Of a stretch of DNA of 29,905 bases, positions 1-29,905 are shown piece after piece. The notes beneath the pieces were generated by a model. The model worked only from the letters and a program-made list of their open reading frames with translations, was not told where the DNA came from and did no database searches. How positions within the stretch are numbered: the first letter of the stretch is position 1; each line of letters starts with the position of its first letter. This DNA is from a virus: positions 1 to 29,905 of the IMG/VR virus record IMGVR_UViG_3300010885_032517; one strand, 5' to 3'. The translations under genes were made by a program, and so were the position numbers.

Positions 1-864
1 GTATATTCTTATACTGGTTTTATAGGTTACCCTGATGTTTGTTTGTGGGAAAACAGACCCGTAGTTAGTTTAAGTCGTAGTAATAGTACTTGTTTAGTGC
101 CACGAGATTGTATTGTTAAAAAAGAAATATATGAATACCCATATCTTATGCGTGAAACAAGTTATGGAATTGATCTTGCAATTGATGTTATTTTTATTGA
201 TAATGGTGAAAGTTGTGCAAAAGAAAATTTTGAAAGATGTAAAAAGTTAGAACCACTTACAAAATATTGTGCGGGTGTTAATGGCAGATTGGCTGCATAT
301 AAAAAAGCTGCAAATCAAAGTAATAGTGATTGGTTCATTGCTGTATTTGCAAAATGTCATGTCAAAGATAATTTTGACGATTTTGATTGGCAACCAGATT
401 TTTGGCAAGAACCTAAACATTATATTTTTTATAATCATAATCGTAATAATAATTTAACATATGGACACATGGCACCTATTGCTTATAATACCAAGTTACT
501 TTTACAAAATACTGGTGGTCTTGATATGACATTAGCACAGATGCACACAACCGTACCAATTTGTATAAGTGAAACCTACATTGAAAATGATCCATGGTTG
601 ACATGGCGAACTGCATTTCGTGAAGTTATTAAACTACTTCATTACAGTAAAGAAAATTCAAGTGTAGAAAATGAATATCAATTATGGTCTTGGAAAAATG
701 TAACTAAAGGCAAAGATTTTATTTGGCAACAGCGTGGTGTAAAAGATGCGCAAGATTATTATTATGTATCTGGTGGTGATGAAAATTTATTAATGCTAAC
801 CGTTGAATGGGATTGGCTGTCAGCACACTTTAATAATCTTTACAGTGATGCGATAACTGTTTGA
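1..864 (+). CDS. Phage conserved protein of unknown function, 5'-truncated by the window
   Basis: The frame is open to the left edge, so the true start lies outside the window; the first internal start-like codon is a TTG at 43. About 287 codons are visible. The protein is rich in aromatic residues, with sections such as DWFIAVFAKCHV, HYIFYNHNRNN and YGHMAPIAYNTKLL, and near the end WLTWRTAFREVIKL. From memory this pattern recurs in large phage proteins, sometimes near glycan genes, and a glycosyltransferase-like role is possible. I see no DxD-type motif that settles it. It is one of only two plus-strand genes, and its last 25 bases overlap the 3' end of the convergent aminotransferase gene. 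The link to sugar metabolism rests only on position. Confidence 0.7.
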   Translation, partial: VYSYTGFIGYPDVCLWENRPVVSLSRSNSTCLVPRDCIVKKEIYEYPYLMRETSYGIDLAIDVIFIDNGESCAKENFERCKKLEPLTKYCAGVNGRLAAYKKAANQSNSDWFIAVFAKCHVKDNFDDFDWQPDFWQEPKHYIFYNHNRNNNLTYGHMAPIAYNTKLLLQNTGGLDMTLAQMHTTVPICISETYIENDPWLTWRTAFREVIKLLHYSKENSSVENEYQLWSWKNVTKGKDFIWQQRGVKDAQDYYYVSGGDENLLMLTVEWDWLSAHFNNLYSDAITV

Positions 865-1940
865 ATTATAAGTTGAACATCATCATCACTTAAGTGTGTA
901 TGCGATGGTAAACTAATTATTTTACCAGATAACATTTCACTAATAGGACAACCATGCACATTCCATTGCTTTGCAAATTCTTGAGTATGCAGTGGATGTT
1001 TATAATGACTGCTATACCCAATACCAGCATCTTTTAACTGGTTACATGTTTTTTCATAGTTTTCGGTTATGATTGGTAATACATACCAGTTGTATAAATT
1101 TTGTTGCGCAAACTTTGGCATTTTTATTTTATTATGATTATAAAATGCATCACAATATTTTTTAATTATTTGAACTTTTCTTTCAAAAAATTTATCATAA
1201 TTAGGAATATTTGCTGTTATAAGTGCTGCTTGGATGCTAGTTATTCTTGATGTAAACCCAATGGTATCAATGTTCCCGTCAGTTCCATACTGTGATTTGC
1301 CATTTGTGCAAATTGAATCTAGGTATTGAATATCAATTTTGTTTGAAATGATGGCACCGCCGCCAGCACTTGCACCAAAATTTTTATAAGCATTAAAACT
1401 TATACAAACAGCATCTGCTATTGTCTGATCATATTCAGAAGTTGTAATACAAAAACTTTGAGCCGCATCTATGATTAGTTTAAGGTTTCTATCATCACAC
1501 CATTTTCTTAAACTAACAATGTCACATCCCTGACCATATAAGTCTACAACCATTACAGCACTTATTTCGTTTTTGTATAAATTGTAAACACGATTGATAT
1601 CACTTAAATCCATTAGCCAACTATCATCAATGTCAACAAATGTTGGAATACAACCTGCATTAATAATAGATTGTGCAGTGGCTGCATATGTCATGGTAGG
1701 CATTAGTATGCGAGAATTTTTTGGAAGATTTAATCCTAGAATAGAAGCATGCAATGCTGCAGTGCATGTGCTTGTAAGTTGCACACTTGCATTGTTGTAA
1801 AGATTGCTAATAAATTTTTTTAATTGTATTTCGTGTTGACCACGATACACTTCGCCATGCTGTAAAGTAAAAGATAAATTTTTTAAAACAAGTTCACGGT
1901 TATCTTGGAACTGTTCTGGTAGATCACTAAAATTAATCAT
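840..1940 (-). CDS. DegT/DnrJ/EryC1/StrS-family PLP-dependent sugar aminotransferase
   Basis: 366 residues, the usual length for this family, which transfers an amino group from glutamate to keto-sugar nucleotides in the cytoplasm. The PLP lysine is probably K186 in SFNAYKNFGASAGGG. D158 and Q161 in LIIDAAQSF fit the cofactor-ring contacts, and residues 55-67 (LTSTCTAALHASI) form the phosphate-binding region. The start overlaps the stop of the upstream epimerase gene by 4 bases, so the two are probably translated together. The pair could make or modify a sugar used to decorate the virion or the host surface; the substrate cannot be told from sequence. The 3' end overlaps the convergent plus-strand gene by 25 bases, and I see no terminator there. 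Confidence 0.88.
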   Translation of the reverse strand: MINFSDLPEQFQDNRELVLKNLSFTLQHGEVYRGQHEIQLKKFISNLYNNASVQLTSTCTAALHASILGLNLPKNSRILMPTMTYAATAQSIINAGCIPTFVDIDDSWLMDLSDINRVYNLYKNEISAVMVVDLYGQGCDIVSLRKWCDDRNLKLIIDAAQSFCITTSEYDQTIADAVCISFNAYKNFGASAGGGAIISNKIDIQYLDSICTNGKSQYGTDGNIDTIGFTSRITSIQAALITANIPNYDKFFERKVQIIKKYCDAFYNHNKIKMPKFAQQNLYNWYVLPIITENYEKTCNQLKDAGIGYSSHYKHPLHTQEFAKQWNVHGCPISEMLSGKIISLPSHTHLSDDDVQLIIQTVIASL

Positions 1941-2812
1941 TTAATAAGTTTCTGTATGCCGTCTTCTAAACTGAACTTTGGCGTATAACCAAGATACTGA
2001 ACAGCACGGCGAGTATCTAGTGCACCACGTTTTGGCATATTCCACGGTATGCCATCGCCATAAACAATTTGGCTTTGGGTATTGGTCCAGTCTTTGATAA
2101 TGTTGATAGCATCTTGCAGTGTTCTTGCTTTACCATAACTTGCATTAGCAATAAAATTATGTGTGTCAAACATAGCAGCATTAGCAATAGCTTGTGCAGT
2201 ATCTTCTACATATGTAAAATCAAGTGTAGCCTGTGGATCATCTACATGGATAGGTTCTTGATTTAGGGCAGCCTTAAACCATTTAGAGATAACACGGTTG
2301 CCATCATCACGGTTACCATATACAGCAGTTGGACGAATGATTATCCATTTCTGTGCAATAATTCTAACAAGTTCCTCACACATTTTTTTAGCCCTACCAT
2401 AATCATTGATAGGTTTAAGTGGTGCATCTTCTGCAATCGTGCCATTCCAATCACCATAAACCATACTGCTACTAACATAAACCATTTTAGCATTAAGATA
2501 AGCAGTCAGTAAATGTATGGTGCTTTGAACAGTGTTCCACCAAGCAGCAAGATTGTCTTTAGCAAAGGCTGCTTGATTTGGTTCACCAGCAAGATGAACG
2601 ATAACATCTACATCTTGGATGACTGTGCTTGCACAGTCAGCATTGATCCAATCATCATACCCAAAATCCATATATCGCCCACGTGCCATATAAAGTTCTG
2701 TGTTGATGTAGCGTAAGTCATCGATGATAGTAACACGATGACCAGCATCTTTAAGACGCTTTACAACATGATGCCCAATAAAACCAAAACCGCCTGTGAC
2801 TAATATATGCAT
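1937..2812 (-). CDS. NAD-dependent epimerase/dehydratase (extended SDR), sugar-nucleotide type
   Basis: 291 residues with a Rossmann fold. The glycine motif GGFGFIGHH is at residues 7-15, SSSMVYGD at 114-121 includes the active-site serine/threonine region, and the catalytic YxxxK is Y138-K142 in YGRAKK. This architecture belongs to UDP-glucose 4-epimerases and related NDP-sugar epimerases or dehydratases. It ends 4 bases into the aminotransferase gene and begins 1 base after the td stop codon, so it is downstream in the same transcript as frd and td. Together with the aminotransferase it suggests synthesis of an amino- or deoxy-sugar. The exact reaction is undetermined. Confidence 0.88.
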   Translation of the reverse strand: MHILVTGGFGFIGHHVVKRLKDAGHRVTIIDDLRYINTELYMARGRYMDFGYDDWINADCASTVIQDVDVIVHLAGEPNQAAFAKDNLAAWWNTVQSTIHLLTAYLNAKMVYVSSSMVYGDWNGTIAEDAPLKPINDYGRAKKMCEELVRIIAQKWIIIRPTAVYGNRDDGNRVISKWFKAALNQEPIHVDDPQATLDFTYVEDTAQAIANAAMFDTHNFIANASYGKARTLQDAINIIKDWTNTQSQIVYGDGIPWNMPKRGALDTRRAVQYLGYTPKFSLEDGIQKLIK

Positions 2813-2813
2813 T

Positions 2814-3698
2814 TTAAACCGCCATTTCTGCTGTAATTTTTGGATGATGTTTATAATTCATCAATCTAATATCTTCTAACTGTGCTGTAAAAACATCTTT
2901 AACATCGCTTAAATCAAGAAATGGTAAAGGATATGGTTCACGACTTAACTGTTCAATAACTTGTTCTATATGATTATTATAGATGTGAACATCACCAAAT
3001 GTCAATATCAATTCACCAACCTGTGCCCTAATTGTTTTGGCAATAAGATGTGTAAGCAGTGCGTAGCTTGCAATATTAAATGGCACACCTAAAAACAAAT
3101 CAGCACTGCGTTGATACATCTGGCAACTTAAAATATTATTACGAATATAAAATTGTGCAAACATATGACAAGGCGGTAGAGCCATATCTTTAAGTTCAGC
3201 AGGATTCCATGCTGTTAAAATATGGCGGCGACCAGTTGGGTCTGCAATCAAACCATCAACAAGTTCTTTTAACTGATCAACTTCTTCGTAGTTACGAATT
3301 AGTGCGCCTTCTTTAAATGGTGGTGTGTTTTCATCTACATATCGCCAATGACGCCACTGAACACCATATACACGACCCAGATCACCAGTATAACGAGACT
3401 TTGGAAGCCAATAGCTTGAACGAGCATTTGCAGTCCAGATGGTCTGTTTTGATTCGTCTCTTGTTCCGTATAATATTTCTGCCAATCGTCGTTCATCGCC
3501 ACTACCCTCTATAAACCAAAGTAGTTCACTAACTACACTTTTCCATGCAAGTTTCTTTGTAGTAACCGCTGGAAATCCTTCTTGTAAATTAAAACGTAGT
3601 TGCTCACCAAAAAGACTGATAGTACCAACACCAGTTCTGTCTATATTTTGTGGTCCTGTTAGTATAATTTTTTTACATAATTCATTATAATTTTGCAC
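2814..3698 (-). CDS. td: Thymidylate synthase (ThyA type)
   Basis: 294 residues, full length. It converts dUMP to dTMP using methylene-tetrahydrofolate and feeds phage DNA synthesis. The family motifs are all present: DRTGVGT at 20-26, the active-site cysteine C177 in LPPCHMFAQF, phosphate-binding RRH in GRRHILTAWNP at 156-166, QRSADLFLGVPFNIASYA from about 196, and the C-terminal HIYNNHIEQ. The start overlaps the end of the dihydrofolate reductase gene by 14 bases, the classical frd-td pairing of T4. dTMP synthesis produces dihydrofolate, which the neighbouring enzyme recycles. Confidence 0.97.
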   Translation of the reverse strand: MQNYNELCKKIILTGPQNIDRTGVGTISLFGEQLRFNLQEGFPAVTTKKLAWKSVVSELLWFIEGSGDERRLAEILYGTRDESKQTIWTANARSSYWLPKSRYTGDLGRVYGVQWRHWRYVDENTPPFKEGALIRNYEEVDQLKELVDGLIADPTGRRHILTAWNPAELKDMALPPCHMFAQFYIRNNILSCQMYQRSADLFLGVPFNIASYALLTHLIAKTIRAQVGELILTFGDVHIYNNHIEQVIEQLSREPYPLPFLDLSDVKDVFTAQLEDIRLMNYKHHPKITAEMAV

Positions 3699-4182
3699 GT
3701 TTCCACACCTGAAATGTTTTATCTTTGCCGTAGGTTTCCCAATCCATTTGGAAATTCTGTAATAATTCTACCACATTTACATGCACATCACAATTATAAT
3801 TATCATCAAATACAGTAAGATATATTTGTTCAAAAAGATGTTTGGTGCTACTAATAAGTTTAGCACCGCCTATAATCCATATATCTTTATCTGGATTTTG
3901 TGCTTTGATTACAGCTAAACTTTGTTCAATAAAATTACCGTGTATAACATAATGAGTATCACGAAAATTATCTACTGGTTGATTGGTGACTACACAACAT
4001 GTTCTATCAGGTAATGGCTTTGGCATTTTGGGGTCAAGCCAAGTGTTGCTGCCCATAACAACAATGTGATTGCGTGTATTGGTAGAAAACCACTGCATAT
4101 CTTGTTTATCATGTGGCCACGGAAGTGTTCCACCATGCCCCATGCCACCATTACGATCCACAGCAAAAATAGCTTTAATCAT
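3685..4182 (-). CDS. frd: Dihydrofolate reductase
   Basis: 165 residues, typical of DHFR. It reduces dihydrofolate to tetrahydrofolate with NADPH and so regenerates the cofactor oxidised by the adjacent thymidylate synthase. Visible signatures are the N-terminal IFAVDRNGGMGHGGTLPWP, with the acidic substrate-binding residue probably D28 before WF, then VVMGSNTW, and IWIIGGAKL near residue 107. It overlaps td downstream and shares 4 bases with the small gene upstream. Both lie in one apparent operon starting near 5378. Confidence 0.95.
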   Translation of the reverse strand: MIKAIFAVDRNGGMGHGGTLPWPHDKQDMQWFSTNTRNHIVVMGSNTWLDPKMPKPLPDRTCCVVTNQPVDNFRDTHYVIHGNFIEQSLAVIKAQNPDKDIWIIGGAKLISSTKHLFEQIYLTVFDDNYNCDVHVNVVELLQNFQMDWETYGKDKTFQVWKRAKL

Positions 4183-4481
4183 AGGTCTAATAATTCATTA
4201 GTCTTGGTTTCTACTTCTTCTGCAATTGCAGATATATTAAGATGAAAATCTACACACTCTATTTCTTCATCGTGCGCATCAAGATAGCTTTCAATTACTA
4301 ATTCAATGTCTGCATATTCATAACCATTTGCTAACATTGTTGTTACATCAAATGCATGAAGCTGACCATCTTGAAATTTTGCATCTATTCTTTTAATAAA
4401 ACGAATGGGAACATCCGATATCTCCACACTGGAAATAAGATGTTCCCATCTGTTTAAAAACTCGTCACTAAAATTAGACAC
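4179..4481 (-). CDS. Conserved small phage protein, function unknown
   Basis: 100 residues, acidic. It starts MSNFSDEFLNRWEHLISSVE and continues with VPIRFIKRIDAKFQDGQ. From memory this resembles a short family found near td/frd or core genes in marine T4-like phages; no function is known to me. It overlaps both neighbours by 4 to 8 bases, so it belongs to the same translation-coupled operon. No signal peptide, membrane segment or catalytic motif is visible. Confidence 0.8.
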   Translation of the reverse strand: MSNFSDEFLNRWEHLISSVEISDVPIRFIKRIDAKFQDGQLHAFDVTTMLANGYEYADIELVIESYLDAHDEEIECVDFHLNISAIAEEVETKTNELLDL

Positions 4482-5169
4482 TGGTCTTGGTCTTAACGGT
4501 CTTTGCTGGTGCCTTCTTTGTGGATTTTACAACCACTGGCTTATCGCTTTTAAGTTCGTTAAGTTGCTGTTGCATGCTTTGCATAGTTTTCATCATTTCC
4601 ATCATGACAGCAGTCATATCTGGTGCGGCGGCAGCTGGTGCTGTTTGAACTGCAGGCACTGGTGCAAGTTTTGCATTCTCTGCTGCAATGTCAATGCCAA
4701 GGTCTGCAAGGCTTGCATTTTCACTTACGAATGCATCTGTATCCGCTGTCTTTGCAGGATCAGCATATCCTTGCTGATTTTCCATACGTTCAAGACGCTT
4801 TACTGCTTCATCACCCTTGCCAACTTGTGCAAGAAGTTTATTAAGTTCGTCAAGGCGCATACTGCTCTTGCTATTTGGTGTAATTATAACATTATTAGAT
4901 GGCACACGCTTTAGATAATTTTCATGGCTTAATGCTTGTAACATGTTTTGTCCGTCACTCATCATACGACGTTCAAGAATATCACTGAACTCATATGCTT
5001 GTTGACCTTCATTGCTTTCCAAAATCTTCATGACATCATCATGATATTTCTGCGGCATGATATCACTATAAATGACAACTGCCATATGTGCTTCATCACC
5101 ACCAATGCTGCGCTTGACGATAATAACTTTCTTATTGTTGACTTTACCTACGTGTTTAAAAAAACTCAT
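4474..5169 (-). CDS. Conserved T4-like phage protein with coiled coil and Lys/Ala-rich tail, function unknown
   Basis: 231 residues. The N-terminal half (MSFFKHVGKVNNKKVIIVKR, then AHMAVVIYSD, SDGQNMLQALSHENYLKRVP and RLDELNKLLAQV) resembles a family I remember from T4-like cyanophages and pelagiphages, usually unnamed. The middle, from about residue 170, is Ala/Pro-rich. It is followed by a Met/Gln-rich helix (about 187-210) likely to form a coiled coil, and a basic tail with repeated KSTKKAPAKTVKTKT. The basic tail suggests nucleic-acid contact (inference). It lies between two other small conserved genes with overlapping ends. Confidence 0.85.
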   Translation of the reverse strand: MSFFKHVGKVNNKKVIIVKRSIGGDEAHMAVVIYSDIMPQKYHDDVMKILESNEGQQAYEFSDILERRMMSDGQNMLQALSHENYLKRVPSNNVIITPNSKSSMRLDELNKLLAQVGKGDEAVKRLERMENQQGYADPAKTADTDAFVSENASLADLGIDIAAENAKLAPVPAVQTAPAAAAPDMTAVMMEMMKTMQSMQQQLNELKSDKPVVVKSTKKAPAKTVKTKTSV

Positions 5170-5378
5170 TGATCTACTTCCTCTGTTGGTTGTGCAGGTG
5201 GAGTTGTGTTTGCAATAAATGCTTTTACTTTATCATAAACTGCACCAACGGTTGATAACTCATCTGCCTTAAATGCACCACGTTGTGCTACAATTTCTAT
5301 AATTTGCACCAAAAAAGCAATGTCATTGATAGTCATGCTTGGTGGTGGTGTTTGAACTTCGTTAGTTTCGTCGCTCAT
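5166..5378 (-). CDS. Small conserved phage protein, function unknown
   Basis: 70 residues with a folded core (about 14-57) flanked by Pro/Thr-rich ends. The core pattern IxDIAFLVQIIEIVAQRGAF followed by LSTVGAVYDKVKAFI resembles short proteins of marine T4-like phages, from memory. It is the first gene of the operon that runs through td and the sugar genes. The ATG has a clear ribosome site, GGAG, 7 bases upstream. A TTAAATAT box lies 18 bases before the start and a strong terminator lies just upstream of that. Confidence 0.8.
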   Translation of the reverse strand: MSDETNEVQTPPPSMTINDIAFLVQIIEIVAQRGAFKADELSTVGAVYDKVKAFIANTTPPAQPTEEVDQ

Positions 5379-5396
5379 TTTAGTCTCCGTTATATT

Positions 5397-5404
5397 ATAT
5401 TTAA
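5397..5404 (-). promoter_or_regulatory. Possible late-type promoter box TTAAATAT
   Basis: The octamer TTAAATAT reads toward the 5378 start and ends 18 bases before it. It differs by one base from the boxes before the right-hand genes and by two from T4 late TATAAATA. The same octamer precedes the plus-strand gene at 19693. No TTGAC -35 box is present here, unlike the other operons. The region is very AT-rich, so chance is possible. Confidence 0.3.
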
Positions 5405-5410
5405 TAATAT

Positions 5411-5440
5411 AAAAAAGGCTCCGAAAATTTTCGGAGCCTT
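5411..5440 (-). terminator. Rho-independent terminator after the VWA gene
   Basis: A perfect 13-base inverted repeat, 5415-5427 against 5428-5440 (core GGCTCCG), is followed on the minus strand by six T residues at 5416-5411. It lies 28 bases beyond the stop of the VWA gene and separates that transcript from the td/frd operon. Confidence 0.88.
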
Positions 5441-5467
5441 AAAAGATGCCTCAAGGATAGGATAGGA

Positions 5468-6736
5468 TCAGGCATCTTCATAGTAAGCATGAACACCAAA
5501 TGGTGGCTCAATGGTCTTGTTATACTTGTTATGGATAATCCATACCGTATCACAATAATTTTCATCACCCCAAGAACCGAATGGTTCACCGTCAGTGAAT
5601 ACGATGAAGAGTTTTGGATTTACATCCTCATTCTTCATCCATGTCCAATTGGCATCAAAGTCAGTGCCACCAAAACCTTTTGGTTCATAGTTTACAAGTT
5701 CATCACCATCAGCAGTAGTATATTCTTGTGGGTTATGAACCTGTGTATCAAAGCACCAAATCTTAACTTTGTAGTCATCAAAGGTTTGCATGATGCCATT
5801 GATTTCACCAAAGAAGTTATTCAACTGTTCTTGACCAATAGAACCACTGGTATCAATTGCAATGCAAACATCAATGGCTTGATCCTTACGCATGTTAGGC
5901 AGAACGAAACCTTGTGAGAACATCTTCTTGTTAGGAATAGTCCATGTGTAATCATTCTTGACAGTAGATTGGATTTGCTGTGTAATGAGTTCACGCCAGT
6001 TGATTTTAGGTTGCGTGAGTTCATTGATCATACGTTTGACATTGCCAGGAACATTGCCAGCGCCAGCAGATTGTGCGGCGGCAAGCATAGCTTCCTTAAA
6101 CTCGTCCTTGATCTTCTGGCGTTCTTCTTGTGACAGTGTAGGACGACCTTTGCCTTCTTTGTCGCCATCTTTACCTTCACCATCACCACTGCCCTTGCCA
6201 TCCTTTTCAGGATCAAGATGGTCATCAAGCAACTGGTCAAGCAAATCTTCGATGTTGATTTTCTGTGCGTTCTTGATCAAATCATCATAAACTTGTTCAA
6301 AATTCCAGTCATCATACTTGCGATCATACAACACAGGCACAACCGTAATCTTTTGACCAAGGTTATACTTGATGCAATCAGCATTGACCACATAGTCCAT
6401 TGCAACGTTGGCAATATCTTTCTGTTTACCCATACCACGGTTCATATGGTCATAAGCACAATGAAGCAACTCATGGCAGAACAAGAACATCATTTGGTTG
6501 GTAGGCAGTTTGAGGATAAAGTCACTATTGTAGTAGAAGTGACGACCATCAGTCGCAGCAGTGGTCAGCCAGCTATCGGCATTGACCAATTTAAGACGCA
6601 TGGCAAGATTGCCAAAAAACGGTTGTTTGAGAACCAAGGCAATACGAGCCTTGAGAATTGCTTGACGTGCGTTGTAGTCTACCGTAGCGTCAATAGTTTC
6701 GGACAGCTTGCCCGCACCCTGTTTGATTTTAGCCAT
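5468..6736 (-). CDS. DUF2201-type protein: metallopeptidase-like N-terminus plus VWA domain
   Basis: 422 residues from the ATG at 6736; upstream in-frame codons back to 6778 lie in the promoter, and GGAG stands just before this ATG. The N-terminal part has a zinc-peptidase-like motif HELLH at 88-92, followed by H97. A Lys/Asp/Gly-rich linker spans about 175-200. The C-terminal von Willebrand A domain has a MIDAS motif, D295-T-S297-G-S299. In bacteria such proteins commonly sit beside MoxR-type AAA+ ATPases and are thought to act with them in assembling or activating other proteins. That partner is the gene immediately upstream here. The target is unknown; whether the HELLH site is catalytic cannot be judged by eye. 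Confidence 0.88.
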   Translation of the reverse strand: MAKIKQGAGKLSETIDATVDYNARQAILKARIALVLKQPFFGNLAMRLKLVNADSWLTTAATDGRHFYYNSDFILKLPTNQMMFLFCHELLHCAYDHMNRGMGKQKDIANVAMDYVVNADCIKYNLGQKITVVPVLYDRKYDDWNFEQVYDDLIKNAQKINIEDLLDQLLDDHLDPEKDGKGSGDGEGKDGDKEGKGRPTLSQEERQKIKDEFKEAMLAAAQSAGAGNVPGNVKRMINELTQPKINWRELITQQIQSTVKNDYTWTIPNKKMFSQGFVLPNMRKDQAIDVCIAIDTSGSIGQEQLNNFFGEINGIMQTFDDYKVKIWCFDTQVHNPQEYTTADGDELVNYEPKGFGGTDFDANWTWMKNEDVNPKLFIVFTDGEPFGSWGDENYCDTVWIIHNKYNKTIEPPFGVHAYYEDA

Positions 6737-6760
6737 AATTATTCTCCTATCCATATATAC

Positions 6761-6788
6761 ATAATACCACATAATCATATTATGTCAA
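6761..6788 (-). promoter_or_regulatory. Sigma70-type promoter for the VWA gene
   Basis: TTGACA at 6788-6783, 16-base spacer, TATTAT at 6766-6761. The -10 box ends 24 bases before the ATG at 6736. It follows directly on a terminator T-tract, so the VWA gene can be transcribed independently of the ATPase gene. Confidence 0.75.
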
Positions 6789-6790
6789 GA

Positions 6791-6829
6791 GAAAAAATAG
6801 GGGGGAAGTGTTGCGGCACCACCCCCCTA
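6791..6829 (-). terminator. Terminator hairpin between ATPase and VWA genes
   Basis: On the minus strand TAGGGGGG (6829-6822) pairs with CCCCCCTA (6805-6798), an 8-base stem with a possible inner GTG/CAC pairing, followed by ATTTTTTC. The T-tract merges into the TTGACA box of the next promoter. Confidence 0.75.
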
Positions 6830-6832
6830 ACT

Positions 6833-6859
6833 GTAGGAAAAATCACACATTTTTCCTAC
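6833..6859 (-). repeat. Perfect 11-bp hairpin in the ATPase-VWA spacer
   Basis: Bases 6833-6843 pair perfectly with 6849-6859 around the 5-base loop CACAC. It is the middle of three consecutive hairpins. There is no T-tract, so it is not an intrinsic terminator by itself. It may stabilise the 3' end of the ATPase mRNA or bind a protein (inference). Confidence 0.6.
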
Positions 6860-6863
6860 GTTA

Positions 6864-6900
6864 TCTCGCCCTCACTGTGATGGAGAACGATGGGGCGAGA
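6864..6900 (-). repeat. 8-bp stem-loop just after the ATPase stop codon
   Basis: TCTCGCCC at 6864-6871 pairs with GGGCGAGA at 6893-6900 around a 21-base loop that itself contains TCACTGTGA. It begins one base after the ATPase stop codon and is the first of three hairpins in the transcript. Confidence 0.55.
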
Positions 6901-6901
6901 A

Positions 6902-8029
6902 TTAGTCACGCACCGCCGCAAGAATGAAGTCGCCATTCTTTGCATGGTATTCCTTATAATGTGCCATCTTGCTGGTCTTCATTGGCAACTTGTAGTTACG
7001 GAGAATAGTAGCAAGCATCATAACTTGCAATTCCGTATCCATATTGTCAAGGAAGAAGCGGAACACGTTGTCAAGTTCACCGTGCCAAACAGTATTCTCG
7101 CTGTCTTTCATACGCTCACCACCACGACGATCAAAGCTATCCTTGAGTTCATAGCAGCAAGAAACAGTTAGCGAATACTTTGCACCAATGTCCTTGGCTT
7201 TGAGTTCCTTGACCTTACCAGACAGAATGTCGGAAGGGTTAGGCATTTGGCTTGCTACCTTGCGATGTGCGGCAAACTTAAGTGCAACACCTTCACCAAC
7301 CGTACCAGACACAAGGTCATTCAGTTCCGTATCAGCAAGGTCTTCTTGCAACAGATCGCTAACAAATGACCATGAACGAGGCGTAGCAAACGATGAACCG
7401 CTTTGGCGAGGATCAAAGTTGAACAAATCATTCTTGTTGCAAGTCACGTATGCAACAACGTCAGGGTTAATACCGTGGTTCAATGCCCAATCATTCCACG
7501 ACTCGAAGTCAACACGCAAGTTCAAGTGAACAAAACGGTTGGCAAGTGGCGATGGCATACGATACACGACACCACGGTCAGTGTCACGGTTACCAGCGGC
7601 AACGATAACAACATTATCAGGAAGTTCATACGTGCCAACACGACGATTAAGAACCAACTGATAAGCGGCAGCTTGTGTAGCTGGTGCGGCAGAGTTCATT
7701 TCGTCAAGGAAAAGAACCACAACAGGATACTTGGCAGCTTCTTCTGCTGTAGGCAGATCAGGTGGAGCATTCCACATGGCATTACCAACGGTTGGGTTGT
7801 AGTAAAGAACACCCTTAAGATCGGAAGGGTCCATAAGTGCAAGACGCAAGTCATACAGCTTGCCGCCCATGCTTTCGCAAATATCTGCAACCAGTTCGGA
7901 CTTGCCGATGCCTGGTGCGCCCCACAAGAAGATAGGACGTTTACGCTTCATACATACCATAATTTCACGCTTTGCAGAAGCGAGAGTAACGGTGCGCACT
8001 TCGGAAAGTGCCTCATTCGGTTTAGCCAT
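6902..8029 (-). CDS. MoxR-type AAA+ ATPase
   Basis: 375 residues. Walker A is GAPGIGKSE at 37-45, Walker B is VVVLFLDEMNSA around 103-114, sensor 1 is the N147 region in VIVAAGNRDTD, and the arginine in PLANRFVHL (R165) is the likely finger. MoxR ATPases act as chaperone-like machines with VWA-domain partners, and one is encoded directly downstream. The start codon has GGAG 7 bases upstream and a strong promoter before that. The two genes are visibly more GC-rich than the right-hand part of the window. Cyanophages carry a related AAA+ protein usually called CobS, but the DUF2201 partner argues against a cobaltochelatase here. Confidence 0.9.
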   Translation of the reverse strand: MAKPNEALSEVRTVTLASAKREIMVCMKRKRPIFLWGAPGIGKSELVADICESMGGKLYDLRLALMDPSDLKGVLYYNPTVGNAMWNAPPDLPTAEEAAKYPVVVLFLDEMNSAAPATQAAAYQLVLNRRVGTYELPDNVVIVAAGNRDTDRGVVYRMPSPLANRFVHLNLRVDFESWNDWALNHGINPDVVAYVTCNKNDLFNFDPRQSGSSFATPRSWSFVSDLLQEDLADTELNDLVSGTVGEGVALKFAAHRKVASQMPNPSDILSGKVKELKAKDIGAKYSLTVSCCYELKDSFDRRGGERMKDSENTVWHGELDNVFRFFLDNMDTELQVMMLATILRNYKLPMKTSKMAHYKEYHAKNGDFILAAVRD

Positions 8030-8058
8030 TTGTATTCTCCATCAGTTGACTATAACTT

Positions 8059-8086
8059 AATATAACATATTATTTTGTGCTGTCAA
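8059..8086 (-). promoter_or_regulatory. Sigma70-type promoter for the MoxR ATPase gene
   Basis: TTGACA at 8086-8081, 16-base spacer, TATATT at 8064-8059, 29 bases before the ATG at 8029. The 15 bases AAAAAGTGCTTGACA are shared with the promoter at 8402-8429. Confidence 0.8.
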
Positions 8087-8096
8087 GCACTTTTTA

Positions 8097-8375
8097 TCAG
8101 ATAATTGAACCATCATGGTAAAGACGATTAAACTCACGAATAGCAAAATAGTTAATTCGCTTACCAGTTTTTGTAGGAACTTTACCGCCTGTGGCAATAC
8201 CATACTGGCGACCACGCTCATAGCACCACTGTGCGGCACCGTGAGAAGCAGTTTCCCACTTGTCATAGTCGGGATCAAATGGGCGACCAGTAACCGCATC
8301 TTGTACACCTTTGGTAAAATAACGGTTATGAAGGATGGTGGAAATCTTAACCTTACGGGTGCTTGCCTGTGCCAT
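8097..8375 (-). CDS. Small basic protein, possibly RMF-like, function unknown
   Basis: 92 residues, single gene between two promoters. It contains GVQDAVTGRPFD at about 23-34 and CYERGRQYG at about 51-59. A pattern of G-x-x-D-A-x-x-G-R-P followed by Y-x-R-G-R recalls ribosome modulation factor and small phage proteins of similar layout, but the match is weak and rests on memory. The GGAGAGGCGAG ribosome site is good. If it were RMF-like it would bind ribosomes; that is only a guess. Confidence 0.8.
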   Translation of the reverse strand: MAQASTRKVKISTILHNRYFTKGVQDAVTGRPFDPDYDKWETASHGAAQWCYERGRQYGIATGGKVPTKTGKRINYFAIREFNRLYHDGSII

Positions 8376-8401
8376 CTCGCCTCTCCATTTCTTATATTAA
8401 C

Positions 8402-8429
8402 AATATAACACGGATTTAAAGGTTGTCAA
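8402..8429 (-). promoter_or_regulatory. Sigma70-type promoter for the 8375 gene
   Basis: TTGACA at 8429-8424, 16-base spacer, TATATT at 8407-8402. The TGA inside TTGACA is also the stop codon of the upstream gene (8428-8426). Confidence 0.8.
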
Positions 8430-9067
8430 GCACTTTTTTTAATCCGCACATAGTGCAAACGGGTTTGGTTATTATCATCGTGCTTGTGGACACGGGCTGT
8501 CAAATTAATGACAGTGCCACGTTCTAACTTTTCCGAAAGCGGAAAACAAATCAAATTTTGGTCATTTGTAAGAGCAGTATGATACCATTTGTTATAATTG
8601 GCACTGTAGACCGCTGATTTAATGGTAACTTCTACTTCAATATTGTCGCTAATCTTGCCAATATGACGGCTATTTTCGGCAATAATACGCAGTTCGTCTT
8701 TGGCTTTTTCACGTCCAATGGCGTTATTATAGGAACTTGGGACGCTGGCAACCAATGCTAACATCTTGAAATCATTGGCATTTATTTCTTTTTGTTCCGT
8801 CAATAGGACCAAGTTCTTCCAATAATCGTGCAATGTACCAGCAATAAGTTCAATCATCTTGCTGTCAAGATACTCGCAAATTTGTTCAGCAAGTTCAATA
8901 TCTTGTGGCAAAACGTTAAAATTTTTCTCTGGATTGAGAAATTCACGCATAAGTGCGCCATTGCTCAACTCACCTTCCTTGGCATCATACCGTTTGATAT
9001 AACGACCATTTGTTCTTTGTGCCGCACAAGCGGCAGACATTGCTTCTTTTAAGCCAATAGTGGTCAT
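8426..9067 (-). CDS. Phage protein of unknown function with possible C-terminal OB-like domain
   Basis: 213 residues. The N-terminal half is mostly helical. The last 50 residues, with ICFPLSEKLERGTVINLTARVHKHD followed by TRLHYVRIKK, resemble a C-terminal segment seen in many phage proteins, where a beta-rich domain ends with the pattern T-x-L-x-x-V/C-x-I. That hints at nucleic-acid or protein binding and nothing more. Its ATG overlaps the stop of the ArfA-like gene (ATGA), so the two are probably translated together from the promoter at 9205-9232. Confidence 0.85.
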   Translation of the reverse strand: MTTIGLKEAMSAACAAQRTNGRYIKRYDAKEGELSNGALMREFLNPEKNFNVLPQDIELAEQICEYLDSKMIELIAGTLHDYWKNLVLLTEQKEINANDFKMLALVASVPSSYNNAIGREKAKDELRIIAENSRHIGKISDNIEVEVTIKSAVYSANYNKWYHTALTNDQNLICFPLSEKLERGTVINLTARVHKHDDNNQTRLHYVRIKKSA

Positions 9068-9180
9068 TTTGCACCTTTATGCTTTGGATTACGGCTATAA
9101 CTTCCCTTGCCCTTACGGGGGGTGATAATTTTTTGACGGTATTTTGGGTCAGCCAATGACTTGGCAATAACACTACGCAT
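9064..9180 (-). CDS. arfA: ArfA-like alternative ribosome-rescue peptide
   Basis: 38 codons from the ATG at 9180, preceded by GGAGAATTAGTG. The peptide reads MRSVIAKSLADPKYRQK, then IITPRKGKGSYSRNPKHKGAK. It aligns without gaps to the core of E. coli ArfA, [20 protein letters not shown], sharing L-x-D-P-x-[YF]-R-Q-[KR] and the hallmark KGKGSY. ArfA inserts into the empty mRNA channel of stalled ribosomes and recruits release factor RF2. This version lacks the hydrophobic C-terminal tail of full-length E. coli ArfA and corresponds to the shorter active form. It is the first gene after a strong promoter and overlaps the next gene by ATGA. The family call is by eye against memory. Confidence 0.82.
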   Translation of the reverse strand: MRSVIAKSLADPKYRQKIITPRKGKGSYSRNPKHKGAK

Positions 9181-9204
9181 CACTAATTCTCCATCTATAA
9201 TGCT

Positions 9205-9232
9205 ATAATATCATATAATTATGCCTTGTCAA
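9205..9232 (-). promoter_or_regulatory. Sigma70-type promoter for the ArfA-like operon
   Basis: TTGACA at 9232-9227, 16-base spacer, TATTAT at 9210-9205, 24 bases before the ATG at 9180. The -35 box contains the TGA stop of the upstream gene (9231-9229). Confidence 0.8.
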
Positions 9233-9630
9233 GACATATTTTGGATGGCTTGTCCCAAATCACCGCCACAAAGTTCTATCATCATACTTAATTCACCGTC
9301 CATTAGGAATAATTCCCCTTTACTCATCTGGTAAAACCAAGGGTGGCTATGGTAGCGATCCATAAGCACAAGTTCTTTGCCGTTGATTTGATACTTTTTT
9401 CTATCAATATGATGTTCATAGAATTTATAGCCATAACTGCGCAAAAGTTCAAAAGCAGTATTGTTAAGTCTGTATCCAAAATTTTTATTATTATTATACC
9501 AATAAAGAATATAGATATTTTTTTGGTTTATATGAGGAATTGGTGCATCATTGCCATGTGCCAAATGATATAATTCGTGCGTCCAGTCAGTTTTAGATTT
9601 ATTATTTTGTTGGATAAACGGCTGCACCAC
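9229..9630 (-). CDS. Conserved phage protein, function unknown
   Basis: 133 residues if the first GTG (9630) is used; a second GTG follows directly, and no ATG lies near. The body (FGYRLNNTAFELLRSYGYKFY, ELVLMDRYHSHPWFY, LSMMIELCGGDLGQAI) resembles, from memory, an unnamed family in marine phages. An HELYH string lies near residue 18, but it is outside the part I recognise as conserved. The first 29 bases overlap the upstream gene. Confidence 0.7.
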   Translation of the reverse strand: MVQPFIQQNNKSKTDWTHELYHLAHGNDAPIPHINQKNIYILYWYNNNKNFGYRLNNTAFELLRSYGYKFYEHHIDRKKYQINGKELVLMDRYHSHPWFYQMSKGELFLMDGELSMMIELCGGDLGQAIQNMS

Positions 9631-9895
9631 TGTTCAACAACACTACGCTAAAACGATTTGTCTTGAATTGTGTATTAAGTTTTTTACACAGATTAATAGC
9701 ATGACCTGGATTACTGAAACTTGACTTTTTATATTTTGGACCAGCATATTGTGCTAACATACTTGTAGTTTTAAGATTAACAGGTTTATTATCAAGGAAA
9801 ATTGCCCAAATACCCTCACTGGCCAGAACTTGTTCTGACTTATAAGTTTGTTTGTTAGTTATTTCTAATAAAACTTGAGGCTTCGGTCTACTCAT
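9602..9895 (-). CDS. Conserved small basic phage protein, function unknown
   Basis: 97 residues, basic. A beta-rich first half is followed by GPKYKKSSFSNPGHAINLCKKLN. No catalytic motif is visible. The ATG has no strong ribosome site. A GATAAATA box stands 20 bases before it, the same spacing seen before several right-hand genes. Downstream it overlaps the 9630 gene. Confidence 0.75.
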   Translation of the reverse strand: MSRPKPQVLLEITNKQTYKSEQVLASEGIWAIFLDNKPVNLKTTSMLAQYAGPKYKKSSFSNPGHAINLCKKLNTQFKTNRFSVVLLNSGAAVYPTK

Positions 9896-9915
9896 AATTG
9901 ATAATGTCTATAGTT

Positions 9916-9923
9916 TATTTATC
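9916..9923 (-). promoter_or_regulatory. Possible late-type promoter box GATAAATA
   Basis: GATAAATA reads toward the 9895 start with 20 bases between box and ATG. It matches T4 late TATAAATA at seven of eight positions if the first base is ignored. The isolated position among early-type genes lowers confidence. Confidence 0.3.
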
Positions 9924-9936
9924 GGTTAAAAATAAC

Positions 9937-10158
9937 CTAAAAATCTTTTCCCACCATTTCTACGTTTATAACATCTGCATTTTCAAGTTTTACTTCTAAA
10001 TCAGCAATATGATTTTCTAATTGTAGAACATATCCAAGCAAATCTACAAGTTCAGCTTGCACTTTTCGTAGTTCATCGTTATCAATAATCTGTTTGCCAG
10101 CGTTCATGGTGACACGATTATTAAATTCACGAATATAGTGCGTATTAGGCGGTCTCAC
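9937..10158 (-). CDS. Small coiled-coil protein, function unknown
   Basis: 73 residues starting at GTG 10158, with AAGGA 9 bases upstream inside the end of the previous gene (14-base overlap). Residues about 28-64 (ELRKVQAELVDLLGYVLQLE, then NHIADLEVKLENADV) show leucines and other hydrophobics at heptad spacing and should form a coiled coil. The family is not recognised. Confidence 0.75.
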   Translation of the reverse strand: MRPPNTHYIREFNNRVTMNAGKQIIDNDELRKVQAELVDLLGYVLQLENHIADLEVKLENADVINVEMVGKDF

Positions 10159-10621
10159 TATTACAAATCCTTAAACGTTCTTGTTGTTCTAACTTGGTCT
10201 TAAACGGACCTTCAAACTCATAGCGTTGTAAAGTAATGAGTTTTGGTGTAAACTCTGGAACAAAAATCTTATTATATTTTACAATATAATGACCAGCACA
10301 ATAATATGAACTACTCTTGTCGTTCTTTGTGTAAATTGGAAGTTTAAGTTTTACATTCCATAAGATATTATGTGGCGTATGATTGGTAGGATAATCATAA
10401 ACCATGTTTTCGACAGTGGGTTTTGTTTCACGATTGCGACGAACAAACTTAATATCTTTGGTTGCAATCATTTCTTGCATAGATGGAAATACTTCTATAT
10501 TTTCTTCCATAGTGCAACGAACACCGCTCGTAGTTTGAGCGATGTTTCCAATACGTTCACCTTTGTCGTTTTCAATAATCCAAAAACGGTTTTCTACAAT
10601 GTTTTTAGCTTTGAGTGTCAT
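10145..10621 (-). CDS. Conserved T4-like phage protein, function unknown
   Basis: 158 residues. The N-terminal pattern NRFWIIENDKGERIGNIAQT, followed by an acidic stretch and FPSMQEMIA, resembles a small family common in marine T4-like phages, from memory. The C-terminal half has LPIYTKNDKSSSYYCAGHYIV, a beta-rich stretch. No function is known to me. It overlaps the membrane-protein gene upstream by 17 bases and the coiled-coil gene downstream by 14. Confidence 0.8.
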   Translation of the reverse strand: MTLKAKNIVENRFWIIENDKGERIGNIAQTTSGVRCTMEENIEVFPSMQEMIATKDIKFVRRNRETKPTVENMVYDYPTNHTPHNILWNVKLKLPIYTKNDKSSSYYCAGHYIVKYNKIFVPEFTPKLITLQRYEFEGPFKTKLEQQERLRICNSETA

Positions 10622-10814
10622 CTTTACTCTTTCCTTCGATCATATCAAACAATGAATTATATTCAGCACGAACTTCAATGAATGAAGCCCATCCAATAGC
10701 GGCAACAATACCCATTAAAACACGATCATTATCAACATTCCAATATTGATAAATTTCAAGTATAAACACAGCAAGAACTGCCCATGGAAAGTATTTTACA
10801 AAAAGGTCACGCAT
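10605..10814 (-). CDS. Small membrane protein with two transmembrane segments
   Basis: 69 residues from the ATG at 10814; earlier in-frame codons lie inside the rnh gene and are not needed. Hydrophobic segments are at about 8-25 (YFPWAVLAVFILEIYQYW) and 31-46 (VLMGIVAAIGWASFIE), with a charged C-terminus. The start overlaps the rnh stop by 8 bases. It could be an inner-membrane protein acting on the host envelope, but no specific role can be named. Confidence 0.75.
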   Translation of the reverse strand: MRDLFVKYFPWAVLAVFILEIYQYWNVDNDRVLMGIVAAIGWASFIEVRAEYNSLFDMIEGKSKDDTQS

Positions 10815-11805
10815 AAGTTTGCTCCATAAGAGGTTTAGCCAGAATATCGGCAATTGGTTGCACATTTTCACTTAACTTGACAAGTTCCCACTTACTACAA
10901 AACTTAATAAGATGAGTGCCAATTTGACGATTGCTTTTAGGCTGAACACGCATAAGTTCAGCATCAATAGCATCACGTATATCCTGTGGCTGTGCAGTTA
11001 AATCCACAAGAACACGGTTTTCTTCATAACGGTCAAGCACACGATGTTCCACACCTTCATGATCTGTCCAACGTTGCAACATCATATTATTCCATACCCA
11101 ACCACGTTTATCACGGTCAGCAAATGCTTCTACCAAACCAACTTTTTTAGTGCTACCTTTGGTGCGCACACCAGGATAAGCAGTCATAATGTTATCGGTA
11201 GGGTCACCACGCATACACTTTTCAAACAACACAAACTTTGGATCACCAACAGTCTTGTGTTCTTTTGTTTTATTATCAACAACTGGTTTGCCATTATCAT
11301 CAAAATAGCCAGCAGTTGTGATATAATGGTTTACTAACCCATTGTAAATACTGACGTTTTTGTCAAGCAATTGATGAAAGTCACTGTCATTGCTCAAGAT
11401 GATGTGTTCATCTTGTGGATGTAGTGCAATCCAACGTGCAATAATATCATCTGCTTCTGCACGTTCAACTCTAATGACACTGCAGTTTGTTTTTTCATTT
11501 ACCCATGTAGTAAAGTCACCATAGGCTTTCCAAAACTCTGCATCTTCCTCTGCTTCACGCACTGTCATTTTGTTTTTAAGAACAGCACGATTTGCTTTGT
11601 ATGTGAGTTTATGATCCTTGCGCCAGCTACGAGCCTCAAGCGCAAAAATAACATGGTCAGGCTTGTGCAGTCGATTTACCTTTTGTATCACATTAAACAT
11701 AATGTGCAAGGCAAGCCCAATCTTTTGCCACGTATCGGTTCCACGGTTGGTGGAATGACGTGCACGTGCAAACAGATTTGCTGTATCTACAAGAAGATAT
11801 TTCAT
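10807..11805 (-). CDS. rnh: RNase H / 5'-3' flap exonuclease, T4 Rnh type
   Basis: 332 residues (T4 RNase H has 305). It removes RNA primers and short DNA flaps during lagging-strand synthesis. Metal-binding acidic residues are visible in LVDTANLF (D7), ERAEADDIIARW (about 116-127), LSNDSDFHQL (about 138-147) and MRGDPTDNI (about 208-216), the arrangement of the FEN/RNase H superfamily. It has its own strong promoter and starts the short operon that continues into the membrane protein and the 10621 gene. The polymerase and clamp it would work with are 4-9 kb upstream. Confidence 0.93.
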   Translation of the reverse strand: MKYLLVDTANLFARARHSTNRGTDTWQKIGLALHIMFNVIQKVNRLHKPDHVIFALEARSWRKDHKLTYKANRAVLKNKMTVREAEEDAEFWKAYGDFTTWVNEKTNCSVIRVERAEADDIIARWIALHPQDEHIILSNDSDFHQLLDKNVSIYNGLVNHYITTAGYFDDNGKPVVDNKTKEHKTVGDPKFVLFEKCMRGDPTDNIMTAYPGVRTKGSTKKVGLVEAFADRDKRGWVWNNMMLQRWTDHEGVEHRVLDRYEENRVLVDLTAQPQDIRDAIDAELMRVQPKSNRQIGTHLIKFCSKWELVKLSENVQPIADILAKPLMEQTYA

Positions 11806-11814
11806 AATAACCTT

Positions 11815-11843
11815 AATATAATGTAAGTGAGTTAATTTGTCAA
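11815..11843 (-). promoter_or_regulatory. Sigma70-type promoter for rnh
   Basis: TTGACA at 11843-11838, 17-base spacer, TATATT at 11820-11815, 9 bases before the ATG at 11805. The leader is therefore almost absent, and I see only a weak AAGG ribosome site. TAACCCTTGACAA is shared with the promoter at 12627-12654. Confidence 0.75.
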
Positions 11844-11846
11844 GGG

Positions 11847-12281
11847 TTATTTTATTTCAGTGCGACCATCACCAAGATTGGTTCTGGTAACATAACGAGT
11901 TCCATCCAGACTTGGTGGATTTTGTTCGTTAGTGCGTATGATATTACGTGCTACATCATTAAGCCATGCATCTACAAGGTCTTCTGGATTTATGCCACGA
12001 TAGCCATTTGCTCGCAGCATTTCAATAAATTCTGCGTTCCAATCAAGTTCCATGCTACCCATGCTTGGATTTGCTGGATCAAAATCAAAACCAAGAACAT
12101 TCACCTTTGGTTCTGCTTTTACAGGTTTTTCTTTTTTTACACGTGGTTTTTTAGGTTTAGGTTCTGGTTTAGTTTCAGTAACGGCTGGTGGTGCGCTTTC
12201 TGTAATTACAGTAGAGGCGTCAGCGGTGTTGTTAGGTTCCGTGTTCGTTGATTTACCAAAAAGTTTATTGAGAAATTTCAT
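11847..12281 (-). CDS. Conserved T4-like phage protein with Pro/Lys linker, function unknown
   Basis: 144 residues from the ATG at 12281, which overlaps the stop of the upstream gene by 4 bases; an extension to 12314 would run inside that gene. Residues about 15-60 are low-complexity with KPEPKPKKPRVKKEKPVK. The C-terminal domain has FDFDPANPSMGSMELDWNAE followed by GYRGINPEDLVDAWLNDVARN. From memory this domain recurs in T4-like phages. Function is unknown; the basic linker suggests a tether to nucleic acid or to another protein. Confidence 0.82.
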   Translation of the reverse strand: MKFLNKLFGKSTNTEPNNTADASTVITESAPPAVTETKPEPKPKKPRVKKEKPVKAEPKVNVLGFDFDPANPSMGSMELDWNAEFIEMLRANGYRGINPEDLVDAWLNDVARNIIRTNEQNPPSLDGTRYVTRTNLGDGRTEIK

Positions 12282-12601
12282 TGGCACACCATCTGGAATA
12301 CTGGACGACCCCATGCATCACGACCAGCAAAGTAGCGATTGCATACTGGTTGATAACCATAAGGTTGTGGATAATATTGCTGTGGATATTGTTGATATTG
12401 CGGTTGGTTCATGTTATTGAGCATGCCACCAATAATCAAACCACCAACAAGACCACCAAAAAGGGCAGCGCCTGCATCTCCGCCACCGTTATTATAGCCA
12501 GGTCGTGGACCTTCATAATGGCGGTGACCATTCCAATCAGCATATGAGGCTGTTGGGGCTAAAGTAGCAATTACTAATATAGCAGAAAGTAACTTACGCA
12601 T
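12278..12601 (-). CDS. Secreted glycine-rich protein with signal peptide
   Basis: 107 residues from the ATG at 12601, preceded by GGAGAACCGCC. Residues 1-21 are a classical Sec signal (MRK, hydrophobic LLSAILVIATLAP, then TASYA before D22). The mature part has a glycine-rich segment AALFGGLVGGLIIGGMLNN like a glycine zipper, then a Gln/Pro/Tyr-rich stretch, and ends with CNRYFAGRDAWGRPVFQMVC with two cysteines that could pair in the periplasm. Bacterial surface and periplasmic proteins have similar layouts. A phage copy under its own promoter may act on the host envelope, for example in superinfection exclusion (inference). Confidence 0.85.
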   Translation of the reverse strand: MRKLLSAILVIATLAPTASYADWNGHRHYEGPRPGYNNGGGDAGAALFGGLVGGLIIGGMLNNMNQPQYQQYPQQYYPQPYGYQPVCNRYFAGRDAWGRPVFQMVCQ

Positions 12602-12626
12602 GGCGGTTCTCCAGTGGATATTACCC

Positions 12627-12654
12627 AATATAGCATATTTATCGGGCTTGTCAA
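12627..12654 (-). promoter_or_regulatory. Sigma70-type promoter for the secreted protein gene
   Basis: TTGACA at 12654-12649, 16-base spacer, TATATT at 12632-12627, 25 bases before the ATG at 12601. Confidence 0.8.
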
Positions 12655-12657
12655 GGG

Positions 12658-12891
12658 TTAATTTAAGTATGGACGGTGTTTATTTTCAAATTCTCTTATA
12701 TATCTTTTGGCACTTGGATGTAGGACAATTTTCTCATTTTCCATATCTTCTGGTAATTCTGCACCAAGATATTCATATATTTCACGAGTTTCTACGTATT
12801 CTTTACCATTTTTTGTTTGTTCAACAATATATTTTAACATAAAATACTCAATTTCTTCTTCACTTAAATCAAGTTCTTCTTGGCTATTCAT
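12658..12891 (-). CDS. Small acidic protein, function unknown
   Basis: 77 residues, strongly acidic in the first half (LDLSEEEIEYFMLKYI), with a basic end (AKRYIREFENKHRPYLN). The layout could be a small winged-helix or anti-host protein, but nothing specific is recognised. Its start overlaps the upstream stop by 8 bases. Confidence 0.7.
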   Translation of the reverse strand: MNSQEELDLSEEEIEYFMLKYIVEQTKNGKEYVETREIYEYLGAELPEDMENEKIVLHPSAKRYIREFENKHRPYLN

Positions 12892-13138
12892 TGGTCACCT
12901 GTAATAATGTCAAGTATGTTTTCCATGCTTCTTCAAGTGACGGATGCTGTTGTTGAAGTTGCTTTTGTTTAGCATAAGGAATATTAAAAAACGCACTATC
13001 ATCTTTTTGTAATAATGCGTTATCAATCCATCTTTTTATATTATTTTTACGAGCATAATGAAATTCTTGCCATCCTGCACTATCTTGTGGAATGGTTCGA
13101 CCAGTATCATACTCGTAGTCGTATTGAGTTTGGCTCAC
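12884..13138 (-). CDS. Small protein, function unknown
   Basis: 84 residues, Gln- and Tyr-rich, with a central RKNNIKRWIDNALLQKDDSA segment and a helical end containing a run of glutamines. Overlaps of 4 and 8 bases place it in one operon with its neighbours. The family is not recognised. Confidence 0.7.
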   Translation of the reverse strand: MSQTQYDYEYDTGRTIPQDSAGWQEFHYARKNNIKRWIDNALLQKDDSAFFNIPYAKQKQLQQQHPSLEEAWKTYLTLLQVTNE

Positions 13139-13455
13139 CTGTTACTTATCACATATTGCGTAACGATTTCGGTAAGTTCAGTACCAAGAGTGTCCAACCC
13201 ATCTGGAATTATATAAATCTGATTGTTACAGCGATCTTTGATACGGTCATATTTGCTAAATTCTACGATATAACCGCCATTGTCAGCAAACCATAGCTTG
13301 AAATCAACATAATCTTTTGATGGATGTGAGTTTCTTAACTGTGATGATCCAATTGCACCACTATCATCATAAGTTTTCACAAGAGAGTTGATTTGATTAT
13401 GACTATCCCAAGCCCATTTTACTTTTTTGGCAAACCATTTATCAAACCACTTCAT
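13135..13455 (-). CDS. Small protein, function unknown
   Basis: 106 residues. The N-terminus is Trp/Lys-rich (MKWFDKWFAKKVKWAWDSHN); the rest looks beta-rich with FKLWFADNGGYIVEFSKYD and a C-terminal helix. It overlaps both neighbours by 4 bases. From memory, proteins with a similar opening occur in other T4-like phages, but no function is known. Confidence 0.72.
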   Translation of the reverse strand: MKWFDKWFAKKVKWAWDSHNQINSLVKTYDDSGAIGSSQLRNSHPSKDYVDFKLWFADNGGYIVEFSKYDRIKDRCNNQIYIIPDGLDTLGTELTEIVTQYVISNR

Positions 13456-13802
13456 TGGAACTGCCTTTCAATATCATCTTCTCTACAAGCCTCGCCATAT
13501 TGTGTTTCAATAATAACAAGTGGTTCCTTACCAATGTTTACAACTTGATGCCAGTTACCGACAGGAATTGAAACAGTTTCACCTGCCTGTAAAATTTTAG
13601 TGTGATCATTGTCTACGACATCAGTATAGTTTTTTATAACTCTGGCAACGCCACTTTGCACAACCCAAAATTCACTGCGCTTGCTGTGCTTTTGGTAACT
13701 TAAGCAGTGGCTTGGTTTTACAACCAGTTGTTTGACCTTAACATTACCAGCATCATGTAGGACTGTAAAATGTCCCCAAATTCTTTCTTCACTAATCATC
13801 AT
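13452..13802 (-). CDS. Stand-alone cupin, mannose-6-phosphate isomerase type II-like
   Basis: 116 residues from the ATG at 13802 (a second ATG follows directly); earlier in-frame codons lie within the upstream gene. Metal-ligand pattern Q37-x-H39-x4-E44 in YQKHSKRSEFWVVQSG and H85 in VGNWHQVVN match the C-terminal cupin of ManC-type GDP-mannose pyrophosphorylase/phosphomannose isomerase, as does IETQYGEACREDDIER near the end. The nucleotidyltransferase half is absent. It could isomerise mannose-6-P and fructose-6-P for the sugar pathway at 840-2812, or be a sugar-binding cupin of other use. Confidence 0.85.
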   Translation of the reverse strand: MMISEERIWGHFTVLHDAGNVKVKQLVVKPSHCLSYQKHSKRSEFWVVQSGVARVIKNYTDVVDNDHTKILQAGETVSIPVGNWHQVVNIGKEPLVIIETQYGEACREDDIERQFQ

Positions 13803-14097
13803 ATTTCTCTTTCTGCATAGGTATTCGCATAGCGGCATGTGCTGCTGCTTCTTTATTATGAAATTCTATATGAACTTTACCCAAACCGCAAGTTAAAAAT
13901 GTAAAATCTACACCGTATCTGTAACCTGCTTCGCCCATCGCATTAGATATAATACAGGCAGCTTCTACGTCTTGGTAGTTGGCGTTGAGTGCGCCGCCTT
14001 CTACATAGTCACCAGGTCCAATTACATAACTGTTTGAAACTGGTCTATCAGTAAGTGCTTTACTTGGAAATTCAAGTATTAGGGGTTTTTTTGACAT
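13792..14097 (-). CDS. Small protein, possible paralogue of its upstream neighbour
   Basis: 101 residues. The C-terminal half, GYRYGVDFTFLTCGLGKVHI followed by EFHNKEAAAHAAMRI, lines up with GLRNGQDYVFLQNDNGKELP and MFTNEEHVSFFMLAYE in the adjacent upstream gene. The N-terminal half does not align clearly. Function unknown. It overlaps the cupin gene by 11 bases and the upstream gene by 19. Confidence 0.72.
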   Translation of the reverse strand: MSKKPLILEFPSKALTDRPVSNSYVIGPGDYVEGGALNANYQDVEAACIISNAMGEAGYRYGVDFTFLTCGLGKVHIEFHNKEAAAHAAMRIPMQKEKYDD

Positions 14098-14363
14098 TCA
14101 TAAGCCAACATAAAAAAACTTACATGTTCTTCATTTGTGAACATAACAGGCAATTCTTTGCCATTATCATTTTGGAGAAAAACATAATCTTGACCATTGC
14201 GCAATCCATGATGATTAAAAATATCTTTTAATTGACGCATAGCTGCATTGCGTTTATTCCATAAATTATATCTTGCCGCACCTTTAAGTTCCTTAAGTGG
14301 AAACTTTGCTATGTTATTTTCATTTTTATTGTAAAGTTGGACATCAAGATATGGCACTGGCAA
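14079..14363 (-). CDS. Small protein, function unknown, non-ATG start
   Basis: 94 residues from TTG at 14363. The frame is closed by a TGA upstream and contains no ATG before residue 41, so TTG or the nearby GTG (14357) must be used if the N-terminal region LDVQLYNKNENNIAKFPL is real. The central part has KRNAAMRQLKDIFNHHGLRNG, and the end resembles the next gene downstream, suggesting a tandem duplication. No function recognised. Confidence 0.65.
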   Translation of the reverse strand: MPVPYLDVQLYNKNENNIAKFPLKELKGAARYNLWNKRNAAMRQLKDIFNHHGLRNGQDYVFLQNDNGKELPVMFTNEEHVSFFMLAYECQKNP

Positions 14364-14374
14364 ATATCCATTAG

Positions 14375-14596
14375 TTACTGGACGCTTCCGTAGTTCTTTT
14401 CAACGAACAATCTATAATCAATATCCCAGTTATTTGGGATTTTCTCCCCACGCCTTACACGCTCAAACTGCGAGTAAGCATGCTTATCCTTACGATAAAG
14501 TTCTGCCTCATTAAAGACAAAACCATATTCCACACAAAATGCCTTAAAAGCCTCAAGGTCATTGAACACACGATTTACATTCTGGTTCTTAATCAT
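14375..14596 (-). CDS. Small conserved phage protein, function unknown
   Basis: 73 residues. The pattern FNDLEAFKAFCVEYGFVFNE, then YSQFERVRRGEKIPNNWDID, resembles short proteins of marine T4-like phages, from memory. It is preceded by ACGGAAATAACA and a 57-base leader after the promoter -10 box, unusually long for this window. Confidence 0.75.
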   Translation of the reverse strand: MIKNQNVNRVFNDLEAFKAFCVEYGFVFNEAELYRKDKHAYSQFERVRRGEKIPNNWDIDYRLFVEKNYGSVQ

Positions 14597-14653
14597 TGTT
14601 ATTTCCGTTATATTAGTGTTACAAAATATGGACTTGCCAGTGCCATAGTTCTT

Positions 14654-14682
14654 ATATTAGTCTTGTTTCTTATTTTTGTCAA
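14654..14682 (-). promoter_or_regulatory. Sigma70-type promoter for the 14596 operon
   Basis: TTGACA at 14682-14677, 17-base spacer, TAATAT at 14659-14654. The promoter lies inside the end of the upstream coding sequence (stop at 14657). Confidence 0.65.
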
Positions 14683-14980
14683 GTAATTTATTATAGTGGT
14701 CAATTGCGGCTTGAAGTTTAGGAATATCTTCCTTATCCACAAGCACATCATCCCATACCAAATCTGCGCCAAAAATATACTTAAGTGCAGCCCAAACTCG
14801 TTTGTGAAATGGACGATAATTTACAGCCTGAACATTGATAATAAAATCTGGTTTGTAAGGCAAGTTATCGCCCCAATCATACACTTGAATAATAATTGTA
14901 TGATCGGGAGATTGGCATTCACATGAAAGAAATACCTTAAAGTCATCATGCTTTACTGCTATATCTTCAATGTTGCTCAT
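14657..14980 (-). CDS. Conserved phage protein, function unknown
   Basis: 107 residues. FKVFLSCECQSPDHTIIIQV is followed by a tryptophan motif YDWGDN and KRVWAALKYIFGADLVWDDV. This combination recurs, from memory, in many phages as a small unnamed protein. The two cysteines and the Asp-His pair in CECQSPDH could hold a metal but are unproven. The start overlaps the clamp stop by one base, so it is co-transcribed with gene 45. Confidence 0.8.
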   Translation of the reverse strand: MSNIEDIAVKHDDFKVFLSCECQSPDHTIIIQVYDWGDNLPYKPDFIINVQAVNYRPFHKRVWAALKYIFGADLVWDDVLVDKEDIPKLQAAIDHYNKLLDKNKKQD

Positions 14981-15711
14981 TATTTTGTCTTTGCTGGTAG
15001 AAGATATTCATAATTGATAAGACCGCTATCAACTGTAATTTTGGCTACGCCGTCATCACTGAATTGCATTGTCTTATCACCTTGAAGGTTAAGAATTGAC
15101 ATAACCAAACTTACTGGCCATGCCCAACCCTTGGTAAGAGTTCCTGTCACGCCGCTTTGAAATACAAAGTTACCAGCATGAGTAGAAGCATCACCAAAGT
15201 AAAACTTCAAGTCACTGCCTTCTGTCTTTGCAATAAAAGCAGGTTCTTCATTGTTAGCTTGTGCTTGGAATTTAAGACGTTGAATAGCTGCAACTGTTGG
15301 CTCAATTGTAATACCAAAATTGGCACCACGGAAAGTTACAGTCTTCAACTTTTCATTGATAACTTCGGTTGTCATAAAACGATAGTCATTCTTAAAATCA
15401 CCATTTGCATTTTCAAAACGAATACCAACTGGCGTTGACGCACCATTACGAGTTTCACGCTTTAATTCGATTGTGGCATCTTTTGCATATTCTGGAATAT
15501 TAAGAATAGTATTCAACTTTGACAAATTGGGCATACCAAATACGCCTTCAAACTCTGCATTTACTGCATTGAATGTGGCATTAAGAATAAGTGTGCGATC
15601 TTCGCTAACACTTTGAATTTTAGTTTCTTTGTCATCGCCTGAAATTTTGATAACATCAATTTTACCAGTTCCAAGTGTATGATGTACGATATCTGTGAGA
15701 AAGTCTTTCAT
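14980..15711 (-). CDS. 45: DNA polymerase sliding clamp, T4 gp45 type
   Basis: 243 residues (T4 gp45 has 228). The clamp forms a trimeric ring that tethers the polymerase and, in T4, also activates late transcription. The segment NAEFEGVFGMPNLSKLNTIL followed by NIPEYAKDATIEL is a strong signature of the T4-like clamp, and the C-terminus SGLINYEYLLPAKTK fits. It has its own promoter and sits two genes away from DNA polymerase. The clamp-loader genes (44, 62) are not in this window. Confidence 0.93.
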   Translation of the reverse strand: MKDFLTDIVHHTLGTGKIDVIKISGDDKETKIQSVSEDRTLILNATFNAVNAEFEGVFGMPNLSKLNTILNIPEYAKDATIELKRETRNGASTPVGIRFENANGDFKNDYRFMTTEVINEKLKTVTFRGANFGITIEPTVAAIQRLKFQAQANNEEPAFIAKTEGSDLKFYFGDASTHAGNFVFQSGVTGTLTKGWAWPVSLVMSILNLQGDKTMQFSDDGVAKITVDSGLINYEYLLPAKTK

Positions 15712-15730
15712 TGATTTAATCCTTTAGATG

Positions 15731-15759
15731 ATAATAACAAATTTTAAATTATAAGTCAA
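15731..15759 (-). promoter_or_regulatory. Sigma70-type promoter for the sliding-clamp gene
   Basis: TTGACT at 15759-15754, 17-base spacer, TATTAT at 15736-15731, 19 bases before the ATG at 15711. The ribosome site is AAAGGAT. Confidence 0.7.
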
Positions 15760-16585
15760 TTATTTCTGCAACACCACCGCCAATTTTATATCGTGGTTGC
15801 AAGTCTCCGCTTTTGCGCCAAACCATATAGCTGCTTTTAAGTGGTTTGATTTCAAAATTTTCTAAAACAAAGCCTATTTTTGTAAGTTCATTTATTACGT
15901 AATTATAATCAATAACACTTAAGTTATTTTCTATATTGGCCTTTTGCGCCCATACTTTATCATTTGGTAGAAAGTTAAAAACCCAAGTTCCGCCATCATA
16001 GAGCAAACCACGCACTTGTTTGCTTATATCAATAATATAATCTTCATTTGCCCCTATAAATTCATTAAAGCAATATACTATACCAAATGATTGTTGCGGC
16101 AATGATGACATATCATTATCTGGTATTTCATATTTTCTTAAACGACGATTAGCATAAAATTCATTATTCAGTGACTTTGCGGCATTAACACAAATATCAT
16201 AATATCTGTCTGCTATATAAAATGGTTCAGCAGATACATTAAATAGTAAAAATTGACCACTACCAGGAAATAATTCTAAAGTTGGAACATTGTTTGCAAT
16301 ATATTTTGATAGTAAACTTGATAAATTTGATATATCATATTCGTTAAAGTTATTAGATTCTATAAAAATTTTACGTGTTTCTAAACTTTGACCTTTTAGT
16401 CTTTTTGCGTTTGTATCAGTATTATCTTTAAGTATTGATAAATCTTTTTGCAAACCAACTTGTAGTTTTACAATAAGATTATCAAATAAATCTGCTACTT
16501 CATTGAAATAAGAAGCAGATTTTCTATAACTTTCCTTTGCATCTTTTAAATTATTAAGATGATTTTGTGTTTCAAAAATATCCAT
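15749..16585 (-). CDS. SAM-dependent methyltransferase-like protein
   Basis: 278 residues. The N-terminal ~95 residues are helical and probably coiled coil. A Rossmann-like methyltransferase core follows: LELFPGSGQFLLF (motif I, about 103-115), IADRYYDI (motif II-like acidic residue) and QVRGLLYDGGTWVFNFLP (about 191-208). The NPPY motif of DNA adenine methyltransferases is not seen, so the target is open. It begins at the last base of the polymerase stop codon and is clearly more AT-rich than the polymerase gene. A non-enzymatic role is possible. Confidence 0.75.
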   Translation of the reverse strand: MDIFETQNHLNNLKDAKESYRKSASYFNEVADLFDNLIVKLQVGLQKDLSILKDNTDTNAKRLKGQSLETRKIFIESNNFNEYDISNLSSLLSKYIANNVPTLELFPGSGQFLLFNVSAEPFYIADRYYDICVNAAKSLNNEFYANRRLRKYEIPDNDMSSLPQQSFGIVYCFNEFIGANEDYIIDISKQVRGLLYDGGTWVFNFLPNDKVWAQKANIENNLSVIDYNYVINELTKIGFVLENFEIKPLKSSYMVWRKSGDLQPRYKIGGGVAEIIDL

Positions 16586-19248
16586 TACTCAAACTCAAAC
16601 AAACTTGTAAATGTATTAGTAATATTGGTTGCGTTAGTAATATCCCAATGCAGCACATCAAGAAGATTTTCTACCTTTTGCGTAACAATAGTATCTTCCA
16701 TAAGGTCTTGGTCAAATGGCATATCCTTAAACCATTGTGGAATGCGTGACTCATCTGTTGGATAACCAATACTGGTTAACCCAAGTGGATTATCTTTTAA
16801 CTTACATACAATAGTCTTCATGCCGTCTACGATCTCAATTGAACGACTATCGCCGTGCATTCTGCGGAGATTATTCCAATTAATTGCTGCACGAACGTGA
16901 CCTGGCATATTTGCCTTGCCTTGCTTCTTTTCTAAATCACCATAGTAGGTAAGTTTGTTAACACGCTTTGGTGTTCCTTTTTCCCAACTTGGTAGATTTT
17001 TAAAAATATATTTAAACTGGCGAACTTCTTCAATAATCTGATCACGGTCTGCGCCATCCAATACTTTCTTCAAGATATCTGCAAGGAAATCTTGAACAAC
17101 CTTTGGTGTATCCGACCGTTTAAGATCAAGTCCCATAGCCTTCATCTTGCCAGTTTTACCTTCTGTATCAAGACGTTTGCCTTCAAGATCATAGATAAGA
17201 ACAGCATAGCGTTTCTTGGTAATAAACAAACCACGAGATGCTACAAGTTCACGACCGCCCTTGATAATAGCACCAAGTTCTGGTGTGATATGGAATGCTT
17301 CATACATGAACTTTGGAAAAGTTAAGTTAACCTGTTCACCAATACTGTCATATAGTTGAACACAGATTTCCTTATTCCATTCCATGCGACCACTCTCAAC
17401 TTCACTTTTGATGGTTGGCCACGCACTAAAGTAAACAGAGTCAGTATCACCATAGATTACGCTTTCGCCAACATGGTCATACTCGCCTGTAATCAGTTGA
17501 TTAACGGTGGCATCCATGTGCTTGGCAATCGTGCGACCACATAGCGTAGTGCTTTGCCCAATACGTTGGTCAAAGAAGCGGCAACCTGCGTTAAGAATAG
17601 CACCATAAAGTGAGTTCAAGTTAATCTTTTTAACCAACTGGCGCTTATCCCAGAATGCAATCTCTTTTGGATCAGTTGCATTTTTCTTATTTGCCTGCAG
17701 TTCTTTACGCTCACTATACCAACGTTCTAACAAACTTGGAATAATACCTTGCTTCTCAAGGTTAAAGATTGTTCCGTTAGCACTTAAAGCCCATGGCGCA
17801 TAGTTATCAAAGATCATATCATAGATTTCAGCAGCACTATAAACTTCGCTGCTACCATCTGTCCAATCAACTGTAATTTCTACTCCAATATCACGGCGCA
17901 TAACTGCTTCGTATTCTAAAGAAGCAAACAGACCTTCCCATGCAGCAGCAATGCTTTTACCTTCATCAAGTTTAGTGGCAAGATGCGCATCTGTCATAAT
18001 AGGACGAAGTTGCCCAACAATAGTTTCTGGACCCATATTAAGCGCACGAATAACTGATGGATACAGTGAGTTAATATCAATAGCACCAATCCAATCATGC
18101 AATCCTTTCTTTGGATATGCAACATAAGCACCAGCAACCTGTGTATTGACTTCTTCTTCACGTGAACGGCGACTTGGAACTACTAACCCACGACGATGCG
18201 CTTCATTGATAATTGCCTGGTCTGTCACTGCAACAGCACCCATTGTAGTCTGCAACAACACGGTATTATCATGCGCAATTTCGTTTGCCAAATCAAGAAA
18301 ACGCAGCTTTTTATCTAATTTGTTTAACAGTGCAACGTCCTGACGAGAATACTGAATAAAGGTTTCAAAGTCACGATTATATAACTGGTCAAGCGAACCT
18401 TCATATGCTGTCTTACGCTCATTCAATTCATATTCACCAATAGCATCAAGGCTATAGGAATGGCGTTCTTCATAGGTATATTTGCGATACAGCACCATAT
18501 AATCAAGATGAACACGACCTACCAAATCATAGGTATAACTGGTCTTACCATATTTTTCATATTCACGTTCTTTAGGAAACTGATCCCATAAACAGAAACG
18601 ACGAGTATCGTCCTTGCTTAATACACGAGTAACACGATTAACAGTATATGGAATATCAAAACCTTCACTGTTCCAACCACTTAATACATCTGCATCATCA
18701 ATAAGTTCAAGAAATGTAAGCAGTAATTCACGTTCACTTTCAAACATAAATGTATTTTCAAATCGTGCGCCAATCTTATTAGCTTCATCCATGCTCATCC
18801 CTTTTGGTGGCATAGCAAGTGTGATAAGTTGGTCAAGCCAATCCAAATAGATTGTTATTGCAGTGATTCTGGTAAACGGGTCATCAGGAGTGCTGTAACC
18901 TTTTTGCGGATCAAAGTCCGTCTCAATATCGAAAAAGGCTGTTTGTAATTGTGGTGAATCTTTACCAAGATAATTTTCAGCGAGACAACGAAAAATTGGG
19001 TTGAGGTCACTTTCAAATATACGTTTACCTTTTTTTACGCCGTTTAATTCACGGCGCATATCTTTATTACTGCGACAACTTACACGACGAACTGGGGTAT
19101 CATAAATGCTGCGATGAGTGCCATTGTCATCTTCATAGTAGAATACATAATTGCAATTGTATTCTGTATAAACACGTTTACCATCTACACGTTCAACAAC
19201 ATGAATGCGTTCTCGTGTTCTGTCATGGATGGCATCAACATAACTCAT
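16585..19248 (-). CDS. 43: Family B DNA polymerase with 3'-5' exonuclease, T4 gp43 type
   Basis: 887 residues (T4 gp43 has 898), complete. Exonuclease motifs: FFDIETDF with D107 and E109, LSGWNSEGFDIPY around 195-210, and YSRQDVALL around 300. Polymerase motifs: DINSLYPSV (region II), KKINLNSLYGAILNAG (region III) and IYGDTDSVYF (region I, with the two catalytic aspartates), then FITKKRYAVLIYD. It is the replicative enzyme and works with the clamp, RNase H and missing partners elsewhere in the genome. A GGGGT ribosome site precedes the ATG. No TTGAC-type promoter was found directly upstream; transcription may come from the 19547 gene. Confidence 0.97.
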   Translation of the reverse strand: MSYVDAIHDRTRERIHVVERVDGKRVYTEYNCNYVFYYEDDNGTHRSIYDTPVRRVSCRSNKDMRRELNGVKKGKRIFESDLNPIFRCLAENYLGKDSPQLQTAFFDIETDFDPQKGYSTPDDPFTRITAITIYLDWLDQLITLAMPPKGMSMDEANKIGARFENTFMFESERELLLTFLELIDDADVLSGWNSEGFDIPYTVNRVTRVLSKDDTRRFCLWDQFPKEREYEKYGKTSYTYDLVGRVHLDYMVLYRKYTYEERHSYSLDAIGEYELNERKTAYEGSLDQLYNRDFETFIQYSRQDVALLNKLDKKLRFLDLANEIAHDNTVLLQTTMGAVAVTDQAIINEAHRRGLVVPSRRSREEEVNTQVAGAYVAYPKKGLHDWIGAIDINSLYPSVIRALNMGPETIVGQLRPIMTDAHLATKLDEGKSIAAAWEGLFASLEYEAVMRRDIGVEITVDWTDGSSEVYSAAEIYDMIFDNYAPWALSANGTIFNLEKQGIIPSLLERWYSERKELQANKKNATDPKEIAFWDKRQLVKKINLNSLYGAILNAGCRFFDQRIGQSTTLCGRTIAKHMDATVNQLITGEYDHVGESVIYGDTDSVYFSAWPTIKSEVESGRMEWNKEICVQLYDSIGEQVNLTFPKFMYEAFHITPELGAIIKGGRELVASRGLFITKKRYAVLIYDLEGKRLDTEGKTGKMKAMGLDLKRSDTPKVVQDFLADILKKVLDGADRDQIIEEVRQFKYIFKNLPSWEKGTPKRVNKLTYYGDLEKKQGKANMPGHVRAAINWNNLRRMHGDSRSIEIVDGMKTIVCKLKDNPLGLTSIGYPTDESRIPQWFKDMPFDQDLMEDTIVTQKVENLLDVLHWDITNATNITNTFTSLFEFE

Positions 19249-19280
19249 TTATTACCCCAGTTTGTGTATATTATAATTTA

Positions 19281-19547
19281 TTACTGTGAATCTTGCAAAT
19301 TATCCGTAGATTGCAAAATACTTTCAATAATATCAAGGTCTTCACGAGCCTTGTCAAAGTCACGCTTCTGTGCCATCTTTACTGCTTTCTTAAGAAGATT
19401 AGGCTTAAGTTGCATTTCTTCTGCTACAGCGGCAATCGTATCATTAAGTCCACCAGTGAGTACTTCAACTTCTGTGGTTACGCTGATTGCTTCTGTAATA
19501 AGTTGTTTAAGTTTTGCACGTTCTTCATTGCTAAATGTTCTTGACAT
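19281..19547 (-). CDS. Small protein, possibly DsbA-like double-stranded DNA-binding protein
   Basis: 88 residues, almost entirely helical: FSNEERAKLKQLITEAISV, then LTGGLNDTIAAVAEEMQLKPN and LLKKAVKMAQKRDFDKARED. Length and helix pattern fit T4 DsbA (89 residues), which binds dsDNA near late promoters, and similar proteins in other T4-like phages. The match is by pattern only and no residue set is diagnostic. It lies directly upstream of DNA polymerase and may be co-transcribed with it from the promoter at 19570-19598. Confidence 0.7.
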   Translation of the reverse strand: MSRTFSNEERAKLKQLITEAISVTTEVEVLTGGLNDTIAAVAEEMQLKPNLLKKAVKMAQKRDFDKAREDLDIIESILQSTDNLQDSQ

Positions 19548-19569
19548 GATTTAAGTCCTTTCACTGTCT

Positions 19570-19598
19570 AATATATATAATCTTTAAAAATAAGTCAA
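19570..19598 (-). promoter_or_regulatory. Sigma70-type promoter for the 19547 gene and probably gene 43
   Basis: TTGACT at 19598-19593, 17-base spacer, TATATT at 19575-19570, 22 bases before the ATG at 19547. GAAAGGAC is the ribosome site. Confidence 0.72.
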
Positions 19599-19637
19599 TA
19601 TAATATGTTTTGTCGTCGTAGTGTCATATTATACAAC

Positions 19638-19664
19638 TTAAATATTTGCGTACCATGGTGGTAC
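19638..19664 (+). promoter_or_regulatory. Possible late-type box plus leader hairpin of the plus-strand gene
   Basis: TTAAATAT at 19638-19645 is identical to the box before the 5378 gene. Just downstream GTACCA (19650-19655) pairs with TGGTAC (19659-19664) around a TGG loop, forming a 6-bp hairpin at the likely 5' end of the transcript. AAAAGGAAC, 7 bases before the ATG at 19693, is a good ribosome site. No TTGAC-type promoter faces this way. Confidence 0.35.
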
Positions 19665-19692
19665 ACAAAATTCAAACCAAAAGGAACAACCC

Positions 19693-20631
19693 ATGAGATT
19701 AGACGATTTGGCCACACGTTTAGTTGCTGTTGAAGCAAAAGTAGCAACACTAACAGGCACTACGGTTAATACAGATGCACCTACTACTACAGAAGAACTT
19801 GATGCTCGCCTTTCAGTAGTTGAAGCACAAGTTGATCAATTAATTGCTGCAAAGACAGCAGAACACATTGAGGCTATCGTATCCGCACCAGCAGACGCTG
19901 CGCCAGTTGCAGTTGAAGATGTTGTTGCTCTTTCACCAAGCGCAGACGTGCCAGCAGCCGCTGATATCGTTACTGACGTTGTTACAGATCAACACGAAGC
20001 AGATGCTATTGTTGAACCAGAAGTTGCTGCTGTTGTAGCAGCCGCTGTAGCAGCAGTTGTTAGTGCAGAACCAGAAGTTGTTATTGATGCAGTTGCAATA
20101 ACAGAAGCTATTATAGCCGCTGTTGCTGATGCACCTGTGCCTACTACTGTAGGACATTCCATAGCAAATCAAAATATTTGCGCACCTGGTAATGATGTTG
20201 TATGGTTGTATCAAGGAAACATGAGTCCTGACCAATGGGAAGATACATTGTTAATTAACAGTGGTTACACATGGTCTTGCCCAGAAGCCGAAGTAACTTC
20301 TGGAATTGTTATTAGTGGCGCTAACCATGATGGAATCTATTACATTGGCATTGCTGATGCAAGTGGCACTGTTGCTGCGCCAGCTTCTGGGAAAGTATAT
20401 ACTTTCTATCCACCAGAATCAATACCAGCCCTTGCACCAGAAGTAGTGCAACAGGTTGTTGATGCAGTTGTTAACATTATTGCTACTGCAACAGGCGTTG
20501 ATGAAGTAGCACCAGAAATTGTAGCACAGGTTTCAGAAGCAGTTGCTACACCTGCTGATTCAGCACTTGATGCAATTGAAGCACGTCTTAATATTGTAGA
20601 AACAAAGGTTGACTCACTTTTGGGAAACTAA
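19693..20631 (+). CDS. Ala/Val-rich coiled-coil protein, possible virion protein
   Basis: 312 residues and acidic. It contains three copies of a coiled-coil module: LATRLVAVEAKVATL (6-20), LDARLSVVEAQVDQL (36-50) and IEARLNIVETKVDSL (295-309). Between them lie long Ala/Val/Glu helical stretches, and one beta-rich island at about 155-240 with DVVWLYQGNMSPDQWEDTLL and YYIGIADASGTVAAPASGKV. The island looks like a small binding domain flanked by oligomerising helices, as in head or tail fibres or decoration proteins (inference). It is the only complete plus-strand gene and carries its own leader and double terminator. Possibly a late structural gene or a transferred moron. Confidence 0.85.
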   Translation: MRLDDLATRLVAVEAKVATLTGTTVNTDAPTTTEELDARLSVVEAQVDQLIAAKTAEHIEAIVSAPADAAPVAVEDVVALSPSADVPAAADIVTDVVTDQHEADAIVEPEVAAVVAAAVAAVVSAEPEVVIDAVAITEAIIAAVADAPVPTTVGHSIANQNICAPGNDVVWLYQGNMSPDQWEDTLLINSGYTWSCPEAEVTSGIVISGANHDGIYYIGIADASGTVAAPASGKVYTFYPPESIPALAPEVVQQVVDAVVNIIATATGVDEVAPEIVAQVSEAVATPADSALDAIEARLNIVETKVDSLLGN

Positions 20632-20634
20632 TAA

Positions 20635-20668
20635 CCAACGTAATACGTTGGATTAAAAAGTTTTTTTA
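20635..20668 (+). terminator. First terminator after the plus-strand gene
   Basis: CCAACG (20635-20640) pairs with CGTTGG (20646-20651) around a 5-base loop, followed by ATTAAAAAG and a run of seven T at 20661-20667. It begins three bases after the stop codon. The T-run is not directly adjacent to the stem, so it may be weak. Confidence 0.6.
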
Positions 20669-20673
20669 ATACG

Positions 20674-20700
20674 AAAGAGCCACTTCGGTGGCTCTTTTTT
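20674..20700 (+). terminator. Strong TTCG-loop terminator
   Basis: AAAGAGCCAC (20674-20683) pairs perfectly with GTGGCTCTTT (20688-20697) around a TTCG tetraloop, ending in six T at 20695-20700. It ends one base before the stop of the convergent minus-strand gene, for which it could also serve, though the T-run on that side is only three long. Confidence 0.9.
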
Positions 20701-20701
20701 A

Positions 20702-21082
20702 TTATTCACTTTGTTTGTAAAGTTCTAATAGGGTATGGTATTGTTCATAAGCATCCTTTAGTGTAGGATACTTTTCTGTAAAGTATGGATCATCTGCGAT
20801 AATCATCATCTTATCTGCAATCATCATAACAGTTTTATATAATTTATCAAGATTTATTTCATTATGATTGGTTCTAATAATTGCATCACCTTTGTCAACT
20901 GGTGTAATTTGCAATTCTTTACCAGTTATTGTTACTGATGGACTTCCAGTAGGTGCCCAACTCATAGAACCGCTATTTGTTAGATATCCAGTGCCACCAT
21001 TTCCACCACCACCAGAAATTGTATATGTTGTAGATGAACCAATTGCGCCAACGGTGGGTGTATATATTGTGTTATTAGACAT
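20702..21082 (-). CDS. Phage protein with Gly/Ser/Thr-rich N-terminus, possible virion component
   Basis: 126 residues. The first ~50 are Gly/Ser/Thr-rich (IGSSTTYTISGGGGNGGTGY). Then come SVTITGKELQITPVDKGDAI and a helical end with MIIADDPYFTEKYPTLKDAY. From memory, marine T4-like phages have proteins of this layout with a helical C-terminus after a GKE-type beta strand, annotated as hypothetical. The ATG has almost no leader. A TTGACT box at 21116-21111 overlaps the upstream stop, but the only well-spaced -10 is TAAATT, so I do not list a promoter. Confidence 0.78.
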   Translation of the reverse strand: MSNNTIYTPTVGAIGSSTTYTISGGGGNGGTGYLTNSGSMSWAPTGSPSVTITGKELQITPVDKGDAIIRTNHNEINLDKLYKTVMMIADKMMIIADDPYFTEKYPTLKDAYEQYHTLLELYKQSE

Positions 21083-21112
21083 AATATAATTTACTTATTT
21101 TAAAAATAAAAG

Positions 21113-22270
21113 TCAATAACTTCTTTCAAGTTCACAAGTTATGCAGTGTAAATTTCCTTCTAAAAACTGTGCATGGGACCATTCCACGTATATCGCCTCA
21201 ATGCCTACATTTTTTAAATCATCATAGAATTTTTTATCATAAAAATTGCATAATGTTTTTGTTGGAGATATAGGAAGACAATTTGCTTCTCTTCGATCCA
21301 AATCAAAAATAGGTTTCCATTTTTCTACCCACAACGTTGGGTTATATTTGTCATTAGTCCAAAATTCAGTTGGTAAGTTTAATCGCCATTCGGCAGTTGG
21401 CAAATATATAATGTTTTTAACATCTTGAAAATAATATTCAATTTTTGGATTATTTTCTAAAAATCTCATAGGATTTATTAATATGGTGTCATTATTTAAA
21501 AATACTGCAGAAGCATCAATATGTCCAGCTTTTGGAATATATATTGGTGTAACATTAAGATAGTTTAACCATTTTTCAAACCATAAATGACCTACAGTTT
21601 TTTTTCCATATGATGCAATATATGCTTTATCATTTCGTTTTAAAACATAAGCGCCGTGAAATAATATTTTATCTGAATATTGAATATTGTGAGTTTTAAA
21701 CCAATCCCATGCAGCATTTTTAGCAAAAAAATTTTCATGTGTTTTTAAAATGTTTTTTACATGTTTATAATTTTTTGGGTAATTTCTAAATCCCGTAAGT
21801 TTAAAAAATTCATTATAATCAACTAATGCTTTTTCATCCATTATTCCACCATCTAAATTTAATTCTGGTGAATTTACTAATAAATTATTGTTTTCAGAAT
21901 TGATAAGGTTTTTGTAGATATCTTCCATCCAAAGATGAGTGAATCTTCTTTCGGGATAGGGAATATAAGAAGAGAAAAATATATTACCATAAGTTATATA
22001 TTGATCACGCATATTCAATGCTGAATCATGAAATATGTTTTCTTCTGAATTGTAATTTTTTGGTTGTTTTGGTCTATGAACCTTTACATTATGTTCTTCG
22101 AGAATTTTTTGTATATTGGTGAGTTCTAAATTACTATCTTCAATAATTTTAACAAAATTTTCTTGGTCTTTTCCTTCATATCTTTTGGGAATTTTATCAT
22201 TTTCAAAGACAGACCCTAAAATCACTGATTTTAGTGGATCAAAATCATTCCAACAATGTAATTTAGTCAT
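21113..22270 (-). CDS. Amidinotransferase-like protein (glycine/inosamine amidinotransferase family)
   Basis: 385 residues, full length for the family, whose members move the amidino group of arginine to an amine. Matches to human AGAT from memory: WNDFDPLKSVILG at the start, NMRDQYITYGN with D89 (AGAT MPRDILIVVGN, D170), HIDASAVF with H250 (AGAT HIDATFN, H303), and GNLHCITCELER with C376 (AGAT GGFHCWTCDVRR, C407). The region equivalent to FDAADF with D254 reads FHGAYV, so one catalytic acid seems missing and the reaction may differ. There is no signal peptide. The gene is very AT-rich and sits among probable head proteins, overlapping the start of the next by one base. Confidence 0.85.
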   Translation of the reverse strand: MTKLHCWNDFDPLKSVILGSVFENDKIPKRYEGKDQENFVKIIEDSNLELTNIQKILEEHNVKVHRPKQPKNYNSEENIFHDSALNMRDQYITYGNIFFSSYIPYPERRFTHLWMEDIYKNLINSENNNLLVNSPELNLDGGIMDEKALVDYNEFFKLTGFRNYPKNYKHVKNILKTHENFFAKNAAWDWFKTHNIQYSDKILFHGAYVLKRNDKAYIASYGKKTVGHLWFEKWLNYLNVTPIYIPKAGHIDASAVFLNNDTILINPMRFLENNPKIEYYFQDVKNIIYLPTAEWRLNLPTEFWTNDKYNPTLWVEKWKPIFDLDRREANCLPISPTKTLCNFYDKKFYDDLKNVGIEAIYVEWSHAQFLEGNLHCITCELERSY

Positions 22271-22623
22271 TATACACTTTTTGGTCTATTTCTGCGAACA
22301 TGCTTTAATTTAGCAGCAAATGCATCTGGCGTCAATTTATATTTTGCAATGAATGCATTATGCAAATCTTTAGGATCAATTTGGAAAGCCATTGATATAC
22401 TGCGCATTAGATCATCTATACTATTATAATCAATTTGTTCAAGATCATCTAATTGGCTTGCAAGACGTGCAACCGCACCAATCATATTCTTGCCTTCTAC
22501 ACCTTTTACAATGGTGTCATACTTCCAACGTGCAGCCATGAGACCACGTGCACCCGCACTTATAGGATTGCGCCCTTGGATTGTAGTACTCATTGCTGCT
22601 TCGAGGATTTCTTTTATTTTCAT
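22270..22623 (-). CDS. Small helical protein with capsid-targeting-like N-terminus
   Basis: 117 residues. The N-terminus MKIKEILEAAMSTTIQGRNP resembles T4 capsid-targeting peptides, with a possible gp21-type cleavage after ILE at residue 8. The remainder is basic and helical, with GARGLMAARWKYDTIVKGVE and a Lys/Arg-rich end KLKHVRRNRPKSV. Such a protein could be packaged into the prohead and bind DNA (inference). It starts one base after the stop of the DctP-like gene and overlaps the amidinotransferase gene by one base. Confidence 0.78.
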   Translation of the reverse strand: MKIKEILEAAMSTTIQGRNPISAGARGLMAARWKYDTIVKGVEGKNMIGAVARLASQLDDLEQIDYNSIDDLMRSISMAFQIDPKDLHNAFIAKYKLTPDAFAAKLKHVRRNRPKSV

Positions 22624-22624
22624 A

Positions 22625-23572
22625 TTAAGCTGCTATAATTTTCTTTAAAACAACGGGTGAAAATATATTTTTAACCAAATCTGATTTATAAATTTCAGAT
22701 GTTAAATCTTTAAATTTTTGTATTTCTGAATCTGATAACTGAAAAAATCCTTCACAGCGATTTTTTGCATCTAATTCAAAATTTTTGCTATCTTCAATAG
22801 TTTCTGTTCTTTCTAACAAAGCTGTTTTTTTAGCAGCATTTTTAAACAGAATCTTATCTTCCTCACTTAGCGTATTCCAAAAAATTTCAGAAATTACAAT
22901 TGTAGTTAAAAATAAACTGTGCTTTGTATTAGTAATAAAAGGAGTCTTTTCTTTTACCTTATCAAAACGCACAAGGGTTGTTTCACCACCATCAAAATCA
23001 ATATCAGGATTATTGTTAAAGTGAGTGGATAAATCATCACCTTCTTTGTCTAATACAGTAATGCCTTCTAGTAAATCATACATTTTTTGGGTTATTGGAC
23101 TTTCGCTTATGCTTAAAATTTTATTTTTAATATCAGTTAATGTCTTGATTGGTTTAGAACTTACCATAATTCTAAATCCACCACTATACGTAAATGCCAA
23201 TCCTCGCATACCAGTATTTTTTCCAAGCAATTCTAGTAAATTTTCACCAATAGAGCCATCTAACACTTTTCTAGCATGTTCATGATCTCTGAAAAGAAAA
23301 GGTAAATCAAACAAATGAAAGTTTTTATATTTTGAACCAATTGCAGTGGTTTGAAATTGACCCATCTGAATTTCGTTCTTTATGATTGCTCTCATAAAAC
23401 CATATTTTTTTATATCAAACTGATTGCAAAATTCTTCTTTGGTTAAAATGTTGATTTTGATTCTATTATCAGATTCAGATTCAATGATTTCTTTAAAAGT
23501 TTTTACAGAACGCAAATAAAGTTCTAGGGGTTCATGTGCAACGACCCAAGTAAGATTAATTTCTTCTGACAT
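22625..23572 (-). CDS. TRAP-transporter DctP-like solute-binding protein without signal peptide
   Basis: 315 residues, the length of mature TRAP solute-binding proteins, which capture organic acids in the periplasm. Family features: FHLFDLPFLFRDHEHARKVL (about 85-104), GMRGLAFTYSGGFRIMVSSK (about 121-140), PIKTLTDIKNKILSI (141-155), and later ISEIFWNTLSEEDKILFKNA. The usual signal peptide is absent: the protein begins MSEEINLTWVVAHEPLEL, directly in the first strand of the fold. No TRAP membrane subunits are nearby. In a phage it may bind a small molecule in the cytoplasm or virion (inference). An AATAAATA box stands 20 bases before the ATG. The gene is AT-rich. Confidence 0.82.
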   Translation of the reverse strand: MSEEINLTWVVAHEPLELYLRSVKTFKEIIESESDNRIKINILTKEEFCNQFDIKKYGFMRAIIKNEIQMGQFQTTAIGSKYKNFHLFDLPFLFRDHEHARKVLDGSIGENLLELLGKNTGMRGLAFTYSGGFRIMVSSKPIKTLTDIKNKILSISESPITQKMYDLLEGITVLDKEGDDLSTHFNNNPDIDFDGGETTLVRFDKVKEKTPFITNTKHSLFLTTIVISEIFWNTLSEEDKILFKNAAKKTALLERTETIEDSKNFELDAKNRCEGFFQLSDSEIQKFKDLTSEIYKSDLVKNIFSPVVLKKIIAA

Positions 23573-23592
23573 GTAAATTCCTTTGTTTAATA

Positions 23593-23600
23593 TATTTATT
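23593..23600 (-). promoter_or_regulatory. T4-late-like promoter box AATAAATA
   Basis: AATAAATA reads toward the 23572 start, ending 20 bases before it. Seven of eight bases match T4 late TATAAATA. AAAGGAAT lies between as ribosome site. Confidence 0.45.
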
Positions 23601-23601
23601 A

Positions 23602-23811
23602 TTAAACTTTGCCGCTAGGGTCCATAATAGGTGGTAGACCTAACTTGTTGGTTTTATTACCAAATTTAGCGGCTTGACGCTGTGTTTCACCTGGTTTTAC
23701 ATCAACTGTCATGCTGTTGGAATAACGTGGGTCACGTGCCATCTTCTTATTACCAGCAACTACACCTACACCACCAGCTTCTACAAGATCAAATAATTCA
23801 GTCAATAACAT
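23602..23811 (-). CDS. Short probable internal head protein with capsid-targeting-like N-terminus
   Basis: 69 residues. MLLTELFDLVEAGG at the start is close to the opening of T4 Alt as I remember it (MELITELFDED), an internal head protein, with a possible cleavage after LVE at residue 11. The rest (AGNKKMARDPRYSNSMTVDV, then PGETQRQAAKFGNK) resembles a short segment found in marine phage proteins, from memory. It follows the 24482 gene after 5 bases. Confidence 0.75.
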   Translation of the reverse strand: MLLTELFDLVEAGGVGVVAGNKKMARDPRYSNSMTVDVKPGETQRQAAKFGNKTNKLGLPPIMDPSGKV

Positions 23812-23816
23812 TCAGT

Positions 23817-24482
23817 TCACCACTTACGGCAAGACCAGTATCTTGCCTTCGTGCGTGGACCTGGATTTGCACAATTGTGTCTTGCACGGAAACTTTTACG
23901 ACGTTTTGGATTACTCTTCTTGATACGCATGTTAGGATCACCAAAGTTGACTTTCTTTACGTTACCAGTCTTTGGGTCTTTAACGAATACTTTAAACTTC
24001 TTTACATCGCCACGCATTGGCTTACCGAGTGGAACCTTACGGCCATGATATTCTGCTTCATAAAGATCATCCATAAAGAAACGAATTTCTTTGTCACCTT
24101 TGTTAAGAACAACATCATCATCGTCTTCTGCAATATCCCAACCCATGTTGCTTAACATTTTTACAGCTTGTGCATGCTTGCCTTCATCACCATGCCACCA
24201 CATCTTTGCCAAACGTTTTAGAGTTTGGTGGTTATCTTGCATGGAAACTACTTCACCTTCTGCAATCTTACGAGCGGGACGACTTTCAATTTCGTTTAAA
24301 CTTTCAAGAACTGCGAATAGTTTCTCATCGCCAAGTATAGTAATACTATCACCACTCATTTCCATGATCTCGGTATCTACTTGTAGAATGTTACCAAACT
24401 CCAAATATACACCATCACCAATACTTGGACGGTCTTCGCTTATTGCGGTAAGTTTTTCAATTAAAGAACGCATATCACTCAT
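23817..24482 (-). CDS. Probable internal head protein with basic Cys-containing C-terminal module
   Basis: 221 residues. The N-terminal MSDMRSLIEKLTAISED has a possible gp21-type site after ISE at residue 16. A central part has HQTLKRLAKMWWHGDEGKHA. The end, LGKPMRGDVKKFKVFVKDPK followed by SNPKRRKSFRARHNC and KARYWSCRKW, is a strongly basic module that I remember as a frequent C-terminus of marine phage proteins. Two cysteines and a histidine in it could bind zinc. I infer a packaged DNA-associated protein. AATAAATA stands 19 bases before the ATG, with CAGGAT as ribosome site. Confidence 0.83.
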   Translation of the reverse strand: MSDMRSLIEKLTAISEDRPSIGDGVYLEFGNILQVDTEIMEMSGDSITILGDEKLFAVLESLNEIESRPARKIAEGEVVSMQDNHQTLKRLAKMWWHGDEGKHAQAVKMLSNMGWDIAEDDDDVVLNKGDKEIRFFMDDLYEAEYHGRKVPLGKPMRGDVKKFKVFVKDPKTGNVKKVNFGDPNMRIKKSNPKRRKSFRARHNCANPGPRTKARYWSCRKW

Positions 24483-24501
24483 GTTATAAATCCTGATATA
24501 T

Positions 24502-24509
24502 TATTTATT
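24502..24509 (-). promoter_or_regulatory. T4-late-like promoter box AATAAATA
   Basis: AATAAATA reads toward the 24482 start with 19 bases between. It overlaps the stop codon of the upstream gene. Confidence 0.45.
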
Positions 24510-25455
24510 TTGCTTTGGTGCTTACACGAATTGGTGCTTTGCCGCTACCACCAGTATCTTTACCACCACGACCTGCGGCATTTTGTGCTTTGCGTTTACG
24601 AGTAACTGCACTTTTCTTTTCCGATGCACTCATACTACGGGCTTTTGCCGCTGGCACACATTTAGCATAACCACTCTTGCTACCGCTGGTGCCGCATGGT
24701 GGATGTTTGCCACCAACTTTTTTGCCAATATTAACCCACTTGTCTTTGAACCACTTGTGTAGATTGCCACTGGCTTCTGGTAGCATTAAATTGCCACAGT
24801 GCATGCAATAATCAACTTGTTCAAGCAACACACTCTCTGTAATTGGATCACACTTGATTTCTGTGCTTTCTAAGGTCATTTCCATAGCGATTTTTTTCTT
24901 ATATACGTATAGTTTGTAACCTGAAGCATCATCGCTAAAAATCTTTTTCTGTTGGACTGGATCAGTTACAGCCTTAAAACCCATCTGCTCAAAGAATTTT
25001 GCTGCCCTATCATATAACTTGATTCTGCTTGGTTCGTTTGATTTTGCACCCATGACAATTACTTCGGTTTTAGGATGTCTTGCAATAAAGTGATTCAAAC
25101 AATAGGCAACGCCATTGAATATTTTAAAAACAGTATCTCTTTCAGTGCCAGTTACAGCATGGGTATCAGGTCTGCTCTGCGTTTTATTTTCAAATGCCAA
25201 TACATAATAATTTTCATTATATTCTTTAAATGTGACTTCAATTTTGGTTTTACTAACGGTGAAATCATAATCAGCACCGTAATTATCTGCATACACATCA
25301 AAATTTTCTGGCGCTTTGTTTACGTCGATAAATTCTTCAATTTCTTCGCTTTCGTTCTTGACACAGTTTGGATATTTCTTTCCAAACATTGTTTTCATAC
25401 CTTCTTTATGATAGCCTTTCCAACATGCCTCGCCAAGAACATCTTCCATCTTCAT
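24505..25455 (-). CDS. Probable internal head protein: CTS-like start, zinc-knuckle-like motif, basic tail
   Basis: 316 residues. The N-terminus MKMEDVLGEACWKGYHKEGM has a possible prohead-protease site after LGE at residue 9, then a module with KGY, GMKTMFGKKYPNC seen in other marine phage proteins. The centre (about 55-200) could be an acetyltransferase-like fold, judged weakly from VYADNYGADYDF and AAKFFEQMGFKAVTD. CMHCGNLMLPE at about 217-227 is a CxxC pair shared with the 26674 gene. The end, HKWFKDKWVNIGKKVGG followed by GYAKCVPAAKARSMSASEKK and RKRKAQ, resembles the DUF5872-type tail as I remember it. It overlaps the upstream stop by ATGA. Confidence 0.82.
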   Translation of the reverse strand: MKMEDVLGEACWKGYHKEGMKTMFGKKYPNCVKNESEEIEEFIDVNKAPENFDVYADNYGADYDFTVSKTKIEVTFKEYNENYYVLAFENKTQSRPDTHAVTGTERDTVFKIFNGVAYCLNHFIARHPKTEVIVMGAKSNEPSRIKLYDRAAKFFEQMGFKAVTDPVQQKKIFSDDASGYKLYVYKKKIAMEMTLESTEIKCDPITESVLLEQVDYCMHCGNLMLPEASGNLHKWFKDKWVNIGKKVGGKHPPCGTSGSKSGYAKCVPAAKARSMSASEKKSAVTRKRKAQNAAGRGGKDTGGSGKAPIRVSTKAK

Positions 25456-25853
25456 GACTTGACTAAATCCTTAATTGCTTTCACATGGTTATCCATGATG
25501 TAACTATGTTCATCATATAAATCCATCATGCTTGCCTTATTCATAATTTGCTCGCCAAGAACTTCTGCCATAGTTGCAAATTCTGGTTCAATGCTGCCAC
25601 GTTGTGTGGCATATTTTTCCAGATAAAAAAGTAAATCTTGCATTTTAGCAGTGCGCTCTGCTATACCCATATCAACATTTTTTTCTTCAATATTTTTGTA
25701 AAGTTTTGTTGCACTTGGACACATATCAAAATGGCGTGTTTGATATTTGCCTACTTTAACTTCGCCACTATCTTTGGTTTCATCTTTTGATTCTTCACCA
25801 AGTATGATAGCATCCATCTTATTGATGAAATATCGTAAATCCATGTCGCTCAT
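25452..25853 (-). CDS. Small helical protein with possible capsid-targeting N-terminus
   Basis: 133 residues. The start MSDMDLRYFINKMDAIILGE has an [I/L]-x-E site (LGE) at residue 20. The rest is helical: YQTRHFDMCPSATKLYKNIE and RTAKMQDLLFYLEKYA, a pattern I remember from unnamed phage proteins opening with HFDICPxA. It has 4-base ATGA overlaps with the genes on both sides and shares MSDM with the 24482 protein. Confidence 0.78.
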   Translation of the reverse strand: MSDMDLRYFINKMDAIILGEESKDETKDSGEVKVGKYQTRHFDMCPSATKLYKNIEEKNVDMGIAERTAKMQDLLFYLEKYATQRGSIEPEFATMAEVLGEQIMNKASMMDLYDEHSYIMDNHVKAIKDLVKS

Positions 25854-26674
25854 TTAGATTTATTTCCCCAATTTTTTGCGCCAGCTTTACGGCATTTTAC
25901 TAGCGCACCGCTTGCATATGCACTAGGCCATACTTTATAACGACTTTTTACTTTATAGTAACAAGCATCTTTCTTTTCATTCATAAGACTTGCTTCATAC
26001 ATCAGTCCACCACAATGAGGGCAACTTTCTTCAACTGCTTCTAATTCATCCGTTGTATCACCAGTAACAGGATATGTTCTGCCACCAACATTAAATGATT
26101 TTTTACCTGCCTTTATAGCATTCATTCTTGCATCAGTGAAAGCATTGGACTCTTCCATGTCATCATGTGCGGCACTGCCAACGATTTCATTGTAATTGTC
26201 CATGCAAAGATAATCATGATGCTTGGATAATTCAATCATCTTTTGAGCAACATCATGCAAGTCTAAATCAGTTTTGGCATCTTCACGAGCATATTCCATC
26301 ATACGAAGCAGTAGCGGAATATCCATACTAACTGTATCAGTCGCATCTGCTTCCATGACACTTTCATCATGCTTTGGCTTTTTACCACGCTTTTTCATAT
26401 TGATAGCAATAGCAGCTTGTTGTGCTGGACTGCTTGCTTCTTGAATTGTTTCTACGCTTTCTTGTGGTAAAACTTTTGGTTTTTTTATAGCACTGCCTGG
26501 TATTAATTTGTCCATTGCAAGTTCAACACCTGCACGTTGCTTTTTAGTTTTTCCAACAGGATTACCCTTCATTAAATTAGGATTACGTGAAAGTCTTTTG
26601 TTAACAAATGACTTAATTGTATTAGTGCGAAGTTCTTCTAAATCTGTTTCAACAATGATATCATTAATACGCAT
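25850..26674 (-). CDS. Probable internal head protein with CTS-like start and conserved basic C-terminus
   Basis: 274 residues from the ATG at 26674; GTG codons upstream overlap the previous gene. MRINDIIVETDLEE has a possible cleavage after IVE at residue 9. Later segments are modular: NAFTDARMNAIKAGKKSFNV followed by GGRTYPVTGDTTDE, the CPHCGGLMYE CxxC motif, and the end DACYYKVKSRYKVWPSAYAS, GALVKCRKAGAKNWGNKSK. From memory the last module is one of the commonest protein C-termini in marine phages and occurs on many different proteins. The function is unknown; DNA binding in the capsid is inferred. Confidence 0.83.
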   Translation of the reverse strand: MRINDIIVETDLEELRTNTIKSFVNKRLSRNPNLMKGNPVGKTKKQRAGVELAMDKLIPGSAIKKPKVLPQESVETIQEASSPAQQAAIAINMKKRGKKPKHDESVMEADATDTVSMDIPLLLRMMEYAREDAKTDLDLHDVAQKMIELSKHHDYLCMDNYNEIVGSAAHDDMEESNAFTDARMNAIKAGKKSFNVGGRTYPVTGDTTDELEAVEESCPHCGGLMYEASLMNEKKDACYYKVKSRYKVWPSAYASGALVKCRKAGAKNWGNKSK

Positions 26675-26675
26675 A

Positions 26676-27566
26676 TTAATCACCACCTACCATTTTATTA
26701 CCTGGTGGTCCACGATCTGTGCCTTTCCAGTAACCAGTAAACTTTGGACCAGTTTGCCCTTTTGCTTCGGTTTTTCTTTTTTTCTTTTTTGGAGAATAAG
26801 TTCCGCCAAATAATGAACCAACTTGATTACGACTTAACATACCCATGCCACCAACAGCACCCGCAATACCACCTGCGCTACTTGCACCAGCACTTGCACT
26901 TTCACCAATTACATGAAACCCTGCTTGTTGTTTACTTTTAACTTGTGCCTGTGGAACCATAACAGGAACACCTTGCACATTACCGTTAGTATCAACCTTT
27001 GCCATTTTTACCATGCCAGGTGTTTGTGTCATGCCAGGTGGTTTACCAGGTCCACCAGTTTTTGGTTGATTTGGATTCTGCGGAGTTGTTTGCATAGTAG
27101 TATCTGCTTCGTGCATTTCACTTGGATAACGCATTTCATAATCAAGATAGTCAAACACTGACTCGATATAATCAGCAGCACGTGTTAGCTTGCGTTGAAC
27201 CCAACCTTCAAGACCTTGATTTTCACCAACATCTTTTAACATTTCATGTAACATAATAGCAAGTTTTGCAGTACGGTATAGTTCTTGACGGGCCATCTGA
27301 ACTTCATGATCTGGATACTGATTGTATGTTTGTGGCATCATTTGACCGTTTGGCTGTTCTTGACCAACAATTTCACAATCACATTCTTCAAGACTTTTAA
27401 CTGTTTCTGGTAGTTTAATCATATAACGACCAGTAGGCAGTTTCCATACAGTTCCATTGAAACGTTGAGTAAGTTTGTCTGCTTCATCGTAATTTACGAT
27501 TACTGGCTTGCCATTTTTAGCAAGAATTTTACCATAAACATAGGTATCTTTTATCTCATATTCCAT
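26676..27566 (-). CDS. Modular virion-type phage protein, function unknown
   Basis: 296 residues. A beta-rich start (VYGKILAKNGKPVIVNYDEA) is followed by a helical segment ARQELYRTAKLAIMLHEMLK and GLEGWVQRKLTRAADYIESV, about 90-140, which resembles a module of many marine phage proteins from memory. A Pro/Thr/Gly-rich linker (about 155-190) leads to a Gly/Ala-rich stretch and a basic end with SPKKKKRKTEAKGQTGPKF and KGTDRGPPGNKMVGGD. No capsid-targeting N-terminus is seen, unlike the next genes. A perfect TATAAATA box stands 18 bases before the ATG, with AGAGGAAAT as ribosome site. Confidence 0.82.
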   Translation of the reverse strand: MEYEIKDTYVYGKILAKNGKPVIVNYDEADKLTQRFNGTVWKLPTGRYMIKLPETVKSLEECDCEIVGQEQPNGQMMPQTYNQYPDHEVQMARQELYRTAKLAIMLHEMLKDVGENQGLEGWVQRKLTRAADYIESVFDYLDYEMRYPSEMHEADTTMQTTPQNPNQPKTGGPGKPPGMTQTPGMVKMAKVDTNGNVQGVPVMVPQAQVKSKQQAGFHVIGESASAGASSAGGIAGAVGGMGMLSRNQVGSLFGGTYSPKKKKRKTEAKGQTGPKFTGYWKGTDRGPPGNKMVGGD

Positions 27567-27584
27567 TGGAAATTTCCTCTGTAT

Positions 27585-27592
27585 TATTTATA
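27585..27592 (-). promoter_or_regulatory. Perfect T4-late-type promoter box TATAAATA
   Basis: TATAAATA reads toward the 27566 start, 18 bases before it, and overlaps the upstream stop codon. It is the best match in the window to the T4 late consensus. Confidence 0.55.
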
Positions 27593-27902
27593 AATTCTCA
27601 ATTTTAAAATTTAATCCTTTAAATTTAATGCGATCTGCTTTAATGTTAAATGGCGTTTCATCTATTAAGATTTTTTTATATAATGATTTTTTGTGTTTAC
27701 AATTAGTAAACAATAATTTTGTATCTTGATAATCTGGTATTTGCAAATAAAAAGTATCAACCATCGCTTGGTTTGGTTTTAGTATTGGCAATGATCTTTC
27801 ACTTATAAGTTGATCTTGGAAATAAATTCTATAAGCTATTTCTTCTTCGCCATAATCATAGTCTTCGGGAACTATTACTAATTGAAATTTATATTCATTC
27901 AT
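27588..27902 (-). CDS. Small protein, function unknown
   Basis: 104 residues, AT-rich gene, beta-strand rich (YKFQLVIVPEDYDYGEEEIA, YRIYFQDQLISERSLPIL, KILIDETPFNIKADRIKF). Acidic start, basic end. No family recognised. The ATG overlaps the upstream stop by one base. Confidence 0.72.
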   Translation of the reverse strand: MNEYKFQLVIVPEDYDYGEEEIAYRIYFQDQLISERSLPILKPNQAMVDTFYLQIPDYQDTKLLFTNCKHKKSLYKKILIDETPFNIKADRIKFKGLNFKIENL

Positions 27903-28171
27903 TATAAAACCTGTTGCAAGCCTTTTAGTAATTTATCTTGGTGCAACTTGGCGGTTTTACTTTTACTTTTTTTAATTTTTTGAATTTTTGCGTGAAAGCG
28001 GCGTAAATCGCTGCGAGTGAGTTTTTTATTTTTCTTTGAAAGAAAATTTATTGCTTGACTTTTTATATTAGTTGATTGTATTTCTAAATTACTGTTTATT
28101 TGATACTCTTCCCAAAGTTGAACAATTTGATCCCATTGTTCTTGGGTGAGAGATGTATTTTCGTCAAGCAT
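27902..28171 (-). CDS. Small basic helical protein, function unknown
   Basis: 89 residues from the ATG at 28171, chosen because GAGGAGAG stands 5 bases upstream; longer in-frame extension runs through the HAD gene on the same strand. The C-terminal half is very basic (LSKKNKKLTRSDLRRFHAKI, QKIKKSKSKTAKLHQDKLL), suggesting contact with nucleic acid. The first half is acidic, with SLTQEQWDQIVQLWEEYQ. Confidence 0.75.
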   Translation of the reverse strand: MLDENTSLTQEQWDQIVQLWEEYQINSNLEIQSTNIKSQAINFLSKKNKKLTRSDLRRFHAKIQKIKKSKSKTAKLHQDKLLKGLQQVL

Positions 28172-28184
28172 TGTACTCTCCTCA

Positions 28185-28697
28185 TTAATTATATCTCCCC
28201 AATTTTGCATAACTGGAGAGTTCTTTTGCAACTTTTCCATATTCACTGTCATCATACTTGATGCCAATACCGCCAGCACTGCGCCAGCTTGCCACATTCT
28301 TGCCATAATCATCTACAAGAATACAAGGATTGCCACCAAGTGTAGCAAACATTGATTTATTGTGTGTAAGTTCAATGTGACGTGGTGGCATATCAGCAAA
28401 ATGCATGTTTACCCAAGCTACCTTGCCTGGTTCACTGCGTGTATCACCTGTAAGCGGTGTGCTACAAATATGATAACTGCCAAACTCTTTAATAACGTGC
28501 GCAACCAATTGTCGTGCATGTGGAAGTAACGGTAGGTCAACCCAAAATGTGGGATGATCCCTAACAAGTTGAAGTTTTGCCTCTGGATTGTCTATATCTT
28601 TATAATGGTCTTTGCCATCAAGTCTTGCCCATTGACCAAAAAAGTCAGCGAGAACTCCATCCATATCAAGGTAAACTCGGAACTTTTGGTATGCCAT
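28185..28697 (-). CDS. HAD-family 5'(3')-deoxyribonucleotidase-like phosphatase
   Basis: 170 residues. HAD motif I is DMDGVLADF with D11 and D13, motif II is the T in HICSTPLTGD, and motif IV is ILVDDYGKNVASW followed by GGIGIKYDD. Length and motifs match the NT5C family, which dephosphorylates dNMPs; in phages such enzymes are thought to adjust nucleotide pools. The N-terminal strand FRVYLDMDG also fits. It has a sigma70-type promoter 32 bases upstream. A GATAAATA sequence lies only 4 bases before the ATG and is probably not a promoter. Confidence 0.88.
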   Translation of the reverse strand: MAYQKFRVYLDMDGVLADFFGQWARLDGKDHYKDIDNPEAKLQLVRDHPTFWVDLPLLPHARQLVAHVIKEFGSYHICSTPLTGDTRSEPGKVAWVNMHFADMPPRHIELTHNKSMFATLGGNPCILVDDYGKNVASWRSAGGIGIKYDDSEYGKVAKELSSYAKLGRYN

Positions 28698-28728
28698 GTG
28701 ATATTTATCCCTTTTTAGACCCTGTTTT

Positions 28729-28756
28729 ATTGTATCACAGACTGTGGATAAGTCAA
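28729..28756 (-). promoter_or_regulatory. Sigma70-type promoter for the nucleotidase gene
   Basis: TTGACT at 28756-28751, 16-base spacer, TACAAT at 28734-28729. It is the only promoter of this class I found in the right third of the window. Confidence 0.65.
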
Positions 28757-28759
28757 GCC

Positions 28760-29152
28760 CTAAATGAAGAATACGGTTTGGTCAGCACCATAGCGGAAAC
28801 TGTTGGGATATGCGGTGGCTAAACGATACATTTGGCTACCATCTGGACGTTCACGCTTCTGTATAGCCAAACCCATGCCACCTTCACGGCGTTTAATGAT
28901 AAAATTAGTATCGGTAATAGCAGTAATTTTTGAACCATAATTACGCACAGCATCGCTTATCATAGCAACAACATCAGCATAACTTACGCTACGTTCGGTT
29001 TCACGCTCACCATAGTGTTTGCTTAAAATCAAATCACCATCTGGAAATGCATTGCGATAAATGTGTATGCCACCATGCGGATTATGCGGACGATAATTCG
29101 GAACAGCATTTACGGGATCAATTGCTTCAATGGTAAACTCGTGCGCTCTCAT
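28760..29152 (-). CDS. Protein with T4 internal-protein-like N-terminus, function unknown
   Basis: 130 residues from the ATG at 29152, which overlaps the upstream stop (ATGA). The opening MRAHEFTIEAIDPVN strongly recalls the T4 internal protein start MKTYQEFIAEA. The cleavage context is less exact here (TIE rather than [I/L]-x-E). The rest is compact, with GGIHIYRNAFPDGDLILSKH and a C-terminal RREGGMGLAIQKRERPDGSQ followed by FRYGADQTVFFI. No catalytic motif is recognised. Possibly a packaged protein. Confidence 0.78.
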   Translation of the reverse strand: MRAHEFTIEAIDPVNAVPNYRPHNPHGGIHIYRNAFPDGDLILSKHYGERETERSVSYADVVAMISDAVRNYGSKITAITDTNFIIKRREGGMGLAIQKRERPDGSQMYRLATAYPNSFRYGADQTVFFI

Positions 29153-29905
29153 GATAGTTGCTTTACACTCCAACCTGTGAAACCCCAACTATTCGCAAGC
29201 GGCGTGAAATGGCGCAGCGCATCTTGATAAGAATTAAATTCTAATTCTTGTGATACCTGCGATCCATTACTAACAAATAAAGCATAAGTTCCACTGCCAC
29301 CAGGATTTCTAATGGCAGGTTGATTTACAATAGCCTCGCCTGGTCCCATATAGAACAATTCTTGTTCTTGTGTATCAGGATCAACTCTAAACAATACAAC
29401 ACCACGAACACCGCCAAATGTTCCGCCCCAACGAAGTTGACTGTTTCTACTTACTGTAAGATTGGCAAATTCTTTTGCTTGACGACGACTTCTGGTAGAA
29501 AAGTTAGTAACTTCGTTCCCGTTTGATGTATATTTCAAAAGATATCTAACTTGTCTGCCCTCATCATCATTTATATTTGGTGCAGCTTGTGGTTGTGCCT
29601 GTGGTTGTGCCTGTGGTTGTGTCTGTGGTGCTGTTGGACTATGGTCTTCACCACGAGATGTAATACGATACATTTCATCACGCATATATTGTAGTGAATA
29701 CTCATCTAACACTCGCACAGCATAACGATCTTGGGGCAAGCCACTTATTCCCCAGTGCTTTTCTGCAACAGGAACAGCGGCTTTTGTTATTTCACTGCTG
29801 TATGCACTGTATAAATCAACGCCAGGTATATAAACCAGTGTTATACTATCTGTTTCAGTGTTATGTGTAGTATAATATTGAACACGAACCATACTATAAC
29901 CAGGA
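29149..29905 (-). CDS. Phage protein of unknown function, probably 5'-truncated by the window
   Basis: The frame is open to the right edge; the first ATG in view is at 29892, with no ribosome site before it, so the start may lie outside. At least 247 residues. Residues 1-85 form one domain, then a Pro/Gln/Ala linker made of a 12-base tandem repeat, then a beta-rich C-terminal half with VRYLLKYTSNGNEVTNFSTR, RWGGTFGGVRGVVLFRVDPD and GSGTYALFVSNGSQVSQELE. It could be a virion or binding protein; no family recognised. Confidence 0.75.
   Translation of the reverse strand, partial: PGYSMVRVQYYTTHNTETDSITLVYIPGVDLYSAYSSEITKAAVPVAEKHWGISGLPQDRYAVRVLDEYSLQYMRDEMYRITSRGEDHSPTAPQTQPQAQPQAQPQAAPNINDDEGRQVRYLLKYTSNGNEVTNFSTRSRRQAKEFANLTVSRNSQLRWGGTFGGVRGVVLFRVDPDTQEQELFYMGPGEAIVNQPAIRNPGGSGTYALFVSNGSQVSQELEFNSYQDALRHFTPLANSWGFTGWSVKQLS
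29591..29626 (-). repeat. 12-bp tandem repeat, three copies, coding for a Pro-Gln-Ala linker
   Basis: GGTTGTGCCTGT is repeated at 29591-29602 and 29603-29614, and with one change at 29615-29626. On the minus strand it encodes Gln-Pro-Gln-Ala-type repeats that form a flexible linker. Confidence 0.85.

Follow-up and report, generated by a model that had tools for sequence, protein, structure and literature searches.

A candidate capsid-targeting cargo locus in a fragment of a T4-like jumbo phage

Positions 22270-29152 of the window, which is the whole viral record analysed here (a 29.9-kb fragment of 29,905 nucleotides), probably form a cargo locus in a T4-like jumbo phage, from which proteins would be packaged into the head, cleaved, and ejected with the DNA. 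Targeting peptides are predicted on genes 22270, 25850, and 28760 (named by their first coordinate), probably on 24505 and 23602, and perhaps on 23817. Several of the proteins begin with address tags like those of T4, and we infer from this that they are probably carried in the virion together with the DNA. The capsid-targeting mechanism is already known from T4, and the breadth of tagged enzymes seems to be new.

Tagged genes of the cluster

Seven genes with short amphipathic N-termini had been listed in the initial annotation. All seven open reading frames lie on the minus strand and begin as quoted there; a simple gene caller, with a large phage contig (G001) and the window together as its training set, chose identical starts for each. 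Among the 11 genes called in 22270-29152, such a peptide is lacking in 22625, 26676, 27588, and 28185. The relevant features are as follows (↓, predicted cleavage; IP, internal protein).

16585..19248, minus strand: gp43-type DNA polymerase (phrog_262), adjoining the tagged cluster
22270..22623, minus strand: 117 aa; N-terminus MKIKEILE↓A, predicted IP-like targeting peptide; predicted mature part of pI 9.8, helical
22625..23572, minus strand: DctP-type solute-binding protein inside the cluster (PF03480, E = 2.8e-32), without targeting peptide
23602..23811, minus strand: 69 aa; N-terminus MLLTELFDLVE↓A, resembling T4 MELITELFDED (Alt)
23817..24482, minus strand: 221 aa; long N-terminal peptide MSDMRSLIEKLTAISE↓D; basic C-terminal domain at ~138-221 (phrog_7595)
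24505..25455, minus strand: 316 aa; N-terminus MKMEDVLGE↓A; CWKGYHKEG segment, DUF6934 domain, and basic tail
25452..25853, minus strand: 133 aa, acidic; N-terminus MSDMDLRYFINKMDAIILGEE, the weakest of the seven
25850..26674, minus strand: 274 aa; N-terminus MRINDIIVE↓T, predicted IP-like targeting peptide
28185..28697, minus strand: deoxyribonucleotidase-like (phrog_2643), targeting peptide absent here
28760..29152, minus strand: 130 aa; N-terminus MRAHEFTIE↓A, predicted IP-like targeting peptide

The seven proved to be an unequal set. As candidate targeting peptides, those of 22270, 25850, and 28760 are well supported, and those of 23602 and 24505 have good support, which comes through their homologues. 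The peptide of 23817, of a different and longer type, is a plausible candidate, and that of 25452 is a weak one. The remainders, described earlier as unrelated and often basic, are indeed basic in six of seven cases (predicted mature parts of pI 8.6-10.2, with 25452 at pI 5.1), but they are unrelated only in part, as short basic segments at the C-terminus recur between some of them and relatives of the others. The basic tail of 24505 weakly resembles DUF5872, below the cut-off, and family searches gave no match for 23602. In the structure model of 22270 (pLDDT 70), pLDDT falls below 50 at residues 1-21 and 23-27.

Two further candidates were dropped. The basic open reading frame at 27902-28210 (MQNWGDIINEES), considered as an eighth member, has a start that is common only to G001 among the 15 homologues listed. 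An RNase-like fold, guessed by eye for 28760, found no PDB match at E ≤ 0.001 with either model (pLDDT 63 and 70). Separately, a regular expression for a long MSDM-type peptide matched 13 of 6238 proteins, a single family accounting for six, when 0.7 were expected from body positions; no claim is attached to this count.

Peptide scoring and conservation

The loose motif [LI]-x-E does occur within 20 residues in six of the seven N-termini, the exception under this strict form being 28760 (MRAHEFTIEA), which has T-I-E. That it would be commoner here than in other genes of the window was not borne out, as it is found in the first 20 residues of 13 of the 34 genes left of 21.1 kb versus 6 of the 11 in 22270-29152 (Fisher p = 0.27). 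Across ten genomes, it occurs at 18-28% of N-termini versus 13-19% of body positions, a modest N-terminal excess in each genome (p from 0.037 to 2e-5). The loose motif was rejected as a test, being non-discriminating in the window and in phages CBB and PA5oct.

Six other large phage contigs (G003-G007 and G010) supplied the 24 seeds for a PSSM of the IP-like peptide, so that counts in those contigs are circular. T4 contributed no seeds, and T4, CBB, G009, G001, and the window were held out, G001 and the window being close relatives. IPII and IPIII rank 1 and 2 among 269 T4 genes, a recovery that is not fully blind because the seed regex was written with T4 IP sequences in mind. In the window, ranks 1-3 among 47 genes are taken by 28760 (16.6), 25850 (13.8), and 22270 (11.8), giving three genes with scores of at least 10 when ~0 were expected. 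Scores of at least 8 are reached by 3 of 11 cluster genes versus 0 of 34 left genes (p = 0.012), and in G001 8 of 406 genes score at least 10 (0.07-0.22 expected). In T4, G001, and the window alike, scores are above both the column-permuted and the body controls. The other four candidates have negative scores (23602, -7.7; 23817, -5.0; 24505, -3.9; 25452, -17.9). N-termini common to non-homologous proteins exceed all 100 permutations in G001, G003, and G004, where the N-terminus clusters include this peptide; T4's own IPs also form a cluster.

Across homologues, [I/L/V]-x-E is kept with a varying middle residue, and within families the E and mostly the A are conserved. Distinct homologue N-termini carry [LIV]-x-E in 18 of 20 cases for 22270, 19 of 29 for 23602, 64 of 77 for 23817, 53 of 65 for 24505, and 42 of 64 for 25850, against a background of 1591/4579, homologue N-termini not being independent of one another. 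E5, I6, E8, and A9 of 22270 are invariant in 12 aligned sequences, one of which has a one-residue insertion but keeps I-x-E↓A. Close homologues of 23602 show LVE, LNE, or LDE before ↓A; those of 24505 begin with MRYREILEA or MKYKEILEA ahead of the same CWKGYHKEG segment; and those of 25850 with MKITDIILEA, MKIKDIIFEA, or MRIKDVILEA. For 28760, M1, R2, E5, F6, and E9 are retained in a homologue of 28% identity, and no relatives in viral contigs were confirmed. Homologues of 25452 are near-identical only.

Known systems, relatives, and virions

T4 IPI, IPII, and IPIII carry an N-terminal peptide of ~10 residues with a like pattern (MKTYQEFIAEA versus MRAxEF[IL]xE), and they share with the present set the [LI]-x-E end and basic bodies. 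Unlike the T4 IPs, this set has a peptide one residue shorter and, by family searches, more and other bodies, with enzymes in relatives. The T4 open reading frame at 123454 (MELITELFDED), which we take to be Alt, an ADP-ribosyltransferase, resembles MLLTELFDLVEA of 23602, although 23602, unlike Alt, has only 69 aa and no family match. By description, inner-body and ejection proteins of phiKZ and SPN3US are also comparable, in that a prohead protease cleaves these head proteins and some of them are ejected (PMC9026906 and papers on SPN3US); the phiKZ cleavage motif, S/A-x-E, is unlike that of the window.

Of 11 large relatives, 9 encode the gp21-type S77 prohead protease. G001 is one of these nine, and its polymerase and that of the window are 91.9% identical; PF03420 (S77 protease) has no match within the 29.9-kb fragment. 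A matching gp23 site is also seen in relatives, T4 gp23 FLTE↓A aligning with YLAE↓S in G001 and with L-x-E in six other contigs. In relatives, the same peptide class precedes unrelated bodies, often next to the DNA polymerase gene and in genomes that encode a gp21-type protease. The cluster adjoins gp43 in the window and in 6/6 contigs with a polymerase match among G001-G010, CBB aside. Adjacency of tagged genes is not significant in G001, G005, and G006. Among the bodies are an amidoligase, a deoxynucleotidase, and a Tat-signal protein; a superoxide dismutase and a gamma-glutamyl cyclotransferase follow peptides that match less well. Some relatives of 28185 do carry a targeting peptide (MRAYQFLTEE, MRAHQFVDEE; PSSM 16.4 in locus L027). 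Regex S is permissive: it matches each of the 29 tagged proteins that were searched against Pfam, of which only 21 reach a PSSM score of 8; below are superoxide dismutase (3.1), gamma-glutamyl cyclotransferase (6.9), a DUF6267 protein of G001 (7.5), L138, L087, L267, and two proteins of G005. T4-type capsid targeting on diverse cargo is partly supported, by the recovery of IPII and IPIII, by triplet conservation, by the different bodies behind one peptide class, and by the S77 protease of relatives.

The C-terminal domain of 23817 is also the basic phrog_7595 domain of pelagiphage and roseophage proteins. Among eight isolates (nine of 25 hits were hand-picked, and the N-terminus of Melnitz-3 lay outside the stretch), an N-terminal extension is present in 3/3 readable ones with the S77 protease, and unlike 23817, 4/5 readable ones without the protease begin at the bare domain. 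Only that of the Kyanoviridae phage C48C1 among the three extensions has a clear IP-like start (MKKFKQYIDE↓G).

Virion mass spectrometry (MS) of two isolates gave mixed results. For CBB, the IP-like regex matches 0/55 MS-listed genes, and two other motifs are not enriched (12/55 vs 116/500; 8/55 vs 51/500, p = 0.22), gene calls close to piece ends, including CBB_236 and CBB_276, being unreliable. CBB_214 has a peptide similar to that of 23817, and one peptide is listed for it in the CBB virion MS table. For PA5oct, MS genes were those annotated 'ESI-MS/MS' (gene calls were matched for 87 of the 89 typed entries, and four MS-noted genes that cross 50-kb pieces were excluded), with annotated starts for MS genes and our own gene calls for the rest. 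The loose motif (19/87 vs 77/357), the IP-like regex (5 vs 11), and PSSM scores of at least 5 (2 vs 4) show no significant difference between the 87 MS genes and the other 357, and a refined motif, chosen after seeing these nulls, gives 14 vs 25 (p = 0.0095). Carry-over from cells is possible in PA5oct because ribonucleotide reductase and thymidylate synthase are also noted 'ESI-MS/MS'.

Alternative explanations and enzyme delivery

In the favored course, the peptide would work like the IPII, IPIII, and Alt peptides of T4: it would bind the prohead core, and the tagged protein would then be enclosed in the prohead. Cleavage behind [I/L/V]-x-E by a gp21-type (S77) protease would release the mostly basic protein, which would remain with the DNA and be ejected with it at infection. 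A reading in which genuine propeptides sit on structural parts of the assembly core or capsid, which would be kept in the head or degraded instead of delivered, is unlikely. G001 genes read as gp21, gp22 (named by position and eye), and gp23 also begin with such sites, and short basic bodies would fit a DNA-bound inner body; however, the bodies are varied and have enzyme domains among them.

We give somewhat less credence to ordinary short amphipathic N-termini, in which acidic and hydrophobic residues make [LI]-x-E frequent by chance. The loose-motif frequencies outside the cluster and in the ten genomes, and the four genes missed by the PSSM, speak for chance, but the stricter PSSM beats its controls, and the E and mostly A are conserved around a free middle residue. 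Very improbable is a role of the peptide in docking to another phage complex, such as replisome or membrane, which would account for the place beside the polymerase. The position of the cluster next to gp43 in the window and six relatives speaks for it; yet other tagged genes are distant from gp43 (20660, 60006, and 297068 in G001), and in T4 the two best peptide matches belong to internal proteins of the head.

Beyond head loading itself, we tentatively propose that T4-like jumbo phages may use a single exchangeable head-loading tag to deliver, along with their DNA, a wide and changing set of enzymes to the cell: amidoligases, deoxynucleotidases, nucleotidyltransferases, HTH proteins, probably superoxide dismutase and gamma-glutamyl cyclotransferase, and one Tat-signal protein. 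Delivered superoxide dismutase would counter oxidative stress at entry, and trimming of the Tat-signal protein would expose its export signal, leading the host to export it again. If so, the tag would predict virion-delivered effectors from sequence alone. Many genes of large phages have no known role, and an N-terminal signature for head cargo would turn genomes into effector lists testable by virion proteomics, connecting T4's small IP system with a larger form of enzyme delivery.

The superoxide dismutase, absent from the window, offers a concrete test case, with conserved metal ligands behind its leader. It is of the Fe/Mn type (PF02777, 8.2e-23; the N-terminal domain PF00081 is just under the cut-off) and aligns with Fe-SODs; PA5oct is among the phages with such a gene. 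Its leader has a conserved L-x-E↓A. Among loci from the best 80 of 222 relatives, which are closely related (L373 was dropped as a partial match), the full 180 residues are present in 76/79. H41, H70, D146, and H150, presumably the metal ligands by alignment, are invariant in 76/76 sequences. Position 1 is Met in 30/76, and therefore the starts lie upstream in the rest.

Source phage and the loose motif

Judged from its sequence, the window, a complete IMG/VR record of 29,905 bases, comes from a T4-like phage.

14980-15711: putative sliding clamp, read by eye; sole match phrog_12062, a family of unknown function
16585-19248: gp43-type polymerase (phrog_262)
22270, 23602, 23817, 24505, 25452, 25850 and 28760 (lower coordinates, all - strand): seven candidate genes in the cluster (22270-29152)
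22625-23572: DctP-type periplasmic solute-binding protein within the cluster; start MSEEINLTWVV, no obvious signal peptide
29149-29892: resembles the C-termini of two longer proteins (1608 and 1632 aa) from relatives, L087 and L092, with Amidoligase_2 in L087, and so perhaps a split-off part

The polymerase is 91.9% identical to that of a close relative, G001 (338 kb), and its best isolate matches (~46%) are jumbo myophages, Sinorhizobium phage Phosso and Agrobacterium phage Atu_ph07 among them. According to passages of PMC9026906, T4 targeting peptides and their L/I-x-E site are known, the first ten residues suffice, close T4 relatives have basic proteins with CTS-like starts, and such peptides may allow T4-like phages to load various proteins. 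An inner body is present in phAPEC6, a relative of phage 121Q, as part of PMC7247149 states.

All seven open reading frames and starts proposed by the initial annotation were confirmed. The motif it had noted in six of them, [LI]-x-E within residues 1-20, fails in the window under its own comparison, being found in 13/34 genes left of 21.1 kb versus 6/11 cluster genes (p=0.27). Across ten genomes it occurs in 18-28% of N-termini versus 13-19% of body positions, a modest excess. This loose criterion is weak.

Shared N-termini

Residues 2-13 were compared, free of any motif, between non-homologous proteins within each genome, and pairs scoring at least 26 were counted against 100 column permutations. 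The counts were 8 in G001 and 12 in G003 (null mean 2.1, maximum 6 for both), 16 in G004 (2.1, 5) and 5 in T4 (1.0, 4); G007 with 2 was not above its null (0.5, 3). The null was also exceeded in the large phage genomes G005, G006, G009 and G010 and in phage CBB. Clusters of the IP-like peptide, i.e. resembling T4 internal head proteins, comprise 8 genes each in G001 and G004 (one off pattern in each) and 3 in G003, and T4 IPI, IPII and IPIII fall into one cluster. The clusters in G005, G006, G009 and G010 are mostly of other peptides; CBB was left out of clustering. Sec-signal-like peptides cluster too, so the method picks up real N-terminal signals. Four otherwise dissimilar G009 proteins (48067, 55041, 133908, 138721) have another common N-terminus, e.g. 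MKISKDKLKRIIKEEL, possibly a different targeting peptide.

A stricter position matrix (PSSM) was seeded with 24 sequences taken from G003-G007 and G010. It ranks T4 IPII and IPIII 1st and 2nd among 269 T4 genes, although the test is not fully blind because the seed pattern was drawn up with T4 internal proteins in mind. The T4 record itself names ipI and ipIII, and gp21 was assigned by its S77 match; the remaining T4 names, e.g. IPII, are presumed. Among 47 window genes, 28760 (16.6 bits), 25850 (13.8) and 22270 (11.8) lead, the fourth gene reaching 5.2, and 23602, 23817, 24505 and 25452 score below zero. Scores of at least 8 occur in 0/34 left-hand versus 3/11 cluster genes (p=0.012), and of at least 10 in 8/406 G001 genes (expected 0.07-0.22), 0/555 CBB genes and 0/264 G009 genes. 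Third in T4 is a 54-aa ORF, 18966-19130 (L195), MKTFKEFIKEDMVAG, a possible further internal protein.

The peptide is also conserved. In the 22270 family E5, I6, E8 and A9 are invariant in 12 aligned sequences, one of which has an inserted residue and still reads I-S-E|A (bar, predicted cut), and a 28760 homologue at 28% identity retains M1, R2, E5, F6 and E9. Distinct homologue N-termini contain [LIV]-x-E in 18/20 (22270), 19/29 (23602), 64/77 (23817), 53/65 (24505), 2/2 (25452), 42/64 (25850) and 1/1 (28760) cases, the sets overlapping and the background being 1591/4579. The case for a targeting peptide is strong for 28760, 25850 and 22270, good for 24505 and 23602 from their homologues, plausible for 23817, and weak for 25452.

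Proteins behind the peptide

Many different peptides precede the basic C-terminal domain of 23817. Some DUF6267 proteins begin like the IPs (MFINQILTEA, MKVTQVLSEA) and others like Alt (MLLNELFGIREA); in G004 and G005 neither kind of start is clear on them. In all, 287 proteins with PSSM at least 8 form 47 body groups, one with 160 members, and a few, e.g. MNERIRELAEQ, resemble chance matches or other signals.

Of 30 selected proteins searched with Pfam (window 22625 and 29 whose starts are tag-like), 10 gave no family. Above curated cut-offs were an Fe/Mn SOD C-terminal domain (8.2e-23), GGACT (3.1e-14, starting at residue 17), Amidoligase_2, CTP_transf_like (L138), NT5C (L027), DUF6267, GP88 and HTH families; below were HAD, ASCH, SprT-like and DUF6934 (L135, L267). 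PSSM is at least 8 in 21/29 tag-like proteins. SOD (3.1), GGACT (6.9), L138 and some others fall below 8, so their tags rest on regex and conservation. G001 has two other GGCT-like paralogues without a tag.

Many viral contigs (L297-L376; L259:16616-17158) have Fe/Mn SOD genes whose L-x-E|A leader is conserved. Among 76 full-length viral homologues from the best 80 of 222 relatives, Glu9 is constant, P3 is L/I, P2 is V/L/I, P1' is Ala in 75/76, and the four predicted metal ligands are invariant. The PA5oct homologue has I-A-E|A at residues 11-14 and is annotated ESI-MS/MS. Literature listings on capsid targeting sequences, internal proteins and phage SOD gave no account of this enzyme cargo, and 'superoxide' is absent from the parts of PMC7824862 and PMC13282480 covered. 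The literature covered also took in PMC6102473 on Atu_ph07 and PMC6892783 on MIJ3.

A tagged G001 protein (G001:C1:297068-297964; L182:17068-17964) begins MRISEIIVE|APTDVSRRGFLKGLASIAAST. Its putative Tat signal (residues 13-33, 7e-4, below the curated cut-off) lies immediately after the predicted cut; cleavage after Glu9 would leave it close to the new N-terminus.

Protease, gene order and virion proteins

The gp21-type prohead protease (S77, PF03420) scores above cut-off in 9/11 large relatives and 0/14 control genomes, with no match in the 29.9-kb window. For the T4 gp23 region FLTE|A, which we take to be the cut site, the aligned residues are YLAE|S in G001, and L-x-E sites stand at this place in G003, G005, G006, G007, G010 and CBB; the G004 and G009 rows fall short of it. 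The C-terminal domain of 23817 was followed in eight readable isolates, a small, hand-picked set: 3/3 with S77 have N-terminal extensions (23, 44 and 85 residues), just one with a clear IP-like start (C48C1, MKKFKQYIDE|G), and 4/5 without S77 start at the domain. In the fifth, Roseobacter phage CRP-6 (L392:889-1578), the leader is short and the domain is followed by an additional C-terminal part, prohead-protease-like by eye.

Some tagged genes lie within ~10 kb of gp43 in the window, G001, G003, G004, G005, G006 and G007; the polymerase search gave no match in G009 and G010. Tagged genes adjoin one another significantly often in G003, G004, G007 and G010 and not in G001, G005 or G006.

By CBB and PA5oct mass spectrometry, packaging is neither proved nor excluded. 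Among the 55 CBB virion proteins detected (according to part of PMC5259590), compared with 500 others, the IP-like regex matches 0 versus 11, the loose motif 12 versus 116 and a refined motif 8 versus 51 (p=0.22). CBB_214 (MSNLRKLMESIDDIYEA), whose start is like the long peptide of 23817, is in that table with one peptide. For PA5oct, 87 MS-noted proteins versus 357 others give 19 versus 77 (loose motif), 5 versus 11 (IP-like regex, p=0.19), 2 versus 4 (PSSM at least 5, p=0.33) and 14 versus 25 (refined motif, picked post hoc, p=0.0095).

Three neighbouring PA5oct genes (MK797984 EST35_0380-0382; L384:10677-12300) have tag-like starts MRLNEINLIETS, MKILEFNLTEKAS and MKLSEICILESS, the first two marked ESI-MS/MS. 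MS-listed CBB_144, 247, 536, 537, 548, 549 and 551-553 (L187, L189, L192, L193) all begin with MLPF..(.)(.).(Y)(A/G)N, which may serve for attachment and not be a tag that is cleaved off.

Follow-up and report, generated by a model that had tools for sequence, protein, structure and literature searches.

What does a solute-binding protein of the TRAP family do in a phage, when it carries no export signal and no membrane partner has been found for it among the phage genes? The usual view of TRAP binding proteins is that they are extracytoplasmic transporter components, selective for carboxylates via one near-universal arginine. A phage-encoded DctP protein offers a direct way to ask what transporter parts carried by phages are for. 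The gene considered here, at 22625–23572 on the minus strand of a 29,905-base virus record (the whole of which is referred to below as the window), encodes a TRAP/DctP-family solute-binding protein of 315 amino acids with no signal peptide, as judged from Pfam, a PDB profile match, AlphaFold (AF2) and VIA. The window derives from a T4-like phage belonging to a group of large freshwater phages related to T4; its DNA polymerase is ~46% identical to those of the large phages Phosso and Atu_ph07, and up to 92% identical to those of uncultured kin. Carriage of TRAP- or TTT-type binding proteins by phages as such is already recorded in databases. The uncultured Caudovirales entries A0A6J7WI33, A0A6J7WKL0 and A0A6J5T247, annotated as DctP/TeaA and Bug/TTT, are phage-encoded like the window protein, although the two DctP entries among them are, unlike it, partial (~160 amino acids). 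A search of the literature for TRAP binding proteins encoded by phages gave nothing relevant.

Family and Fold of the Protein

A first-pass annotation of the window had placed the protein in the DctP/TRAP solute-binding family, and this assignment is borne out by Pfam PF03480 (DctP; 2.8e-32, 112.6 bits against a cut-off of 23.4), by NCBIfam TRAP_S1 (95.9, over the cut-off of 50) and by PDB entry 4xfe (2.2e-21); the score against TIGR00787 lies below that model's cut-off. The core TRAP motifs quoted in the annotation are likewise present in the reading frame. The protein was modelled twice by AlphaFold, and the second model, built on a 36-sequence alignment, reached a pLDDT of 94.9 and a pTM of 0.92. 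VIA comparison with about 50 full-length mature TRAP binding proteins gave Z values of 31–35 (about 34), with a span from residue 1–5 to residue 315. Because both models match full-length mature TRAP proteins over this span, we take the phage protein to be whole, its two-lobed TRAP fold being complete in the models; a truncated gene was considered and dropped on the same ground. The description of the protein as starting inside the fold is therefore to be corrected, since in alignment it begins at the point where solved TRAP proteins have their mature N-terminus. In common with the TRAP DctP family (PF03480; SiaP, IseP, DctPAm), it has the whole fold, the domain order, the LPFLFRDHEHA motif, Arg134 (IseP Arg156) and the conserved His218, whereas it differs from the family in having no signal peptide and no DctQM found with it, and in carrying Ser154 as the equivalent of Arg147 and Thr198 in place of the ligand asparagine.

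No Export Signal, and No Membrane Partners Found

The lack of an export signal, asserted at first pass, is upheld both by the locus itself and by its phage kin. The stop-to-stop frame amounts to 329 amino acids, and the sole in-frame upstream extension comprises 14 codons (23573–23614, minus strand; RQSLIINILNKGIY) with a stop before them. A signal peptide is impossible for the window protein because just these 14 in-frame codons precede the ATG, and the 14 extra residues of RQSLIINILNKGIY form none, so that an upstream start, by which the protein might have become an ordinary exported one, adds no signal. No twin-arginine motif was found in the window protein, and a signal peptide hidden in another frame was dropped, only ~30 nt lying between the genes. 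In alignment with exported relatives, the first residues fall at the beginning of the mature chain, and the protein therefore resembles an exported protein minus exactly its signal. All relatives in other phages share this trait: no signal peptide occurs in any of the seven homologous copies at the same site, which leave no coding room for one, or in a divergent eighth copy (L089). Relatives with a signal peptide, which the annotation had thought would make the protein an ordinary exported one, do exist, but only among the more distant cellular proteins, and the phage protein itself is unaffected by them. The annotation had also reported no TRAP membrane subunits; none occurs in the window, nor in larger kin records. 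DctM was found in none of 7, and DctQ in none of 9, phage records searched, which range up to 338 kb; most of them are incomplete, and these subunits could come from the host.

Phage Relatives and the Cargo Slot

A single-sequence scan of viral contigs with the window protein gave no relatives, and the relatives described here were located via scanning of DNA polymerase neighbourhoods and an alignment query. Six further homologues lie at the same site (L003, L018, L087, L004, L010 and L005), with one DctP gene per DctP-carrying phage record, and L089 is a divergent homologue in another virus. The window protein shares 43–66% identity with the other phage copies. Its gene is flanked upstream by a 69-aa gene (23602–23811, minus strand) and downstream by a 117-aa gene (22270–22623, minus strand), both conserved in kin and respectively 71–97% and 68–87% identical in near kin; between L005 and the window, the 69-aa gene is 97% identical, as against 43% for DctP. 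The junction is empty in L012, L013, L020 and L026, where the 117-aa gene overlaps the 69-aa gene, and is filled by other genes in L015, L017, L023 and L024, one of which encodes a radical SAM protein and the rest proteins that are SGNH-like by eye, without a Pfam match. DctP thus behaves like a cargo gene, present in some phages and missing from others at one and the same site between conserved genes. Comparison of these sequences indicates that the DctP allele is not tied to the flank genes and that alleles are exchanged in this cargo slot. More radical-SAM-like cargo genes lie near the same region in kin (L005:141–1400, L015:5932–7191 and L087:4400–5638).

The DctP frame is intact in all seven phage copies, and pairwise dN/dS among them is 0.20–0.51, with dS near saturation; these values point to purifying selection. 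Two kinds of match were put aside. Tblastn matches in the phage collection, at 20–30% identity, fell in short contigs lacking annotation and in a Salmonella assembly; they most likely represent bacterial DNA and were left out. A match labelled Gammaproteobacteria (L090) has the same DctP sequence as phage contig L004 and so probably reflects the binning of a phage contig into a MAG.

Promoter-Like Box and Ribosome Site

The late-type box noted at first pass is not the exact T4 sequence TATAAATA, which occurs once in the window against 3.4 times by chance and is hence not enriched; what stands is the variant AATAAATA (23593–23600, minus strand), 28 nt 5′ of the start codon, at a position kept across the phage copies. 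A box of the form [ACT]ATAAATA, which we take to be a T4 late-promoter form, lies at −25 to −38 upstream of the start in 7/7 phage copies, and 0 of 2000 shuffles exceed 4/7. The window's three such boxes all stand 26–28 nt before ORF starts. The support holds for the degenerate, position-specific form only, not for exact TATAAATA, and late expression of the gene is plausible. A Shine–Dalgarno-like AAAGGA (23579–23584, minus strand) lies just 5′ of the ATG, with similar sequences in most other phage copies.

A Changed Binding Pocket

Pocket positions were derived from alignment to published structures, not from coordinates. High-affinity binding of carboxylates by SiaP is conferred by Arg147, a residue that 96.8% of 6142 family members possess (PMC4646407); the numbering of IseP Arg156 and of the ligand Asn217 is that of PMC11668362. 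In the window protein, the place of this near-universal carboxylate-binding arginine is occupied by Ser154 (codon at 23111–23113, minus strand), and all phage copies have Ser or Thr there, so that the conserved arginine which the annotation had proposed to look for is absent. Because of this replacement, the ligand is probably not a carboxylate bound in the classical manner. The arginine is kept in the bacterial signal-less copies, and is lost in a few exported relatives too. The place of the QENP ligand asparagine (IseP Asn217) is taken by Thr198 within GGETT (22979–22981, minus strand), a change (Thr/Ser) common to the wider subfamily. The second TRAP arginine, SiaP Arg127 and IseP Arg156, is represented by Arg134 (23171–23173, minus strand), which is invariant across the phage copies. 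Also invariant among them are the cleft motifs WVVxHEP, AFTYSGGFR, ETTxVR and HS; invariant positions make up 20/36 of the cleft as against 55/279 of the rest, for a cleft set chosen with knowledge of the motifs. On this evidence, the pocket seems to have been rebuilt, not lost.

Cellular Relatives and Origin

Among cellular proteins, the closest relatives are orphan DctP proteins from Bdellovibrionota, most of which have signal peptides. The exported ones resemble the phage copies in the motifs FTYSGG(F/Y)R, E(T/S)T..R and HSLFLT, and differ from them in their signal peptides and in that many keep the Arg147 equivalent. Five bacterial copies, from Bdellovibrionota and Gammaproteobacteria MAGs, are signal-less (L143, L150, L161, L092 and L152, the last for an internal start chosen by alignment). 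In the tree, these and the phage copies form one clade (99/99) nested inside the exported Bdellovibrionota family, and the phage copies group together (95/93). As the signal-less clade sits inside an exported family, the tree as rooted is most simply explained by one loss of the signal. The signal-less chromosomal proteins are like the phage proteins in clade and in their lack of a signal, and unlike them in having Arg at the 147 position; moreover, three follow MFS and oxygenase-like genes, the order in L143, L150 and L161 (three genomes, two phyla) being MFS transporter, 200-aa protein, DctP. The 200-aa protein matched no Pfam or PDB entry and has a conserved HxD...H...R pattern. Such a pattern is typical of 2-oxoglutarate oxygenases, and we infer that the protein is oxygenase-like. 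The exported orphan DctP genes of L149, L093 and L153 have genes for an AMP-ligase, an MBOAT protein and an NMT1-type ABC transporter in their vicinity, and that of L151 has MBOAT and ABC neighbours. DctM is absent altogether from three genomes of this kind, and some bacteria with DctP relatives do have DctM genes.

Neighbouring Enzymes and Other Transporter Genes

A second cargo gene in the window (21113–22270, minus strand) encodes an amidinotransferase-like protein, with profile matches to glycine amidinotransferase (2jdx, 2.7e-6), SxtG and StrB and a C-terminal LHCITC motif. It comes after DctP in the window, L003 and L004 only, that is, in 3/7 DctP phages versus 0/8 DctP-free kin; the link is suggestive, the counts being too few for significance. 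Elsewhere in its genome, the phage carrying L003 encodes four further proteins that a second phage also has: a TctA permease (PF01970, 2.2e-62), a TctC-like binder with its own signal peptide, a protein bearing a PP-loop-like motif, and a homologue of the 200-aa oxygenase-like protein of the bacteria. The assignments as TctC-like, as PP-loop and as signal peptide were made by eye, with no Pfam match. The oxygenase-like homologue occurs in only one examined DctP-carrying phage, far from the DctP gene. The absent DctP signal is the more telling because, where a transporter calls for an export signal, the L003 phage appears to supply one. The tripartite-tricarboxylate-type (TctA/TctC) cassettes, at L167:6556–10384 (338-kb and 117-kb records) and L173:3887–7709, lie between T4 core genes in two independent phages.

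A Probable Binding Protein of the Infected Cell

The best reading, to which we give slightly better than even confidence, is that the protein is a late-expressed cytoplasmic small-molecule-binding cargo (moron or auxiliary) protein and not a transporter part. From sequence comparison, the phage protein still looks functional although its export tag and most conserved binding residue are lost, and for that reason its probable task is to bind a small molecule within the infected cell, not to feed a transporter. The ancestor would have been an exported binding protein of the Bdellovibrionota kind, in a clade of which the signal peptide may have been lost once; the phage branch would then have rebuilt the pocket by changing Arg147 to Ser/Thr, the change of the asparagine to Thr/Ser, common to the wider subfamily, being older. 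With a late-type promoter of its own, the gene would yield a complete two-lobed TRAP-type binder that stays in the cytoplasm and closes in Venus-flytrap fashion on a small metabolite, which it may carry, buffer or withhold, presumably to the benefit of the phage. It might thereby serve a small-molecule-modifying enzyme, such as the amidinotransferase-like neighbour in three phages, and the oxygenase-like and transporter genes beside the signal-less bacterial copies suggest further possible enzyme partners by parallel. Against this reading, genes that serve metabolism during infection are not usually expressed late. More tentatively, the phages and their donor bacteria may both use a TRAP binder with a rebuilt pocket as an intracellular receptor for a metabolite or signal, late in infection in the phage case; our literature searches found no description of such a role for the TRAP binding family. 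The idea, raised at first pass, of a reused transporter part thus survives in its intracellular form, the best-supported reading, with the signal missing in phage kin and apparently lost once, while the carboxylate arginine is absent and the virion option is unsupported. If the reading is right, a TRAP fold has been recruited for intracellular binding, with the signal lost once, the arginine lost in the phages, and selection persisting.

Alternative Explanations

It is unlikely that the protein, made late, is packaged in the head and injected to bind a metabolite in the next host, as the annotation had in part proposed. The late-type box would suit such a protein, as would its surroundings: five nearby genes start with [LI]xE plus a small or charged residue (background 5%), which we take as a likeness to T4 capsid-targeted proteins, and among the flank genes these include the 69-aa gene (MLLTELFDLVEAGG) and the 117-aa gene (MKIKEILEAA). 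A gene run with N-termini of this kind, ending in [LI]xE, extends over 22270–26674. The placement of DctP among head genes accordingly finds support in its flanks, but only indirectly. T4-type internal head proteins have a cleavable capsid-targeting N-terminus, whereas the window DctP and its amidinotransferase-like neighbour have none, and because DctP lacks what its neighbours possess, entry into virions is left without support. The other slot cargo (SGNH-like, radical SAM) has no such N-termini either, by eye, and since signal-less relatives exist in bacteria, the signal-less trait is not an adaptation to phage packaging.

Rather unlikely is an anti-defence or anti-signalling sponge, whose rebuilt pocket would sequester a host signal molecule. 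A ligand-binding fold with a changed pocket and no export signal, in a slot where alleles are exchanged fast while the flanks stay conserved, would fit this role; yet PADLOC models of known kinds of defence protein gave no match to the window DctP, the box is of late and not early type, and the chromosomal signal-less relatives look metabolic.

Export by another secretion path, or release at lysis, followed by work with host TRAP permeases, seems quite improbable. The structure is close to those of transport-competent proteins and DctM genes occur in some bacteria with relatives, but there is neither a signal peptide, upstream coding room nor a twin-arginine motif, the essential arginine is lost, lysis release would be of no help to uptake, and the TctC-like binder of the L003 phage does carry an export signal.

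We also think it very doubtful that the protein is an enzyme in which cleft residues (e.g., His13, Glu14, Glu197, His218) act on the small molecule of the neighbours. Invariant polar residues do line the cleft, and the neighbours are small-molecule-modifying enzymes; several of these residues (e.g., His218), however, are common in ordinary TRAP proteins too. To our knowledge, no catalytic TRAP-fold protein has been described. A decaying relic or recently captured functionless fragment, which the lost signal peptide, the two lost canonical ligand residues and an AT-rich patch might suggest, is disfavoured as highly improbable by dN/dS of 0.20–0.51 over seven diverged copies with all frames intact, by the conserved promoter-like box and ribosome site, and by a confident complete structure model.

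Other Gene Pairs in the Window

Two further gene pairs were observed in the window: an NAD-dependent sugar epimerase gene adjoins one for a DegT-type aminotransferase (840–2812), and a gene for a VWA/metallopeptidase-like protein (DUF2201) adjoins that of a MoxR-like AAA ATPase (5468–8029).
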